Shown here: in pieces, positions 1 to 64,000 of the stretch | Position numbering within the stretch: position 1 is the stretch's first letter | Layout of the letters: each line of letters opens with the position of its first letter | Made by a program: the position numbers and the translations under genes | The notes under the pieces: model-generated | Database searches by the model: none | What the model saw: only the letters and a program-made list of their open reading frames with translations | What the model was told of the DNA's origin: nothing | NCBI RefSeq assembly: GCF_023525255.1 | Contig: NZ_CP073355.1 | Location: forward strand, 1,550,001 to 1,614,000 | Reading direction: 5' to 3' | DNA from: Thermospira aquatica | GTDB lineage: Bacteria > Spirochaetota > Brevinematia > Brevinematales > Thermospiraceae | DNA: 64,000 nt

Positions 1-1062
1 AGGAAAAAGGGGAAGAATAAAGAGATTGGCAAGGGGTGAAATCACACTGATTTCTCCAATACTCCAACTTATGAGGGGGAAAGTGGCAAGATTAGCGGCA
101 AAAGTAGTGCCTAAAATCGTATCAAAAGGGGTAAATTTTTGAAAAAGGATGGCAAAAGGTCTAGCGAGGAGAATAATACCCATCACCGCAAGAAAACTTA
201 AAGAAAAACCTATTCCCAACCAGCTGGGAGGGAGCAAAAGACAACACACTGCTGCCGAGAGAGCAACATAGTTTAGCCACAAAATCTGTGGTCTGACTTC
301 CCAAAGAAGTGCGTATCCCCACAGAAAAAGGCAGGCTCTTAGAAGAGAAGCTGGAAATCCAAGAAGCATGGTATAAAAAGTTGCAAGTAAACAGGAAATC
401 ATAAGAGCATATTTTTTAGGTAAAAAAAGAGCAAAACATATATTGAGAACCCCTGTTATGAGGGCAAGATGGAGTCCTGAAATAGCAAGGAGGTGAAAAA
501 GACCACTTATCTGAAATTCACGTTTGGTGGTGTAGTCCAGATAGGTTCGGTTTCCAAGGACAAGAGCAAAAAGAAGAGCCTGGATGTGTCTTTCTGGCAC
601 GTTTTGCACAATGCTTGTTTGCCAGAGGAGAGAAAGCTCACTGAGCCACCCTAAAAGAAAAGAACGCTTTTTTACCACTATTTCGCGGGGAAGAAAAAGA
701 GCTTGTGTGCCATAAGGACGGATGTGTCCCCGACAGAATACTCGATCACCAAGGTGAAAAACCTCTCCCCAGGTAAAAAAGATTTTCCCTGCCTGGTAGC
801 GATAGGTGCCATCAGGAGTAAGCGTGGGATGGGAGGTGATGGTGATCTCCATCTCCACATAACCCTTTTGAGGAATTGGCTTTTCCCAGGAATGTTTCCA
901 GTTTCCCCATAAAAGTCCCACGAGAAGCAGGACTATTAGCCAGAATCGGCGATAGATGAAACAAAGTCCCCCATACAAAACAACCAACAACGTCTGTGTA
1001 AAAAGATTTCCCCAGAGACCAGAAAGAAGGGCGGTTGTCAGGACAAGCCCGGCTGCCGCCAT
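1..1062 (-). CDS. comEC: ComEC/Rec2 DNA-uptake channel protein (3' part beyond window)
   Basis: The reading frame is open from an ATG at 1062 to the window edge (354 codons), so only the N-terminal part is present. ComEC forms the inner-membrane channel through which single-stranded DNA enters during natural transformation. Visible here are several N-terminal hydrophobic segments, a soluble stretch near residues 65-130 typical of the ComEC N-terminal domain, and then the competence-domain signature HLLAISGLHLALITG near residue 185, followed by a run of membrane helices. It starts 3 bases after the stop of the H-NOX-like gene, so the two are probably co-transcribed. The C-terminal metallo-beta-lactamase-like domain, if present, lies outside the window. 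Confidence 0.88.
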   Translation of the reverse strand, partial: MAAAGLVLTTALLSGLWGNLFTQTLLVVLYGGLCFIYRRFWLIVLLLVGLLWGNWKHSWEKPIPQKGYVEMEITITSHPTLTPDGTYRYQAGKIFFTWGEVFHLGDRVFCRGHIRPYGTQALFLPREIVVKKRSFLLGWLSELSLLWQTSIVQNVPERHIQALLFALVLGNRTYLDYTTKREFQISGLFHLLAISGLHLALITGVLNICFALFLPKKYALMISCLLATFYTMLLGFPASLLRACLFLWGYALLWEVRPQILWLNYVALSAAVCCLLLPPSWLGIGFSLSFLAVMGIILLARPFAILFQKFTPFDTILGTTFAANLATFPLISWSIGEISVISPLANLFILPLFP

Positions 1063-1065
1063 ACG

Positions 1066-1581
1066 CTAGAATTTAATCTCGCTGCTGTTTTGATTAATTT
1101 TTTTGATACTAAAACTATCGTTGTATGTCTTAGCAGCGCTTCGCAGAACAGCGATAATGTCGACGAGAGCTTTTTCGTTTGGATAGACGAGAGAGAGTGA
1201 AGACGAGGAGGTTTCCCGTATGTCTATTCTTGAGATGAAGGGATTGGGGAGGACTTCACAGAGCGTGTTGTTGGTTTTGATGATGGTGATGAGGAGTTCT
1301 CTGGAGCTTGTGCACTTTTGCATGAGTGTCTGGTAGAGAAGAGGAGAGAAATCCGTGAGCCAGTAGGTTACGAAACTATTTTTAAACTCAATTTCACTTA
1401 TGTCCAGGATTTCATGAATGATGGAAAGAAATCGTTGAAGACGGTCATTCGTTATATGATAATCCTGGTTGTTGAATTCTTTAATACCGATGCCTGCAGC
1501 ATTGGCAACGTTTATCCAGGATTTTTCTCCAAAACGAGAAAGGATCCATGATTTAAGCGCTTTAAGAAAAAGGATTTTCAT
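1066..1581 (-). CDS. H-NOX-like (heme NO-binding fold) protein, apparently without heme ligand
   Basis: 171 residues. I chose the ATG at 1581 (reads MKILFLKALKSW) because it follows a GGGGG ribosome-binding stretch. The longer frame to 1680 reads into the IS element end and has no support. Length and pattern resemble H-NOX domains: an MKxxxxxxLxxWI start, a G-E-x-x-W motif, and near the end VYPNEKALVDIIAVL, which corresponds to the Tyr-x-Ser-x-Arg propionate-binding motif but with Asn and Lys. Counting back from that Tyr, the position of the proximal heme His appears to be Asn in KTNNTLCE. It is therefore a relative of the family that may not bind heme. Family assignment is inferred from pattern only. 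Confidence 0.5.
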   Translation of the reverse strand: MKILFLKALKSWILSRFGEKSWINVANAAGIGIKEFNNQDYHITNDRLQRFLSIIHEILDISEIEFKNSFVTYWLTDFSPLLYQTLMQKCTSSRELLITIIKTNNTLCEVLPNPFISRIDIRETSSSSLSLVYPNEKALVDIIAVLRSAAKTYNDSFSIKKINQNSSEIKF

Positions 1582-1676
1582 CCGTTTACCCCCAAATGTA
1601 GTTATATATAAATATTGTAGCATGAATCTTAAAAAAAGCAATATTTTTGGCATTGTGTCAAGAAAATTGTGTCTAG

Positions 1677-2836
1677 TCATAGGATAACCTCGCTGTGAAT
1701 ATTTTCTTTGGTGTATGAGTGTTGCTCACGATAGAGTTGAAAGTAATACTCCCAATTTTTTAACTTTCTTTTTAAGAACTTCTCATTTTGGTATCTTAAT
1801 AACAGGTAAAGATATTTCTCAGCTGAAGCCTCGCTTTGACACATTTCCATTGTTTTTAATCTCCTTTTAAGTTCTTTAAAGAGTCTTTCCAGGGCATTGT
1901 TTGTATACACCATGCTTCGTATTCCTTCAGGTAATTCCATGTAAGTGAATATATTCTCTCTTATTGTCAAGAGGTTATTCATTAAGTTGGGATAGATATT
2001 TTTCCATTTTTGTATAAATTTCATAAACAATTGTTCTGCCTCCTGTTTGTCTTTGGCATGAAATACCTCTTTTATTTCAGTGGCAATGATATTTCTGTGT
2101 TGAACTCTCACTTTAGCCAGTATGTTTCTCATGACATGGACTACACAGGGCTGATACTTTATGGGGATATATCTCTGTGATGACGTTTTTCATACCACTT
2201 AAGCCATCAGAGACAATAAAATGAATCTGTTTGACACCTCTTTCTCTTATATCTGCCAAAATTTCCCGCCAGTTATAAGCACTTTCCATGCCTCCTGGCA
2301 GGTAGTATCCTAAAATCTCCCGTCTTCCCTCAGGTGTAATGCCATATATTACATATATTGATTCATTTTCTACCCTTCTCTCTTGATAGGAAACACCATA
2401 GCATCAGAAATACCACGGCATATTCTTCCATGAGAGGGCGACTACGCCACTTCTGAATCTCTTCTATGCCTACCTGGCTTATCCTTGAGATGTTAGCATA
2501 AGAAATCTTTATTTCATAAAGCTCTTTTAAAACTTCTGCTATCTTCCTTGTTGACATTCCTGATATCAACATAGCCCTGATTAATGCATCTAAGTCTTCT
2601 GTGATGCGTTTGCGATAGGGAAGAAGGGCACTTTTAAATCCATTATCCCTTGTTCTTGGAACACGTATGGCTGTAAGCTCGCCAAAAGCTGTCTTTAAAT
2701 CCCTTTCGTAAAAGCCATTGCCTTTTGTGGGTGGATTGTTTTCCAGGTAAATCTCTCTTTCCTCTTTTAACATACTCTCTAATACTTCCTTGACAATTGG
2801 TTTGAATAGCTCTAAAATATTCTTCGTCTCAATCAT
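1677..2836 (-). pseudogene. IS256-family (mutator type) transposase, multiple frameshifts
   Basis: Two open pieces (2363-2836, N-terminal 157 residues; 1677-2132, C-terminal 151 residues) are joined by coding sequence in other frames. The N-terminal piece has the family's KGNGFYERDLKTAFGEL and the target-recognition helix region. The middle piece (2133-2400) continues with YVIYGITPEGRREILGYYLP and HFIVSDGLSGMKNVI, the region of the second catalytic Asp. The last piece carries MRNILAKVRVQHRN and NNALERLFKELKRR with the catalytic Glu. At least three frame changes are needed, so no full transposase can be made. Start ATG at 2836 has a strong AGGAGG six bases upstream, but this is sequestered in a hairpin. 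Confidence 0.85.
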
Positions 2837-2842
2837 ATCTGG

Positions 2843-2879
2843 CCTCCTGTGATAGTTTTATTTATATTATCACAGGAGG
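2843..2879 (-). promoter_or_regulatory. Hairpin covering the IS256 transposase ribosome-binding site
   Basis: CCTCCTGTGATA (2843-2854) and its exact complement TATCACAGGAGG (2868-2879) flank a 13-base loop. On the minus strand the stem contains the AGGAGG that serves the transposase start at 2836. A transcript entering from outside the element would fold this stem and hide the site, the known protection strategy of several IS families against read-through expression. Confidence 0.6.
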
Positions 2880-3044
2880 TTATCTTTTTCCTACCAGACA
2901 CAATTAAGTATACACTGCCTATTTTTGGGATGTTTTTTAAAAAAGTTAATGAAAAGGTTTTTTTAAAAGAAATCATGTTTTTTTGCTTTCTTTTTTTCTC
3001 AAAATCATGTATAATGTAATAGGGATAAGTTGTGAGGAGTCTGT

Positions 3045-3815
3045 ATGACTGAAAGGGAGCAAGAACAACCGAAGAAAGTCCTCAAGCCTTTACGTGTACC
3101 CAAGAAGATCTCGCTTAAACAGTGGCATACTTTGATGGAGACGATAGCCGATGAGGATGTGCGAGAGTATCTTGAGGATGTTTATGTTTATGATGCCAGG
3201 AGAAATCGTTATATTCTTACCCGGGGACTTAACCGTAAGGAGAAGCATATCCTGAGTATTCTCTTTCATGAGCTTGCTCTTCCTCTTAAAGAGAAACGAA
3301 AGTTTTTTATTAGTCGGGATTTGGATAAAGAGATTGTAGCGCTCCTTGCGAAAAAGCGTCGTCATAGTCTCAATGTGCTGATGACGATCATGACTCGTAT
3401 TGGTGACGGTTATGTTTGGTTTGGAATGATTCTTTTTTTGCTGTTTTTTGACCTGTATGCGGGTATTGTGCTCGCGATGGCACAGCTTCTTCAGATTCTT
3501 TTACAGGTGGTGATTAAAAATATCTTTACTCGAGATAGACCTTATGTGAGGCATGGAGACATCTCGATTCTTTTAGCTCCACCGGATCGTTTTTCGTTTC
3601 CCTCTGGTCATACCGCAGGAGCATTTACTGTTGTGTTCTTTTTGTGGTATTTTTATCCTGTGTGGATGTGGCCTTTTCTGGTTTTGGCTCTTCTGATTGG
3701 ATTTTCGCGAATGTATTTGGGACTTCACTATCCTACGGATGTGCTGGCCGGGATTATCCTGGGATATGTAAGCGTACGTATTGCCTTGTTTTTTTCGTTT
3801 TTTCTTCCGATGTGA
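3045..3815 (+). CDS. PAP2-family membrane phosphatase
   Basis: 256 residues. Members remove phosphate from membrane lipid phosphates such as phosphatidic acid, undecaprenyl or sphingoid phosphates, with the active site facing outward. All three phosphatase motifs are visible: K158-x6-RP (165-166), PSGH (186-189) and SR-x5-H-x3-D (221-232). Several membrane helices follow a hydrophilic N-terminal region of about 105 residues with basic segments. Start ATG has a GAGGAG upstream; a TATAAT box lies at 3010-3015. It is the first gene of a plus-strand cluster running to 8232, and the next gene starts 5 bases after its stop. Substrate cannot be told from sequence. Confidence 0.9.
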   Translation: MTEREQEQPKKVLKPLRVPKKISLKQWHTLMETIADEDVREYLEDVYVYDARRNRYILTRGLNRKEKHILSILFHELALPLKEKRKFFISRDLDKEIVALLAKKRRHSLNVLMTIMTRIGDGYVWFGMILFLLFFDLYAGIVLAMAQLLQILLQVVIKNIFTRDRPYVRHGDISILLAPPDRFSFPSGHTAGAFTVVFFLWYFYPVWMWPFLVLALLIGFSRMYLGLHYPTDVLAGIILGYVSVRIALFFSFFLPM

Positions 3816-3820
3816 GGTGA

Positions 3821-5509
3821 ATGATGATACGCTATCCTGTTCTCAAGGGGCTTTTAGGTTCTCATCCGGCTATCACTGAGGCACGGGACGGGCTTTTGAC
3901 GATGCAGGTGGCAGGACGTTTTGTCCATAGTCAGTATTCGCCGGGTAAAGAGGCGCTCCGTCTCGTAGAACCACTGAAGGGTCTTGATCCTGAACATACG
4001 TTTCTCGTTTTTCTGGGGTCGGGGTTGGGGTACCATATTGAGCTTCTGGAGAAGGAAGGGTTTCGTCGAGGGGTGGTGATTGAGAGGAACCGGGAGATAG
4101 CAGAGGTTTTTCGGGCAGCGTATGAGCTTCCTTCCACGATGTACTGGATTGGTCCTGATCAGACAGAAGAGGCACTGGATGGGGTTTTTGCTTTGCTGGA
4201 TTTTTCTTCTGTACGATGGGTAAAAACTATTATTCTTCGGGGGAGTTATGGGCTGGAGGATTATAGCCCTTTTGAAAGCCGGCTTCAACGACTGACACAG
4301 GTAAAACTCGGAGATTTTAGTACGAGACTGAAGTTTGAGGAGATCTGGCTTATTCACATGATTAGAAATATCAATAACCTGCCGTTTTCGACACCTCTTC
4401 GAAGGTTATTTTTTCGTTTTTCCGGACTTCCTGTGCTGATCGTTTCAGCTGGGCCCTCGCTGAGAGACTCGCTTCCTGCTATTCGGCGTGCGGCTCCTTT
4501 CTTTCTCGTGATTGCGGTGGATACGGCGCTTCTTCCCCTTTATGAAGCCGGTATTGTGCCGGATATGGTGTACTCTTTGGATGCTCAGGTACATACTTTA
4601 GAAGACTACCTCGGTATAGAAAAAGACTATCTCCAACAGGTGCATATGGTGTACGATATGGTGGCTCATCCCGAGACAGTGTCCTATCTCAGGGGGAAAC
4701 GACCGGTGTATGTGGCTACGACTGCCCATATCGATATTGATCCTCAGGGGAATCCCTTTTTGCTCAAGAGCGAGTTTATCCGCTGGCTGGAATTGGAGCT
4801 GAATACGCAACTGGGGGATGTAGAAACCGGGGGTTCGGTCTCCACCTCAGTGTTTCATGCAGCCTTTCTCATGGGTGGGGATCCTATTGTCCTTGTTGGG
4901 CAGGATCTGGCATTTAGTTATCAGACCACGCACGTGGCTTCTACGTCTCACTATTATCGGTATATGCCTGTTTCCCATCGTCTTCGTCCTGTGAATACTA
5001 TTTTCTGGGAGGCTATTCTCTCGCGTCGTTTACAGAAACAACAGGGTATTCATGGGGAAGTTGATTCGGATTTTGTGATGTCGAATTTTAAGGGGTGGTT
5101 TGAGATTTCTGCGAAAAGGCTTGGAGAACTCAAGGGAATCACGTGTATAAATGCGACGCGAGAAGGGGTAAAGTTGGAGCATTTTGTCCATGAAGATCTG
5201 GATGTTTTGGTGAAAAAACGAGCACATCTTCCGTTGCGTAAAGAGCTTCTTTTTGTCTCTGAGCCGATTGCGTATGAATCCTTAAAAAGGGTGAAAAGAC
5301 AATTGGGGGAATTAATGGAACATTTGAAGAGTTTGCCCTTAGATGAAAAGTTTTTTGCTGTACTTACAAAACTTGATAGGGATTTTCTTGCTCGTTATTA
5401 CATGCGGGAGAGGATGCTTCTAGAACGGTACGACAATCTCGATACACTTTCTCTTGAACGAAAAACCTATCGTCTGATAAAAGCTATTGAGGGGTTGCTG
5501 CATGAGTGA
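3821..5509 (+). CDS. DUF115 / MptE-like, motility accessory factor (Maf) family protein
   Basis: 562 residues. The central part holds the DUF115 core (6-hydroxymethylpterin pyrophosphokinase MptE-like fold): VLIVSAGPSLRDSLP near residue 205, then VIAVDTALLPLYEAGI and PDMVYSLDAQ, and later GGSVSTSVFHAAFLMGGDPI with GQDLAF. In Campylobacter and spirochaetes relatives are linked to nonulosonate glycosylation of flagellins. Here no flagellin gene is near, so this role is by family only. The N-terminal 180 residues include GSGLGYHIE, which resembles a nucleotide-binding loop. A second ATG at 3824 is an equally good start. The last codons overlap the next gene by 8 bases. Confidence 0.8.
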   Translation: MMIRYPVLKGLLGSHPAITEARDGLLTMQVAGRFVHSQYSPGKEALRLVEPLKGLDPEHTFLVFLGSGLGYHIELLEKEGFRRGVVIERNREIAEVFRAAYELPSTMYWIGPDQTEEALDGVFALLDFSSVRWVKTIILRGSYGLEDYSPFESRLQRLTQVKLGDFSTRLKFEEIWLIHMIRNINNLPFSTPLRRLFFRFSGLPVLIVSAGPSLRDSLPAIRRAAPFFLVIAVDTALLPLYEAGIVPDMVYSLDAQVHTLEDYLGIEKDYLQQVHMVYDMVAHPETVSYLRGKRPVYVATTAHIDIDPQGNPFLLKSEFIRWLELELNTQLGDVETGGSVSTSVFHAAFLMGGDPIVLVGQDLAFSYQTTHVASTSHYYRYMPVSHRLRPVNTIFWEAILSRRLQKQQGIHGEVDSDFVMSNFKGWFEISAKRLGELKGITCINATREGVKLEHFVHEDLDVLVKKRAHLPLRKELLFVSEPIAYESLKRVKRQLGELMEHLKSLPLDEKFFAVLTKLDRDFLARYYMRERMLLERYDNLDTLSLERKTYRLIKAIEGLLHE

Positions 5510-6233
5510 TCGACATTTTCTTCAGGAGATTGAGGAAAACGTTTTTATTCTTTATGGAGAAAAACCAAGCTCTCACGTCTATATCATCAAAGGAGAGTAT
5601 AAGAATGTCTTAATTGACACGGGTACAAGGAGTAATTTCAATCGCATTGTGATGGCTTTGACTCAGATTGGGCTTAAGGTGAGTGATATTCATATGGTGA
5701 TCTGTACCCATGAACATTACGATCATGTAGGGGGGATTGGATTTTTTTATGAAACGGCGGTTATTGCTGCAGATAGATTTGCTGCTACCAAAATTGAACT
5801 GCAGGATGAGTATGTCATCCATGCAATTGTCCATGGCGAGGAGGCGATTCAGTCACGGGTGAATATATGGCTTACCGATCAGAATATTTTTGATTTTGGC
5901 AACTATAAACTTCGTGTTTTTTCGACACCGGGCCATACCTCGGGGTGTATTTGTCTCTATGAACTCAATCAGCGGTTTTTGTTTTCGGGGGATACGGTCT
6001 TTGCAGATGGGGTAATCTCAAAAATCTCTCAATCCGGCAGCTATGGGGATTATATCAACTCACTCGAACGATTGAGCACCCTTCAGATTCGGAGGATTTT
6101 TCCAGGGCATGGGAAGATATGTGATTATCCTCAGGAGACACTGAAACAGTCGATTGCGAATGCCCGTCTTCATCTCCAGGAATACAACGCCTCGTTACTC
6201 GAGAAACGGGACAAGGAGTGTGAAAAGTCATGA
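5502..6233 (+). CDS. Metallo-beta-lactamase-fold hydrolase
   Basis: 243 residues from the ATG at 5502, preceded by GAGGGG at good spacing; a TTG further upstream is less likely. The fold's metal ligands are visible: THEHYDH near residue 72, GHTSGCI near 147, SGDTVF near 165 and a final FPGHG near 203, as in glyoxalase II-like hydrolases. It is cytoplasmic (no signal peptide) and probably binds two metal ions. It overlaps the DUF115 gene upstream and shares four bases with the lipoprotein gene downstream, so the cluster is translationally coupled. The substrate is unknown. Confidence 0.88.
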   Translation: MSDRHFLQEIEENVFILYGEKPSSHVYIIKGEYKNVLIDTGTRSNFNRIVMALTQIGLKVSDIHMVICTHEHYDHVGGIGFFYETAVIAADRFAATKIELQDEYVIHAIVHGEEAIQSRVNIWLTDQNIFDFGNYKLRVFSTPGHTSGCICLYELNQRFLFSGDTVFADGVISKISQSGSYGDYINSLERLSTLQIRRIFPGHGKICDYPQETLKQSIANARLHLQEYNASLLEKRDKECEKS

Positions 6234-6883
6234 AAAGCCATTTTGTTATTTTGGGAATAGGTATAGTCTTAGGGCTGGTAGGTTGTAAGGCAGAAGGGGA
6301 CCCCCATCTTCTCTACAATGAGGGGGTGAAGGCCTGGCTGGACGGCGAACAGGCGAGAGGGTTATACCTGGTGAAAAAGGCCTATCTTCTTGAGCCGCGT
6401 CAGGAGATACGTGTTGCCTATCAGAAGATGCGTGTCGAGCTTAAAAAGGCTTCTTTTGGTGAGAATGTGGTTGTCGGGATGAGTGGTGCAAATAGGCTTG
6501 CATGGCTTGGAATATGGCTTTTTGTAGGTGGAGCAGGGTTAATTATTGTCAAAAGGGGAGAATGGGAAAATAATATTTTAAAAAGGATACAAGAATGGCC
6601 TTTTTTGTGGTCTCTTATTCTCGCAGTGTATCTTGTGGGAGGATCTTGTTTGGTTTTTCAGGCATTTGTGGGATGGAGGATGTTTTTCCCCGAATCTGCG
6701 GTGATTGTGGAAAATACATCTCTCCTTGATAGACCTGAAGAGGGGGGACTTTCGATTGTACAGGTATCTGCTGGTGAAGAGGGGTGGATTTTACGTCGAA
6801 ATCAGGGGTATGTGCTGTTTCGTTCAGAGGGAGGACAGGAAGGTTGGGTCCTCACGAACCAGTGTTGGGGGGTATGGCAATGA
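6230..6883 (+). CDS. Lipoprotein with TPR-like start, two membrane helices and a C-terminal SH3-like domain
   Basis: 217 residues. A hydrophobic leader ends in GLVGC, a lipobox placing Cys19 as the lipidated residue. Next comes one TPR-like segment (LLYNEGVKAWLDGEQARGLYLVKKAYLLE-type helices, residues 26-60), two hydrophobic segments near 87-105 and 125-150, and an SH3-like end with GEEGWILRRNQGYVL and EGWVLTNQCWGVW. The order TPR, membrane, SH3 resembles BatE-type proteins of the aerotolerance locus, but no BatA-D partner is present here. ATGA overlap with the gene upstream and again downstream. Specific role unknown. Confidence 0.7.
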   Translation: MKSHFVILGIGIVLGLVGCKAEGDPHLLYNEGVKAWLDGEQARGLYLVKKAYLLEPRQEIRVAYQKMRVELKKASFGENVVVGMSGANRLAWLGIWLFVGGAGLIIVKRGEWENNILKRIQEWPFLWSLILAVYLVGGSCLVFQAFVGWRMFFPESAVIVENTSLLDRPEEGGLSIVQVSAGEEGWILRRNQGYVLFRSEGGQEGWVLTNQCWGVWQ

Positions 6884-8232
6884 TAGACGTGCTCTCTCTC
6901 TGGATTTTGGCGACGGTGGTATTGCTTCTTGCCGGGGTGGTGGCTTGGTCTTTTTGGGCAGTTTTTCTCAGTCAGACTATCGAGCATCGGGTTCAAAAGC
7001 TCTACAAGAAAGGGGAATATCAGGAGTGTATTCGGTTAATTTCTGATCGTCTGGAGAAAAATGAAAATATATCACATAAGGAAAGGTTGTTTTTGTTGTA
7101 CTATCTCGCTCGATCGTATGAATCTCTCAATCAGGTGGTGAGTGCTTTACAGTTTTATCAGGAAGCAAGTCGGGTTGCAGGTCCCAAGCATCCGCTTTAT
7201 CACGATCTTCTCCTTGCCGTGGTCAATCTCTACCAGCGTCAGCAGAATTACAAAGAGGCTCTGGCGTATGCTATGATGGTTCTTCAACAGAAAGAGGATC
7301 ATCCGTATGCCCTTTTGAAGGCAGCAGAGTGTCAGTATGCTCTCCATCATAACAAAAAAGCTCGAGAGCTTCTGGAGAAGCTTTTAAAAAAGCGGCCAGG
7401 AGTACTTGATGGGCGGTTTCTTTATGGCAAGATTCTTTATGAGACGGGTCATGCGGCCTTTGCCTTGAAAGAATGGGAACTTCTCATACGGTACCACTAT
7501 CAAGAGGGACGGGTGTGGTTTTACTACGCCAGGTGCCTGGAAAACGTGCGAAAATATTTTGATGCCCTGAGTGCTTATGAGACTTTTCTTAAACAGTATG
7601 CTTCTGGCTATCCTGAAGAGCGGTATAAGAGTTGGCAGGCGGTGATTCAGATCTGGATTAAACTTAAGGAGTATCATAAAGGTATCCAGTATGTTTCGGA
7701 ATACCTTGCTCAACCTGCGCCGGAAGATATTAAAAAAGAGCTTCTTTATCTCTATGCCAACCTTCTCTGGAACACGGGTGAAGAGTACCAGTCTTTGAAA
7801 AATATTGAGCGTATCTATATGATGGATCCTCAGTTTCGGGATGTGAAAGTTACCTACGAAATGTACAAGAAACTTCTCCCGCATAGTTATCTTTCCCAGT
7901 ATTTTACCTCAAGAGAGGATGTTTTTCTTTCCGTGTGTAAAAGACTTTTGGGGCGAACGCCTTTCCAGGAGGTGGTGGTAAACGCTGATGTGGCTATTTA
8001 TGGGAAGGGGAGTTTTTATGTGGTTTTTTGGCGCCATATCGAGGCGATTTCGCATAGTAAGCTTACGGATATGATGGTTCTTCTGACAAGTTCGGAGAAT
8101 TTGCCTTCGAGTGTTGAGATGTATAGTCTCATGGGTGTGAGGGAGGATGCTGTACTGCATGAGCTTCTCAAGAAGAGTCATCTTGTTGAGGGTCAGGAGT
8201 TTATTCAGGCGGTGAAAGAGGTGGTAGGGTAG
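6880..8232 (+). CDS. Membrane-anchored TPR protein
   Basis: 450 residues from the ATG at 6880, which overlaps the upstream stop (ATGA) and sits 7 bases after a GGGGGG tract; the ATG at 6874 is too close to that tract. One N-terminal membrane helix (about residues 5-30) is followed by paired helices of TPR type up to about residue 330, with recurring alanine and tyrosine spacing (LAYAMMVLQQKEDHPYALLK-like units). The last 110 residues look globular and are unassigned. Probably a scaffold facing the periplasm or cytoplasm for the partner proteins encoded just upstream. Confidence 0.75.
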   Translation: MIDVLSLWILATVVLLLAGVVAWSFWAVFLSQTIEHRVQKLYKKGEYQECIRLISDRLEKNENISHKERLFLLYYLARSYESLNQVVSALQFYQEASRVAGPKHPLYHDLLLAVVNLYQRQQNYKEALAYAMMVLQQKEDHPYALLKAAECQYALHHNKKARELLEKLLKKRPGVLDGRFLYGKILYETGHAAFALKEWELLIRYHYQEGRVWFYYARCLENVRKYFDALSAYETFLKQYASGYPEERYKSWQAVIQIWIKLKEYHKGIQYVSEYLAQPAPEDIKKELLYLYANLLWNTGEEYQSLKNIERIYMMDPQFRDVKVTYEMYKKLLPHSYLSQYFTSREDVFLSVCKRLLGRTPFQEVVVNADVAIYGKGSFYVVFWRHIEAISHSKLTDMMVLLTSSENLPSSVEMYSLMGVREDAVLHELLKKSHLVEGQEFIQAVKEVVG

Positions 8233-8278
8233 GGTTTTTGGGTTTTTTCATTTGAAGGGGAAAGGAGAATGTGGTATT

Positions 8279-8684
8279 GCTCTTACCTTGTTGCAGTGTA
8301 AAAACTGTCCTCTTGCTATTACCTTGTCGCAGTGTCCCTCCCATGTAGGCTATTCCCTTGTTGCAGTCTAGAAACTGGGCTAGCTCTTACCATATCGCAG
8401 TGAGGCCCTTCAGCTATTCCCTTGTTGCAGTGAGAAAACTTTCTGTTACCTTGTCACAGTGGGAAAAATTCCAGCTATTACTTTTTCACAGTTATAAACC
8501 ATCTGATGCCACTGCAAAAGGGTAAGAGCTTACGTCAAAACCCCAGCTTAAACGTTTAACCTTTATATCCCCTCTCACGCTCTCACGTGCTTTGAGATTT
8601 GCTCTTACCATGTTGTAGTAAAGAAAAAACTTTCTCTTACCCGACCTTAGGAAATCTCTTGTCCCACACACTGCAAAAAGGTAA
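8279..8684. repeat. Degenerate 19-bp repeat array 1 (left part, interrupted by IS)
   Basis: Units fitting GCTMTTMCCTTGTYGCAGT start on the plus strand at 8279, 8315, 8349, 8383, 8413, 8442 (weak), 8474 and 8601, and in the opposite orientation at 8511 and 8670. The first seven are 29-36 bases apart; spacers are mostly 10-17 bases, several containing AAAACT. The unit at 8670 is cut after ACTGCAAAAAGGTAA by the IS1634 element; its missing end GTAAGAGC is found at 10754-10761. A perfect palindrome TTAAACGTTTAA lies at 8548-8559 between units. No gene is visible in this interval. Confidence 0.85.
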
Positions 8685-10753
8685 CCCAACTTGCAACCTA
8701 ATGCTCTAAAACTAAGATGTATCAAGGCTTTCATCTTTTCGATTTTCCCTTTTAGGTAACACGGATTTTTTCTGAAAGAAGGGACATTCCTTATAGTTCA
8801 GGGCATGATATATCTCCCTTACACGAACGATGGGTTTACTGCATTTCTTTATGTAAATCGTCCCTGTCCTCGTCTTCATCTCACTGGTAATAAGCTTTGC
8901 GTGTTCATCCTCCTGACTATATTACTCCAATCATCTCTTATCCCCTTCGCCTTGAGCTTTTGCCTTATGGTGTTTACAACCATATACGCAAGGATACTCC
9001 CATAGATGTGTGCCTCTGAATAGATGTCTTTTTGATGAAACACTGGTCTCATCTTCAGATCACTCTTCAATACCCTGAATGTTCCTCTATCTCCCTCAAT
9101 GTTGTATATCTTCCATATCGTCTCTTCATCTTCCCTTGAGGGTGGTGCGGATAAAGTATGCCCCAGGCACCTTCACTCCTTCCACCCTCTTCCACTTAAT
9201 CTCCGTCGCTATCCCCATTCTCCTCTTATCTTCACCTCGTACAGATTTGTTACCGAGGGTATCTCTCTTTTAACCTCCCAAGCCTCTCATATACCTTCTC
9301 TATCCTCTTTATCCCTCCCTTCCTCTCTATCCCCCGCTTGATAGACTCCAGCCCCTCTTCATACCTCTTTGAGAGTTCCTCTTCCATGCTCTGCTCTTTG
9401 AGCGCCTTCCCCTTGCTCTTTATATACAAAAACCTGTCTTCATATCCTTCAACTTCTACCCATTGGGCAAAAATCTCATTGCCTCTCCTGTCTGTAAGCC
9501 TTCTGCCCTTCTCCTCTATCTCAGCTATATGACTGTCTTTCATCTTCGCAAGGGATACACATACATAGTCCCTCTTTTGCTCCCGTAACATCCTGAGATT
9601 CTCCTCAGTGGCTATCCCTGCATCTATTACTATCACAGGACAGTGACCCTCCGAAGGATATCGCTCCTCCATGTCTTTAATAGTCTTCTTCAAAGTCTTA
9701 CTGTCCCTGATGTTTCCTTCATAGATATGGCTGTATCGGATGAAACCCATCGTGTCTGTCACCAATCCCAATGCCATAAGCTTTGCATCATTACGCCTCT
9801 CTTTGCTCCGACCAAACCTCGCCTTCTCACTATCCCTCTTCTCCCCCTCAAAATAGAGATTCGTTAGATCATAGAGTATTATCTTGTCTTGCGGTGTAAA
9901 TAACTCCCCAGTGCGTCTGGCCATCCATCGATCTATCTCCTCTTTGGCTTGATAAAGCTTTCGGCTCACTTTGTAAAGATGGTGCCTGCTTACACGCCCA
10001 GGCTCTACCCCATAAAGTTCACTTAACCCACTGTTTTCCTTCAGCCATTCCTCTGTCTTGTGCTCAGAAGCAGGAAATACCGCACGGGCAGTTATGTATA
10101 TCATCGCCATCTTAATCCATCTCTCCTCCCACCCCAATTCACCCAGATATCTCGATAACCCTAACTCCTCAAGTGCCCGCCTGCATAACCACTCAGCACC
10201 AACCTCACGAGCATCATTATGCTCAAGACTGTTTACATCTACCTCCTGATAGTCATGAGACCCCTCATCTGCTGCCTCTGTGCTTACAAGGGATTCCTTT
10301 GGTATATCCAGTAACCCCTTGTTTATGATAATTCTGGCATAATGCTGAGCAAGGTTTTCTATCTTTTCAGGTATCTGTGAAACAAAAAGGGAAGGCCTCT
10401 TGTAAACAATCTGTTCAATCCTGTCAGCAAGAACTTTATGGTCTGATCTATCAGGAAGTTCTTCGAGCTTACCAAGGTTGAGAATATTTCTATGTCTTAC
10501 AGTATTACCGAGGCGATAACTCTCACAGAGGCGGTAGTAGGTATACCGTTTACCAGTCTTTCTGTTAGGTATGGATATAGGTTTAACGAACATGAGTAGA
10601 GTATAGCATAGGAGTGGCAGTAATGTCAAGTAGAAACTATTATTTAGGGACTACATACTAATTTCCAGAAACGATATTCATAAAAATCAAGGGGTTAGGA
10701 GCTTAAGATAACCCAAATTGGAGGATTTTTGGGGTAAAATGTTGCAAGTTGGG
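8685..10753 (-). mobile_element. IS1634-family (IS4 superfamily) insertion sequence inserted in a repeat unit
   Basis: 2,069 bp. Termini are inverted repeats CCCAACTTGCAAC (8685-8697) and GTTGCAAGTTGGG (10741-10753). GTAA stands on both outer sides (8681-8684 and 10754-10757), and joining the flanks restores a perfect repeat unit ACTGCAAAAAGGTAAGAGC, which fixes the boundaries to the base. A 4-bp duplication is slightly shorter than the 5-6 bp usually quoted for the family. The transposase is frameshifted near its C-terminus. Confidence 0.85.
8876..10593 (-). pseudogene. IS1634-family transposase, frameshifted C-terminus
   Basis: Reading starts at ATG 10593 (MFVKPISIPNRKTGKRYTYY) and is open to a stop at 9250 (about 447 residues). 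It includes the N-terminal region typical of IS1634, the first DDE Asp region LYDLTNLYFEG, and VIVIDAGIATEENL with the second Asp. After 9250 the coding signal continues in other frames (NLYEVKIRGEWGIATEIKW, then GAYFIRTTL, then VFHQKDIYSEAHIYGSILAY down to 8876), the last containing the usual C-terminal helix of this family. Several frame changes are needed, so the protein is broken. The family is normally about 550 residues. Confidence 0.85.
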
Positions 10754-10889
10754 GTAAGAGCATTTTTCTCAACCCCCAAAATCTCCCCATCGATCTTACT
10801 TTTAAAATATATAAAACATCTTTTTTAACAACTATAACAAAAAATTTTCGATATATATAGTATGAAAAAATTTCTCTAAGGAGAAAACC

Positions 10890-11690
10890 ATGGAAAAGGA
10901 TTTTTTCACACTCTCAGAAAAAGAATCTTACCAGATTCTCGAAAAAGCCCTCTGGCCAGAGGGACCTATTTGCCCAAGATGTAAGGCAAAGGCTCACCTT
11001 CTCTCGTGCCGGCTCGTGTATCAGTGCCCCAAGTGTGGCAGACAATTTTCCTTAAAAAGCCAGTCCATCATGCGAAAAAGTCACCTTTCGCCAAAAATCT
11101 GGCTTTCTGCCATGTTTCTTGTCTGCCAGGATGGTGGCATAAACGCGGTGAGGCTTTCACAACTTCTTCATATTAGCTACAAAGCAAGCTGGCTTCTTCT
11201 TCAGAAGCTACGAAGCCTTATGCGGCTTACCAATCGCCATCACACGAAATCCCTCCGAAAGCTTGTGAAAACCTTTTTCTTTCTCTCCGGCATCAAACGC
11301 CGCCAAAGAAAAAACTTTTCTCCCATGCAGGTTGTCGAAATTGATGCGGATGATACCCCTTCTAAACTTCACATTCATCTTGTGGATGATGTGAGTAGCG
11401 ATTGGCTTTCAGACTTTTTTGGCAAGCTTTTCCGCCACACGCCCGTAGAAAAAAGAACGCCGTGGCTTTCCCACCTTAACGATGGGTTGAAAAACCTTCT
11501 TGAAGACGTCTATCACTATGGTTGTCGAAAGCACATGCAGCGCTATCTTGATGAATTCTGTTTTCGGTTTAATATAGAAGATGCTGCCACAAGGCTTGAA
11601 GAGCTTTTAAGAAGGCTTGGCAAACGTCGCCAGCTTCTCCCGTGGAAAAAGCTTGTTGCTGAAGGGCTTATTCTTCCCATCTGGGCGTAG
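10890..11690 (+). CDS. Shortened IS1595-like zinc-ribbon transposase homologue, possibly repurposed
   Basis: 266 residues, intact, with AAGGAG before the start. The N-terminal zinc ribbon is complete (C28, C31, C46, C49) and is followed by a helix-turn-helix-like stretch, as in IS1595/ISXO2 transposases. The DDE domain is clearly related (VEIDADD for the usual VEVDET; VDDVSSDWL; KHMQRYLDEFCFRFN near the end) but shortened: about 30 residues are missing after the first Asp, the second-Asp region is not recognisable, and the usual VEGFWSxLK Glu position reads Ser. No terminal repeats or target duplication were found around it. It is bracketed by 19-bp repeats at 8279-8684/10754-10761 and 11869-12192, which suggests a functional link. 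The alignment is from memory of the family. Confidence 0.65.
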   Translation: MEKDFFTLSEKESYQILEKALWPEGPICPRCKAKAHLLSCRLVYQCPKCGRQFSLKSQSIMRKSHLSPKIWLSAMFLVCQDGGINAVRLSQLLHISYKASWLLLQKLRSLMRLTNRHHTKSLRKLVKTFFFLSGIKRRQRKNFSPMQVVEIDADDTPSKLHIHLVDDVSSDWLSDFFGKLFRHTPVEKRTPWLSHLNDGLKNLLEDVYHYGCRKHMQRYLDEFCFRFNIEDAATRLEELLRRLGKRRQLLPWKKLVAEGLILPIWA

Positions 11691-11868
11691 GTTTTCGTTT
11701 TTTCTTTCTCAACACATTTCCTGCGTCTGTCAAATGGAAATTGAAGGTTTTTGTCTTACTTTTTTCTTTCTGGATTTTTTTCATTCTTTTGAAAGAAAAG
11801 GAGGGAAAAAACTCGAAAATTCATGGTGAAAACGTTTTTTTCGTGAGGGGAAAGAAGAAAAAACCTCT

Positions 11869-12192
11869 GCTCTTTCCTTGTTGCAGTGAAAAAAACGTTC
11901 TTGCTATTCCTTTTTCACAGTTTTTCCTCTGATCCAAGACTGTAAAAGAGTAATAGCATCTTTTTTCTCAGGTGAAACCTTTCACCAATTTCCTCCTCGT
12001 GTTTTTTTTTTGAGAGTAGCTATTACCTTTTCACAGTCCCCAGAATTATAAAAACTGAAACAAGGTAAGAGCAGCGTCTATACTACCATCCCCAGACGAT
12101 ACTTTTGGAGAAAAAAGAAAACTCCAAAATCCCCGCTCTTTCCTTATCACAGTCATCTTATTGATAGAATCTCACTGAAACATAGTAAGAGC
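11869..12192. repeat. Degenerate 19-bp repeat array 2, mainly inverted pairs
   Basis: Plus-orientation units start at 11869, 11903, 12019 and 12135; minus-orientation units at 11939, 12054 and 12174. Three facing pairs (11903/11939, 12019/12054, 12135/12174) could each form a hairpin with 17-20-base loops. A palindrome GGTGAAACCTTTCACC lies at 11971-11986. The rest of 11691-12374 is T-rich and holds no gene that I can support; a degenerate copy of the TTAAACGTTTAA palindrome stands near 12214-12228. Confidence 0.85.
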
Positions 12193-12374
12193 AAGTCCCC
12201 TCCCTAATTTTTAGATCAAACGTTAAACCCATATTTTACATAAATCTCCTGAGTTTAAAACCTCCCAAAGGGATGTTATCTTGCAAAGTTTTATTGATTT
12301 CCATCTTGTGCCAGAGGAAGAGGGGAAAACTTTCTGGCTTTGCCTTTATGGTTTTTTTTTTCTTTCTGGTTTAT

Positions 12375-12403
12375 TTGACAAAATCTCGTCTCAGGCTTAT
12401 AAT
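12375..12403 (+). promoter_or_regulatory. Sigma70-type promoter of polA
   Basis: Perfect TTGACA (12375-12380) and TATAAT (12398-12403) with a 17-base spacer, about 80 bases upstream of the polA start. Confidence 0.85.
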
Positions 12404-12483
12404 GCCTACTAATAAAGAGATATTAAAAAACTTTATCTCCTGCGTGTTGGGAAAAACCTACCAGTTTTAAACGAGGAGCACAT

Positions 12484-15174
12484 ATGCAAAAACCTATTCT
12501 TCTTGTTGATGGAAGTGGACTGGTCTATCGGTCTTTTTTTGCTTTTATTCGCAATCCTCTCATCAATAAAAAAAATCAAAATGTCTCAGCAATTTATGGC
12601 ACCCTTCGGATGATTCTCCAGGCATGGAAGCTTCACCAGCCAGAGGGAATGATTGTGGCTTTTGATGTTTCCAGACAGACCTTTCGTACAGCATTGTACC
12701 CTGAATATAAAGCCCAGCGCCAGCAGGTGCCACCGGATTTGAAATCTCAGATACCGGGGGTCATAGAACTTCTTCGGGCATTGGGTATTACAGTGATTGA
12801 AGAGCCAAACTATGAGGCCGATGATATCCTCGCTACCCTGGTGGAGAAGTATCAGAGTTCTTCCCTTGTTTATCTTGTCTCTTCGGATAAGGATCTTCTC
12901 CAGCTTGTTGGACCAAACACCTATGCCCTTAGGCCCCAAAAAGGAATTGAGGGTATCCACCTTGTCGACCGGGAAAAAGTGTACGAGGAAATAGGAGTCT
13001 ATCCCGAACAGATACCCGACTATCTGGCCATTGTAGGGGATACCTCGGATAACATTCCCGGTGTCAAAGGCATCGGGGAAAAGGGTGCGGTAGAACTTCT
13101 CCGGCATTATGGGACCCTTGAGGAAATTTATGAACATCTTAATGAACTTTCTCCCGCTATGCGAACCAAACTCGAGGCAAGCCGAAAGGAGGCATTCCTT
13201 TCCAAACAGCTTGCCACGGTTCGTCGTGACGTACCCTTTACGACAGAGGTTTCTTTGTCCCATTTGAGACTCACCGATGAAGCGGAGAAACTTCTTCTTG
13301 ATTATGAAATCCCTTCGCTTTTGGCTGAACTCAAGGGCACAGGGGAAAAGCATGCATCTTCCGCATTTCTTGAGGGGGCATATCATGCTATTACGGAAAA
13401 GATAGCCTTAAGCGAGCTTTTGGAGAGAATTCGCAGGGAGAAAAGGGTTTCTCTGGATATTGAAACCACCTCGCTTGATCCCTATACCGCCCGGATTGCC
13501 ACGATTGCTTTTGCTCTTGAGGAAGGGGGGGCTTTTGTGATACCTGCTGCCTATTCCATGGGGCAGCCCTGGGATGAAAACGAGGTTCTTGAGAGTATCC
13601 GTAAAATCCTTGAGGATGAGGGCATCGGGAAAATCGGTCAGAACCTCAAGTTTGAGTATGCGATGTTTTTTCATCGGGGAATTGAACTCAAAGGCATTAT
13701 GTTTGATACCATGATGGCAGCTTATCTTCTTTCTCCTACGAGAACCCATTTTAATCTCGAAAACCTCTGCCGGGAGTATCTCGGCTATGATAAAATGCAC
13801 TACGAGGATATGTTTGAAGGGAAAAATCAAGATATTCTTACTGTTTCCAGGGAAAAACTTGTTCACTACGCGGGAAGTGATGTGGATGCGGCCCTCAGAT
13901 TGTTTCATGTGTTTTCTCCCGAGATAGAAAAGATGGGTCTTCAGAGGGTTTTTTATGAGATAGAGCTTCCGCTTATTCCTGTCCTGGCACGGATGGAATA
14001 CCGTGGTATTGGGATTGACGAAACACATTTTCAGCAACTTTCACGAACCTTTCGAGAACAGATGGATCAGCTACAGGTTCAAATTTATCACCTTGCGGGG
14101 CATGAGTTTAACATCCAGTCTTCCCAGCAGCTAGCGAAAGTACTTTTTGAGGAGCTTAAGCTTCCTCCAGTCAAAAAAACTGAGAAAGGCAAACTTTCTA
14201 CTGACGAAGAGGTGCTTAACGCTCTTTCTGCCATTCATCCCCTTCCGGCAGCGATCGTTCAATACCGTACGTTTGCCAAACTTCTCTCTACCTATGTAGA
14301 AGCACTTCCTGCATTGATGAACCCTGTTACAGGAAGGGTTCATACCCACTTTAACCAGACGATTACCGCCACCGGGAGGCTTTCCTCAAGCGATCCTAAC
14401 CTACAGAATATCCCGGTAAGGGATCAGTGGGGGAAGGCTATACGAGAAGCTTTTGTTCCCAGAAAGGGGTGGCTTTTGATGAGTGCCGATTATTCTCAGG
14501 TAGAACTTCGGATTCTGGCGCATTTTTCTGAGGACAAAGCGATGGTTCAGGCGTTTCAACATGGTGAGGATATTCACGCTAGAACGGCGATGCTTATTTT
14601 TGGAGTGGAAAGTTCCGCAGTTACCGAGGAGATGCGACGAAGGGCGAAATCTGTAAATTTTGGAATTATCTATGGCCTTCAGGCGTATGGGCTTTCCCAG
14701 CAGCTTGGAATACCTGTAAGCGAAGCCAGACAGTTTATAGAAGCATATTTTGCCTCTTTTCCCTCGGTGAAGGAGTTTATCGAAAAGACCCTTTCAGAGG
14801 CATATGAGACAGGCATGGTACGCACTCTGTCAGGGAGGTTTCGCCGTTTTCCAGAACTTAGAGGGCAAAAAAGAAATCCAAAAGGGGGATTGGATGCCTC
14901 AGAACGTATGGCTATTAACACGAAAATTCAAGGGAGTGCCGCCGACCTCATCAAAATAGCCATGATTCGCGTGGAAGAAAGACTTCAAAAAGAGCATCTT
15001 TCGGCACAAATGCTCCTTCAAATTCATGATGAACTTGTCCTCGAGTTTCCCCCCCAGGAACAATCCCAGCTTGTCGAACTGGTTCGCCAAGAGATGGAGG
15101 AGGCTCTTGCCCTACAAGTGCCTCTCAGGGTCGATATTGGGATTGGGAAAAACTGGAGTGAGGCTAAAGCATGA
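12484..15174 (+). CDS. polA: DNA polymerase I
   Basis: 896 residues, full length, with GAGGAG before the ATG. It fills gaps and removes RNA primers during replication and repair. Domains in order: 5'-3' nuclease (about 1-275), 3'-5' exonuclease (about 310-490) and polymerase (about 500-896). Polymerase motifs A (DYSQVELRILAH), B (RRAKSVNFGIIYG) and C (QIHDELVLE) are intact. In the exonuclease, Exo I (DIETTSLD) and Exo III (YAGSD) are present, but Exo II reads QNLKFE, with Glu in place of the usual Asp (E. coli D424), so proofreading may be weak or altered. Its last codons overlap mtgA (ATGA). Confidence 0.97.
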   Translation: MQKPILLVDGSGLVYRSFFAFIRNPLINKKNQNVSAIYGTLRMILQAWKLHQPEGMIVAFDVSRQTFRTALYPEYKAQRQQVPPDLKSQIPGVIELLRALGITVIEEPNYEADDILATLVEKYQSSSLVYLVSSDKDLLQLVGPNTYALRPQKGIEGIHLVDREKVYEEIGVYPEQIPDYLAIVGDTSDNIPGVKGIGEKGAVELLRHYGTLEEIYEHLNELSPAMRTKLEASRKEAFLSKQLATVRRDVPFTTEVSLSHLRLTDEAEKLLLDYEIPSLLAELKGTGEKHASSAFLEGAYHAITEKIALSELLERIRREKRVSLDIETTSLDPYTARIATIAFALEEGGAFVIPAAYSMGQPWDENEVLESIRKILEDEGIGKIGQNLKFEYAMFFHRGIELKGIMFDTMMAAYLLSPTRTHFNLENLCREYLGYDKMHYEDMFEGKNQDILTVSREKLVHYAGSDVDAALRLFHVFSPEIEKMGLQRVFYEIELPLIPVLARMEYRGIGIDETHFQQLSRTFREQMDQLQVQIYHLAGHEFNIQSSQQLAKVLFEELKLPPVKKTEKGKLSTDEEVLNALSAIHPLPAAIVQYRTFAKLLSTYVEALPALMNPVTGRVHTHFNQTITATGRLSSSDPNLQNIPVRDQWGKAIREAFVPRKGWLLMSADYSQVELRILAHFSEDKAMVQAFQHGEDIHARTAMLIFGVESSAVTEEMRRRAKSVNFGIIYGLQAYGLSQQLGIPVSEARQFIEAYFASFPSVKEFIEKTLSEAYETGMVRTLSGRFRRFPELRGQKRNPKGGLDASERMAINTKIQGSAADLIKIAMIRVEERLQKEHLSAQMLLQIHDELVLEFPPQEQSQLVELVRQEMEEALALQVPLRVDIGIGKNWSEAKA

Positions 15175-15866
15175 GTCAAGAGAAGAATACATTCCCTTTT
15201 TTCAGTTTTTTTGTAGGCTTTTTGAAGATTTTCTTTGTTGTACATATATTTTTTTTATTTGTAATGTTTTTTCTTCTTGTGTTTGTAAGGTTTTTTAACC
15301 CGCCTGTGACGGGGATTATGATTTACAGGCAATGGATCCAACAGCAAAGAGTCTACCCCATTGTCTATATCAGATTGAAAGATATTCCTTCTGACATTCG
15401 GACCATGGTTATTTCTCTCGAAGATGACGGATTCTATCGGCATCATGGAGTGGAATGGGTGGCTATAAGACGGGCCTTTGAGCGAAACATGAAACTTCGC
15501 AAGCCTTTTTACGGAGGAAGTACGATTACCCAGCAGTTGTCGAGAACCCTCTTTCTCTGGCCGGGAAAAAGTTATATCCGCAAGTATCTGGAGTTTCTGA
15601 TTGCTCTTGAGATGGAGCTTGTTCTTCCGAAAAAGAGGATTTTAGAACTCTACCTTAACACGGCAGAATGGGGTCCGGGAATTTTTGGCATTCAGCAGGG
15701 GAGTTTTTATCACTATCACGTTCCCGTATGGATGCTCTCGAAAGATCAAAAAATGCGACTTCTTGTTATTCTCTCAAGCCCTGTGAAGTACCGGCCTTAT
15801 GATTTTGGAAAACTCAAGATTCTCTACCAGCGCTATAGTTATCTCAAGTCCATATTTGGCGAATGA
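15171..15866 (+). CDS. mtgA: Monofunctional peptidoglycan glycosyltransferase (GT51)
   Basis: 231 residues. It polymerises lipid II into glycan strands at the outer face of the inner membrane. An N-terminal membrane helix (about 15-40) precedes the GT51 domain with the catalytic-Glu motif SLEDDGFYRHHGVEW, GGSTITQQLSR, and LNTAEWGPGIFGI. No transpeptidase domain follows, and the length suits MtgA. It overlaps polA by four bases. The tail overlaps the convergent aldo/keto reductase gene by 28 bases. Confidence 0.9.
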   Translation: MSQEKNTFPFFSFFVGFLKIFFVVHIFFLFVMFFLLVFVRFFNPPVTGIMIYRQWIQQQRVYPIVYIRLKDIPSDIRTMVISLEDDGFYRHHGVEWVAIRRAFERNMKLRKPFYGGSTITQQLSRTLFLWPGKSYIRKYLEFLIALEMELVLPKKRILELYLNTAEWGPGIFGIQQGSFYHYHVPVWMLSKDQKMRLLVILSSPVKYRPYDFGKLKILYQRYSYLKSIFGE

Positions 15867-16702
15867 TTAAGGATTTTCTCAATGAGTTGTACGTTTTGTT
15901 TTACATGGTGGGGTTTTGTCATACTGATGAGAAGAGAGCTTACCTCTTTTTTTTCGAGAAGAAAAGACAAAGCTTCGTGAAGAGTAACTGCTGGAAAAGG
16001 AGAAAGGCGCCTATACATGGGATGATGTTTTCGAACATCTTTTGCTCTGGAGAAAGGATCAAAAGCACGTCCTGCTAATAATCCTTGAGCCAGTGGACTA
16101 TACGCAAGAAAACCGATATCGTTTTCTCTACAAAAAGGGAGGATATCGTTTTCCACATCTCTTTTGAGGAGGTTATACTCTCCCTGAAAGCTTACGAGTG
16201 GTGCCATGGTAGAAGCCTTTCTGAGAAGGGGAAGAGGGAAGTTGCACACACCAATGTGACGGATTATTCCCTGTTTCTGGAGCTCTTTAAGGGTCAAAAA
16301 AACCTCTCGAAGAGGAGTTTTCTGATCATACCAATGAATTTGATACAGATCGATAAAATCAGTTCTTAAGCGGGTAAGACTTTCTTCTACCTCTCGAAGG
16401 ATATCATCCCTCGAGAGCGAAAGCCAGATTTTTTTATCGTTCCAGTGGATACCACATTTTGTGGCAATGACGATCTGATGCCTTACTGAAGCAAGGACTT
16501 CTCCGATGCGTTTTTCTGAAAGTCCCCGTCCATAAAAGGGGGCTGTGTCGTAGAGGGTGATCCCTTCTTCAAAGGCAACCTCGAGAGAAGAGAGGGCGCT
16601 GGAACTCTCCACATCAGGCCATCCTTCCTCTCCCAGAGCCCATCCACCGTATCCCAGGATAGACACCGTTGGACCATTGTTTCCCAGCTTTCGATAGATC
16701 AT
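15839..16702 (-). CDS. Aldo/keto reductase
   Basis: 287 residues, NADPH-dependent carbonyl reductase fold (TIM barrel). The catalytic tetrad is visible: Asp and Tyr in LYDTAPFYGRG, Lys in VIATKCGIHW, His in YQIHWYDQ. GVCNFPLPLLRKA and SPLAQGLLAGR mark the cofactor-binding loops. It starts 4 bases after the stop of the Na/Pi transporter gene, so the two are likely co-transcribed; no functional reason is evident. Substrate unknown. Confidence 0.9.
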   Translation of the reverse strand: MIYRKLGNNGPTVSILGYGGWALGEEGWPDVESSSALSSLEVAFEEGITLYDTAPFYGRGLSEKRIGEVLASVRHQIVIATKCGIHWNDKKIWLSLSRDDILREVEESLTRLRTDFIDLYQIHWYDQKTPLREVFLTLKELQKQGIIRHIGVCNFPLPLLRKASTMAPLVSFQGEYNLLKRDVENDILPFCRENDIGFLAYSPLAQGLLAGRAFDPFSRAKDVRKHHPMYRRLSPFPAVTLHEALSFLLEKKEVSSLLISMTKPHHVKQNVQLIEKILNHSPNMDLR

Positions 16703-16706
16703 CTGG

Positions 16707-18374
16707 TTAGATTAAATCCTTCAGATAGCTTGCGATGGTGTAACAGAAATCCCCGATATGTTCAAGGTGCTTTACAATCTCCATATAGATGATTTCTCCC
16801 TCGATATCGGCACCTTTGATGAGCTTGTTCTCGACGAGTTTTCGGAGACGGTTTCGTTTGGCGTTGATGGCTTTTTCCATTTTTTGGGCGAGTTCTATGC
16901 TGGGTTCGTCGATCTTTTCCTGAAGGTAGTCAACGGTATACTCGAGAAAATCAAGTACCTCGTACGTATACTGGATGATCTCATCCATACCATGTTTATG
17001 GAACCTGAGCTTTTTCTTCTTTTTTTTCTTGAGAAGAGAAACAAGCATGGCGATACTTGTACTAATACTCTTAATTTCACTCGTAAGGATGAGATAAGCA
17101 TTGATTTCATGGCTCTGTTTTTCGTTAACGATGGTGGTACGACAACCGGCAAGAAACCTCGAGAGTGTTTCCCGCATCTGCTCTAGGTAGCAATCCTGTT
17201 CATGAATATGGAGTTCTGTTTCCTCAATTGTGTTGAGATCTTCTCGGGCGATCCGGAGAAATTGAAGAGCCATGTCGTAAGTTATGCCTATCATCCTTCC
17301 AATCTCCCGCTTGGCCATGGAGATATTGGCCTCGGCAAAATCTGGCATCCCAACACGGATAGGTTTCAGTTCATAGGTTTCATCGGTGAGTTTTTTGGGT
17401 TTTACCCACCAGGAGACTATCTGGGCAATCTGAGGGATAAACCACACGAGAATCAAGGTGTTAAAGATATTGAAAAGGGAATGGAATGCCGAAAGATGAA
17501 AAGGAAGTTGGTTTGTATCAGTAAGTGCTCCAGGTATAATCCAATCCACAAAATGTACAAAAGGATAAAATACAATAAGCATCCAGAAAACTCCAATGAG
17601 GTTAAATAACATATGGGCTCGTGTGGCTCTTTTAGCGCTGATGTTAAGCCCAAGGGATGCAAGATAGGCGGTGATAGTGGTACCGATGTTTTCCCCGAGG
17701 ATGAAAGCAAATGCCATCTCATACGGGATCCATCCCTTGTAAGCAAGAGCGATGGTGATGGTCATAGCAGCACTGGAAGACTGGATGATAATTGTGAGGA
17801 GGGTACCAATCACCACCGAGAGTAAAACAGAAAAATATCCAAACCCTGAAACTTTTTGAATAAAAGTGAATACTTCAAGATGGTTTTTTAGGTCAGGCAC
17901 AGAGTTTTTTAACAAACCCAGTCCAAAGAAAAGCAACCCAAATCCCACAAGAAACTCACCCACGTTCTTAAAGTTTTCTCGACTGCTAAAGGCAAGAGGA
18001 AATCCGATGGCAATGGCAGGCATTGTGAGCATGCCAATTTCAAATTTAAATCCAAAGAAGGAAACAATCCATGCGGTGAATGTGGTACCGATGTTTGCTC
18101 CCATGATCACACTGATTGCCTGAACAAGAGTCATCATCTGGGCATGAACAAGGGTAACAATCATAACGGTGGTGGCAGAAGAAGACTGGATAATACCCGT
18201 GATAAGGGTACCAATCACAACACCACCAAAAGGGTTTCTCGTAAAAAAGGAGAGAACAGACTTAATCTTTTCGCTTCCTGCTCTTTGGATGGCTTCGCTC
18301 ATGATACGTATACCAAAGAGAAAGATACCTAAACTTCCTAAAAAGGTAAAAAAACCCATTAATGATGATACCAC
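16707..18374 (-). CDS. Na+/phosphate cotransporter family protein with PhoU-like C-terminus
   Basis: 555 residues from a GTG start at 18374 that has AAGGAG 7 bases upstream. Two inverted membrane repeats of the NptA/PF02690 type each contain QSSSATT or QSSSAAM and a following GANIGTT or GENIGTT signature; these lie in the first 310 residues. The last 190 residues form helical PhoU-like segments with charged coiled-coil character. Family members import inorganic phosphate driven by Na+. Regulation by the PhoU-like part is inferred from the family. Confidence 0.9.
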   Translation of the reverse strand: MVSSLMGFFTFLGSLGIFLFGIRIMSEAIQRAGSEKIKSVLSFFTRNPFGGVVIGTLITGIIQSSSATTVMIVTLVHAQMMTLVQAISVIMGANIGTTFTAWIVSFFGFKFEIGMLTMPAIAIGFPLAFSSRENFKNVGEFLVGFGLLFFGLGLLKNSVPDLKNHLEVFTFIQKVSGFGYFSVLLSVVIGTLLTIIIQSSSAAMTITIALAYKGWIPYEMAFAFILGENIGTTITAYLASLGLNISAKRATRAHMLFNLIGVFWMLIVFYPFVHFVDWIIPGALTDTNQLPFHLSAFHSLFNIFNTLILVWFIPQIAQIVSWWVKPKKLTDETYELKPIRVGMPDFAEANISMAKREIGRMIGITYDMALQFLRIAREDLNTIEETELHIHEQDCYLEQMRETLSRFLAGCRTTIVNEKQSHEINAYLILTSEIKSISTSIAMLVSLLKKKKKKKLRFHKHGMDEIIQYTYEVLDFLEYTVDYLQEKIDEPSIELAQKMEKAINAKRNRLRKLVENKLIKGADIEGEIIYMEIVKHLEHIGDFCYTIASYLKDLI

Positions 18375-18400
18375 AGTATAACTCCTTGCTGAGATATATT

Positions 18401-18429
18401 ATCATAAAGCAATCTATGAGATCTTGCAA
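18401..18429 (-). promoter_or_regulatory. Sigma70-type promoter of the Na/Pi cotransporter gene
   Basis: On the minus strand TTGCAA (18429-18424) and TATGAT (18406-18401) are separated by 17 bases, 27 bases before the GTG start. Confidence 0.6.
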
Positions 18430-18702
18430 AAAAGTTTTGGGTAACGTGAGGAAAGTCAATAAGGATCGCACTCTTTTTTTGTTTGGGCATTTTGTATACA
18501 ATAAATTCTGCGCAAAAATCTTTTTGCAAATGTAAAAATATCTTTTTTGTCTATTTTATCGTTATTGTGAAGTTTATAAAGAATTTTGTTTTGGAAATTG
18601 TATCCTGTCACCTTTCCTCAAAAATACCTCTCTGTATGCAACCATGAATGAAATTTTTTCCTTCTCTTAAGACTCGTCTTTGTCTTTTCAGCTCCTTTTT
18701 GA

Positions 18703-19362
18703 CCTGAAACAGGGGAATAACTCTCGCCCCTTACGTTTTCGCTGCGACATGGGAATAGCTTCTCGCTAGCCGGTGTTCCACTGCAACAGGGTAAGAGCAA
18801 AAAGTATGCAGGTTTCATCGGCAGCAAAAAAATAGCGCGTCTCTGTGACAAAAACTTTGAAAGCTCTTTCCTTTTTACAGTTTGCTGGCTTTTCCCTCCA
18901 ACTGCAACAGGGTAAGAACACATACCAATACCTTCACGAGAGACACCAAAAAGCCAGCGGTGAAACGTGTAACTCGAAACGTATGGGAAATGCTCTTACC
19001 ATATTGCAGTTTTTGAATACAACTCTCCTGGGATAAGATAATAGCCTGCTGCTTTTTCCCCTCACTGTGATAGGGTAAGAGCTTCATCCCTTGCTTGCTA
19101 CTGCAACAAGGAAATAGCTTTCAGACCCCACACATTCACTGCAAAATGGTAATAGCTGACGTTTTTTGTACTGCGACAAGGTAATAGCTTTCTCCCTCTT
19201 CTGACTGCGACGAGGTAATAGCCCACATGGGAGGGACACTGCGACAAGGAAAGAGCAAGAGGTTCCTCTCCCGACTGCGACAAGGGAATAGCAAGCCCCT
19301 CTTACGACTGCGACAAGGGAATAGCCAGCACTCCACTCTTCCCACTGCGACAAGGGAAGAGC
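18703..19362. repeat. Degenerate 19-bp repeat array 3, long one-directional run
   Basis: Units in the minus orientation (ACTGCRACAAGGKAAKAGC) start at 18703 (weak), 18741, 18780, 18901, 19028 (weak), 19064, 19100, 19138, 19170, 19204, 19238, 19274, 19307 and 19344; plus-orientation units start at 18863 and 18992. From 19064 on, nine units follow with 32-38-base spacing, a regular head-to-tail array with 13-19-base spacers. The spacer 19223-19237 is, on the opposite strand, identical in 14 of 15 positions to spacer 8334-8348 in array 1. The whole interval 18430-19519 holds no supportable gene; minus-strand frames here are only translations of the repeat. Confidence 0.88.
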
Positions 19363-19519
19363 AGCAAACTCACTTTCCCATCCTTTCCTCTCCTCCGCTT
19401 ATCCCGGGTCTTTGATTCTCAAGTATGCCCATGAAAAGCCTAAAGAAAAATAGCTTTTTTGTCACTTATGAAGAAACAACATATTTTCAAGAAAATGTTT
19501 TTTGAAAAATACCTTTTGG

Positions 19520-19548
19520 TTGATTTTTCCCTCATATTGCTTTATAAT
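19520..19548 (+). promoter_or_regulatory. Sigma70-type promoter of the receiver protein gene
   Basis: TTGATT (19520-19525) and TATAAT (19543-19548) with a 17-base spacer, 26 bases before the start codon. Confidence 0.7.
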
Positions 19549-19574
19549 CGTATTTAGTGCGAGGGTAAAGTGAG

Positions 19575-19934
19575 ATGAAGAAGATTTTTATTATTGACGA
19601 TCAGAGAGATATCTTAAGTTTACTTGAGAAGATCTTCCGAGGCGAAGGTTATGAGGTAAGTTATTTGCAGACAATACCTCGAGTGGAAGATATTTTTGCT
19701 GAGGACCCGGACCTTGTTCTCATAGATCTCTTGATGCCGGGAGTTACAGGGTATAGTTTGGCGCAGGACATCATTGAGCAACGTCAAAAGGGAAGACCTA
19801 AAGTTATTATGATCTCAGGGAGAAATGAGGATATTCTCCGTAAAAAAAGCGAAGAGATTGGGGCCGACGGTTGGATTTCAAAGCCTTTTGGTGTGGAAGA
19901 GATCTTGAGTTTAGTGAGAAAATTGCTTGATTAG
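19575..19934 (+). CDS. Single-domain response regulator (CheY-like receiver)
   Basis: 119 residues consisting only of a receiver domain. The acidic pair is in IIDDQRD, the phosphoacceptor Asp in LVLIDLLMPG, the Thr/Ser position in IMISGRNE and the Lys in ISKPFG. With no output domain it must act by protein contact, like CheY or a phosphorelay intermediate. A PilZ gene lies just downstream on the other strand, but no kinase gene is near. Confidence 0.92.
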   Translation: MKKIFIIDDQRDILSLLEKIFRGEGYEVSYLQTIPRVEDIFAEDPDLVLIDLLMPGVTGYSLAQDIIEQRQKGRPKVIMISGRNEDILRKKSEEIGADGWISKPFGVEEILSLVRKLLD

Positions 19935-19980
19935 TTTTTATACCCCATGGGATTGTTTTCTTTTATAAACAGACAGCGCT

Positions 19981-20268
19981 TTATTTGATGTTTTTCTGTT
20001 CCACCAGCCACTGTTTGTCGCTTTCAGTAGTATTGATGAGTTTTACCCCCGCGTGAGTACCCTCGGTGTAGACAACTTTTGCCTCAAAGGTTTTTCCCCG
20101 GAATTCGACTTTGATGATTTCATTAACATGGAGTTTCTGAACACCTTCCAGTCCAACACCATCCTCTGAAATATCGTCAATATGACATTCTTGCCATTTT
20201 CCTTTGGCTTCATATCGTCCTGGTATATCGATAATCTCTCGTTCAAATTGTCTTCTATCGATAAACAT
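19981..20268 (-). CDS. PilZ-domain protein
   Basis: 95 residues from ATG 20268, which follows GGGAGG; the longer frame to 20298 has no such site. Almost the whole protein is a PilZ domain: an RRQFER stretch supplies the arginines and DISEDGVGLE gives the D/N-x-S-x-x-G motif that binds cyclic di-GMP, followed by a beta-barrel with VEFRGKTFEAKVVY. It probably acts as a small c-di-GMP receptor. No terminator was seen between it and the convergent receiver gene. Confidence 0.85.
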   Translation of the reverse strand: MFIDRRQFEREIIDIPGRYEAKGKWQECHIDDISEDGVGLEGVQKLHVNEIIKVEFRGKTFEAKVVYTEGTHAGVKLINTTESDKQWLVEQKNIK

Positions 20269-20361
20269 AATTACCTCCCGTTTTATGTTTATCGACATTC
20301 GTTGTTTGTAAATTCATATTTTTTAAAAATATTTTTCTATCTTTGAAAAAGGTGGATTTCT

Positions 20362-20390
20362 TTGACAGACGGAAAACTTTGTGGTATACT
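20362..20390 (+). promoter_or_regulatory. Promoter of the cobalamin operon
   Basis: TTGACA (20362-20367) and TATACT (20385-20390) with a 17-base spacer, directly before the riboswitch. Confidence 0.85.
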
Positions 20391-20395
20391 ATACC

Positions 20396-20545
20396 CATCA
20401 AGGCTAAGGGAAGAACGGTGAAAGTCCGTCGCGGTCCCGCCGCTGTAACCGGGGACGAAATCCCTGACATGCCACTGGGAAACCGGGAAGGCTGGGAGAG
20501 TAGGAAGATCCGGAAGCCAGAAGACCTGCCTCTGGTCGCACCTCA
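20396..20545 (+). promoter_or_regulatory. Cobalamin (B12) riboswitch
   Basis: The conserved core is easily seen: AAGGGAA, CGGTGAAAGTCCGTCGCGGT, CCCGCCGCTGT, a GCCACTGG stem near 20471, CGGGAAGG near 20484 and the B12-box-like GCCAGAAGACCTGCC at 20515-20529. Such RNAs bind adenosyl- or methylcobalamin and switch off downstream genes when it is plentiful. About 145 bases separate it from btuF; that stretch probably holds the expression platform, but I could not identify a definite terminator there. Confidence 0.93.
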
Positions 20546-20689
20546 TGCTCCGGAAGAGGGCAACGGTGTGTCATTTGTTATATTTTTGGCATGGTTTTTT
20601 GAATAAGAAATCCATGGAAGAGGGTTATTTTTGCCTGCAGAGGACCATGGGAAAATACAGTATCGAAAAACCTACAAGGAGGATAGAGT

Positions 20690-21487
20690 ATGAAGAAATT
20701 GTTCGTGATGGTGGTTATGTTCGTTTTTTCATGGGTGTATGCCCAGAGGATTGTGACTTTGGGACCACGTCTAACGGAACAGGTTTTTGAACTTGGGTAT
20801 GGTGCCAATATCGTGGGCAACACTATTTATTGTACCAGGCCTGCCGCAGCTCAAAAAATTCAGAAGGTTGGAAATGTCATTGAAATAAACGTGGAAGCTA
20901 TTGCCGCTCTTCAACCTGATCTTATTCTGGGCACTGATCTCAATGATTCTAAAAGACTTGAGAAACTCCGGCAGCTAGGGTTTAAGGTAGTTGTCTTCAA
21001 ACAGCCGGCAAATTTTTCTGAAATCTGCGAGGAGTATCTTCAAATTGCCCGCCTGTTGGGAAAGGAAAAAGAGGCAACCAAAAGGATAGCTGTTCTTAAG
21101 GATGAAGTAGAAAAGGTACGAAAACAAACGGCTCATGGGCCCAGAAGAAGAGTCTTTTTCCAGATAGGGATTAATCCCCTGTGGACACTTCCTGATCAGT
21201 CTTTTATGCAGGATTATCTTGTTTATGCCAATGCTATCAATATCGCTACCAATGTTGGGTATGGTCAGATAAGTCTCGAACAGGTCATCGTAGCTGATCC
21301 TGAGGTGATTCTTATCGCTCTCATGGATAATGAGGCAAAAGAGGCCACGGCTCTCTGGAAAAAAAACCCAAACCTCAGCGCAGTGAAGAGAAATCACATT
21401 CATGTCATTGATACGACGATGGCTACAAGTCCGACACCTACCACCTTTGTTGCTATATTGAAACAGATTGTCTCCATGACTCGTTAA
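20690..21487 (+). CDS. btuF: Cobalamin ABC transporter substrate-binding protein (BtuF-like)
   Basis: 265 residues with a signal peptide MKKLFVMVVMFVFSWVYA. It has the class III (BtuF/FecB) binding-protein fold: RIVTLGPRLTEQVFELG at the start, VEAIAALQPDLILG in the N-lobe and a long central helix. It captures corrinoids in the periplasm and hands them to BtuCD. GGAGG lies before the ATG. The B12 riboswitch upstream and BtuCD downstream give the substrate; without that context it would be called a metal-chelate binding protein. Confidence 0.9.
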   Translation: MKKLFVMVVMFVFSWVYAQRIVTLGPRLTEQVFELGYGANIVGNTIYCTRPAAAQKIQKVGNVIEINVEAIAALQPDLILGTDLNDSKRLEKLRQLGFKVVVFKQPANFSEICEEYLQIARLLGKEKEATKRIAVLKDEVEKVRKQTAHGPRRRVFFQIGINPLWTLPDQSFMQDYLVYANAINIATNVGYGQISLEQVIVADPEVILIALMDNEAKEATALWKKNPNLSAVKRNHIHVIDTTMATSPTPTTFVAILKQIVSMTR

Positions 21488-21489
21488 CG

Positions 21490-22503
21490 ATGAAAAGGAT
21501 TTGGAGACGTTTTGTTTTCTGGTCGGCGATTACGGTTGTATTTGTGGTGATTGCCAGTCTTTTGTCTCTCGGATGGGGGCCGAGCCATATTTCTCCCTTT
21601 CGGGTTATAGGGGTTTTTCTGGGAAAAGAAGAAGCTTTGGTTCGAGATATTGTTCTCAAAGTGAGGTTTCCCCGATGGATATTGGGTTTGGCAGTAGGAG
21701 GGGCGCTCTCTCTTGCTGGGGCTATTCTTCAGTCAATGTTTGCCAATCCTCTGGTAGAGCCGTATACACTGGGACTCTCTGGAGGAGCAACCCTGGGTGT
21801 TTGTGTGGGGATTATTGCTGGAAAGTGGTTTGGTTGGGAGGGACATCTTTTCTGGTGGAGTCTCGGGGGAGGTCTTTTTTTTATGGGGCTTCTGTATCTT
21901 TTGAGTCGTCGTCGAGGTATTGGAGGGGTTTCCCTCCAGTTGTCAGACATGCTTCTTTTTGGGCTTATGCTTTCTTTTCTTGCTTCGGGGCTGGTGATGC
22001 TTTTTCTGGCACTGGCACGCGCGGCAGATCTCCATCAGATTATCTTCTGGACGATGGGCTCGCTGGAACAGGGAGGACAAATTTCCCTCGCGCTTGTGTG
22101 GGGAATTGCGATTGGGGGCTTGATTCTTTCGTGGCTTTTGGGAAGAGAGATGGATGGATTTTTGCTTGGTGAAGAAGAGGCTTTTTATCTTGGGATGCCG
22201 GTTCATCTTTTAAAGAAGCTCTTTTTCTTTGTTGCAGTGGCACTCACTTCTGTGAGTATCGCGAGTGCTGGACTTATAGGTTTTGTGGGACTTCTTGTTC
22301 CCCATTTTTATAAGCGTGTGGTGGGTACGGTACATCGTTTTTTTTTACCGCTTGTTTTTTTGGGGGGCGGAGGATTTTTGGTTTTTTGTGATTTTTTAGC
22401 CAGGGTGGTTATTGCCCCACTCGAGCTTCCGGTGGGTGTGATTACAGGGATTCTTGGGGGAACACTCTTTATCTTTATGCTTGTGAAGGAGCAAAGGCTA
22501 TGA
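21490..22503 (+). CDS. btuC: Cobalamin ABC transporter permease (FecCD family)
   Basis: 337 residues, about ten membrane helices. Family signatures are visible: FPRWILGLAVGGALSLAGA, NPLVEPYTLGLSGGATLG and, near the end, AGLIGFVGLLVPHFYKR, followed by PLELPVGVITGILGGTLFI. It forms the channel dimer in the inner membrane. It starts two bases after the btuF stop and overlaps btuD by four bases. Confidence 0.92.
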   Translation: MKRIWRRFVFWSAITVVFVVIASLLSLGWGPSHISPFRVIGVFLGKEEALVRDIVLKVRFPRWILGLAVGGALSLAGAILQSMFANPLVEPYTLGLSGGATLGVCVGIIAGKWFGWEGHLFWWSLGGGLFFMGLLYLLSRRRGIGGVSLQLSDMLLFGLMLSFLASGLVMLFLALARAADLHQIIFWTMGSLEQGGQISLALVWGIAIGGLILSWLLGREMDGFLLGEEEAFYLGMPVHLLKKLFFFVAVALTSVSIASAGLIGFVGLLVPHFYKRVVGTVHRFFLPLVFLGGGGFLVFCDFLARVVIAPLELPVGVITGILGGTLFIFMLVKEQRL

Positions 22504-23294
22504 CGCTTCTCGCCGTGGAAAATCTTGTAGCTGGCTATAAAGATAAAACCGTTCTTCGAGGGGTTTCTTTCACCGTGAATGAAAAAGAGATTCTTGGTAT
22601 CTTGGGACCCAATGGAAGTGGAAAATCTACTCTCGTTCGTGCTTTAACTGGGGCAATTCCTGCTTCGGGGAAGATAACGTATAAAGAAGTTCCCATGTAC
22701 AAGTTCTCAAGGCAAAAACTCGCGTGTTTTATGGCGGTAGTGAGTCAGTCGCCTCCTCGTCCCGCAATGACGGTGGATCATTATTTGATGTTGGGACGTT
22801 ATCCGTACCATGGGGTTTGGGATTTTGGGCTGACCATGGATGAAAAGAAGCTTATGAGGGATTTATCAAAAGAGTTTGGGATAGAGTATCTTTTGGAACG
22901 AAAACTTTCTGAGCTCAGTGGTGGGGAGTTTCAGCTTGTGCAGATTGTTCGAGCATTGGTGCAACAGCCTGAGCTTCTCATTCTTGATGAACCGACAGCC
23001 CATTTGGATATTGCCCATCAGGTGAGGATATTGGATTGGCTGGAACGGATAAAACAACAAACCACGGTAATGGTTGTTTTTCACGATATGAATTTAGCTT
23101 CTCTCTACTGTGATAGAGTGATGATGCTTCACGAGGGTTTAGTTGAGGTAATAGGGGAGCCTGCTGCGGCGCTTACCTATGAACGTATAGAACGCGTTTT
23201 TGGAGTGCCCGTCGTAGTGTACCCTTCTCCGATGGAACAAAGACCGCATGTCTATCTTGTGCCTAAAAGGTTTCTTCAAAGAGGGGAAGAATGA
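22500..23294 (+). CDS. btuD: Cobalamin ABC transporter ATP-binding protein
   Basis: 264 residues. Walker A GPNGSGKST, Q-loop in SQSPPRPAM, signature LSGGEFQ, Walker B LLILDEPT and the switch His in VVFHDMN are all intact. It powers the BtuC channel. Overlaps the genes on both sides by ATGA. Confidence 0.93.
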   Translation: MTLLAVENLVAGYKDKTVLRGVSFTVNEKEILGILGPNGSGKSTLVRALTGAIPASGKITYKEVPMYKFSRQKLACFMAVVSQSPPRPAMTVDHYLMLGRYPYHGVWDFGLTMDEKKLMRDLSKEFGIEYLLERKLSELSGGEFQLVQIVRALVQQPELLILDEPTAHLDIAHQVRILDWLERIKQQTTVMVVFHDMNLASLYCDRVMMLHEGLVEVIGEPAAALTYERIERVFGVPVVVYPSPMEQRPHVYLVPKRFLQRGEE

Positions 23295-23824
23295 AAGAAG
23301 TAGTGTTGATTACAGGAGGGATGCGTTCAGGGAAAAGCAGGTTTGCTGAAGAGTATGCCTTGAAAAGATCTTCTTCTCCTATCTATCTGGCCACTGGAGT
23401 GGCAGTGGATGAGGAGTTTGCCAGACGGATAGCGTACCATCGATCTGAGAGGGATGGGCGTTTTGCTACCGTCGAAGAAACAAAAGATGTTGTGGGTGTG
23501 GTAAGTGGATTTCACCAGGCTCAGGTGATAGTGTTTGAGTGTGTGACCACCTGGCTTGCGAATCTTTTTCATGAGAGAAACTGGCAGTTTACCGTGGAGG
23601 ATGAAAAATGGCTGAAAATGGAGGTAGTTCGTCTTGTTGAGGGAGTAAAAGATGGAAATCATACCCTCATTGTTGTAACGAACGAAATAGGATTAGGGGT
23701 TGTGCCAGCCGATGAGGTCTCAAGACGGTATGTGGAGGTTCTTGGCAGATGCAATCAATGGTTGGCTCAACGGGCGGATGAGGTGTATTTTTTGGTGAGC
23801 GGGATTCCCTGGAGGCTTAAATGA
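23291..23824 (+). CDS. cobU: Adenosylcobinamide kinase / guanylyltransferase
   Basis: 177 residues. P-loop GGMRSGKSRFAE at the start, then YLATGVAVDEEFARRI and HRSERDGRFATVEE, and TLIVVTNEIGLGVVPADEVSRRY near residue 125 to 147. It phosphorylates and then GMP-activates adenosylcobinamide for attachment of the lower ligand. ATGA overlaps both upstream and downstream. Confidence 0.95.
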   Translation: MKEVVLITGGMRSGKSRFAEEYALKRSSSPIYLATGVAVDEEFARRIAYHRSERDGRFATVEETKDVVGVVSGFHQAQVIVFECVTTWLANLFHERNWQFTVEDEKWLKMEVVRLVEGVKDGNHTLIVVTNEIGLGVVPADEVSRRYVEVLGRCNQWLAQRADEVYFLVSGIPWRLK

Positions 23825-24546
23825 AAAATCTTTTGGGTGCTTTTTCTCTTTTGACGATTCTCCCGTTGTCAGGGAAAGGGAATATGGATACGGGGGTTGT
23901 TTTGTTTTTTCCTCTGGTAGGGTTGGTGTATGGAGTTGTGGGAAGCGGATGGATTGTTGTAGGGACATGGCTTGGTATGTCACCTATGCTTGTGGTGATG
24001 GGGATGATAGTGTTTCCCTGGATTTTGAATGGGGGGTTTCATTTTGATGGGTGGTGTGACTGCTGGGATGGGTTTGGAGTGCACGGGGATAGGGAGAAAC
24101 GGCTTGAGGCAATGAAGGATAGTCGAATAGGGGCTTTTGGAATGGCGGGTGGCGTTTTTTTGCTTTTGTTTCGTTATAGTGTTTATCCCCTTCTTCTGGA
24201 TGAATGGAGGGTAATCTGGTTTTCGTGGGTACTCTCGCGCTCAGCAATTGTCTGGCAGGCATGGAGAGCAACCTATCCCAAAAGCAAGGGAACAGGGGCT
24301 TTTCTTGTGGGAAAGATCTCAGGGGTACAGGTAGCAGTGGTAACAGTACAGTTGATGCTTTTGGGAGGATTGACAGCATGGTTGGGTGGAGGATGGCGGG
24401 TGATAGCAGCTATGGGAAGTGCTGTACTTGCTACGGTTTTTCTGCGGGGGGTGAGTAACCGTCGCATAGGGGGCGTGACAGGGGATGTCCTTGGGGCCAC
24501 AGCGGAGTTGGTAGAGGCTTTGTCTCTTTTGGCGTGGATACGATAA
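23821..24546 (+). CDS. cobS: Cobalamin synthase (adenosylcobinamide-GDP ribazoletransferase)
   Basis: 241 residues, polytopic. It joins adenosylcobinamide-GDP to alpha-ribazole (phosphate) in the membrane. FFPLVGLVYG, HFDGWCDCWDGFGVHGDR and AMKDSRIGAFG match the family's metal-binding Asp motifs, with Cys and Trp in place of the common Ala-Asp-Thr-Ala residues. It overlaps cobU and is followed after two bases by the CbiR gene. Confidence 0.93.
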   Translation: MKNLLGAFSLLTILPLSGKGNMDTGVVLFFPLVGLVYGVVGSGWIVVGTWLGMSPMLVVMGMIVFPWILNGGFHFDGWCDCWDGFGVHGDREKRLEAMKDSRIGAFGMAGGVFLLLFRYSVYPLLLDEWRVIWFSWVLSRSAIVWQAWRATYPKSKGTGAFLVGKISGVQVAVVTVQLMLLGGLTAWLGGGWRVIAAMGSAVLATVFLRGVSNRRIGGVTGDVLGATAELVEALSLLAWIR

Positions 24547-24548
24547 GC

Positions 24549-25337
24549 ATGAAAACTGTAGAGAAGCTCCTCCCTGGATGGCAAATTGGAACAACTTCGT
24601 ATCTTGTTGATTGGGGAGAAACTGTAAAAGAGAGTTATGAGTATAATCTCTCTCTTCTTGCTCCTCATGTATCACTTGTCCAGCTCCTTCTTTTGGGAAA
24701 GCATTATCTTGACCTATGGGAGGATGATGCATGGCTCTTCTTTTTAAAGGAGTTTCAAGAAAGATGGGATATGTCGTTTGTTGTGCATCTTCCACTCGAT
24801 CTTCATCTGTGGCCGGTGAGAGAGAGAGAAGACATGAAACTTCTTGCGCATCTCATCAGGAGGTTAGATGTTTTTTCCCCCATTGGGTATGTTCTTCATC
24901 TGGAGAGAAGTGATGGGTTGCGATCAGAGCCCTACGTTCCCCGCAGAGAAGACAAAGGGGCTTTTAGAGGGCTTCTCAAGGAGCTTGAGGATCTGGGAGA
25001 GTATCCGATAGTGCTGGAGAACACCCATTATGATCTTTCGTTTTTTTCTGAGGAGATTCTTCTTTCCCCCTTTGGGGTGTGTTTTGATGTGGGACATTGG
25101 TGGCTTTTGGGAAAGGAGATAGAGGATTTTTGGAAGAAACTGGGAAGTCGGGTAAGGCTTGTTCATTTTCATGGGATAGATGGGGGAAAGGATCATCGTT
25201 CGCTAGGCGTTCTTTCTGAGGAAAAACTGAAACGGACCCTCCCTTTGATCCGAAATTTGCCGGTGATTTTGGAAGTGTTCTCTTTTAAAGATTTTCTTTC
25301 CTCGATTGTAGTTTGGAATCTTTATGAAAGGAGATAG
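24549..25337 (+). CDS. cbiR: CbiR-like cobamide-remodelling hydrolase (AP endonuclease 2 TIM barrel)
   Basis: 262 residues from ATG 24549; a GTG at 24534 would overlap cobS. The protein has the xylose isomerase/AP endonuclease 2 barrel pattern: LHLERSD, then VLENTHYDLS with a metal-binding Glu, CFDVGHWW with Asp and His, VHFHGIDGGKDH with His, and a late VILEVFS with Glu. Proteins of this family called CbiR cut the nucleotide loop of foreign cobamides so that the corrin part can be rebuilt. Its location between cobS and cobT, under a B12 riboswitch, fits that role closely. The name rests on fold plus context. Confidence 0.8.
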   Translation: MKTVEKLLPGWQIGTTSYLVDWGETVKESYEYNLSLLAPHVSLVQLLLLGKHYLDLWEDDAWLFFLKEFQERWDMSFVVHLPLDLHLWPVREREDMKLLAHLIRRLDVFSPIGYVLHLERSDGLRSEPYVPRREDKGAFRGLLKELEDLGEYPIVLENTHYDLSFFSEEILLSPFGVCFDVGHWWLLGKEIEDFWKKLGSRVRLVHFHGIDGGKDHRSLGVLSEEKLKRTLPLIRNLPVILEVFSFKDFLSSIVVWNLYERR

Positions 25338-25338
25338 T

Positions 25339-26433
25339 ATGAGGTTAGTGGAAGTAAAACCCGTTGATCGGAATATCTTGCAACAAGCTCGAAAAAAAAT
25401 GGACAACAAAACCAAACCTCTCGGATCTCTTGGTATGCTTGAAGAGATAGCATGTCGTGTGGCGGCTATTCAAAAAACTCTTACTCCTTTTGTACGAGAG
25501 GTGGTCGTTGTGGTTTTTGCTGGTGATCATGGTATAGTGGAGGAGGGGGTTTCCCTTTATCCCCAGGAGGTAACTGGCCAGATGGTGGCAAATTTTCTTC
25601 GAGGGGGTGCCGCTGTGAATGTATTTGCTCGAGAGGTTGGAGCAAAACTTTTGGTAGCGGATATGGGGGTAAAGGGGGAGTTACCCTCTCATCCAGCCCT
25701 GATAAACTGCAAGGTCCGTTCGGGAAGTAGAAATTTTTTGAGAGAACAGGCCTTGACAAGGGAAGAGGTGGAGACGGCGGTGCGCAAAGGCATAGAAATT
25801 GCCTCTGAGTATGGGAAAGATGCGGATGTACTTATTGCTGGAGAGATGGGTATAGGAAACACCAGTAGCGCAACGTTACTGCTTTCGGGAGTATGTGGGA
25901 TCCCTGTGAAAGTATTGGTGGGGAGGGGCACAGGGCTTGATGATACCATGCTCCGTCACAAGGCAAAGGTTCTTAGCCAATCTTTTCACAGACGAAGGTT
26001 TGACAGACATGATCCTTTCTCTCTTCTTGAAGCCTTTGGGGGATTGGAGATTGCAGGGATGGTGGGCTTTTATCTTGGGGCAGCAGCTCTTGGAAAGGTG
26101 TTTGTTGTCGATGGGTTTATTGCCACGGCAGCGTATGCAATAGCAAAGGAGATTGAACCTCTGGTGAAAGAGTATGCCTTTCTTGCCCATCTCTCTGCTG
26201 AACAGGGACACCGTCGTGTAGTGGAGAAGCTTGGACTTTTTCCTATCCTGCAGCTTGGAATGAGACTTGGAGAGGGTACGGGAGCGGTTCTTACCGTGCC
26301 TTTGCTCAGAGCAGCGGTGAGGGCACTTAGTGAAATGGCTTCTTTTGATGATGCTGCGGTATCACGAGCAAAAAAAAATATAAAAATTTTCCAAAAAACA
26401 CTTGATTTTTTTGGAAAATATGCTATCATATAA
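25339..26433 (+). CDS. cobT: Nicotinate-nucleotide-dimethylbenzimidazole phosphoribosyltransferase
   Basis: 364 residues from ATG 25339, preceded by AAAGGAGA; an earlier ATG (25324) lies inside cbiR without such spacing. It activates lower-ligand bases such as dimethylbenzimidazole to alpha-ribotides. Signatures: NKTKPLGSLGMLEEIA, FAGDHGIVEEGVSLYP, GEMGIGNTSSAT and, near the end, LRLGEGTG-type MRLGEGTGAVL with the catalytic Glu. It is the last gene of the cobamide operon. No separate alpha-ribazole phosphatase (CobC) gene is present in the window. Confidence 0.95.
   Translation: MRLVEVKPVDRNILQQARKKMDNKTKPLGSLGMLEEIACRVAAIQKTLTPFVREVVVVVFAGDHGIVEEGVSLYPQEVTGQMVANFLRGGAAVNVFAREVGAKLLVADMGVKGELPSHPALINCKVRSGSRNFLREQALTREEVETAVRKGIEIASEYGKDADVLIAGEMGIGNTSSATLLLSGVCGIPVKVLVGRGTGLDDTMLRHKAKVLSQSFHRRRFDRHDPFSLLEAFGGLEIAGMVGFYLGAAALGKVFVVDGFIATAAYAIAKEIEPLVKEYAFLAHLSAEQGHRRVVEKLGLFPILQLGMRLGEGTGAVLTVPLLRAAVRALSEMASFDDAAVSRAKKNIKIFQKTLDFFGKYAII
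26402..26429 (+). promoter_or_regulatory. Candidate promoter of the CBM48 lipoprotein gene
   Basis: TTGATT (26402-26407) and TATCAT (26424-26429) with a 16-base spacer, inside the last codons of cobT. Confidence 0.5.
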
Positions 26434-26464
26434 GAAACAAATCCATAAGATGGAGGTAAGGTCT

Positions 26465-26881
26465 ATGAAGAAGTCAGTTCTGGCTATGCTGGCAGTATTG
26501 ATTGCTGGTACGATGCTCGTTGCTTGTGGCGAGGGTGGCGGTTCCACAAAAGCAGCTGGCACAGGTGGCAAGGTGAAAGCCGGTAAGATCACTTTCTCCT
26601 ACAAGGGTGTTGAGGGAGAAGAGTACGGGGTAATGAACCTCGCTGGTGATTTCAACGGTTGGAATCCTGCTGATCCTAACTATGCTATGGAGAAGCAGGC
26701 CGATGGTTCTTGGGCTATCACTGTAGAGTTTGCTCCTGGCCGCTACATCTACAAGTACACTGCTGATGGCCAGTGGATCTTCCAGGATCAGTCCGAAGTG
26801 GTAGATCAGATGGAACCAAAGCCTACTGGTTTCATGGATGATGGCTTCGGCGGTAAGAACGCTTATATCGATGTAGAATAA
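26465..26881 (+). CDS. Lipoprotein with glycogen-binding (CBM48/AMPK-beta-like) domain
   Basis: 138 residues from ATG 26465 (GGAGG upstream). The leader ends in GTMLVAC, a lipobox. After a Gly/Ser/Ala-rich linker, residues about 45-110 form an early-set carbohydrate-binding domain: MNLAGDFNGWNPADP, KQADGSWAITVEFAPG, and YIYKYTADGQWI. Such domains bind alpha-glucans or act as structural modules in cell-surface proteins. Codon use is unusually regular (GCT, GGT, AAG rich), which suggests strong expression. It has its own promoter and terminator. Confidence 0.8.
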   Translation: MKKSVLAMLAVLIAGTMLVACGEGGGSTKAAGTGGKVKAGKITFSYKGVEGEEYGVMNLAGDFNGWNPADPNYAMEKQADGSWAITVEFAPGRYIYKYTADGQWIFQDQSEVVDQMEPKPTGFMDDGFGGKNAYIDVE

Positions 26882-26900
26882 GCGATTCCATGTGTAAAAA

Positions 26901-26931
26901 ACGGGCTGCTTCAAGCAGCCCGTTTTTTTTT
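26901..26931 (+). terminator. Rho-independent terminator
   Basis: Stem ACGGGCTGCTT / AAGCAGCCCGT followed by eight or more T. Confidence 0.93.
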
Positions 26932-27009
26932 GTAAAAAAATCTTTTTTTGCTTGAAAAAAAAACAAAATGGGTGTAGTATAATGTGAGAACAATAGTAAG
27001 GAGTGGTCC

Positions 27010-28278
27010 ATGAAACGAATCATAGGTCTTGTAATGGGATGTTTAGTTTTAGTGGCGTGTGGTTCTCCAAGACCTCCAGAAGCAATATCTTCTTCATCGC
27101 CAGCTCAGCCTCAAGAGATGGGTTTCCCTGAGACCATGGTTTTTGAAGGGAGAGGCCAGTCTCAAGAATTCTCCAGTAGTCGTAAGCTTGCTTATCAGGA
27201 TGTGATGCGGCAGGCGATTGTGAAGATTTTGGGGGAGAGGGATTACACAGCTCAAAAGACAAGTATTGATGGGCAGTTTCTTGCAAACGAGGCGCAGTTT
27301 TCTCCCTATATTCTGCAAAAGGAATGGACATCGACTAAGCGAGATGAGAATGGGAATCTTGTTCTGGCTCTCAAGGCAACGATAGCAACGAAAAAACTTC
27401 GGGAAGATTTGAGATCTGCTGGTTTTTTGACGACAGCTCCCTCGTCTTCTCCTACGACACAGCCATCGTCAGGATCGCCACAAAGAGAAAACTCTGGGGT
27501 AGAGATGGATCTATCAGGAGTGGACATTTCTGGTCTTTCTCTCCTTATTTTCTACAATCCGGAAGCACTTCAGAAAACCGGCGATCCAGATGCTGAGCGC
27601 TATGCTAGACGGGCAATTCAGCTTTTGAATCAGGAATTTCTCCAGAGTGGCTTAGAAGTCATTGATCTTGAGGCAGCTGAGAGAGTTCTGAAAGAGAAAA
27701 ACCTTCTCCAGGAGGAGGCTCGAGGCAATGTTGGGCTTGGGCTTTTGATAGCCCAGCAAGTTCACGCGGAACTCTACGGAGAGGTTACACCAACAGTAAG
27801 CTATCGTGCAGGGACAACTGCTCATGTTATTCTTGATTGTAAGCTCTATGTGAGAACAGGAGGAAGGGTAATAGCTAGCATCCAGAAGGGTGGTGAAGAG
27901 TATGATTCAGCATCTCTTGAGGCATCGGTTACCGCCAGTATGCGGGATGCTGTAAAAAAAGTTTCAAAAGATCTGTTTATAAACTTGAAAAAATATGTAA
28001 AAGATGGTAGATTTTATACGGTGAGACTGATTGAGGTTGGTTCTGCAAGAGATGCATCCGCCTTTGCAGGGACAGTCTCAAAACTTGAAAGAGTAAAGAG
28101 TGTAAAACAAACACTTTACTCTAAAAATGATAGGACGGCGGAGTTTGAGATCCAGTTCCAGGGAAGTCCTAATGAGCTTATGGAGATTATTTTTGATGGT
28201 GTGACGGCGAAACCAGGATTCGAATCACTGGATCTTTTTACTCTGCGAGGTAATGAGTTGATTTTTACCATGCAATAG
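27010..28278 (+). CDS. Lipoprotein, LPP20/CsgG-like domains
   Basis: 422 residues. The leader MKRIIGLVMGCLVLVACG ends in a lipobox. Residues about 40-140 (FEGRGQSQEF, RKLAYQDVMRQAIVKILGE) resemble the LPP20/FlgT N-terminal fold. After a Ser/Pro linker, the part from about 175 on (LLIFYNPEAL, AIQLLNQEFLQSGLEVID, IAQQVHAELYGEVTPT) has the pattern of CsgG/LpoB-like periplasmic domains. A TATAAT box lies at 26978-26983. Function unknown; relatives of these folds occur in flagellar and envelope assembly. A second LPP20-like lipoprotein follows in the same direction after 42 bases. Confidence 0.65.
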   Translation: MKRIIGLVMGCLVLVACGSPRPPEAISSSSPAQPQEMGFPETMVFEGRGQSQEFSSSRKLAYQDVMRQAIVKILGERDYTAQKTSIDGQFLANEAQFSPYILQKEWTSTKRDENGNLVLALKATIATKKLREDLRSAGFLTTAPSSSPTTQPSSGSPQRENSGVEMDLSGVDISGLSLLIFYNPEALQKTGDPDAERYARRAIQLLNQEFLQSGLEVIDLEAAERVLKEKNLLQEEARGNVGLGLLIAQQVHAELYGEVTPTVSYRAGTTAHVILDCKLYVRTGGRVIASIQKGGEEYDSASLEASVTASMRDAVKKVSKDLFINLKKYVKDGRFYTVRLIEVGSARDASAFAGTVSKLERVKSVKQTLYSKNDRTAEFEIQFQGSPNELMEIIFDGVTAKPGFESLDLFTLRGNELIFTMQ

Positions 28279-28320
28279 CATGGCATAAAACAAAGAAAAT
28301 ATACACAAAAGGAGGATCTT

Positions 28321-29004
28321 ATGAAAAGATCTGTGTGGTTTTTGATGACATTGGTGGCAGTAACTCTCATGGTGGTAAGCTGTGGCGGGAAAAAGCCAGA
28401 GCCTGCTCCTCAACCTCAGCAACCTGTTTCTCCTGAAGCTGACGCTCTTCGCATCAAGGTTTATACTATTCAGGCAAGTGAAGAGCCCAAGCCAAAGTGG
28501 GTGAACAAACGCTGGTACATCGGTAAAGATGAAGAAGGCGTAAAAACCATCTATCTTACCGTTTCCGCTCAGGCTGTTCGTAAAGACAACGCAGCACGCC
28601 TTGCTGAAGCTGAGAAGATTGCCAAACTTACCGAGGCTATCAAGCAGGTGGCAACCCGGGAGTTTGCGTTGGCAAGAGCAGGCATGCTTGATCCAGATTC
28701 TGACAAAGCCCTGGAAACTTATTTTGAAGAGACAATTGCTGCTGTTTCCAAAAATGTGAATATCTCTGGTGCTATGAATGTGGCTGACTACTGGGAATAT
28801 GTCCAGGAGGTTCAGGGAGGCGAATCCAAGACCTATTATATCTACTACAAGCAGTATGCTATGCCTTACGCCCTCTTTGAAAAAGCTCGCAAGGATGCCT
28901 GGGACAAGCAGCCTAAACCTGTCAATAAAGACCTTCAGAACAAGGCTCAAAAGGTACTCGATAGTATCAATCAGTATGAGAGCCAGGTTGCTCAGGGAGA
29001 ATAA
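28321..29004 (+). CDS. Lipoprotein with LPP20-like domain
   Basis: 227 residues with AAAGGAGG before the start. The leader ends in MVVSC (lipobox), followed by a Pro/Gln-rich linker. The body contains KPKWVNKRWYIGKDEEGVKTIYLTV then an alanine-rich helix AARLAEAEKIAKLTEAIKQ, the arrangement of LPP20/FlgP-like envelope lipoproteins. Codon use is of the highly expressed type, as in the CBM48 lipoprotein. It ends at a strong terminator. Confidence 0.65.
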   Translation: MKRSVWFLMTLVAVTLMVVSCGGKKPEPAPQPQQPVSPEADALRIKVYTIQASEEPKPKWVNKRWYIGKDEEGVKTIYLTVSAQAVRKDNAARLAEAEKIAKLTEAIKQVATREFALARAGMLDPDSDKALETYFEETIAAVSKNVNISGAMNVADYWEYVQEVQGGESKTYYIYYKQYAMPYALFEKARKDAWDKQPKPVNKDLQNKAQKVLDSINQYESQVAQGE

Positions 29005-29022
29005 GTTTGCTCATCATGAGGG

Positions 29023-29051
29023 AGGCCGTCGAAAGGCGGCCTTCTTTTTTT
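29023..29051 (+). terminator. Rho-independent terminator
   Basis: Stem AGGCCG / CGGCCT with an 8-base loop, then a T tract. Confidence 0.88.
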
Positions 29052-29078
29052 GAAAAATTTTCTTTCTTATGCCATAAT
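29050..29078 (+). promoter_or_regulatory. Sigma70-type promoter of alr
   Basis: TTGAAA (29050-29055) and CATAAT (29073-29078) with a 17-base spacer, 30 bases before the start codon; the -35 box uses the end of the preceding terminator's T tract. Confidence 0.65.
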
Positions 29079-29108
29079 ACATTATAGCTGAGAATGTAAG
29101 GAAGAGAT

Positions 29109-30233
29109 ATGTTTAGCACCCATTCGTTTCGCTCTACATGGTTAGAGGTAGATCTTACGCGATTGAAAGAGAATCTGAAAAGTATCTTTACCCACGCGAA
29201 CAAAAAATCCATGATAGCTGTGGTGAAAGCCGATGGGTATGGACATGGAGCAGTAGAGATTGCCCGTACGCTTGAACAAGAAGGTGTATCCTGGTTTGCG
29301 GTGGCTACTCTTGATGAGGCGATAGAACTGCGTGAAAATGGGGTGAGGGGAGATATTTTGGTTTTAGGACCTGTTGATCATCGATGGCAGAGGGAGATCA
29401 TAAATTGTGGGTGTGTGGCCACGGTGGTTTCTCTTGCTGAAGCTGAGCATCTCAGTAAAACAGCCGTCGCTCTTGACAAAAGCCTCCGTGTTCATGTGAA
29501 GGTCGATACCGGTATGGGGAGATTTGGAATTCTTTTTGAACAGGCTTTTTCAGATATTTCTGCTATGATGGAGCTCCCCGGCATTACGGTGGAGGGGTGT
29601 TTTTCTCATCTGCCCTCGGCTGATCACGATAGGGAGTTTTCCGAGCATCAGATCCAACGTATGCGAAATTTGCGTCATGATCTTGAAAAAAAAGGTGTTC
29701 ATATTCCCTTCTGGCATATAGCCAACAGTGAAGCTGTGTGGAATCTTTCCGATGCGTATGGGACGGATTTCACGCATATTCGTCCCGGGATTTCTCTCTA
29801 TGGAGTTGCTTCTGTTCCTTTTGCGAACGTGAAAACCTTGATGACTCTTAAAACCAAAATTGTCCAGATGAAACGGCTTTCACAGGGAAGTACGGTAAGT
29901 TATCTTCGTACGTATCGTGTTACTATGCCAAAAGAGTGGATAGCCGTTTTGCCTATTGGATACGCGGATGCTGTTCCTGTGGTGGGTTCTGGAACATATG
30001 AGGTGGTTATTCGCGGGAAACGCTATCCCCAGGTAGGAAGGGTGTGTATGGACTCTATGATGGTGAGTTTGGGGGAGAATAAAGAAGGTATCAGGGAAGG
30101 AGAAGAAGTGGAGATTTTTGGGGGTGAGATTTCTCTGCTAGAATTTGCTCAAAAGAGTCAAAGGATTCCTTATGAGGTGATGTGTGGTGTGTCGAAACGG
30201 GTGCCTCGAATCTACAGAGGAGAAGAGAAATGA
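29109..30233 (+). CDS. alr: Alanine racemase
   Basis: 374 residues. It makes D-alanine for peptidoglycan and uses pyridoxal phosphate. The PLP lysine is in AVVKADGYGHG near residue 39, the second catalytic Tyr lies in the C-terminal barrel near PIGYADAVP/GRVCMDSMM, and IRPGISLYG marks the cofactor phosphate site. Full length for the family. It overlaps the amidohydrolase gene by ATGA. Confidence 0.95.
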   Translation: MFSTHSFRSTWLEVDLTRLKENLKSIFTHANKKSMIAVVKADGYGHGAVEIARTLEQEGVSWFAVATLDEAIELRENGVRGDILVLGPVDHRWQREIINCGCVATVVSLAEAEHLSKTAVALDKSLRVHVKVDTGMGRFGILFEQAFSDISAMMELPGITVEGCFSHLPSADHDREFSEHQIQRMRNLRHDLEKKGVHIPFWHIANSEAVWNLSDAYGTDFTHIRPGISLYGVASVPFANVKTLMTLKTKIVQMKRLSQGSTVSYLRTYRVTMPKEWIAVLPIGYADAVPVVGSGTYEVVIRGKRYPQVGRVCMDSMMVSLGENKEGIREGEEVEIFGGEISLLEFAQKSQRIPYEVMCGVSKRVPRIYRGEEK

Positions 30234-31027
30234 TTATTGATTTTCATACCCATTTCTATCCTGAAAAAATAGCACCTAAGGCAATGGAAGCCATGAGGAA
30301 TGCTAGTGGATGGAAACTTTATGGGGATGGAACGTACCAGAGTCTTGTCCAGTTTATGGAAGAAGATGGAGTCTCACTGTCAGTTAATCTACCAGTGGCA
30401 ACCAAGCCAGAACAGGTGATCTCTATCAATCGACAAATGGTAGAATGGAACAAGAAACAGACTAAAGTCGTTTGTTTTGGAACCTATCATCCAGACTTTG
30501 TGCGTCTGGGAAATCCGGAGGAGGAGATAGCGTTTCTCGCCAGTCAGGGCATCAGGGGTATAAAACTTCATCCCGAATATCAGGATTTTTACCCTGATGA
30601 TCCGCGGATGACAGAGTTTTATGAGCTTTGTGCTAAGTATCATCTTCTTCTGTTGATGCATGCAGGGAGCGATGTAGCTTTTTCTACCACGCATGGGACG
30701 CCAAAGCGATTTCGAGAGGTGCTCAAAGTGAGAGGTATAAGGTTGATTCTTGCCCATATGGGTGGGTATCGTCAATGGGAAGAGGTGGCCCAGGAGCTTG
30801 TGGGGGCATCTTCCCTCTACCTTGATACATCGTTTTCTCTCGATCTTCCTAACACTTTATTCAAAGAGATTATTTTGGCGCATGAGCCGTATAAGGTGCT
30901 CTTTGGAAGTGATTTTCCCTGGACGAGGGCAGGAGAGATGGCGGCGAAAATTCGGAGTCTTGATCTTGGAAAAACAAACGAGGAGCTTATATTCTCCAAA
31001 AATGCTTTGTGGCTTTTGGATATATAA
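30230..31027 (+). CDS. Amidohydrolase-2 family metal-dependent hydrolase
   Basis: 265 residues from ATG 30230. It is a TIM-barrel enzyme of the TatD/ACMSD-like amidohydrolase group: IIDFHTHFYP (metal HxH), GIKLHPEYQDFYPDD (His), LLLMHAGSD, LILAHMGG, and KVLFGSDFPW with the catalytic Asp. Translationally coupled to alr. Substrate unknown; such enzymes include decarboxylases and lactonases. Confidence 0.85.
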   Translation: MIIDFHTHFYPEKIAPKAMEAMRNASGWKLYGDGTYQSLVQFMEEDGVSLSVNLPVATKPEQVISINRQMVEWNKKQTKVVCFGTYHPDFVRLGNPEEEIAFLASQGIRGIKLHPEYQDFYPDDPRMTEFYELCAKYHLLLLMHAGSDVAFSTTHGTPKRFREVLKVRGIRLILAHMGGYRQWEEVAQELVGASSLYLDTSFSLDLPNTLFKEIILAHEPYKVLFGSDFPWTRAGEMAAKIRSLDLGKTNEELIFSKNALWLLDI

Positions 31028-31057
31028 GGCAATAGGAGGAATTTTTTTTAAAAACTT

Positions 31058-31085
31058 TTAGTTTTACAAGAAAAATAGCCGATAA
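31058..31085 (+). promoter_or_regulatory. Candidate sigma28 (FliA/WhiG-type) promoter of the flaA transcription unit
   Basis: An exact GCCGATAA at 31078-31085 matches the flagellar sigma -10 box. The -35 region is weaker (TTTAGTTT about 13 bases upstream). It lies 37 bases before the DUF1015 start, and no TTGACA/TATAAT pair competes nearby. Confidence 0.6.
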
Positions 31086-31122
31086 ATACAAGGATAAATC
31101 GATACAACAAAAGAGGTGATGT

Positions 31123-32385
31123 ATGGCCTGGTTGCTTCCCTTCAAGGCAGGGTATTATAACCCACAAAAAATCGCTCGGATTGAAGATTGTATTTCTTCA
31201 CCCTATGATGAACTGGAAACGGGAGAGCTGAACCAGCTTCAAAAAAATCCTTATCATTATTCTCACGTCATTCGAACTGTTCCTGGTGATAATGAGAGTT
31301 ATGTAACAGCGAAACACAAGCTTTTTGGATGGTTTATTCGTGATGTTATTCTCTTTGATAAAGTGGCATCGCTTTATGTTTATGAGCAGTCTTTTATTTC
31401 TCAGGGTACCGTGCAACGCCGATACGGTATTTTTGCCCGTGTTGCTGTAGAAGATTTGGCTAAAAGGCTTCGTCTTCATGAAGAGACAATAGAAGAATAC
31501 GTTGAGGACAGTTATCAGCGGATTGCTGTCTCTCAGTGTCATCTTGAGCCACTTTTGGTGGGTTATCATAATCCATCGCTAAAAATTGCAGACAATGTTT
31601 CTCAAAATCTTTCCCTCCCCCCTTTGATTTCTTTTGGTGGGAGTAGTGAAAACGAACATCGAATTTACCAGGTTTCCGAGCCTGCAGTGATTGATCGGTT
31701 GGCTTCTGCTCTTCAGGGAGAGAAACTTTTTCTCCTGGATGGGCATCATCGCTTCATGGCAGCTCTCCGTTATCAGGAAGAACAAAAAATGGCGAAGGGA
31801 TCGGCGTATACAGGTGAGGAACCATGGAATTATGTTCTTATAGCGCTTGTCAACATGGCTGATGAGGGGTTTACTCCACTACCGTGGAACCGGCTGATTA
31901 AGACGCTGCCTCTTTCTGCTCAGGATCTCATGAAGCAGATGGGGACTGTTTTTAAATTGGCCGCCATTCCTTTCCAGGATGCTATGACAGAGAAGGCAGC
32001 AAGAAAAAAACTCAGGCTGTTGCTTTCTGAGTATGCTTCAAAGAAGGTTTCAGCATTTGGTGTGGCCTTGAGCCAGGCTTCAACGAAGTATTTTCTTGCA
32101 GTGGGGGGACAGGGTTTCTCACCTCTGGTAGTCGATGAACAGGTTATTCGAAAGATTTTGGGGATGAACCCACGGTATCCCGATGTGCATTATGAAAGCC
32201 AGGATCAGAGGGCTTTTGAGAGGGTGAAAAACAAGCAGTATCAGGTGGCTTTTTTTACGCAAACGATTTCACTTTTAGATTTTGTGCAACTTCCATCTAA
32301 TCAAATATTTATGCCGAGGGCTTTTGATTTCTATCCCAAGGTGCCAAGCGGTGTGATCTTGTATTCATTTAAGTATTCTGTGTAA
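31123..32385 (+). CDS. DUF1015 family protein
   Basis: 420 residues; start ATG after GAGGTG. The family has IPFKAGYYN-like starts (here LPFKAGYYNPQKIARIEDCIS), PPYD-like SSPYDEL, and LLDGHHRFMAALRY with the conserved Asp/His pair. Homologues often lie near serine metabolism genes, but the biochemical role is not established. Here it opens a run of five same-strand genes with gaps of 12, 33, 17 and 20 bases that ends with the two flaA genes. Confidence 0.85.
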   Translation: MAWLLPFKAGYYNPQKIARIEDCISSPYDELETGELNQLQKNPYHYSHVIRTVPGDNESYVTAKHKLFGWFIRDVILFDKVASLYVYEQSFISQGTVQRRYGIFARVAVEDLAKRLRLHEETIEEYVEDSYQRIAVSQCHLEPLLVGYHNPSLKIADNVSQNLSLPPLISFGGSSENEHRIYQVSEPAVIDRLASALQGEKLFLLDGHHRFMAALRYQEEQKMAKGSAYTGEEPWNYVLIALVNMADEGFTPLPWNRLIKTLPLSAQDLMKQMGTVFKLAAIPFQDAMTEKAARKKLRLLLSEYASKKVSAFGVALSQASTKYFLAVGGQGFSPLVVDEQVIRKILGMNPRYPDVHYESQDQRAFERVKNKQYQVAFFTQTISLLDFVQLPSNQIFMPRAFDFYPKVPSGVILYSFKYSV

Positions 32386-32397
32386 CAAGGAGGCGTG

Positions 32398-33099
32398 ATG
32401 AAAAAGCTTATTGTGTTGATTTTTGCCGTTGTTTTTCTTGCGATTGCAGGTTGTCAGACAGAGAAAAAAATAAGCGAAGAAGATTTGACCAGGAATGCAA
32501 ATTTGCTCAAAGATGAAGTGCTTTCTCAAACCAATGTAAGTCCAGTTTTAACTAATGAAGTTACTCTTCAGACGGTAGAACCGATAGTTCTGGCCTCTTC
32601 CCAGATAGAGAGTACAAATACCTTATCTGAGATTGCTCCTCTGGAGGATAAGCCAATAGAGGTGCCACAAACATCCAAACCTGCGGTATCTTCTTCTGTG
32701 CAGCGTTCTCCTCAAGTAGCCAAGGTCGGAAGCTATATGAAGGTGGGAACAGATCGGTCCGGACAAACCCTTTCTCCCCGTCGATACATTAAGATTTCTT
32801 CGTGGGTATTTACTCAGGAGGGGAAAACTGTAGACTTTTATTTGTATGCGGTTCCTTTCAAAAGTGGTAAAGTTCAGAGTGCTAATCTTATCGGTCGAGT
32901 AAGGGGAATAGAGGTGATTAACAACCAGGCTCAATACACAAGGTATTGGAATGGTATAACTATCCATGGCAATTTCCTTCCCAAAGGGAAATACAATATC
33001 TACCTCACCTATGTGATCAAGAATTCCAAGGGAAAAGTGATCAAGACAGAGTCCCGTTATTGGGGCAGAACTACAGATTTTTATCTGGTGTTGGAATGA
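32398..33099 (+). CDS. Lipoprotein of unknown function
   Basis: 233 residues from ATG 32398 (AAGGAGG upstream; the adjacent GTG at 32395 is too close). The leader ends in LAIAGC (lipobox). A low-complexity Ser/Thr/Pro-rich stretch to about residue 110 precedes a compact C-terminal beta-rich part (SWVFTQEGKTVDFYLYAVPF, YWNGITIHGNFLPKGKYNIYL, YWGRTTDFYLVLE). No family recognised. Its position in the flaA unit suggests a periplasmic flagellar or envelope role. Confidence 0.6.
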   Translation: MKKLIVLIFAVVFLAIAGCQTEKKISEEDLTRNANLLKDEVLSQTNVSPVLTNEVTLQTVEPIVLASSQIESTNTLSEIAPLEDKPIEVPQTSKPAVSSSVQRSPQVAKVGSYMKVGTDRSGQTLSPRRYIKISSWVFTQEGKTVDFYLYAVPFKSGKVQSANLIGRVRGIEVINNQAQYTRYWNGITIHGNFLPKGKYNIYLTYVIKNSKGKVIKTESRYWGRTTDFYLVLE

Positions 33100-33132
33100 T
33101 GATGAGAGAAAAAGAGGATGGGAAGGGGTACT

Positions 33133-33495
33133 ATGTTGCTTACAGTGCTAAAATCTAAAATACATCGAGCGGTTGTTACAGAGACAAATCTGGAATACGT
33201 AGGAAGTATTACGATAGATGAAGAGCTTATGGAAGCCGCGGAGATTTATCCTTATGAGCAGGTACACGTCTGGAATATTACCAATGGTTCTCGGCTTATT
33301 ACCTATGCTCTGAAAGGTGAACGTGGAAGTGGGGTGATTTGTATTAACGGTGCGGGAGCCCACCACAACCGTGTGGGGGATAGGGTGATTATTGCTGCCT
33401 TTGCACAGGTGGAAAAAGAAAAAATTTTTTCATTTTCACCAAAGATTCTACTAGTAAATGCCGAAAATAAGATAGAGACTTTATTAGAGAATTAA
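33133..33495 (+). CDS. panD: Aspartate 1-decarboxylase proenzyme
   Basis: 120 residues from ATG 33133 (GGAAGGGG upstream). It makes beta-alanine for pantothenate and CoA. The self-cleavage site is G24-S25 in EYVGSITID; Ser25 becomes the pyruvoyl group. [14 protein letters not shown] and [21 protein letters not shown] are typical. No other pantothenate gene is in the window; its place immediately before flaA is unusual. Confidence 0.95.
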
Positions 33496-33511
33496 ACGTA
33501 AGGAGAGGTTT

Positions 33512-34315
33512 ATGAGATACAAAGGGATTTGGTTGATAACGCTTTTGACCATGTTGCTTTTTTTTGGGTATACCTCTTCTCTGTTTGGTTGGGGTTTTTC
33601 CGACCGAGACAGGGAGACTGTGAATTTGCAGACGTTTTTGATTAGTGATTTTGGTGATGAGAAAGACCAGACCAACAATCTGGTGTGGAAGGCGAGGTTT
33701 TCTCGTTTTGCTAAACCTTCTAATATCATGGACCCGGGGAGCCCTGTTGATCCCGAGGCTTGTAACTCTGCCTATTTTGCAGGGAAGCCACTCGGTATTC
33801 CTGAAGAAATGGAGCAGCGTCAGAAATGGGTTCTGGGAGTGAAGGCACAATATGTGCGTAAGGGTTACAATTATGTTGAGATTATTCCCTATCATCTGGC
33901 CAGAGCTGGGGTAGATGCGAATGGCAAGCCTTCCAATGTTGGTGATGTAAAGGAAACCAATGTTTCTCTGGTGGGTGTGGTCAAATCCCTCGATATGTGG
34001 CTTTGGGGTGGAAATTATAACTACTGGCTTGAGTTTTATCTGCGGGATTACAAGGGTTTTCTTCACAGGGTTCCGGCGGGGGATATTAAGTTTGTGGGAT
34101 GGAAGAATCTTCGAACAACGGTTCCGTCGTATATTCCTCAGGCCCAAAATCATGTACCTTTCCTCAAGCCGCTTAAGCTTGAGATGATCAAGCTCTGGAG
34201 TCATCCTGAGGAGAGGGTTGATCAATTTTATGTGTATTTGGATTATCTTCAGGTCCAAACCGATGTCTACCTTGAACGTTTCAACGGTGACGATCTGGCC
34301 AATAACCGATGGTAA
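33512..34315 (+). CDS. flaA: Flagellar filament outer layer protein FlaA (paralogue 1)
   Basis: 267 residues with a signal peptide (about 28 residues, ending near TSSLFG). Spirochaete FlaA forms the sheath around the flagellin core of periplasmic filaments. FLISDFGDE, the carbohydrate-binding-like jelly-roll region, LGVKAQYVRKGYNYVEIIP, LDMWLWGGNYNYWLEFYLRDYKG and VGWKNLRTTVPSYIPQ are typical. A second copy follows after 20 bases with about the same layout. Confidence 0.92.
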   Translation: MRYKGIWLITLLTMLLFFGYTSSLFGWGFSDRDRETVNLQTFLISDFGDEKDQTNNLVWKARFSRFAKPSNIMDPGSPVDPEACNSAYFAGKPLGIPEEMEQRQKWVLGVKAQYVRKGYNYVEIIPYHLARAGVDANGKPSNVGDVKETNVSLVGVVKSLDMWLWGGNYNYWLEFYLRDYKGFLHRVPAGDIKFVGWKNLRTTVPSYIPQAQNHVPFLKPLKLEMIKLWSHPEERVDQFYVYLDYLQVQTDVYLERFNGDDLANNRW

Positions 34316-34335
34316 AACGGCAAAGGAGAAAAGCT

Positions 34336-35079
34336 ATGAAAAGAGCAAAATGGTTTCTTATATGGATGTTGGTGAGTGGAGTACTCCTGGTTTTTGTTAC
34401 GGGAGTTCTGTTTGCCCAGCAGGTGGAGAATACCGGCGGGAATCTGAGATTGGGAGAGTTTCCTGTTATCAATACGAACGCAGGGGAATCTGCTGATAAG
34501 ACGGTAGCCACGGAGTTGCTTCAGACTCTTTTGGTTGATGATTTTGAGGCAGCAGGGGAATGGTCGGCATTTATTCCCAGGGACTATGGGTATGCTTCGG
34601 CTATCCGTCGTGAAGGGTCTCCTTCGGCGATTAAATCGGATAAGAATAAATATGCCCTTGGTGTAAAGGTTTCTTTTATGAAGCGTGATTGGTCGTGGGT
34701 TTCTATTACCCCCGCTAAACCAGCCAAGATTCGTGGTATTACCAAAAACCTCAAGGTTTGGGTGGTGGGAAGAAACTATCGGCATGTTATTAGTGTCGTA
34801 CTGAGGGATTATCTTGATCGTATAAAGTATCTGCGTGGGGATAGGCTTATCTGGGTAGGATGGAAACAGATGACGATCAATATTCCCGATACGATTGAAC
34901 AGGAAAATTACAAGGTCTCTGAAGAACGGGGGGTCACCTTCTTGGGATTTCGTATTGATTTTGAGCCGGATGATATGATAGGACGCCCGTTCTATGTGTA
35001 CTTTGATTACCTTACAGCGGATGTCGATCTCTACTCAGAGCTCAATCTGAATGCAGACGATATGATTGATAACTGGTAA
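34336..35079 (+). CDS. flaA: Flagellar filament outer layer protein FlaA (paralogue 2)
   Basis: 247 residues from ATG 34336 (AAAGGAG upstream). Signal peptide ends near GVLFAQQ. The body parallels paralogue 1: LLVDDFEAAGEWSAF, ALGVKVSFMKRDWSWVSITP, LKVWVVGRNYRHVISVVLRDY, WVGWKQMTINIPDTIEQ and FYVYFDYLTADVDLYSELN. Two divergent copies suggest a heteromeric sheath. Ends at a strong terminator. Confidence 0.92.
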   Translation: MKRAKWFLIWMLVSGVLLVFVTGVLFAQQVENTGGNLRLGEFPVINTNAGESADKTVATELLQTLLVDDFEAAGEWSAFIPRDYGYASAIRREGSPSAIKSDKNKYALGVKVSFMKRDWSWVSITPAKPAKIRGITKNLKVWVVGRNYRHVISVVLRDYLDRIKYLRGDRLIWVGWKQMTINIPDTIEQENYKVSEERGVTFLGFRIDFEPDDMIGRPFYVYFDYLTADVDLYSELNLNADDMIDNW

Positions 35080-35086
35080 AAAATGA

Positions 35087-35115
35087 AGGGCTGTCTCTTA
35101 TGACAGCCCTTTTTC
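35087..35115 (+). terminator. Rho-independent terminator after flaA
   Basis: Stem AGGGCTGTC / GACAGCCCT with a short loop, then T5. Confidence 0.92.
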
Positions 35116-35143
35116 CTTATGTGAAGTTGGAAGGAGGTGGGGA

Positions 35144-36145
35144 ATGGGCAAAAAATTTGTTTTTGTTGGTTTGTTAGCGAGTTTTTGGGTGGGTTTTTGT
35201 TTGACGGCGTGTGAACGAGTAGTGAAGCAGGAGAGTGAATTTCGTTTTGAAAGTCGCTCTCCTTTTGTTCTGGAAACGAATTTTGTTGCCCATGGGAATT
35301 ATATTTTTTATGGGGTATTTTCTTCGGATGGAAGATTTCTGGCAACGGGTAGTGCTGATAGGACAGTGGCAATCTGGGATACAGCAAAGTGGGAGCGTGT
35401 AACCCTTTTAAAGGAAAATTATTCTCAGCTCTGGGGAATGCCCTTAGCTTTTGATAAAAATGACAATTATGTGGTCTATGGAGCCTATGAAGAGCTTGTT
35501 CTCTGGGATAGAATGAATCAGAAGGTAGGAGTGCGTACCAATGGCCACAGGAATAGGGTGCAAACAATCAAAAAAGTAGAAGATATGGTGGTGAGTGGAG
35601 GAGCGGATGGATTTATCAGACTCTGGCGTGTGCCATCTCTCGAACTTGTGGGTGAAAAAAAGATATCTCTGAAAGAGATCTGGAGTATTGCGTATGACGA
35701 AAAGAAAAAGATCATTATTACGGGGGGCGAAGATGGCACCGTTTCTCTGTTTACTTTTCCAGAGTTTGTGCCGATATATTCTACAAGGGAACACATGTTT
35801 CCGGTGGAGTATGTGGCTGTAGCTCCAGGAGGAGGAGTATTTGCTACGGCTGGCGGAGAGGGACTGATCTATCTTTGGGATGTTCTGAAAAAATCTCCTC
35901 TTAAAGAGTTGCGTGGACATGTAGGAGCGGTACTTGTGGTAGCTTTTCTGGACAGGCGATACCTGGCCAGTGGTGGTGAAGACGATACGCTTCTTTTCTG
36001 GGATCTGGAAACGGAAAAGGTGGTAGGCATGGAAAATCTGGGATCCGATGTGATGGCACTCCAGTATGAGCCTTTGACGAAAAAATTGTTTGTAGGAACG
36101 AGGAGAGGCGAAATATACATCTGGAGGTTTAATCCAGAACCATAG
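35144..36145 (+). CDS. WD40-repeat lipoprotein
   Basis: 333 residues with AAGGAGG before ATG. The leader ends in CLTAC (lipobox). The remainder holds about seven WD40 blades, seen in units such as SSDGRFLATGSADRTVAIWD, VVSGGADGFIRLWR, ATAGGEGLIYLWD and LASGGEDDTLLFWD. A beta-propeller on the envelope probably serves as a protein-interaction platform. WD40 proteins are uncommon in small bacterial genomes. Partner unknown. Confidence 0.85.
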   Translation: MGKKFVFVGLLASFWVGFCLTACERVVKQESEFRFESRSPFVLETNFVAHGNYIFYGVFSSDGRFLATGSADRTVAIWDTAKWERVTLLKENYSQLWGMPLAFDKNDNYVVYGAYEELVLWDRMNQKVGVRTNGHRNRVQTIKKVEDMVVSGGADGFIRLWRVPSLELVGEKKISLKEIWSIAYDEKKKIIITGGEDGTVSLFTFPEFVPIYSTREHMFPVEYVAVAPGGGVFATAGGEGLIYLWDVLKKSPLKELRGHVGAVLVVAFLDRRYLASGGEDDTLLFWDLETEKVVGMENLGSDVMALQYEPLTKKLFVGTRRGEIYIWRFNPEP

Positions 36146-36163
36146 AAATAGTGGAGAAAGTGT

Positions 36164-37381
36164 ATGGATAAGGAAATTTCCCAAAAAAATGAGATTATCA
36201 ATCTCTACAATCACGTCAGGATCAAACGTATTGGTGTTATGTTGCAGGAGAATAAAAACAAATTTCATCTGACAGGTTTTGTCACCAGGGTGGATATGAG
36301 TGTGGTCAATTTGTTTTTTGATAAGGAACCCGCGATTTTGCCTATTCAGAATGTTATTCTTTCCTTTGAGTACAATAAAAATTTTTATTATTCAGCGCCT
36401 ACTACAGTTCGGTTGTATAACTTTCAACTTCGTTCAATTGAAGTTTTGATTCCTGAGCGGATATGGTATCATCCTGTGAGACGGTATAATCGCTATAGCC
36501 TAAAAGAGCCAGGCAAGGTCAAAGTTTATATAAAAAAAATAGAAACCAAACTTCAAGAAACGACACAGGTGAATATTTCAGAACTTCCAGAGAATCTGCG
36601 GGTTATTTATCTTGCCTTAAAGGAAGAAAATCCCGATCTCAAAAAGATCCTTGGCATGGTAGGGGAAGAAATTAAACGTTTTAGTCCGCAGTTTAAGATT
36701 AATATTTTTAAGAACCTTGATCAGATTTCTCCTTTGGAAAGAGTAGTGTATACGTATAAAAAGCCTTTCTGGATTTCGGATACGGAAAATATTCCAAACT
36801 ATCTTCATATTGGAGAGAAGTTTGGGGTTATCGGGTACGAGAAGTATTTTGAGATGATTAAAAAGAAGATGGCTCCGGATATTCTGGATAAGATCAGGCA
36901 GACGTATATGAGTCGGGGGATCCTTTCGTATCTTCTTATTCCTATTCTTATAGGCGATAAGGTTATGGGGGCTATTGAGATTACTGTACCAAGAGAGAGT
37001 GGCAAGAAAGAGCTCAGCATTTATGATGTTTTTTATATTCGCAGTTTGGCGGATATTATTGCTGAGGTTTTGGTGAAATCGTATGCAGCTGCCCCTGAGG
37101 GAAAAAGTGAGGAACTTGAGTTGGTTGATATTTCTCTGGGGGGCATCTCAGTGGTGAATAAAAATATGTACCTTATGCATACGATTAAGGAAAATTCTAT
37201 CCTGAAACTTGGTATTCAATATGAAAATACTGAGCTGGAAGTGAGAACAAGGGTGATACGGATGAATTATATTCCCGGTGAAAATGCGGGTATTCACATG
37301 GCAATGGAATTTGTCGGGCTTGAAGAGGAAGGAAAACAGCTTTTGAATAAGATTATTCGTGAGAGTGAGAAGGCAGTCTGA
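36164..37381 (+). CDS. PilZ-domain protein with GAF-like middle region
   Basis: 405 residues. The N-terminal 120 residues look like a PilZ-associated barrel, with VRRYNRYSLKEPGKV carrying the arginine motif near residues 105-115. The middle (about 170-310) has the size and pattern of a GAF-type domain (GILSYLLIPILIGDKVMGAIEI). The C-terminal part has the second PilZ half with LVDISLGGISVVNKN near residue 325. The layout resembles the DUF1577-type proteins of Leptospira. Its stop overlaps the ion-channel gene (TGATG). Confidence 0.7.
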   Translation: MDKEISQKNEIINLYNHVRIKRIGVMLQENKNKFHLTGFVTRVDMSVVNLFFDKEPAILPIQNVILSFEYNKNFYYSAPTTVRLYNFQLRSIEVLIPERIWYHPVRRYNRYSLKEPGKVKVYIKKIETKLQETTQVNISELPENLRVIYLALKEENPDLKKILGMVGEEIKRFSPQFKINIFKNLDQISPLERVVYTYKKPFWISDTENIPNYLHIGEKFGVIGYEKYFEMIKKKMAPDILDKIRQTYMSRGILSYLLIPILIGDKVMGAIEITVPRESGKKELSIYDVFYIRSLADIIAEVLVKSYAAAPEGKSEELELVDISLGGISVVNKNMYLMHTIKENSILKLGIQYENTELEVRTRVIRMNYIPGENAGIHMAMEFVGLEEEGKQLLNKIIRESEKAV

Positions 37382-38541
37382 TGCGAAGGAGAAATTCCTG
37401 GTTTAAAACGGCAAGTTTAAAACTGGCAAATCTTGTTTCTGAACCTAGTAATCAGATAGTTTTGGTGCTTTTTGTTTTTTTACTCGGGATGGTGCCTCTT
37501 ATCTGGTGGTTGGAACGTTCTGGCGGAAATGATCTTTTTAGGACGCTTGGGGACGCGCTGTGGTGGCTTATTGTCACTATTCCGACGGTTGGGTATGGAG
37601 ATATTGTTCCGAGAACAGCTTTTGGTCGTTTACTTGGTGTGATTGTGATTGTCTTTGGAGTGGCGTTTTATGCTATTCTGAGTGGTCAGATTGTTTCTTT
37701 TTTAATAGACAAAAAACTCAAAGAACGGAGGGGACTGGCGGTGGTAAGAGTAAAAAAACATGTTTTGGTTCTCGGAGTCAATGGTTATCTCGAGAGATTT
37801 TTGATGGTACTTCCTGAATTTATGGGAGACAAGGCAATGAGTGTGGTATTGGTAAATGACATGTCTGAGGATGAATTTCTCGAGGTAAAGGATAAATTTC
37901 CCCATCTTATGCTCCGTTTTGTTTTTGGGGATTATACCAAAGAGGCGGTTCTCAGGCGTGCCGGTGTGGAAAACGCCTTTCATGCTTTTATTCTAGCGGA
38001 TAATTTTCATCACCGTTCTCTGGATGATGCCGATGATAGAACGATTATGGCAACGCTGAGTTTAAAGGCAATTCATCCCGATCTTCCTGTGAGTGCCGAG
38101 GTGATAAAAATAGAAAAGGCAAGTGCTGTTAAGAGAGCGGGGGTAGAGAATGTGATTTTTAATGGAGCGTTTAGTCCTACACTTCTTTCGGCAGCGCTGG
38201 TTTCTCCTGCTGTACCACTTTTTTTTCAGGATTTGGTGGCAAACTATGAGAGTCCGAGGCTCACGATTGTGGGTATAGAACCCCAGTTTATTGGGAAGCC
38301 GTTCCGGGAGTATTTTTTGGCCATGAGAGAAAAGTATAGACTTATGGTGGTTGGAATCTATAGGACAGAAAAAGAGCTCAGTATAGAGGATATGCTTTCT
38401 GGCAATGATGCTATTGATGAGTTCATTCGTTCAAAACTCAGAGGAGAAGAGACGGAAGAAACAAAATACCATGTAAATATTAATCCCCCTGATGATTATA
38501 TCCTCTCTTCTGAAGATACGTATGCTTTCGTGATACGATAA
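37381..38541 (+). CDS. Two-helix potassium channel with RCK (TrkA-N) domain
   Basis: 386 residues. TM1 at about 25-45, pore loop with selectivity filter TVGYGD (69-74), TM2 at about 83-108, then an RCK Rossmann domain (HVLVLGVNGYLERF, FVFGDYTKEAVLRRAGVENA, AFILADN) and a C-terminal TrkA-C-like region. It should form a ligand-gated K+ channel in the inner membrane. The NAD motif is GVNGYL rather than GxGxxG. Immediately followed by a cyclic-nucleotide-binding protein. Confidence 0.9.
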   Translation: MRRRNSWFKTASLKLANLVSEPSNQIVLVLFVFLLGMVPLIWWLERSGGNDLFRTLGDALWWLIVTIPTVGYGDIVPRTAFGRLLGVIVIVFGVAFYAILSGQIVSFLIDKKLKERRGLAVVRVKKHVLVLGVNGYLERFLMVLPEFMGDKAMSVVLVNDMSEDEFLEVKDKFPHLMLRFVFGDYTKEAVLRRAGVENAFHAFILADNFHHRSLDDADDRTIMATLSLKAIHPDLPVSAEVIKIEKASAVKRAGVENVIFNGAFSPTLLSAALVSPAVPLFFQDLVANYESPRLTIVGIEPQFIGKPFREYFLAMREKYRLMVVGIYRTEKELSIEDMLSGNDAIDEFIRSKLRGEETEETKYHVNINPPDDYILSSEDTYAFVIR

Positions 38542-38551
38542 AGGGGTGGTT

Positions 38552-39067
38552 ATGCAAGAGAAGGAATCTTTTTTAGGGAAAATAACGCTTTTTTCTGAAT
38601 TAACCGAAGAAGAGCGAAAACAGGTTGGGGATATTCTTCATTACAGGCATTATAAAAAAGGGGAAGTGATCGTGAGTGAAGGAGATGAGGGGACGTCGTT
38701 GTTTCTTTTTCAAAAGGGTGTGGTTCAGGTGACAAGTCAAATTACTCTGAAGCGAACGGGGGATGATAAATGGATGGAGGCCGAGAAATCTATTGCTACC
38801 TATGATGAGGTGAAGATGCCTTTTTTTGGGGAGATGTCGCTTTTGACGGGGGCTCCTCGTTCGGCAACCGTAAAAGCCATGACCGATGTAGAACTCTACG
38901 AAGTGTTTCAAAAGGATTTTTATGATCTCTGTGAGCGCAATCATACGATTGGGTATAAGCTTTTGAAGGCTATTGCGCAGGTTTTGTGTGGGCGGATTCG
39001 TTCGTTGAATCAAAATATCTTGAAACTTACAACAGCCTTGTCGATTGTGGTGAGTAAAAAGAGGTGA
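38552..39067 (+). CDS. Stand-alone cyclic-nucleotide-binding domain protein
   Basis: 171 residues from ATG 38552 (AAAGGGG upstream). One cNMP-binding domain with the phosphate-binding cassette FFGEMSLLTGAPRSATVKA, including the Glu and Arg that contact cyclic nucleotide. No HTH domain follows, so it is not a Crp-type regulator. Placed 10 bases after the K+ channel gene and before a SpoIIE-type phosphatase, it may be a separate regulatory subunit. Confidence 0.85.
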   Translation: MQEKESFLGKITLFSELTEEERKQVGDILHYRHYKKGEVIVSEGDEGTSLFLFQKGVVQVTSQITLKRTGDDKWMEAEKSIATYDEVKMPFFGEMSLLTGAPRSATVKAMTDVELYEVFQKDFYDLCERNHTIGYKLLKAIAQVLCGRIRSLNQNILKLTTALSIVVSKKR

Positions 39068-39082
39068 TAGCAAAAGAGAAAT

Positions 39083-39111
39083 TTGCATTTTTTTTGAGTA
39101 AGTTGTAACAT
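39083..39111 (+). promoter_or_regulatory. Candidate sigma70 promoter of the phosphatase gene
   Basis: TTGCAT (39083-39088) and TAACAT (39106-39111) with a 17-base spacer, just before the start codon. Confidence 0.45.
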
Positions 39112-39119
39112 AAAAGGGT

Positions 39120-41600
39120 ATGAGGAAGAGGAAAGAAGTTTTTCGTCTTTTTCGTGTGAGTCTCCAGGTTAAAGTGGTGCTTTTTGTTGCTTTTGTGTTT
39201 TTGGTTTTTGCTGTCCCATTTATTCGTTATAATGCGGTGCAGCAACAGAAAGAGAGAGAGGATCTGATCGCACGAAATCTTTCGGTGTATCTTGATGCTT
39301 TTCGCAAAAATGTTGAAGGGTATGCAAGTGATAAATGGGGGCAGGTTTCCACGGAGGGAACAAGTGATGTTGCTTTGTCTACCACCTTTTCAAGGGATAT
39401 AGACGAGAAAGGTCTCAATAGTTTTCTGGAGAATATCTTTGGGACGGATAAAAAACAAAAGCAACTGCAGAGGCAGATAGAGGTTCTCCGGACAGCCATT
39501 AAAGAACAGAGTCGTCAACAGAAACTTCAGCGAGAAAAAGAGCAGAAGCTTTTGGTACAACGTCAATATATGTCTATCCAGGAGTATCTTTTTACCTTGA
39601 CGAATATTCCCTCTTTTAGTATGGCTTTTTTTGTTGATCCTAATGGATATATAGTCTTTCATACCAAACCGGAGCTGGTAGGGGGAAAGATTAGTCAAAC
39701 GAATCGTGAGATTCTCTTTAAAGGGTATCTTCCTCGTTTGTATTTTGTGAGGCTTCAGCGTTCGTATGAGGCTTTTATACCTCTGTATGATCAGAGTTTT
39801 TCTCAGGGTATCGTATCAAAAGAATGGCAGGGGTTCCTCCGTGATGTGTCTGAAGGAAAGCTTTTTCGGAGCCAGAGTTTACCAGCCGAGGTTCGGAGGA
39901 ATTTTCTTCTCATTGAGAGATTTGATGAGGTGTATGATCGTTATTTTGATGTATCGGGGAATTTGACTCTTGCTGGCGAAAAACTGAAGTCTAAAGGGCT
40001 CATGACCTCATCATTGGTGCGAGCAGTCTACACCTTGAAGCAGGTTTTTGATCGTTATAAGCGGGGACAGGAGCAGGTGCTTGTCTCTAATCAGATGACA
40101 AACCTCGTTCGGTGGTTTCAAGTAGCGGGAGTCTCAGAGAAGGAGATTCTTCAGTATCAAAAATGGTACCGTTCGCGAAAGATCTTTACTCACACCAATC
40201 TTCTCAAGGAAAGAGATAGACAGACATTGGTTTTTTTAGATAGTGTTGAACGTTACTTGAGAAAATATATTGAGTTTTCTCCGAAGACAAAGAAGTCTCT
40301 GTGGAGGACGACAGATTTACTCGATGAGCTTTTGAAGGGGTATGTTTCAAATAGAGTGGCTCAAGATAAGGTTTCAAAGAAAAAGTTTACAGAGGAAGGA
40401 TATACGGCTGTTTTTGAGAAGTCGTATTTTGTCGTAGCAATGCAAAATGCCGCGGAGAGCTATCTTAAACTCAGGTCTTATCGTACCAGGCAACGAGAGT
40501 TTGATAGTTCGGCCATTCATGAGCTTTTCCAATATCTTTATGCTCCCTATCGTACAGGAACAGTGGCGATTTTACTTTCTATTGAAGATTTTGAGAGACA
40601 GCAGAAAGCTGTTGAGTTGCGTTCAATTGATATGGCGGTTTTTCTTCTTTTGAGGGTGCTTTTGCTTGCCTGGATCTTTGTGAGATTTATGCTTCAGTCG
40701 TTGGCAAAATTGGCGGAGGGAACGGAGGAGATTGCTTCTGGAAAATGGGGAAAACAGGTGGAGGTGTTCTCTTATGATGAGATAGGGGATTTGGCAGAAC
40801 GCTTTAATGCGATGAGTCTCCGTATTGCAAAAATGTTTCAAGAAGTTAAAGAAAAAAGCCGCATGGAAGCTGAGCTTGAGTCAGCAAAGGAAATCCAGAA
40901 TGCTATTTTGCCTCAGCAGTATCCCCAAGTATCGGGATATCTTTTTAGTGTGTACTATCAGCCACAGACAGAATCTGGAGGGGATTATTATGATTTTGTT
41001 GAGGTGGGAGCAAATCGGTTGGGTGTGGTTGTTGCCGATGTGACAGGACACGGTGTGGGTGCAGGGATGGTGATGGCTATGCTTCGTTCTGCTCTTCGTA
41101 CGTATGCTGGTGGGAAACTGGACGCTGCCAGGGTGCTTAAAGAAGTGAATCCTGTGCTCTATCGTGATACCTTACCTACCATGTTTGCAACGGTCTTTTA
41201 TGGGGTGCTTGATATCCAGAACCATGAGCTTTATTATACAAGTGCGGGACATCAGCAAGGAATACTTTATCATCCACAGGAGAGAAAGATACGCTTGTTA
41301 AAAGGCGGTGGTATGCCGGTAGGAATGGTGGAGTCTTCGATTTTTGATCCGGAGATCCAGCTTTATAAAGTGGGTTTAAGACAAGGAGAGTTTCTGATTC
41401 TCTATACTGATGGTATTACAGAAGCGAAGAATCAGAAAAACGAGGAGTATGGGGAGACGAGGTTCTATGAGGCGATTAGTCGGTTTGCCTCTACAGATGT
41501 TCATGGGATGAGGGATAAGGTTATATCGGATCTTTTAGCATTTTGTGGGGATGCACCACCAACAGATGACAGAACGATGTTGATTGTTTACCGAGCGTAG
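39120..41600 (+). CDS. Membrane-bound SpoIIE/RsbU-type Ser/Thr phosphatase with HAMP domain
   Basis: 826 residues. TM1 at about 17-36; a large periplasmic sensor region with coiled-coil segment (about 105-145) up to residue 500; TM2 at about 503-525; HAMP (LAEGTEEIASGKWGKQVEVFSYDEIGDL-type, 535-580); then a PP2C-like domain with ESGGDYYDF, VVADVTGHGVGAGMVMAM, YTSAGHQ, LYTDGITEAKN and the final DDRTML. It should dephosphorylate an anti-sigma antagonist or similar target in response to an outside signal. No anti-sigma gene is near. Confidence 0.92.
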   Translation: MRKRKEVFRLFRVSLQVKVVLFVAFVFLVFAVPFIRYNAVQQQKEREDLIARNLSVYLDAFRKNVEGYASDKWGQVSTEGTSDVALSTTFSRDIDEKGLNSFLENIFGTDKKQKQLQRQIEVLRTAIKEQSRQQKLQREKEQKLLVQRQYMSIQEYLFTLTNIPSFSMAFFVDPNGYIVFHTKPELVGGKISQTNREILFKGYLPRLYFVRLQRSYEAFIPLYDQSFSQGIVSKEWQGFLRDVSEGKLFRSQSLPAEVRRNFLLIERFDEVYDRYFDVSGNLTLAGEKLKSKGLMTSSLVRAVYTLKQVFDRYKRGQEQVLVSNQMTNLVRWFQVAGVSEKEILQYQKWYRSRKIFTHTNLLKERDRQTLVFLDSVERYLRKYIEFSPKTKKSLWRTTDLLDELLKGYVSNRVAQDKVSKKKFTEEGYTAVFEKSYFVVAMQNAAESYLKLRSYRTRQREFDSSAIHELFQYLYAPYRTGTVAILLSIEDFERQQKAVELRSIDMAVFLLLRVLLLAWIFVRFMLQSLAKLAEGTEEIASGKWGKQVEVFSYDEIGDLAERFNAMSLRIAKMFQEVKEKSRMEAELESAKEIQNAILPQQYPQVSGYLFSVYYQPQTESGGDYYDFVEVGANRLGVVVADVTGHGVGAGMVMAMLRSALRTYAGGKLDAARVLKEVNPVLYRDTLPTMFATVFYGVLDIQNHELYYTSAGHQQGILYHPQERKIRLLKGGGMPVGMVESSIFDPEIQLYKVGLRQGEFLILYTDGITEAKNQKNEEYGETRFYEAISRFASTDVHGMRDKVISDLLAFCGDAPPTDDRTMLIVYRA

Positions 41601-41603
41601 TGT

Positions 41604-41631
41604 TAACTTTTTCCTCATTTTTTGTCGATAA
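41604..41631 (+). promoter_or_regulatory. Candidate sigma28-type promoter
   Basis: TAACTTTT (41604-41611) and GTCGATAA (41624-41631), each one or two mismatches from TAAAGTTT and GCCGATAA, spacer 12. It precedes the alpha/beta-hydrolase gene by 17 bases. Confidence 0.4.
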
Positions 41632-41648
41632 TAAAAAAAGAGGGAAAT

Positions 41649-42416
41649 ATGGCAAAATATCTCATCGCATTGCATGGCATAGGGCTTTCGAGGAAGTATC
41701 TTTTTTATGTCAAGGATTTTTTTCAAAAAAAAGGGTTTATAGTTAGAGACATGGATCTGTTGGGGTTTGGAGCCACAACTGTTCAGAATAGAGGAGATAT
41801 TAGCGATTTTCATGAGTATACCCGAAGTTTGGTGCAGGTAAGCCGAGAGATTCGTCAGCAGGATCTCCAAGCGAAAATATTTGTATGGGGGGAAAATCTT
41901 GGGGCAACGATTGCTCTCATGTATGGTATAGAGTATCCGCAATGTCCGAGTGGTATTGTCGCTGTGAATCCGTTGCTTTCTCTTGAGTTGGGATTTTCAA
42001 AGATGGATATCGCAAAAAATCATATGGCTTCTCAGATTGCCCCGAATACAAGGATAGAGTTTCCGTTTTTGCTCCAGGATCTTACAGATGATGAACATAT
42101 AGCTGAGACAATTGCCTCGGATGAGGCGCGTTGTACCTCTATAACGGCGAGATTCTGGGGTGCACTTTTTCGCGCCACGGTTTTTCTCTGGACGGATGCC
42201 CGTCGGATGCAGGTTCCCTTTTTGATCCAGTATTCCAGAGGCTCTCATTTTGTTTCCGAAAGGGCGGTTGAGCATTTTTTGGGTTTGGCTTCTTCTCCTC
42301 TCAAATTAAAAGAGGGTATTGAAGGACCACCGCTTCTTTCTCTTTCAAAGAAGCGGGAGGATATCTATGAGAAAGCATTATCGTTTTTTGATCTTTGTGA
42401 TCATCAGAAAAAATAG
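41649..42416 (+). CDS. Alpha/beta-hydrolase (monoacylglycerol lipase-like) lacking the catalytic Ser
   Basis: 255 residues from ATG 41649 (GAGGG upstream). The oxyanion motif LHGIG is at residue 9-13. The nucleophile elbow, usually GHSxGG, reads WGENLGATIAL, with Asn where Ser is expected. The cap-region equivalent and a terminal His in RGSHFVSE are present. It is either a pseudo-enzyme or uses different chemistry. The end overlaps the convergent outer-membrane protein gene by 13 bases. Confidence 0.75.
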   Translation: MAKYLIALHGIGLSRKYLFYVKDFFQKKGFIVRDMDLLGFGATTVQNRGDISDFHEYTRSLVQVSREIRQQDLQAKIFVWGENLGATIALMYGIEYPQCPSGIVAVNPLLSLELGFSKMDIAKNHMASQIAPNTRIEFPFLLQDLTDDEHIAETIASDEARCTSITARFWGALFRATVFLWTDARRMQVPFLIQYSRGSHFVSERAVEHFLGLASSPLKLKEGIEGPPLLSLSKKREDIYEKALSFFDLCDHQKK

Positions 42417-43396
42417 CTGAGGCTTATCATTCCTCTTTCGGTTGGTTGAACATCTCGACTGATGAGAGAAAAGAGGTAGCTATCTAGCCACGTGAGGGTT
42501 ATGCGGGTGTTTTTTCCAGTTGCAACGAAGCCAACAGTGATACCCCATTGTTTGAGAGGGGAGGGAGTTGTCCATAGGTTTTCTGAGAAGATTCCAATAT
42601 GATACGGAATACCAAGCCAAGATAGTTGGCTTCTCCATCCGATTCGGATATCCCAGGGAGTAAGCAGAGATGTTTTCACGGTTTGGTTGGTACCATTGAT
42701 AGTAAAGAGACTCCCTGAAACATCGGTATAATTTATCTCAGAAAGCCATTCTCCTCTTGGTGTAGTGAGAGAAAATCCTATGCGGAATCGTGAAGGGAAT
42801 TGTTCAATGACTTTTTGTCCGTACAGAGAGTTTTGCCATTCAAGGGGAGGAAAATAGTACCAGGAAGCCCCTGTCCTTAAAACCGGAGTGATCTGGTATA
42901 AAACTCCTGCAGAGATGTTCCAGCCAAGGGTGATGTGTTCTTGTTCTTTTGCGAGCAGTATTCCACAATATACCCCTCCTCGCAACGTAGGGAAAACAGA
43001 GAGGCTTGCGCCTGTACCAAGCGTGTATACCCCGAGATCCGAAACATACGAACTGATGAGGCGACGCATGGAGATACCCCATCCATACAGTGGATTACCT
43101 GTACTTATTCCCAAAAAGGGAATGGGGTCTGGTTGCAGGTTGTAACTTCCACTGAGAGGATCTCTCAAAGTGAGTGAGGTAGAAAGATTCCATGTGATAG
43201 TCGTACGAAAGGGCAGACCGATAGAAGCAGGCTGACTATCCATCGTGGTGGGACTGGCAGGGTGGGCAGCAATCGCTGATCCAACTCCTGAAGCCTCTGC
43301 TCCGAGATCGGTGAAGTGCCAGCTCCTCCATCCGTAAAAGAGAGAGAGGGAGATCAGCATTCCCCCAAAAATGAGAAAACATCTTTTGCTATTCAT
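42404..43396 (-). CDS. Outer-membrane beta-barrel protein (PorV/UPF0164-like pattern)
   Basis: 330 residues from ATG 43396, which overlaps the MCP gene by 8 bases. A signal sequence ([19 protein letters not shown]) is followed by [20 protein letters not shown], which has the spacing of the GARASGMGGA...NPA motif in PorV/FadL-like proteins of spirochaetes. Alternating hydrophobic strands run to the end, and the last residue is Phe, usual for barrels. Ligand unknown. Confidence 0.65.
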
Positions 43397-45302
43397 CTTG
43401 GATACGGAAACTGGCAATAGCCCTATCAAGTTGCTGAATGGCTTCAAAACTCTTGCTAAAGGCTTCGCCGATCCTGGTGTAGGATGAAGTGATGAAGGAG
43501 ATGCCATCCATGAGACGCTTACTGAGTTCGGCAAGTTTTTCTGCTGTTTCACCGAGACCTGTCATGATTTCTGAAAGGGAACCATCATTGGATTCGATGA
43601 TGCGTATATTTTCTTTGATGATTTGAGATATCTTTTGCATTTGTTGAAGCTCCTGGAGGCTTATTTCTGCGGTGGAGGCTTCGTTTCGAGCCATATGGGT
43701 GATGTTGGAGATTAGTTGGGTGGTGGAACTCATTTCGTTTTGCATAGTCTGAAAGATTTCATTGAGTTTTTCGTTGATGTTTGCTCCCCGCTCGTTTTTC
43801 TGCTGCATTTCGTGGATGAGGCTCTCAATCTGACGGGCAGAGTCTGCCGTATGAATGGCAAGCTGTCGTACTTCAGAAGCCACAATAGCAAAACCCTTGC
43901 CGTATTCTCCAGCGTGCGAGGCTTCAATGGCAGCGTTCATAGCAAGGATGTTGGATTGGTCGGAAATATCCATAATGAGTTTCACAATTTCGTATACTTT
44001 TTTGTTAGTTTCCTGAACAGCTTTTGACGCGTCAAGGAGTTCACTCAGGCCCGAGTGTCCCTCGAAGACAACCTTGGAGAGTTTTTCAAAACGTTCGGAA
44101 GAAGAGAGTGTCATATCTATCATGTTTTTAAAAGTAGAGATGACTTTTTGATAGGACTCGATAATACGTTCGAGAACATTTTGTTGAGTGAGATAGTTGG
44201 AGATGGCTTTTCGTACCTCTTCCATGGTTTCCTTGAAGCGTTTGTTGGCTTCACGAATCACATCGACCTGGGCTTCATAGTTTTCTCCCGATTCAGTGAT
44301 GATGTGGGTTACCTCTTCGGCTTCACTTTTGGATTGGTTCATGATGTTGTTGGTAATCTCTCCGGACTTCTGAACAATCTTTTGCATTTCCTGGATAGTG
44401 AGAAAGGTGTTTTGAAGTTTTTCAAGGATGCGGTTGATACCTTCGGTCATCATACCAACATCATCAAAGCTGAGGATGAAAACTCTTTTTGAGAGGTCCA
44501 TAGCTCCCTGAGACAACTGAATGATCTGGTTTCGAAGATTGGAAATGTGGGACTGATTTTCCCAGAGGATGGTGGCAAAGAGAATACTACCCATGATTAA
44601 CAGGTACATTTCTATAAAGACGAAATGAGAGATAGCATGGGAAAGAGAGGGAATTTCTTGTGAAAGCTGGGCATGATAGATGTAATATATGGCCCCTACG
44701 CCACTAAAGACAACGATAAACAGGATAAGAAACAACGCGGGTAAAAAGGTTTTTTGAAAGGTAGAGGAGTATTTTTCTTCTTGTTCTTGGAGAGAAGTGA
44801 TTCCCATGAGATATTTTGCTTCGAGCCAGGCGAGATGTACCATACGAGTAGTCACCAGACCGTTAAAGACACCAAAACTGAGGGCGAGGGCTACTCGACA
44901 GAACCAGTAGAGTGGTTCAAAGGCTTTTTTTTCTACAATCATTTCTCCAAGAAAATTTAATCCCACTCCCGCTGCATAGGCAAAAAGTCCTATCAAAAAG
45001 AGAAATCCTTGAATAGTACGAAAGGAATGCATGGCCTTTTTTCTGAGCCACTGGGGAATTTCACTACCTGCACGTATGATATTGATACATCGTGAAACGG
45101 GTTTGTAAAAGAGATAAACTATGAAGGAACTTATCGGAGCTAAAATGGAGACGACCACTCCCATTTTGATCCAGAATGAGACGCGTTCAGTGGGAGGCAT
45201 CATAAAAATGTAAGGAAGAATAAGAGAATACAAAAAGATTGAGATATAGACACTAAAAAGTACAGCCACTAAAACACGAAAGGTGAGAGATGTTTTCTTC
45301 AT
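43389..45302 (-). CDS. Methyl-accepting chemotaxis protein
   Basis: 637 residues. About six hydrophobic segments lie in the first 270 residues with no large periplasmic domain, so it may sense membrane or internal signals. A HAMP-like region (about 255-300) precedes the signalling coiled coil, whose hairpin tip reads [23 protein letters not shown]-type sequence near residue 455. It will couple to CheW/CheA. No other che gene is close except the receiver protein at 19575. Confidence 0.93.
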
Positions 45303-45336
45303 GGTGCTAAGCCCCTTTTTTGTTACTTCTTTAAAA

Positions 45337-45364
45337 GAATCGACAGGAAATAAAGAAATCTTGA
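45337..45364 (-). promoter_or_regulatory. Weak sigma28-type promoter candidate before the MCP gene
   Basis: Minus strand TCAAGATT (45364-45357), 12 bases, GTCGATTC (45344-45337). Match to TAAAGTTT/GCCGATAA is only partial, but MCP genes are common members of that regulon. Confidence 0.3.
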
Positions 45365-45389
45365 TTTTTGTAGGGGTTTAAGTGTACTT

Positions 45390-45623
45390 TTAGATTTTTT
45401 CTTTTTTAGCAATACAGGTGAAGACCTCGGTATTTTCGTCTATTCCACGATCAAACACACACTGCCAGTCATAATTGTCGACAATCTCGATGAGTTTTCC
45501 GACGGCGAGGGAGAGGGTAATACAGATCGTGTCTTCGTGACGCATAGCGGATTCTACGGAGATACCTGGTTGGTTGAGATAGGGGTATTTTTCTTTGATT
45601 GTATTGACATCAATAACTTCCAT
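45390..45623 (-). CDS. Small conserved-looking protein of unknown function
   Basis: 77 residues from ATG 45623 (AAGGTGGG upstream). Acidic start MEVIDVNTIKEKYPYLN, then ITLSLAVGKLIEIVDNYDW and a short Lys-rich end. No family recognised. Single gene between the MCP and YjbQ genes. Confidence 0.55.
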   Translation of the reverse strand: MEVIDVNTIKEKYPYLNQPGISVESAMRHEDTICITLSLAVGKLIEIVDNYDWQCVFDRGIDENTEVFTCIAKKEKI

Positions 45624-45705
45624 AATCCCACCTTTGATAAAAATAGTATAAGGCAACAAAGGAGAAAATGCAACTTTTGGAAATACGTATGAGCTTCTGC
45701 TTCTT

Positions 45706-46140
45706 TTACGAATTTAGCCGTACTGAATTCTCTCCGATGACTGTCACCACAATACTACGGGTGCTTCGTGGTCCATCAAACTCACAGAGAAAGATGTTTT
45801 GCCACGTGGAGAGGCCAAGTTTGCCATTGATAATAGGGATGGTTTCAGAGGGTCCAACGAGGCCAGATTTGAGGTGGGCATCTCCATTTCCATCTTGCTG
45901 GTCATGACGCCAGACACCCCGGGGGATGATACGACGAAGCAGATCAATCACATCCTCCTGGACGGAGGTGTCCCAGTTTTCCTGAATCATGATGGCGGAA
46001 GTAGCCCCCTGGACATAAACATTGCAGAGGCCGTAAAGGATACCACTTTCTTGAACAATACGCTCAATCTGCTTGGTAATGTCTATGAGTTCTTCTCTTT
46101 TGGTGGTGGTGACGGTTATCGTTTTTTGAAAACAGGACAT
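45706..46140 (-). CDS. YjbQ / UPF0047 family protein
   Basis: 144 residues, single domain. GLCNVYVQGATSAIMIQENWD, WRHDQQDGNGDAHLKSGLVGPS and GLSTWQNIFLCEFDGPRSTRS are the family signature, with His and Asp that bind a metal or phosphate. Some members have secondary thiamine-phosphate synthase activity; the true role is unclear. GAAGGAG precedes the start. Confidence 0.93.
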   Translation of the reverse strand: MSCFQKTITVTTTKREELIDITKQIERIVQESGILYGLCNVYVQGATSAIMIQENWDTSVQEDVIDLLRRIIPRGVWRHDQQDGNGDAHLKSGLVGPSETIPIINGKLGLSTWQNIFLCEFDGPRSTRSIVVTVIGENSVRLNS

Positions 46141-46196
46141 TCCTATGCTCCTTCAAGTAGTAGAGATAGTATACCACAAAAAGGGAAAAAAGAAAA

Positions 46197-46216
46197 GCCA
46201 GGAAAATTTTCCTGGC
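46197..46216 (-). terminator. Rho-independent terminator of the iron-sulfur membrane protein gene
   Basis: The 20-base palindrome GCCAGGAAAATTTTCCTGGC lies 8 bases after the stop of the 46225-47652 gene; in minus-strand reading it is followed by TTTTCTTTTTT. Confidence 0.85.
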
Positions 46217-46224
46217 TTTTGGTT

Positions 46225-47652
46225 TTAGCGAAGTTTTTCTCGTAACCCCGGGATGGTATAGCCGTACGTGTCTTTCATGTCTCGGAGGGGTTTGTCTATG
46301 GGAATGTCTTTGGGTAGCCCGAGTCTTTTGATAACCTCTTCTGGGGAGAGTTTGAGTGAGTTTGCGATCTCCTGGATGGTCATTGTTCCCTCGAGGAAAA
46401 AGCCTTCGGTTTGAGAAGAGGGGCCTTCAGTTTTAGAAGAGGAGGAGGGAGTTTGTCCGGAAGAAGGTTGTTTTTGTGGGAGAGTTTCTATTTGTTGTGA
46501 GTTAGTGGCTTTGGAAAGAAGATTTCTGACGACTTCTCTTACTGTTTCGGTTTCCCAATTGGTGATACCTGCCAGGGTTCCAATATCTTTGATACGTGTT
46601 TCAAGAGGAATCTTTGTTTCTGAAAGTTGAAGGGCTTGATAAAAATCTTGTTTCTCTAAATGAAAGCTCTCAAGAACCTCCCCAAGGGTTGTAGATCCTT
46701 TGATATCATCAGGTGATAGGGAAGCGGTTTTTGCCTTTTCAGAGAGAGGAATATCGCTAAAGCGCGCTTGACCTGTGAGAGCTGCGACACTTACCAGGGT
46801 GATAGAGATGCCCAGCCCAATAAGAGCAATGGTGAAAGGGGAAAGCTTTTTGCGCCACCAGGTGTTAGAGAGGGTGGACTTTTTGGTAGGACAAATGGTA
46901 ACACATTCCTGGCAATTGATGCACTCTAAAGAGGTGATATTCGCCGTATGTTCCACATCAATATTCATGGGACAGGTCTTGGTGCAGAGAGAACAATGAA
47001 TACAGGTTTGGTTATCTCGGCGTATGCGAAATGGACTCAGGCGGCTTACCAGAGCAAGGAAAGCTCCGAGGGGACAAAGATACTTACAGAAAAACCTTTC
47101 ATAGAAAAAAGAAAGCCCAAGACTGACTATCAGGATGATAAGACCAATGGCGAATTCTTCCCAGAGTTCTGAGAATCCCGCAGCGAGATGACCGTAAGCG
47201 GCAAAAGGATCGTAGGGTCGTATGATAAGGGTGCCAGCTTTCCAGGTGAAGTATAAGATACCAAAGAGAGCGATGTATTTTAGCCAACGAAGGGGACGAT
47301 CGATAACTTTTGGCATGATGAAGCGTTTTTTGAGAAGTTTTTTCCCCAGCCAGCCAAAGATACCTTGAAGTACCCCGAGAGCGCATATCCATCCACAGAA
47401 GAAACGGCCGGCCACAAGGGCGAGAATGATAGTTGCCCCCAAAAGAACAAACGAAGAAGGCTGAATTTTCTGGAGAATAGCGTTTTCTGCAACGAGTTTG
47501 TACAGACCTTCAAGTCCTCCAAAAGGGCAGAGCGCATCGACAGATGGAAAACCAGGAAGTTTTTGGTGAAGTACCGTGAGTATGGTTACAAGAGCAAGAA
47601 AGAAACCCAGGGAAAAGAGACGAAAGATTTGAACCGAATGAGGTTTTTTCAT
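46225..47652 (-). CDS. Polytopic 4Fe-4S membrane protein (NapH/CcoG-like) with helical C-terminal extension
   Basis: 475 residues, GGAGG before the start. Membrane helices near 10-30, 52-75, 108-130 and 150-170 alternate with CPFGGLEG, FCGWICALG and FCKYLCPLGAF, the Cys motifs of the NapH family. Two ferredoxin clusters follow: CIHCSLCTKTCP and CINCQECVTICP. One more helix lies near 270. The remaining 180 residues hold a Ser-rich linker and short helical repeats (TLGEVLESFHLEKQDFYQAL, TIQEIANSLKLSPEEVIKRLG). Probably transfers electrons across or along the membrane; partner unknown. Confidence 0.85.
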   Translation of the reverse strand: MKKPHSVQIFRLFSLGFFLALVTILTVLHQKLPGFPSVDALCPFGGLEGLYKLVAENAILQKIQPSSFVLLGATIILALVAGRFFCGWICALGVLQGIFGWLGKKLLKKRFIMPKVIDRPLRWLKYIALFGILYFTWKAGTLIIRPYDPFAAYGHLAAGFSELWEEFAIGLIILIVSLGLSFFYERFFCKYLCPLGAFLALVSRLSPFRIRRDNQTCIHCSLCTKTCPMNIDVEHTANITSLECINCQECVTICPTKKSTLSNTWWRKKLSPFTIALIGLGISITLVSVAALTGQARFSDIPLSEKAKTASLSPDDIKGSTTLGEVLESFHLEKQDFYQALQLSETKIPLETRIKDIGTLAGITNWETETVREVVRNLLSKATNSQQIETLPQKQPSSGQTPSSSSKTEGPSSQTEGFFLEGTMTIQEIANSLKLSPEEVIKRLGLPKDIPIDKPLRDMKDTYGYTIPGLREKLR

Positions 47653-47746
47653 AATTCCTCCTTACAGCTAGTATCTTGTTATAATAAGACCTTAGGCGAG
47701 AGAAAAGTTGCAAATTTTTATAAAGAGTATCTTTATCTTTAAAAAA

Positions 47747-48754
47747 TCACAAGGGATTTTTCTTTTCTTTTTCGAGATTTTTTTGAGCGACAGAGAGTCC
47801 GTACCATTTGAGCGGATTGAGCACCATCGTACCGTCTCGAATCTCAAGATAGAAAAAACTGTTTTTTTGAATACTGGCAATAATGGTTTCTGATGAGAGT
47901 TTTTGTCCTTTGCGAACTGTGATCGTATCCAGCTCTCCAAAAACAATACGTTTTTCCTGTCCTAAAGAGACGATGACGACGTTCCCAAAACCATAAAGCC
48001 AGCCTGTATATTCCACTACTCCAGTTGTGGTTGCGCGAAGCACCGTATTTTCTTTGACCTGGACTCTCACACCACGTGGAGTATTTTCGAGAGAAAGGAT
48101 GAGTTTCCGATCAACGGGGAAATCACCTGACCATGCAAGATGCTGGTTTGTTGGTGGTTTAGGAGGAGGGTGCTTTTCCCCAGTGGTAGTATAGATGCGG
48201 AGTTTTTCACCGGGGTAGATGGTGGGAGAATTTTTGGTATTCCATTGTTGGATGTCGGTGGTTTTCACGTTGTAAAGTTTTGCAATGCTGTAAAGGGTTT
48301 CTCCACTTCTGACAGTATGCCAGAGCGTTTGCTGTTTTTTTAAAGAGGCAGGATTTTCGGATGAATGAGAAGGAGAAAAAGAGTTTGAGGAAGAAGGATT
48401 GTTCTTAAAAATGGGGATAAGGAGTTTTTGTCCTGTATAGAGATTTTCGTCGGGAAGTTGATTGCAGAGAATAATGCTAGGCAGGGGTGTAGAAAATCTC
48501 CGTGAGAGAGCGATAAGGGTATCCCCGGACTGAACGGTGTATTCCTGGAGTTCGTCAGGGATGGCGAGTTTCTGGCCTACCCGGAGGGTATCTGAGGTAA
48601 GTTCATTTATTCGTCGAATGGCGGCAACAGGTATTCCTATTTTCCGTGAGATGCCGAGAAGCGTATCACCTGGTTGAACAACGTAATCGACAGCATAGAA
48701 AGAGACAGCACGGAGTACAAAAAGAAGGGAAAGATATCCTTTCCATTTCACCAT
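47747..48754 (-). CDS. LysM protein with degenerate M23 (LytM-like) domain
   Basis: 335 residues from ATG 48754; ATG 48772 is an alternative and neither has a clear ribosome-binding site. Signal-like helix, then three LysM repeats (VDYVVQPGDTLLGISRK, YTVQSGDTLIALSRR, HTVRSGETLYSIAKL). The end follows the M23 pattern (GVVEYTGWLYGFGNVVIV, FFYLEIRDGTMVLNPLKWYG), but HxH and the other zinc ligands are absent, so it should bind peptidoglycan without cutting it, like EnvC/NlpD-type activators. Confidence 0.85.
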   Translation of the reverse strand: MVKWKGYLSLLFVLRAVSFYAVDYVVQPGDTLLGISRKIGIPVAAIRRINELTSDTLRVGQKLAIPDELQEYTVQSGDTLIALSRRFSTPLPSIILCNQLPDENLYTGQKLLIPIFKNNPSSSNSFSPSHSSENPASLKKQQTLWHTVRSGETLYSIAKLYNVKTTDIQQWNTKNSPTIYPGEKLRIYTTTGEKHPPPKPPTNQHLAWSGDFPVDRKLILSLENTPRGVRVQVKENTVLRATTTGVVEYTGWLYGFGNVVIVSLGQEKRIVFGELDTITVRKGQKLSSETIIASIQKNSFFYLEIRDGTMVLNPLKWYGLSVAQKNLEKEKKNPL

Positions 48755-48796
48755 TTTCTTTTTTATCGGCATTTTTTTTGTGGTTCTAAAAAAGAA

Positions 48797-48816
48797 AAGG
48801 CGCCTTACGGCGCCTT
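48797..48816 (-). terminator. Terminator of the Hsp20 operon
   Basis: AAGGCGCC / GGCGCCTT stem with a 4-base loop, followed on the minus strand by TTCTTTTTT. Confidence 0.9.
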
Positions 48817-48836
48817 CAAGGATGCGGGTGTTTGTC

Positions 48837-49172
48837 TTAGGCTGTTTTGACTTCGATCTGACGAGGCTTGAAGTCCTCAGCTTTGTTGAGGGTAATGGTG
48901 AGAATACCATCCTGATAGGATGCCTCAATGGTTTCGCGGTTGACTTTTGGTCCAATGCGGAACTCTCGGTGATATTCTCCAAGCTCGAATTCGGTATCAA
49001 TGGGGCGCCATTCTTTGCCGATTTCGACCGTTTTGGCCTCAACAATCAATCTCTCCTCATCGACCTTGACAGAGAGAGTGGATTTGTCTATGCCAGGCAT
49101 CTCCATCAGGATGACATAGGCATTTTCGTTTTCGTAGATATCAGAAGCGGGGATGAGTTTGCGTTTTTCCAT
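48837..49172 (-). CDS. Hsp20/alpha-crystallin small heat-shock protein (third of three)
   Basis: 111 residues. Alpha-crystallin domain from about residue 10: AYVILMEMPGIDKSTLSVKV and YHREFRIGPKVNRETIEASYQDGILTITL. Very short N-terminal arm and no C-terminal IxI. It holds unfolding proteins. Strong AAGGAGG; 10 bases after the second Hsp20 gene. Confidence 0.95.
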   Translation of the reverse strand: MEKRKLIPASDIYENENAYVILMEMPGIDKSTLSVKVDEERLIVEAKTVEIGKEWRPIDTEFELGEYHREFRIGPKVNRETIEASYQDGILTITLNKAEDFKPRQIEVKTA

Positions 49173-49182
49173 ACGTACCTCC

Positions 49183-49599
49183 TTACTTTACCTTGACTTC
49201 GATCTTTTTGGGTTCTTTTTTCTCACGTTTTGGTAAAAAGACCAACAGGATCCCATCGATGAGCTTGGCTTCAATCCTGGTTGGATCAACTTCTGCGGAG
49301 AGGCGATAGCTTCGGCTTTCGATGGGTTTGAGACGCTCTCTTCGGATCCATTTAACGTTGTCGTTTTGTTCCTCGCTGGGCTTGAGGGTGATGGTGAGAA
49401 GGTCATTTTCATAATGGACCTCTACACCTTCCTTTTTGATACCAGGAGCCAGCATCTGGATCATGTAGCCACTTTCGTTTTCGTAAATATTGGCGTAGTT
49501 TAAGCGCATCTCTCGCGCTTCTTCCCAGAAGAAGGGAGTGTCAAGCAGACTATTCATGAGATGTTTCATTCTCTCAAGTTCATAAAAGATGTTCGTCAT
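49183..49599 (-). CDS. Hsp20/alpha-crystallin small heat-shock protein (second of three)
   Basis: 138 residues. N-terminal arm to about 35, then the crystallin domain (GYMIQMLAPGIKKEGVEVHY, SYRLSAEVDPTRIEAKLIDGILLVFL), the GILxVxL box, and a basic tail KKEPKKIEVKVK. The tail IEVKV may serve as the oligomerisation motif. AAGGAGG before the start; 10 bases after the first gene. Confidence 0.95.
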   Translation of the reverse strand: MTNIFYELERMKHLMNSLLDTPFFWEEAREMRLNYANIYENESGYMIQMLAPGIKKEGVEVHYENDLLTITLKPSEEQNDNVKWIRRERLKPIESRSYRLSAEVDPTRIEAKLIDGILLVFLPKREKKEPKKIEVKVK

Positions 49600-49609
49600 A
49601 AAAACCTCC

Positions 49610-50026
49610 TTACGAAATCTTTACATCAATTTTTTTGGTTTTGGACTCACCGACTTTGGGGAGTTCAATGGTGAGCACTCCTTTCTTGTACTCAGCTTTC
49701 GCTTTGTTTGCATCTACCTCTCGAGGGAGTTCAATACTTCGACAGAAACTCCCCTCAAATCGCTCAATGCGATGATAGTTCTTGTTCTTTTCTTCTCGCT
49801 TCTCTGAGCGGCTTCCACTGATGGTGAGGATGTTGTTAGAAAGCTCAACTTTAATGTCTTTTTCATCCATGCCGGGGAGATCTGCCTTGACCACGATGGC
49901 TTTGTCAGTCTCCTCGAGATCCACGTTAAAGGACCATGGGGTCCCATCAAAGGTCGTTACCCAGTCTGTTCGGAAAAAATCATCCAACCAGCTTATAGGG
50001 TTTGTGTTTCTCCGAATCAGTTTCAT
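49610..50026 (-). CDS. Hsp20/alpha-crystallin small heat-shock protein (first of three)
   Basis: 138 residues, the most canonical of the three: VVKADLPGMDEKDIKVELSN, FCRSIELPREVDANKAKAEYK and GVLTIELPKV, with C-terminal KKIDVKIS. AAAGGAGG precedes the start. First gene of the operon, with a sigma54 promoter about 40 bases upstream. Confidence 0.96.
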   Translation of the reverse strand: MKLIRRNTNPISWLDDFFRTDWVTTFDGTPWSFNVDLEETDKAIVVKADLPGMDEKDIKVELSNNILTISGSRSEKREEKNKNYHRIERFEGSFCRSIELPREVDANKAKAEYKKGVLTIELPKVGESKTKKIDVKIS

Positions 50027-50067
50027 AGGCTACCTCCTTTTTTTGTTTTTTTCTTCGTAAAAGATTT

Positions 50068-50083
50068 AGCAAAAAGCGTGCCA
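50068..50083 (-). promoter_or_regulatory. Sigma54 (RpoN) promoter of the Hsp20 operon
   Basis: Minus-strand TGGCACGCTTTTTGCT (50083 to 50068) is an exact match to the -24/-12 consensus TGGCACG-N4-TTGCW. Transcription would begin near 50057, about 31 bases before the first ATG. No good sigma70 or CIRCE-type element was noticed. Confidence 0.85.
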
Positions 50084-50159
50084 AAAAAATTATGAAAAAG
50101 GGATAAAAATGTCGGAAAAAAATGAGCAGAATGAGTTTTTTTGAGCTCTTTTTTTATAA

Positions 50160-50212
50160 ATGTTTCTTTTTGACTCATTTTTAGAATTGTGATTTTGTTT
50201 CTTTTTGAAACA
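50160..50212 (-). promoter_or_regulatory. Candidate enhancer sites for a sigma54 activator
   Basis: Perfect dyad TGTTTC-N5-GAAACA at 50196-50212 and a near copy TGTTTC-N5-GACTCA at 50161-50177. Their centres are 35 bp apart, about 110 and 145 bp upstream of the predicted start, the usual place for activator-binding sites. Rest of 50027-50350 holds only A/T-rich sequence and the PEBP promoter. Confidence 0.6.
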
Positions 50213-50263
50213 TTTTTTTATTTTTTTTTGCTGTTGTGGTTTAAAAATATACATTTTTCCCTA

Positions 50264-50292
50264 TTGCAAAAAAAATTTTTTTGTAGTATACT
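50264..50292 (+). promoter_or_regulatory. Sigma70-type promoter of the PEBP gene
   Basis: TTGCAA (50264-50269) and TATACT (50287-50292), 17-base spacer. Confidence 0.65.
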
Positions 50293-50350
50293 AAACTCAG
50301 GAAAAAAGTTTTAAATATGCCCAGGCAAAGGGTAAAGAAAGAGGTAGGGT

Positions 50351-50809
50351 ATGAAAATCGAAAGTCCTGCATTTTCGCATGGGGGGATGATTCCTTCCCT
50401 TTATACGTGTGATGGGAGGGATATTTCTCCTGAATTGGTGTGGGATGGTGTGCCGGAGAATTCTCAGAGTCTGGTGCTTTTATGTGAGGATCCGGATGCA
50501 CCGGGAGGGCTTTTTGTTCACTGGGTGTTGTTTGATATTCCTCCTGCGGTAAAAGGGCTCCCCCAGAATGTTTCGGGGAATGAACTGGCTCGTTTGGGTG
50601 CAAAACAGGGGAGAACGGACTTTGGAGGGATTGGATACGGTGGTCCCTGCCCGCCTTCTGGGGTGCATCGATATTTTTTTCGGTTGTATGCGCTGGGTGT
50701 GGTACTGGGGTTACCTGAGGGGGCAACTCGTTCTCAGGTAGTTCGGGCAATGGATGGGCATATCCTTGATAAAGCTGAAATCATGGGGAATTATCATCGG
50801 CAGAGATAG
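50351..50809 (+). CDS. YbhB/YbcL-type PEBP (Raf kinase inhibitor-like) protein
   Basis: 152 residues, full-length single domain. DGRDISPELVWDGVPENSQS, CEDPDAPGGLFVHWVLFDIP and GPCPPSGVHRYFFRLYAL are the ligand-pocket signatures. Bacterial role is unknown; no signal peptide. An SDR gene follows after 28 bases. Confidence 0.93.
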   Translation: MKIESPAFSHGGMIPSLYTCDGRDISPELVWDGVPENSQSLVLLCEDPDAPGGLFVHWVLFDIPPAVKGLPQNVSGNELARLGAKQGRTDFGGIGYGGPCPPSGVHRYFFRLYALGVVLGLPEGATRSQVVRAMDGHILDKAEIMGNYHRQR

Positions 50810-50837
50810 TTTTTTGAAATTGTTTTAAGGAGAGAGA

Positions 50838-51581
50838 ATGAAATATGTGGTGATTACAGGGGTTTCTCGTGGACTGGGGAAGTCTCTGGCGAAGGCTTTT
50901 TTGTTTTCAGGGTGGGGGGTGATTGGCATCTCAAGAACAAGTGATGGTGGTCTGGAGGAGGAAGCAAAAAAAATGGGCAAAAGCTATGTGTTTGTACCGT
51001 GGGATTTGACAGAACTTGAGACGCTTGAGTCTTTGGCGGAAAAGATGGTTTCTCTGGTACCTGGTGATAGTGAAGAGGTGGTTTTGGTTCATAATGCTGG
51101 AGAGATGCAACCTGTTACTGAGATTAAAAATCTTTCTTACAAAGAGGTGGAACATAATTTTATTCTCAATACCGTCTCGGTCATTGTGTTGACGGCAGCT
51201 TTTTTACGTAAAGTTGGTGGGAGGTTTCCTTTTCTCCAGCTCGTATTTATTTCGAGTCGCTCCGTGATTTCTCCCAGGCGGCTCTGGGCTGTGTATGGGG
51301 CAGCCAAAGCAGGTGTAGATCATTTTGTTTCTTCGTTAGCGTTGGAGTATAAAGGGAAAGACAATATGAGAGCCATAGCGATTCATCCTCCGGCAATGGA
51401 TACTGAGATGAGAAAAAATTATCTTAAGAGACGATCTTTTTTATTCTGGCTGTGGGACTGGATTGAGCGATACGTTCTGAGACAGAAAAAGGTATATGAT
51501 CCTGATCTGGTAGCATGGAAGCTTTTTTATCTCATTGAAAAGCACTCACTTCCGTCGGGATCGGTGTGGCGATGGGAATAA
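50838..51581 (+). CDS. Short-chain dehydrogenase/reductase (sepiapterin reductase-like)
   Basis: 247 residues. Cofactor motif TGVSRGLGK (8-16), HNAGEMQPV near 87, catalytic Ser in FISSRSV and YGAAK with Tyr and Lys near 153-157. NADPH is probable from the Arg after the glycine motif. It ends 3 bases before the convergent argH stop. Substrate unknown. Confidence 0.9.
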   Translation: MKYVVITGVSRGLGKSLAKAFLFSGWGVIGISRTSDGGLEEEAKKMGKSYVFVPWDLTELETLESLAEKMVSLVPGDSEEVVLVHNAGEMQPVTEIKNLSYKEVEHNFILNTVSVIVLTAAFLRKVGGRFPFLQLVFISSRSVISPRRLWAVYGAAKAGVDHFVSSLALEYKGKDNMRAIAIHPPAMDTEMRKNYLKRRSFLFWLWDWIERYVLRQKKVYDPDLVAWKLFYLIEKHSLPSGSVWRWE

Positions 51582-51584
51582 GTG

Positions 51585-52937
51585 CTACTGAAAGAGGGCA
51601 TCAAGGGTACGCTGAAAGTCTTCTGATTGTTTTTGCCAGAAGCCCTCAGCACGACGAATTTCCGCACGAATAGCATCGTAGTCATAGGTGAGTGGTGAAC
51701 CGGGGGAGATACGGGATGCGAGACTCTGACGTATAAGATCGGGAGTGACCTCAAGCTTGGATATTTGTTTGGCCGCTTCTCGGTAGGCATCCCGGAAGGG
51801 TTTGCCTTTGCGAACGGCTTGAAAAACGAGGTCGGTAGCAAAGAGTCCAGGGGAGAGGAGGCTTTTGATTCTCTCCTCGTTGAAACGGATATTTTCCAGA
51901 ACAAGAGAGAGGATATCGAGGGTTTCTTCAACGATGGCAAAGCTTCGCATGAGGGGTTCTTTGGTTTCCTGCATGTCTCGATTGTAGCCGGAGAGGAGAC
52001 CGGTGGTCATGCTTTTGATCTGGGAGGCGTAGGACTGAACGACCGATGCTTTGGCGCGCACCAGTTCCATGACGTCGAGATTTCTTTTTTGAGGCATGAG
52101 GGAACTCCCCGTCGTGATAGCTCCTGTTGTTTCGATGAAGAGGAGCTCGTCCATATTCCAGGTGAGAAGATCAGCAGCAAGCCGTGAACCATCAAGCATC
52201 CAGTTCCAGAGGGCATCAACGATCATGGCCTCAAACTTGCCCCGTGAGTTTTGAACGGCGAGAGGACTGTAGTGGATACGACCAAATCCCAGGAGTCGAG
52301 TGGTCATATCCCTATCAAGAGGGAGAGGAACACCAAAACCACTTCCGGTACCAAGGGGATTGGCGTCTATGAGTTTGTAAATGTTTTCGAGGTGAAAGAG
52401 ATTGTCCATGCCCAGTTCAATAAAACCAGCCATCCAGAATCCCACCGTCATGAGCATCGCCTGTTTGGTATGGGTATAACCGGGAAGAATGGTCTGGTAA
52501 TGGGATTCGCCGAGGTTAGCCATGGTTTTGAGGAGGTTGATGGCCTTGAGGGCGGTGGAGAGAAGGTGGTTTTTTTCGTAAAGCCTGAGGACTACCATGA
52601 CTTGATCGTTACGGCTTCTCCCCGTATGGAGTTTTTTCCCGGTCTCCTGGAGTTTTTCAGTGAGCTGGTTTTCTAGTTTGGAGTGGATATCTTCATCAGC
52701 GATGGTGAGGGGTATCTCTTTCCCATGCTGATGAAAAAGTTCAATAATAGTTTGTTTTATGTCCTGGTATTCTTTCTCTGAGAGAATTCCAATCTTGTAA
52801 AGCATGGCGGCGTGAGCAAGACTTGCTGCCATCTCGTAAAAATAGAGTTTTCCGTCGAGAAGGTAATCCTGTCCTACTTCGTAGGATTCAACGAGGGGAT
52901 GAAGATTTTCACCACCTTTTTCCCAGACCTTTGCCAT
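51585..52937 (-). CDS. argH: Argininosuccinate lyase
   Basis: 450 residues. Cleaves argininosuccinate to arginine and fumarate. DEDIHSKLENQLTE, KLHTGRSRNDQV, GYTHTKQAML and the flexible loop GSSLMPQKRNLDVMELVRAK are present; the loop usually reads GSSIMPQKKNPD, so this copy is slightly divergent. It lies downstream of a glycosyltransferase and argF on the same strand; argG is not in the window. Confidence 0.93.
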   Translation of the reverse strand: MAKVWEKGGENLHPLVESYEVGQDYLLDGKLYFYEMAASLAHAAMLYKIGILSEKEYQDIKQTIIELFHQHGKEIPLTIADEDIHSKLENQLTEKLQETGKKLHTGRSRNDQVMVVLRLYEKNHLLSTALKAINLLKTMANLGESHYQTILPGYTHTKQAMLMTVGFWMAGFIELGMDNLFHLENIYKLIDANPLGTGSGFGVPLPLDRDMTTRLLGFGRIHYSPLAVQNSRGKFEAMIVDALWNWMLDGSRLAADLLTWNMDELLFIETTGAITTGSSLMPQKRNLDVMELVRAKASVVQSYASQIKSMTTGLLSGYNRDMQETKEPLMRSFAIVEETLDILSLVLENIRFNEERIKSLLSPGLFATDLVFQAVRKGKPFRDAYREAAKQISKLEVTPDLIRQSLASRISPGSPLTYDYDAIRAEIRRAEGFWQKQSEDFQRTLDALFQ

Positions 52938-52946
52938 GGTTTGCTC

Positions 52947-54050
52947 CTATATTTTCCATTGGGTTTGTACCTTGACATCAAAGATAACAAGCAGGAAAAA
53001 AACAAGATTAAACAATGTCCAAACCGGGAGATAAAACAGATAAAAAAGGATAAACTCCCACCATACAAATCGCATATGAAAATGTTTTGCCACTCCCCAG
53101 TAGATTCCCATCGTGAATCCCAGAGCAAGAAGGAAGGGGATGTAACTTCCTCCGGCAAGGAAACTGTACTGGATAAAGTTAAAGAGCAGGGCAGATGTAA
53201 AACTCCATGCATGAGAGACTAACATCACAAGAGCTGCCAGAATCTTGAGTCGAAATACATGAAGAAGAATATAGGCAAGGACATATGCCGCTATTGGTAG
53301 AATAAAGACCCCTATTGCAAGAAGAAGGGCGGGAAAGGAAAGGCTTTTTTTGAGGACATCGAGGAAGTACCATTTAAACCAGAGAACGTTGTTGAGTGCC
53401 CATCGTTTTCTTTGAATAAGCCAGTCTTTTAAGGTGTCGGAGACCCCATTGGTAACTTTAAGCTCTGGCGGAAAAGCAAATCGACCATGGTGGATAAAGG
53501 ATCGTGCGGCAAAATCCATGTCTTCATTGATGACACGTCGAAACCCACCGAGTTTGTCAAACCATGCTTTTTGTACGGCAAAACAGGCGCCATTCATGGA
53601 TGGGGAGTGTCCGGAAAGTTTTGCGAGAAGATAGGTTGCCGTGACGAATCCCATGAATTCATAGCTCATCATAGCGGAGATAAAGGTATTCACGCGGGCT
53701 TCTTTGGGCATTTCTACGATGTGGTTGTTTTCAAGATAGATCGCGAGTTTTTTGAGAAAGTATTTATCCTGTGGAAAGATGATGTCGTTATCAATGAAGA
53801 GAAGAGCGTCTGTTTGAAGGGTACGGGTTACGTCATTTAAAGACATAACCTTGCCTTTTTGTATACCGTTGTAGTGGATACGGATATGGTTTCGATAAAG
53901 GTCAAGGATACTCTCGATAGCTTCATTGGTAGGACCATCCACGACGACGATAATTTCTTTTTCGGCATAATCAAAAAAAAGGAGACGTTCAATGATGCTT
54001 TTGAGGTCTCTGGGATCACGGTAAACGGTGATAAGAGCGGTGATTTTCAT
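52947..54050 (-). CDS. Membrane glycosyltransferase, family 2
   Basis: 367 residues. GT-A fold at the start (ITALITVYRDP, VVVDGPTNE), metal-binding DND in ALLFIDNDIIF, acceptor NEDMDFAAR and the processive-enzyme QRKRW. Four hydrophobic segments fill the last 140 residues. The layout resembles hyaluronan/cellulose synthase-like and N-acetylglucosaminyl transferases, so it may make a surface polysaccharide or glycolipid. It starts 2 bases after argF. Confidence 0.85.
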   Translation of the reverse strand: MKITALITVYRDPRDLKSIIERLLFFDYAEKEIIVVVDGPTNEAIESILDLYRNHIRIHYNGIQKGKVMSLNDVTRTLQTDALLFIDNDIIFPQDKYFLKKLAIYLENNHIVEMPKEARVNTFISAMMSYEFMGFVTATYLLAKLSGHSPSMNGACFAVQKAWFDKLGGFRRVINEDMDFAARSFIHHGRFAFPPELKVTNGVSDTLKDWLIQRKRWALNNVLWFKWYFLDVLKKSLSFPALLLAIGVFILPIAAYVLAYILLHVFRLKILAALVMLVSHAWSFTSALLFNFIQYSFLAGGSYIPFLLALGFTMGIYWGVAKHFHMRFVWWEFILFYLFYLPVWTLFNLVFFLLVIFDVKVQTQWKI

Positions 54051-54052
54051 CC

Positions 54053-54979
54053 TTATGCTCTCATAAGGGTGTACATGATTGCCTTCTGGATGTGGAGACG
54101 GTTCTCAGCCTCATCCCAGACAACTGAGTTTGGTCCCTCGATAACACTGTCGGTGACCTCTTCCCCTCTGTGCGCGGGCAGACAGTGCATGAAGAGGTAA
54201 TCTTTTTTAGCGTATTTTACAAGCTCTTCGTTGATTTGAAAACCTTGAAAATCCTTGAGGCGTTTCTGGGATTCTTCTTCTTGACCCATGGAGGTCCAGA
54301 CGTCCGTGTATACCACATCAGCGTTTTGAATGGCTTCTTTTGGATTATTGGTGAAGAGGAGTTCACTTCCTGAGGTTTGGGCGTTGTGTGTCATCATGTC
54401 TTTGATTCTTGGGTCTATTTCGTAGTTTTTGGGGCTGGCAATAGAAAAGTGTGCTCCGAGCTGGCTGGCAAGGAGTCCCAGCGCATGAGCCATGTTGTTC
54501 CCATCTCCAATGTAGCAGAAACGGATGCCTCTAATATACCCTTTTTTCTCCAGGATGGTTTGAAAATCGGCCATGGCCTGGCATGGATGAAGCCAGTCGG
54601 AAAGGCCATTGATAACGGGAATAGTAGCGTATTTTGCAAGTTCTTCAACCCTTTCGTGGCCAAAGGTGCGAATCATGATGCCATCTACGTAGCGTGAGAG
54701 AACACGGGCTGTGTCGGCTATAGGTTCACCCCGCCCAAGCTGGATGTCTCGACTGCTTAAGAAAAATCCTATACCACCGAGTTCGTAGATCCCGGCTTCA
54801 AAAGAAACCCTTGTTCGGGTGGAAGATTTTTCAAATATCATGGCAAGTTTTTTGCCTTTGAGAGAGTTGGCGTATCTTTTTTTGTTGTGTTTCATACGGA
54901 TGCCGAGATGAATGATGTCAAGAAGTTGCTGAGGAGTAAAATCCTGGGTAGTGAGAAAATCTTTTGGGAGAGTTTTCAT
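54053..54979 (-). CDS. argF: Ornithine carbamoyltransferase
   Basis: 308 residues. Makes citrulline from ornithine and carbamoyl phosphate. Carbamoyl-phosphate loop SSTRTRVSFE near 53, HPCQAMADFQTI near 130, VYTDVWTSMGQ, and the ornithine loop MHCLPAHRGEEVTD near 270. A biosynthetic rather than catabolic role is suggested by argH downstream. Confidence 0.95.
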   Translation of the reverse strand: MKTLPKDFLTTQDFTPQQLLDIIHLGIRMKHNKKRYANSLKGKKLAMIFEKSSTRTRVSFEAGIYELGGIGFFLSSRDIQLGRGEPIADTARVLSRYVDGIMIRTFGHERVEELAKYATIPVINGLSDWLHPCQAMADFQTILEKKGYIRGIRFCYIGDGNNMAHALGLLASQLGAHFSIASPKNYEIDPRIKDMMTHNAQTSGSELLFTNNPKEAIQNADVVYTDVWTSMGQEEESQKRLKDFQGFQINEELVKYAKKDYLFMHCLPAHRGEEVTDSVIEGPNSVVWDEAENRLHIQKAIMYTLMRA

Positions 54980-55014
54980 GGCAATGTCTCCTTATTTAAA
55001 GGAATAGGATATTT

Positions 55015-55043
55015 AGTATACATGGATTTGTGTTTTTTTGCAA
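55015..55043 (-). promoter_or_regulatory. Sigma70-type promoter of argF
   Basis: Minus-strand TTGCAA (55043-55038), 17 bases, TATACT (55020-55015), 35 bases before the argF start. Confidence 0.7.
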
Positions 55044-55087
55044 GAAATGAGAGTAATTCTTCCGTGTCATTTACGATGCTCAAGGGA

Positions 55088-55632
55088 GCTATTACCTTTT
55101 TGCAGGAAGGATAAAAAATCTGGTAGGTATTTCCTTGTTGCAGGTTGGTTTCTTATAGCAAGGGAAAAGTTTGTCAGAATTAGCACGAAAATGCTATTAC
55201 CTTATCGCAGTGAGAAGAAAAAATTCCCACGGCTCTTCCTTATAGTACAGTTTTATCTTTGGTATCAAAAGACTGTAAAAGAGAAAGAGTTTTCCATGAT
55301 GGGTTAAACGTTTAACGAGCATCTTTGTCTCTTTGAATGAAGAGAAAGTTGCTCTTCCTATGTTCCAGGGAAAAATAACCAATGCTCTTGCCTTGTGGCA
55401 GGAGAACTCTTCCAGCATCTTGGCTATTACTTTTTGAGGGGAAACCTCCCACTGCAAAAGGGTAATAGCGCTTTTCTCTTTCTTTCTTGATTGTTTTGAG
55501 TTTGCTCTTACCCTGTTACAGTCTAAAAAATCCTTTGCTATTACCTTATCGCAGTGAGAAGAAAAAATCAATATCGATCTTATTCCATGCCCGTCTTTTA
55601 TAAACAGGCCAAAACTGTAACAAGGTAATAGC
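55088..55632. repeat. Degenerate 19-bp repeat array 4
   Basis: Plus-orientation units start at 55088, 55126 (weak), 55193, 55232 (weak), 55351, 55384, 55423 (weak), 55504 and 55537; minus-orientation units at 55272, 55451 and 55614. The units at 55193 and 55537 and the following 13 bases are identical over 32 bp. The perfect palindrome GTTAAACGTTTAAC is at 55303-55316. This array is more decayed than array 3. Nothing else is visible between the argF promoter and the promoter at 55777. Confidence 0.85.
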
Positions 55633-55776
55633 ATCCTTCTCGAGATTCGCAAAATTCTTCTGGCCTTTTTAAAAAATCTTGGAGAACTTTTTCTTTTAGG
55701 ATGATTTGACATAGTTTTTGGGACGTTTTTCATTTGTTTGATGGACTTTTTGGATTTTCCCTACACTGAAAAATCT

Positions 55777-55805
55777 TTGCAAAATCCCTTTTCTATCATT
55801 ACAAT
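55777..55805 (+). promoter_or_regulatory. Sigma70-type promoter of the HExxH protein gene
   Basis: TTGCAA (55777-55782) and TACAAT (55800-55805), 17-base spacer. Confidence 0.65.
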
Positions 55806-55836
55806 GATAAGAAGGGGCAAAAAGGAGAGGATTTCT

Positions 55837-58461
55837 ATGAAAAGAGTCGTTCTTTTTCTTTGTCTTTTTCTCCCTTTGGTAGGATGGGCAGGTCCGCTTT
55901 TTCATCGAGGTACGGAGGTGAGAGAAGTTTCTACAAAGTATTTTCGGATTTTGTATGCCGCGGGGGATGAAAATACCGCCCATCGTTTGGCTTCTCTGGC
56001 AGATAGTATCTATGAGGAGTGGTTTACAAGGCTTGGGCTAAAGAAAACGTATTCGTTTCTTGTGATACTGACCCCTCATATCGAGGCTATGAACGGTATG
56101 TTTACTTCTCTTCCAAGGAATACGATTATTTTGTATAATTATATCGAAAATCCGCTTTACGTTCCCAGTGATGATGCGCTTCGGAGTCTTTTTACCCATG
56201 AATTGTTGCATGCCATTTCGTTGAATGTGAAAACGCCAACGTGGGATTTTCTTTCGACTATTTATGGTGATTTTCTTTCCCCTCAACTTTTACAACAACC
56301 GTGGTGGATGGTCGAAGGGATTACGGTGAGTGGAGAGAGTTTTTTGGGTCATGGGCGGGTGAATTCGCCTTCCCATCGTGCTCTGCTTGTTCAGCATTTT
56401 CTTGAACGGAAGTTTGAGGATGTGACGGATGTAGCAAATTTTCGCTTTGGCAAAAAGGGATACTATCATTATATCTATGGGGGTTTTTTTAGTGATTATC
56501 TTCAAAAGCGTTACGGATGGGAGAAGTATGCAGAGCTCTGGAAAAAGAGTGCATCGGCTTTTTGGCCCTATAGTTTTGATACAACCTTTAAGTCGGTGTA
56601 TGGAGCCTCTGTAGAAGAGGAGTGGGCTCAATTTGCAACGACATTTGTTTTATCTGTTTCCCGTCCAAATCTTCAGTATGAGGTAGTGTATAAAGGGGAT
56701 GAGCTTTCTCTCCGCAATATTGGGGAGGAGGTGTATCTTATTGATGAAGCAAATGAGAGGATTTACCATCAAAAGGAAAAGGGATGGGTTTTTGCAGGAG
56801 AAGGAAGAGATATCGCAGGTCATGGGGATGTGAGAGCTTTTCGTCAGAGGAAAAGCAAGGAGGGAAAACCCCAAGATGGTTTTGTTCTCAAGAAAGGGAA
56901 AAAACAAATGGGCTTCTTCTCGCGGTTTATGGATATGGACGTTTTGGGGGATACGTATCTTGGGGTCCAGGCAGAAGGACTCATGTCAAAACTGGTCCTC
57001 ATCGAGCAGGGGAAGACAAACGAGCTTTTGCCAGCTCATCCCAACGTGCAATATATGTTTCCTCGTTTTGTTTCCGAAGAACAGGCAGTATGGATTACGC
57101 TTGTTTCTAATAGACCTTTTCTCGGGGTATGGGAACGGGGGAAGGGGGATATACGGTTTTATGATCTCTCTCGCTACGAGGTAACCTCGCTCTCCGTGTA
57201 TAGTAATGAAGTGTGGATGGTGGTCTTTCCCCGCGGGGAAAATACCCTGGGACGGGTGGCAAAATTTTCACTTCAAACAGAGGAACTCTGGGTTTCTGGT
57301 GTGGAGGTGTTGGGAGGGTTTTATAAGGTAGCGGCAACGAGCGATACCCTCTACCTTGTTCAAAGGTTTTCCGAGGTTCAGCAGTGTATCCGGGTAAACA
57401 AGGAACATTTTCTTGTGACAATGGAGGGAGAGATGAAGAAAAGTACGGCTGTGGCTTTAGAGATTGCCCCAATGGAGGAACCGCCCCAGTTTGTTTCTCG
57501 TTCTGGCAGGAGAAGCCAGGACTATTTTCCAGGGGTACGGGTGCCGTTTGTTTATCCTGAGCCGTCGGTACTTTTTTCTATGCTACAGTTATCGTTGGTT
57601 TATGATCTCTGGCTCTATCACGAGGATCCGTTGCAGGAAAATGCGTTTTCTGCCAGGATAAATCATGGAGCAGCATACTCTCCATGGACTATGCTGGATG
57701 GTGAGTGGGAGAATCGGTATTTTTATCCTTTTTCCACGGTGGTGGGGGGAACGGCCTTTTTTTCTTCCCGACTCTATTATGAAACTTTGAGGTTAGGGTT
57801 TTCTTATCAGTGGGATATTGCCTCGCGAAATGTGGTTTTGTGGCAAAATAGGGCTTTTTTTGTTGTGTGGGAGCCGAGTTTTTCCACAGATCATGGGAGA
57901 AAGGCCACATACCAATCAAGCTTGACGTGGAGTATGAGTGATGGATCGTTCGTGCCATTTCCTTATCCTATCTTTCGCGGTCCTCTGTATCTTGAGGCTC
58001 GTGGTGATGATGGGGGAGACTACTCTTTGTACGGGACGGCAGTCTATTCTTATAACAATCTTTCTCTGGGGGTTCTTGGTGGTTGGGGGAGTAAAGATTT
58101 TTTCTCTCCTTTGGATATCCCTAGGGGAAATTTTTTATTTGGCTTAGAGTCGTTAGCGACCAATATGCCTATCTATCAGCGTTTTATCGGGGGGCATGGT
58201 TATGTTGTATGGACACTTCCCATCGAAGCTGGTTATAAGCACTTTCCTGTGTATTTTGATTCATTAGGGGCGGTGGCAGGGACGTATGCTTTGTACCTTC
58301 AGAGAGGGACGGAAGCAAAAAACTTTTATGCTCTGTATCTGCAAATGTATAGTAAATGGATTGTGGGGTATATTCTGCCTCTCTCATTGGTGACGGAGAT
58401 GTTGTGGCCTTCAGAAGTAGAGGAGGGATTTTTAAGAATTGGCATAGCGACAACTTTTTAA
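55837..58461 (+). CDS. Large secreted protein with gluzincin-like HExxH motif and probable C-terminal barrel
   Basis: 874 residues from ATG 55837 (AAAAGGAGAGG upstream). A signal peptide ends near GWAGP (residue 20). The N-terminal 300 residues look like a peptidase-MA-type zinc protease: HELLH at 121-125 and Glu160 in WWMVEGI, with the usual spacing. A middle region (300-600) has beta-propeller-like repeats. The last 270 residues alternate as in an outer-membrane barrel and end in ATTF, with terminal Phe. An IS inserted directly after its stop codon. Confidence 0.7.
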   Translation: MKRVVLFLCLFLPLVGWAGPLFHRGTEVREVSTKYFRILYAAGDENTAHRLASLADSIYEEWFTRLGLKKTYSFLVILTPHIEAMNGMFTSLPRNTIILYNYIENPLYVPSDDALRSLFTHELLHAISLNVKTPTWDFLSTIYGDFLSPQLLQQPWWMVEGITVSGESFLGHGRVNSPSHRALLVQHFLERKFEDVTDVANFRFGKKGYYHYIYGGFFSDYLQKRYGWEKYAELWKKSASAFWPYSFDTTFKSVYGASVEEEWAQFATTFVLSVSRPNLQYEVVYKGDELSLRNIGEEVYLIDEANERIYHQKEKGWVFAGEGRDIAGHGDVRAFRQRKSKEGKPQDGFVLKKGKKQMGFFSRFMDMDVLGDTYLGVQAEGLMSKLVLIEQGKTNELLPAHPNVQYMFPRFVSEEQAVWITLVSNRPFLGVWERGKGDIRFYDLSRYEVTSLSVYSNEVWMVVFPRGENTLGRVAKFSLQTEELWVSGVEVLGGFYKVAATSDTLYLVQRFSEVQQCIRVNKEHFLVTMEGEMKKSTAVALEIAPMEEPPQFVSRSGRRSQDYFPGVRVPFVYPEPSVLFSMLQLSLVYDLWLYHEDPLQENAFSARINHGAAYSPWTMLDGEWENRYFYPFSTVVGGTAFFSSRLYYETLRLGFSYQWDIASRNVVLWQNRAFFVVWEPSFSTDHGRKATYQSSLTWSMSDGSFVPFPYPIFRGPLYLEARGDDGGDYSLYGTAVYSYNNLSLGVLGGWGSKDFFSPLDIPRGNFLFGLESLATNMPIYQRFIGGHGYVVWTLPIEAGYKHFPVYFDSLGAVAGTYALYLQRGTEAKNFYALYLQMYSKWIVGYILPLSLVTEMLWPSEVEEGFLRIGIATTF

Positions 58462-58480
58462 TTTACTCCTACTTATTTCT
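58461..58480. repeat. 20-bp direct repeat, left copy (target duplication)
   Basis: ATTTACTCCTACTTATTTCT, identical to 59798-59817 at the other end of the insertion element. Confidence 0.9.
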
Positions 58481-59797
58481 GTCGAAAACAATTTAAAATG
58501 TCACACTTTGTGCAAATAGAAATGTCACCTTTTAAAATACTGCAACTAAAAAAACGAGAGGTTGCAGATGAGAGAGGTGATAACGATGACACTTAAAGCA
58601 CAGAAGAGGGCAAAAATACTGGAGATGGTAAAGAACAAGAAAATCAAGCAGAAAGATGCTGCAATAATACTGGGGATTTGCAGAAGGCAACTTATTCGAA
58701 TTTTTAAAGAATATTTATCAAAGGGTGATGAAGCCCTCAATCACAAATTAATAGGCAAACCGGGGAATCACAGAATTAGCAGTGATATCAAAGAGAAAAT
58801 TATGCAGATAGTACGGAATAATTATAAAGGTTTTAAGCCGACATTTATAGCTGAAAAGCTTTATGAGGAACATCATATAAAAATAGGAGCATCAACGCTT
58901 CGTTTATGGATGATGGAAACAGGATTGTGGAAGAAAATAAGAAAAACTGCGAAACACCGTACCAGAAGGCCGAGAAAAGAGCATTTTGGAGAAATGATTC
59001 AAATGGACGGCAGCATTCACGACTGGTTTGGGACAGGCAAAGAAGTCTGTCTGATGAATATGGTGGATGATGCTACAGGCACATCTTACGGTCTTTTCGA
59101 CACAGGAGAAACGACACAAGTAGCGCTGCAATGTTTGTTTGACTGGATAATGAAATACGGTATTCCTTATTCGATCTATTGTGATTATAAAAGCCTGTTC
59201 TATACGAAACGGGAAGCGACCATAGAAGAACAGCTTGCAGGGAAATTGCCTCTAACAAAGTTTGAGAGAGGTCTGCCATAGGCTGGGGATAGAAATGATA
59301 TATGCCCATAGTCCCCAGGCAAAAGGACGCGTAGAGAGATGGAATGGGATCCATCAGGACAGGTTAATAGCAGAAATGAAACTAAAAAACATAAAGGATA
59401 TTGACAGTGCCAATCGTTTTTTGAAAGAATATTACTGGGAAAAGAATAACCGAAAATTTAGTAAAAAACCTCTGTCGGATGAAGATTTTCATATTGCATT
59501 AATGCCTGATCAGGACTTAAGGAACTATGTTTGTTATACGGCCGAGTGCAAAGTCTATAGAGATTATACAATAAAGTTTTCTAAAAGAATATACCAGATT
59601 GAAAAGAAACAACCTATAGCCATAAAACCCGGGGACAATGTTATCTTAAAAACCTGGCTTGATGGAAGTATACATATTTTTAAGAAAAATATCGAATTGA
59701 ACTTTTTTGAAATAGATGATTATGGTCGTAGAGTTTCGGCATAAAAAAGTGACATTTCTATTTCAATAAAAAGGTGACATTTTAATTTATTTGACAG
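58481..59797 (+). mobile_element. IS1202/ISNCY-type insertion sequence with long target duplication
   Basis: 1,317 bp between exact 20-bp direct repeats. The ends are inverted repeats (left GTCGAAAACAATTTAAAATG; right, read inward, TGTCAAATAAATTAAAATG), and both ends carry a second inner motif AATAGAAATGTCAC. Long duplications are a known trait of the IS1202 family, which includes ISTde1 of Treponema. Confidence 0.82.
58586..59744 (+). pseudogene. ISNCY/IS1202-type transposase, single frameshift
   Basis: The start is ATG 58586 after GAGGTG; the frame ends at 59281 (FERGLP), while the rest continues in another frame to 59744. Removing one G near 59271-59272 would join FER to VCHRLGIEMIYAHSPQAKGRVERWNG, the segment with the catalytic Glu. 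The N-terminal part has a helix-turn-helix (DAAIILGICRRQLIRIFKEY) and the first catalytic Asp in MIQMDGSIHDWFG; the second is in IYCDYKSLF. Single-base damage or an assembly error are equally possible. Confidence 0.85.
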
Positions 59798-59817
59798 ATT
59801 TACTCCTACTTATTTCT
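59798..59817. repeat. 20-bp direct repeat, right copy (target duplication)
   Basis: Its last T is also the first base of the rpsP -35 box, so the insertion left the promoter complete. Confidence 0.9.
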
Positions 59818-59845
59818 TGACATTATTGTTGATTTCCCTTATAAT
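59817..59845 (+). promoter_or_regulatory. Promoter of the rpsP operon
   Basis: Perfect TTGACA (59817-59822) and TATAAT (59840-59845), 17-base spacer. Confidence 0.88.
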
Positions 59846-59874
59846 ACATAGACAAAATTGTGAGGAGGCTACCT

Positions 59875-60114
59875 TTGGCAGTCCATATTCGTTTAACCCG
59901 TATGGGTAAAGCAAAACAGCCTTACTACCGTATTGTTGTGGTTGATAGTCGTGCTCCACGAGATGGTGCGTATATTGAGAGTTTGGGATATTACCATCCA
60001 ACAGAGGATGGAAAAACGTCTCTTGATCTTGGTCGCTATGAGGAGTGGGTGAAGAAAGGGGCTATTCCTACTCCTGTGGTAAAAAATCTGGTGAAAAAGG
60101 CAAAGAGGGCATAA
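59875..60114 (+). CDS. rpsP: 30S ribosomal protein S16
   Basis: 79 residues. Start is TTG at 59875 (reads MAVHIRLTRMGKAKQPYYRI), fixed by GAGGAGG at 59862-59868 and by the family's N-terminus; an upstream GTG at 59860 would overlap that site. First gene of the operon rpsP-rimM-trmD-rplS-rnhB. The small KH-domain gene often found after rpsP is absent. Confidence 0.96.
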   Translation: MAVHIRLTRMGKAKQPYYRIVVVDSRAPRDGAYIESLGYYHPTEDGKTSLDLGRYEEWVKKGAIPTPVVKNLVKKAKRA

Positions 60115-60117
60115 GAG

Positions 60118-60636
60118 GTGATAAAAGAACCGCTGGTTCTTATTGGTCGTTTTACCAGACCCTACGGTCTTAAGGGCCAGATCAAGGTTCAGTGGTATGT
60201 AGATACCATAGAAGACCTCGAGGCTTTCTCGCGTTTTTATATCGAAGACAGGAAGGCCATTGGGGGGTATAAAGAGATCTCCTTTTTGGAGATCAAAGAG
60301 TACCAGAAGGCTTATGTGGCTACGGTTGCCGGGATGGAGGATAGAACCCACGCAGAGACTTTGGTAGGAAAAGCTATCTATGTCTCTGAAGAGGACCTCC
60401 CTGTATTGCCCGAGGGAGAGTTTTATATCCGGGATATCCTTGGATGTGAGGTTCTCTATGAGGGTGAAGTGTTTGGCGTTGTGGACAACTTTTTTGAAGT
60501 GGGGCCAAGAACGCTTTTTATTGTGAGGATGAAAAGCGGGAAAAGCTTGGCAGTGCCTTATGAACCCCGGTACTTTGTAAAGGTGGATAGAGTGGCTAAG
60601 AAGATTGAAGCCAGTCATCTTGCCGAGCTTTTGTAA
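60118..60636 (+). CDS. rimM: 16S rRNA processing protein RimM
   Basis: 172 residues from GTG 60118. Two beta-barrels: LIGRFTRPYGLKGQIKVQW with the family motif at the start and the PRC-barrel half from about 95 (FYIRDILGCEVLYEGEVFG, PRTLFIVRM, LAVPYEPRYFVKVD). Binds S19 and matures the 30S head. Three bases after rpsP and one base before trmD. Confidence 0.93.
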   Translation: MIKEPLVLIGRFTRPYGLKGQIKVQWYVDTIEDLEAFSRFYIEDRKAIGGYKEISFLEIKEYQKAYVATVAGMEDRTHAETLVGKAIYVSEEDLPVLPEGEFYIRDILGCEVLYEGEVFGVVDNFFEVGPRTLFIVRMKSGKSLAVPYEPRYFVKVDRVAKKIEASHLAELL

Positions 60637-60637
60637 G

Positions 60638-61444
60638 ATGCGTTTTGATGTGGTAACGATATTCCCTGAGTTGATAGAGGCTTATCTTCAAAAGGGCATA
60701 CTTAAGCGAGCCATTGAGGAAAAAAGAGTGTCAGTGATGGCTCATCAGCTTCGGGATTTTTCGCCCTTTAAGGGAGGGCGGGTGGATGCTCCGATAGTTG
60801 GCCATGGCAAGGGGATGTTGTTTCGTCCTGAACCACTGGCAGAGGCGGTCCGCAAACTCCGTATACCCGGTGGAAAGGTGGTGCTCATGTCCCCCCAGGG
60901 AGAGCGGTTGAGTGCAAAGATGGCACGCGAACTATCGGTTCTTCCTCAATTGATACTTATTGCGGCACGCTATGAAGGAGTCGATGCACGGTTTGTGCGT
61001 CGGTATGTGGATAGAGAAGTCTCCATAGGGGATTTTGTGTTGATGGGCGGTGAACTCCCGGCCTTGTGTGTCATAGAGGCGGTAACGAGGTTTGTGGGAG
61101 AAGTGTTGGAATCCGAAGCTGTTGAGGGCGAAAGTTTTGAAGCAGGGCTTCTGGAACATGATCACTACACAGAACCCGATAATTTTGAGGGTCTGGGGAT
61201 TCCCGAGGTCCTCAAAAGTGGACACCATCAGCAGGTGACAGCGTGGAGACACTACAATGCGCTGGCGAAAACCTACCTGAAAAGACCTGATCTCTTTGGA
61301 GCGTATGAGCCCTTGTGGAAAGAGAGACAGGGATCTTTTCTTAAGGTTTTACGACGGCAAAATGAAGAGATGCGGAAGTTTTTAACCGATATACAAAAAA
61401 TTGTGAAGGAGTGGAAAGATGGCAGAGAACACGAAACAGAATAG
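60638..61444 (+). CDS. trmD: tRNA (guanine-N1)-methyltransferase
   Basis: 268 residues from ATG 60638. [20 protein letters not shown] at the start, [13 protein letters not shown], and the SAM trefoil knot [13 protein letters not shown] and [20 protein letters not shown]. Methylates G37 of tRNAs. [16 protein letters not shown] and SGHHQQV lie in the linker to the C-terminal domain. Overlaps rplS by 26 bases. Confidence 0.96.
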
Positions 61445-61883
61445 ACTCGAAGAGAAACAAAAACGTGCTGAAGCCAGAAAAGCCAGACAGGAAGCTCTCG
61501 CTGCCAAGTTGGCAGGACTGCCTGCTCGCAATCGTCTGGAAGAGGTAGAGAAGGCTATTCTTGCAGAACAGAATAATTTTGATAAGTTTCCTCCCTTTAA
61601 TGTGGGTGATACCGTTCGTGTCCATGTTAAGATCAAAGAAGGAGACAAGGAACGTATTCAGCCTTATGAAGGTGTGGTAATCATGTTCCAGAATGCCGGG
61701 CCTCGTCGAAGTTTTACCGTTCGACGTATCAGTTATGGAGTGGCCATTGAAAGGGTGTTTCCTTTCCACTCACCTTATATTGCTAGCGTAGAGGTTGTAC
61801 GTCGTGGACGTGTTCGCCGGGCAAAACTCACCTATCTCCGTGGTCGCTTTGGACGTTCGGCTGTTCTGGAGGAGAAGGTATAA
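61419..61883 (+). CDS. rplS: 50S ribosomal protein L19 with N-terminal extension
   Basis: 154 residues, about 40 more than usual. The conserved domain begins near residue 55 ([29 protein letters not shown]) and ends [22 protein letters not shown]. The extra N-terminal part is a charged Ala/Lys/Glu/Arg helix ([20 protein letters not shown]). GAAGGAG before ATG 61419 supports the long start. Confidence 0.95.
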
Positions 61884-61884
61884 C

Positions 61885-62697
61885 ATGTCTCGCGTCCCTG
61901 CGGATGTGGATCTTTTGCTTCATGAGAGAGAGCTTTATAGGCAGGGGTATCGTTTTTTGGCAGGAATTGATGAAGCAGGGCGAGGGCCATTAGCAGGTCC
62001 TGTTGTAGCAACATGCGTTATTGTGGATATGCAAAAAGTGCCCTGCATTGAAGGTGTGTATGATTCTAAAGCGCTGACAGAACGTCAGCGCTTTCTGCTT
62101 TATGAGAGGATCTGTTCGGAGTTTTTGGCCTGGGGTGTGGGTGTCGTTGATAATACAGAAATCGATAGGATCAACATCTACCAGGCTGCCAGAAAAGCGA
62201 TGGGAGAAGCTCTTTACGCTTGTCATCATCCTTACGATGCGGTTCTGGTAGATGCCATGCCACTTGCTCTTGAAAAACCTGTTCTTTCTCTTGTCAAAGG
62301 AGATCAGAGGTCGTTTCTCATAGCTGCCGCATCTATTGTTGCCAAGGTTTACCGTGATCGACTGATGGATGAACTTCATGCCCAATATCCGTATTACGGA
62401 TGGGACAAAAACCGTGGTTATCCTACAAAGCAGCACAGAGAAGCTATCATTCGTTATGGACTTTCACCGTTTCATCGTCTGAGTTTTGATTGCTACGGGA
62501 AAGGCAATCCGGACAAATGCCCACCAGATAAAATACATGTTGATGAATTTGATAGGGAAGATCAAACACCTGCAAGGGAAGAGGACACTTCGGTAAGGGG
62601 AAAAATCGGTGGCAGCTTTCACAGTGAAAGAAATGGGTATGCTGAGAAGTTGCCAGATAGTAGGTTTGTGTCCCGTTCTCATGACAGGGAAGAATAA
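61885..62697 (+). CDS. rnhB: Ribonuclease HII with unusual C-terminal tail
   Basis: 270 residues from ATG 61885. Removes ribonucleotides from DNA. Catalytic residues: Asp-Glu in GIDEAGRGPLAGP, Asp in VLVDAMPL, Asp in VAKVYRDRLM. The conserved part ends with SPFHRLSF near 62487. A further 70 residues, hydrophilic and without known similarity, run to 62697 entirely antisense to the fur gene. Confidence 0.92.
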   Translation: MSRVPADVDLLLHERELYRQGYRFLAGIDEAGRGPLAGPVVATCVIVDMQKVPCIEGVYDSKALTERQRFLLYERICSEFLAWGVGVVDNTEIDRINIYQAARKAMGEALYACHHPYDAVLVDAMPLALEKPVLSLVKGDQRSFLIAAASIVAKVYRDRLMDELHAQYPYYGWDKNRGYPTKQHREAIIRYGLSPFHRLSFDCYGKGNPDKCPPDKIHVDEFDREDQTPAREEDTSVRGKIGGSFHSERNGYAEKLPDSRFVSRSHDREE

Positions 62698-62866
62698 AGC
62701 TTTCCACCAGTCCCTTTTGTTGAAGATAATCGAGTGCCCGATAGATTGAGGTTTTGTGAACGTTAGGAAACGCGTTATGAATCTCCTGGGCACAGAGGGG
62801 AAGCGAGGTTTGTTTTTCGAGGAGTTTCAGGATCTCTTGACGGAGGGAGGAAAGTCTGGGTTTCAT
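62447..62866 (-). CDS. Fur/PerR-family metal-responsive repressor
   Basis: 139 residues from ATG 62866, one base after the pgpA stop. Winged-helix part with HKTSIYRALDYLQQKGLV; HFFHCESCHRFFPL and GICPDC give the two structural CxxC zinc pairs. Regulatory-site residues (HTHFFHCE) are present, but the C-terminal half is compact. Fur, PerR or Zur cannot be told apart. The gene is antisense to the rnhB tail over 251 bp. Confidence 0.85.
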   Translation of the reverse strand: MKPRLSSLRQEILKLLEKQTSLPLCAQEIHNAFPNVHKTSIYRALDYLQQKGLVESFILPCHENGTQTYYLATSQHTHFFHCESCHRFFPLPKCPLPLQVFDLPYQIHQHVFYLVGICPDCLSRSNQNSDDETVKVHNE

Positions 62867-62867
62867 C

Positions 62868-63365
62868 TTAGAGAGGAAGAAGTGAGGGGGCAAATCGAAT
62901 GATCTGGAGAAGCAGATTTGCGTAAAACGCAGCAAAGAGATCGTCTATCATCACCCCGAATCCACCGTTAATTTTCTGAAGTGAGGCAATTGGCGTTGGC
63001 TTGGTAATATCAAAGAGCCTGAAGAAAAGAAACCCAAAAATCACAAATTCCCAACTCTCGATATCTCCCCGAAACGAAAAAGTAAAAAGGGTTGCCATCA
63101 TCCCGAGAATCTCATCGATGACAATCACCTGGGGATCTTTGGAGGCATAGATATGCTTTTCTGCATAGGTGGTTATGGGAATGGCAAGACAAAGAATCAT
63201 TACCCAGATAAGGTAAAACCATATACCCAGAGGGCTAAGAAGAATAAAAAGAAAAACTCCTACTAAACTTCCGAATGTTCCGGGCATAAAAGGAAAATAC
63301 CCTGTATAGAAACCCGTCACGACAAAATCAATAATATCATGCTTGATGTTTTTTTCTCTGGTCAT
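62868..63365 (-). CDS. pgpA: Phosphatidylglycerophosphatase A
   Basis: 165 residues. Removes phosphate from PGP to give phosphatidylglycerol. GYFPFMPGTFGSLVG at the start, VIDEILGMMATL and FRLFDITKPTPI with the catalytic Asp residues, then GGFGVMIDDLFAA. Overlaps pgsA by four bases, so both consecutive steps are encoded together. Confidence 0.94.
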   Translation of the reverse strand: MTREKNIKHDIIDFVVTGFYTGYFPFMPGTFGSLVGVFLFILLSPLGIWFYLIWVMILCLAIPITTYAEKHIYASKDPQVIVIDEILGMMATLFTFSFRGDIESWEFVIFGFLFFRLFDITKPTPIASLQKINGGFGVMIDDLFAAFYANLLLQIIRFAPSLLPL

Positions 63366-63991
63366 TTTTCTCCTCCAGGTGACATTTTTTTATAATAATC
63401 CCAACCTGTATAAAGAGTAAAGAGAACAATAAGGATTGTCAAAAAAAGAGAAACATAGAGTAAAAAAGCAGGGAGGTTAAGCCTCTGGATAATTTGTGGA
63501 TAGTCCATGGGAGTATGGTAGACCCAATGCGAGATTGTTTTTAGTCCCCACATAAAAAACAGGATAACGGTGATGCCCACCATTTGGGCTGTTGTCTTTG
63601 CTTTGGCGATAAAAGAGGTTTTGAAAACGAGGTTGTGTTTTTTGGCATAGTTCCGAAGCCATGTTACCCAGAGATCTCGCAGAAGGATAGGAAGTACCAC
63701 ATACCATGGGATATGCAAAAAGGGAAGGGTACAAAAAACTCCGTAAACTGCCCAGACAAGAAACTTGTCAGCGAGCGGATCGATGTACGCTCCCCATTCG
63801 CTTGATTGGTGGAATTTTCGGGCGATGATACCATCAAAGGTATCTGTGAGAGCCGAAAGCCCGTACAACGCAAAAGCAAGTGTGAGACTTTCCCAGGTAT
63901 TGACTAAAATTCCATAAAGAATGAAGGGAATAAGAAGTATCCGAATGTACGTCAAAATGTTTGGAATTGTCCAGAATTCTCGAGCGTTCAT
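63362..63991 (-). CDS. pgsA: CDP-diacylglycerol-glycerol-3-phosphate 3-phosphatidyltransferase
   Basis: 209 residues, polytopic. The CDP-alcohol phosphotransferase motif D-x2-DG-x2-AR-x8-G-x3-D-x3-D is seen as DTFDGIIARKF followed by WGAYIDPLADKF. NIPLT-like N-terminus IPNILTYIRILLIP. Makes PGP, the substrate of PgpA encoded next. The start lies only 9 bases from the window edge. Confidence 0.93.
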   Translation of the reverse strand: MNAREFWTIPNILTYIRILLIPFILYGILVNTWESLTLAFALYGLSALTDTFDGIIARKFHQSSEWGAYIDPLADKFLVWAVYGVFCTLPFLHIPWYVVLPILLRDLWVTWLRNYAKKHNLVFKTSFIAKAKTTAQMVGITVILFFMWGLKTISHWVYHTPMDYPQIIQRLNLPAFLLYVSLFLTILIVLFTLYTGWDYYKKMSPGGEK

Positions 63992-64000
63992 ACTATCCTC

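Follow-up and report, generated by a model that had tools for sequence, protein, structure and literature searches.

The hsp20 operon and its predicted sigma54 promoter

Within the window, i.e., the whole analyzed stretch of 64,000 nucleotides of the Thermospira aquatica genome, three genes encoding small heat-shock proteins are located next to each other on the minus strand. The genes, the elements predicted to control them and the terminator are listed below, with the upstream sites numbered relative to a transcription start predicted near 50057.

48796–48817, minus strand: intrinsic terminator after gene C, a 9-pair hairpin (GAAGGCGCC GTAA GGCGCCTTT) followed by a T-run
48837–49172, minus strand: Hsp20 gene C, 111 aa (PF00011, 6.4e-18), 10-bp gap to gene B
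49183–49599, minus strand: Hsp20 gene B, 138 aa (PF00011, 2e-16), 10-bp gap to gene A
49610–50026, minus strand: Hsp20 gene A, first gene of the operon, 138 aa (PF00011, 5.4e-24)
50068–50083, minus strand: sigma54 -24/-12 element TGGCACGCTTTTTGCT, exact consensus
50161–50177, no strand assigned: putative proximal activator site TGTTTCTTTTTGACTCA (minus strand TGAGTCAAAAAGAAACA), imperfect dyad centred near -112
50196–50212, no strand assigned: putative distal activator site TGTTTC-N5-GAAACA, perfect dyad centred near -147 and a member of the conserved motif

All three genes scored above the cut-off of PF00011 (Hsp20 / alpha-crystallin family), and a search of the 2.5-Mb single-contig genome identified them as its only Hsp20 genes. 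The closest solved chains of gene A are class I plant small heat-shock proteins and HSP16.9, and its nearest named relatives originate from two Brevinematales MAGs showing 87–88% identity. Genes A to C are predicted to form one transcription unit extending from the sigma54 promoter to the terminator at 48796–48817. An earlier note on this DNA was right for the most part in what it observed: three Hsp20 genes are indeed encoded in tandem, but the interval to which it had assigned them (49183–50212) does not include gene C.

The same note had described an exact sigma54 consensus upstream of the first gene, and TGGCACGCTTTTTGCT is indeed present at 50083–50068 of the minus strand, its first base being located 57 bp ahead of the ATG of gene A. 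None of 1000 dinucleotide shuffles of 150 bp reached the score of this element, which matches the -24/-12 pattern TGGCACG-N4-TTGCW exactly. Genome-wide, 18 sigma54 sites with at most one mismatch were counted vs. 4 for a reversed control pattern.

Conservation of the promoter was analyzed in 13 Brevinematales genomes representing four families, f1 (the family of T. aquatica) to f4; Hsp20 genes are present in nine of them. The relatives included several MAGs that are incomplete. In all nine, a -24/-12-like element precedes the first Hsp20 gene by approximately 47–57 bp, and these orthologous promoters all share TGGCAC and the TG of the -12 box. Shuffled sequences reached the score of the element in 0 to 16 of 1000 cases per genome (eight genomes tested). 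In G005 (L233, G005:C130), the locus lacks gene A, and the sigma54 promoter is kept directly ahead of gene B. Furthermore, an alignment within the own genus showed that the hsp20 intergenic DNA has largely diverged while the promoter was retained, and order-wide, conservation extends to the -24/-12 element and the dyads upstream of it but not to neighbouring intergenic DNA. Outside the order, no such arrangement was detected, since none of 23 loci encoding Hsp20 relatives, a small and query-biased set, featured a convincing sigma54 element.

If the -24/-12 element were fortuitous, the operon would mainly be transcribed from a sigma70 promoter, and a sigma70-like match is indeed located at 50314–50285 of the minus strand. 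It agrees at 9 of 12 positions, however, is separated from the gene by over 250 bp and coincides in part with the promoter region of the divergent gene; moreover, the number of sigma70-like matches is within the shuffle range (4 found vs. 2.2 expected). In view of these properties and of the invariant -24/-12 core in nine orthologous promoters, transcription mainly by sigma70 is regarded as highly improbable. Within the promoter itself, the replacement of the -12 GC by GA in the hsp20 promoters of f3 counts against control by sigma54 and an enhancer-binding protein (bEBP).

Upstream dyads and the genes sharing them

The earlier note had placed the dyad TGTTTC-N5-GAAACA at two sites upstream of the promoter. 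This is exact for 50196–50212, whereas 50161–50177 deviates from it by two mismatches; the latter site and the distal one are conserved together as a pair. With two mismatches allowed, the window contains 6 copies of the bare dyad vs. 5.1 expected, i.e., no enrichment, and literal searches with one or two mismatches were discarded as uninformative and replaced by the conserved consensus. Comparison of upstream regions across the order yielded the 17-bp dyad TGTRTCAnnnTGAYACA, mostly paired, as a fair consensus, of which the minus-strand copies of the window, TGTTTCAAAAAGAAACA and TGAGTCAAAAAGAAACA, are divergent examples.

The significance assigned to the dyads is based on conservation of the pair upstream of the hsp20 operon in 8/8 order members tested, and not on enrichment of the bare pattern. 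In each of eight genomes, 0 of 400 shuffles reached the top dyad pair, counts that somewhat overstate the significance because the consensus was drawn from the same promoters. The paired dyads are also located at a distance fitting enhancer-type binding (approximately 80–200 bp), and their interpretation as upstream activator sites, as proposed in the earlier note, is supported at the sequence level. The dyads are absent from the sigma54 promoters of amtB and, in most genomes, of a second sigma gene (see below), and hence seem to mark a dedicated regulon. For amtB, sigma54 promoters without dyad were recorded at L024:1516, L160, L183 and L175, pointing to separate nitrogen control through another activator.

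Searching the order with the consensus revealed, in the T. aquatica genome (G000), a zero-mismatch dyad together with the exact sigma54 promoter TGGCACGATTTTTGCA before an RpoS/RpoD-like gene of the sigma70 family, encoding 300 aa and located at 2.39 Mb (2,389,422–2,390,506; L015/L199). Dyad and -24/-12 element also accompany this gene in G011, G010 and f3, with weaker sites in G009. The arrangement is conserved in f1, f3 and f4 except for G012, in which the linked sigma gene was not detected. With regard to NCBIfam equivalogs, the gene is below the cut-offs of both RpoS (TIGR02394, 249.8 vs. 378.7 bits) and RpoH (TIGR02392, 177.1 vs. 323.1 bits).

A second alternative sigma70-family gene of 265 aa, at approximately 990.9 kb of the same genome (L021:1501), was observed to possess a sigma54-like promoter, TGGCATGTTTCTTGCA, and three TGTATACAAA-type repeats upstream. 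Its orthologues in G006, G007, G008, G010, G011 and G012 likewise feature sigma54 elements.

Dyads were furthermore identified before clpB in G000, G011, G012 and G008 (loci L135, L136, L130 and L126), forming pairs approximately 20 bp apart in three of the four loci. At clpB, they adjoin or flank a CTTGACG-type sigma70-like promoter and no -24/-12 element is present, a finding left unaccounted for by a model based on a bEBP alone. The location of dyads directly upstream of such a promoter in all four genomes would agree with binding by a conventional, non-bEBP stress regulator acting at promoters of both the sigma54 and the sigma70 type; a bEBP in solution or at weak sites would then act on the sigma54 element. 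However, NtrC-type bEBPs can bind near sigma70 promoters too, and sites of Fis-type HTH domains typically represent TG...CA dyads of similar length. Moreover, at hsp20 and at the linked sigma gene, the dyads track sigma54 promoters at typical enhancer distance. Recognition of the dyads by a conventional regulator is accordingly rated as improbable.

The groES genes of f1, f3 and f4 are preceded by a CTTGACGAT-N-TATATTTA-like promoter of striking conservation (8/8 loci, L187–L194), which recurs in similar form at clpB (L135) and likewise ahead of a groEL gene in G009. The linked sigma factor was considered as the reader of the CTTGACGAT-N-TATATT promoter at groES and clpB; this assignment was weakened because G012 retains the promoters while lacking a detectable copy of the sigma gene.

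RpoN, enhancer-binding proteins and the candidate activator

The earlier note had regarded a genome devoid of rpoN as incompatible with its proposal. A search of the T. aquatica genome identified one encoded RpoN matching PF04552 (1.9e-57) and exceeding the cut-off of TIGR02395 (370 bits vs. a cut-off of 277). In addition, four enhancer-binding proteins are encoded:

L001: GAF-GAF bEBP, 695 aa
L002, 922.4–925.9 kb of the genome: group (b), NtrC-type orphan response regulator
L003: NtrX-like bEBP
L004: short receiver-less bEBP, 346 aa, near rpoN

L002 comprises a receiver domain (PF00072), a sigma54-interaction AAA+ domain (PF00158) and a Fis-type HTH (PF02954). Members of group (b) were found in every genome of the order except G005, which is 73% complete. 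A histidine kinase beside the group (b) regulator was not evident in the stretches examined from G000 and G002. In the other families, rpoN was not found adjoining the bEBP genes in the stretches examined, and the presence of RpoN there is therefore presumed.

The earlier note had suggested looking for a bEBP gene whose own promoter shares the dyad; such genes exist in two relatives of T. aquatica (G010 and G009), but in one bEBP group only. Among the bEBP groups, such dyads are confined to group (b), with shuffle counts of 0/200 in G010, 1/200 in G009 and weaker values of 4–18/200 in f3. The sequences on which the dyad matrix was trained were picked by eye from hsp20, sigma-gene and clpB promoters; the matrix scores are not independent at these genes and are independent at the bEBP genes. 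No convincing dyad was found near the group (b) gene in f1, including the T. aquatica genome, which counts against activation by this group.

Sigma54 control could also be correct with L001 or L004 as the activator. The groups of both proteins are conserved in f1, f3 and f4, where Hsp20 is present, and absent from f2, a sister family without Hsp20. Moreover, L004 is encoded close to rpoN, and receiver-less bEBPs work in the phage shock response (PspF). However, convincing dyads at the genes of these two groups were not found in any genome (best value 14/200 shuffles), and f2 keeps sigma54 chaperone promoters with the group (b) protein alone. Activation by L001 or L004 is thus considered rather unlikely.

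Family f2 encodes a single bEBP per genome, which was placed in group (b) by the tree. These proteins are devoid of the Fis-type HTH (PF02954 absent in L095, L099 and L102) and stop after the AAA lid. In all four f2 genomes, sigma54 promoters are located 48–67 bp before groES, two of them being exact and two showing one mismatch; further ones were found ahead of groEL (G004) and grpE (G003, G004). The f2 loci concerned are L158, L159, L170, L171, L182, L195 and L197. Dyads of the TGTRTCAnnnTGAYACA type were not found at the f2 chaperone promoters, and the group (b) protein appears to serve them without sites of its own. The loss of both the DNA-binding domain of the activator and its sites is a natural experiment that may show how enhancers can become unnecessary. 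The occurrence of f2 chaperone promoters together with a sole group (b) bEBP, and the restriction of own-start dyads to group (b), favour this group, making L002 the best candidate for the hsp20 activator.

According to the mechanism proposed, sigma54 RNA polymerase would wait as a closed complex at 50083–50068, while an enhancer-binding protein, most likely the orphan regulator L002, would occupy the two dyads approximately 85–120 bp upstream of the -24 element. The dyad-bound activator would then loop to the polymerase and, upon a stress signal such as heat or envelope stress, open the promoter by ATP hydrolysis. The group (b) regulator very likely also activates the sigma54 promoter of the RpoS/RpoD-like sigma gene and probably touches clpB. 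As an outcome, three small chaperones and a second sigma factor would be made in coordination. The result would be a small regulon for proteostasis in an order for which a profile search for HrcA (PF01628), the control of which matched in 7 of 14, gave no match in 13/13 genomes.

Control of the hsp20 operon and the linked sigma gene by sigma54, the dyads and the group (b) activator is considered the likely explanation, and the interpretation of the earlier note, namely sigma54 with a dedicated activator, is supported at the sequence level. A more far-reaching scheme, in which sigma54 and one response-regulator bEBP represent the master heat-shock system of the Brevinematales replacing sigma32 and HrcA, is put forward tentatively and with some doubt. 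It would act directly on hsp20 and the alternative sigma gene in f1, f3 and f4, and on groES, groEL and grpE in f2 through an activator without DNA binding.

Comparison with known sigma54 and heat-shock systems

In most bacteria, nitrogen or motility genes are the ones controlled by sigma54 together with a dedicated activator. Heat-shock control in bacteria is commonly attributed to sigma32, HrcA/CIRCE, CtsR or HspR. In Escherichia coli, sigma54 sites have been associated with ibpB and rpoH, neither of which constitutes the main control. The E. coli case resembles the present one in that a small heat-shock gene and a heat-shock sigma gene were tied to sigma54; the ibpB promoter was unsupported by ChIP, whereas rpoH did have a site (PMC4591121).

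Comparable elements of Chlamydia trachomatis are the tandem sigma66/sigma54 promoter of hrcA-grpE and the protein AtoC (PMC8762339). The likeness lies in a sigma54 promoter on a chaperone operon and in AtoC being a response-regulator bEBP like that of f2 (PMC8762339). Chlamydia retains HrcA/CIRCE, whereas no HrcA was found in the 13 Brevinematales genomes. For Borrelia burgdorferi, the Rrp2-RpoN-RpoS cascade has been described, in which a response-regulator bEBP of a spirochaete and sigma54 likewise transcribe an RpoS-like sigma gene (PMC2940757, PMC11109971). In contrast, the dyad of the Brevinematales is also located before hsp20 and clpB, and their sigma gene is below the RpoS cut-off.

The earlier note had judged RpoN control of small chaperones to be uncommon; it is less unusual than claimed, as it was predicted elsewhere. 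According to a 2025 survey (PMC12316311), the genes of Bacteroidota and Planctomycetota that are enriched downstream of predicted sigma54 promoters include groEL, groES, grpE, dnaK, dnaJ and IbpA-type Hsp20 genes, i.e., the same kind of chaperone genes behind the same kind of predicted promoter. This survey does not mention Brevinematales and, in the relevant passages, names no activator or site, whereas in this order the chaperone promoter is linked to a conserved dyad, to a sigma gene as a further target and to a candidate regulator. Literature linking Brevinematales to sigma54 control of chaperones was not found, the coverage of the literature being limited.

For this little-studied spirochaete order without detectable HrcA, the placement of small chaperones, and in one family of the main chaperonins, behind sigma54 would imply a different wiring of proteostasis. 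Such wiring would keep the chaperones completely silent until a signal-gated ATPase comes into play. Furthermore, the link to a sigma gene suggests that the sigma54-to-sigma cascade of Lyme Borrelia may have a wider spirochaete counterpart tied to protein folding, which is testable in free-living strains. Since reports of sigma54-linked chaperones already exist for Bacteroidota, Planctomycetota and Chlamydia, the Brevinematales do not represent a new category; they combine features of the known sigma54-chaperone systems and add a conserved dedicated site.
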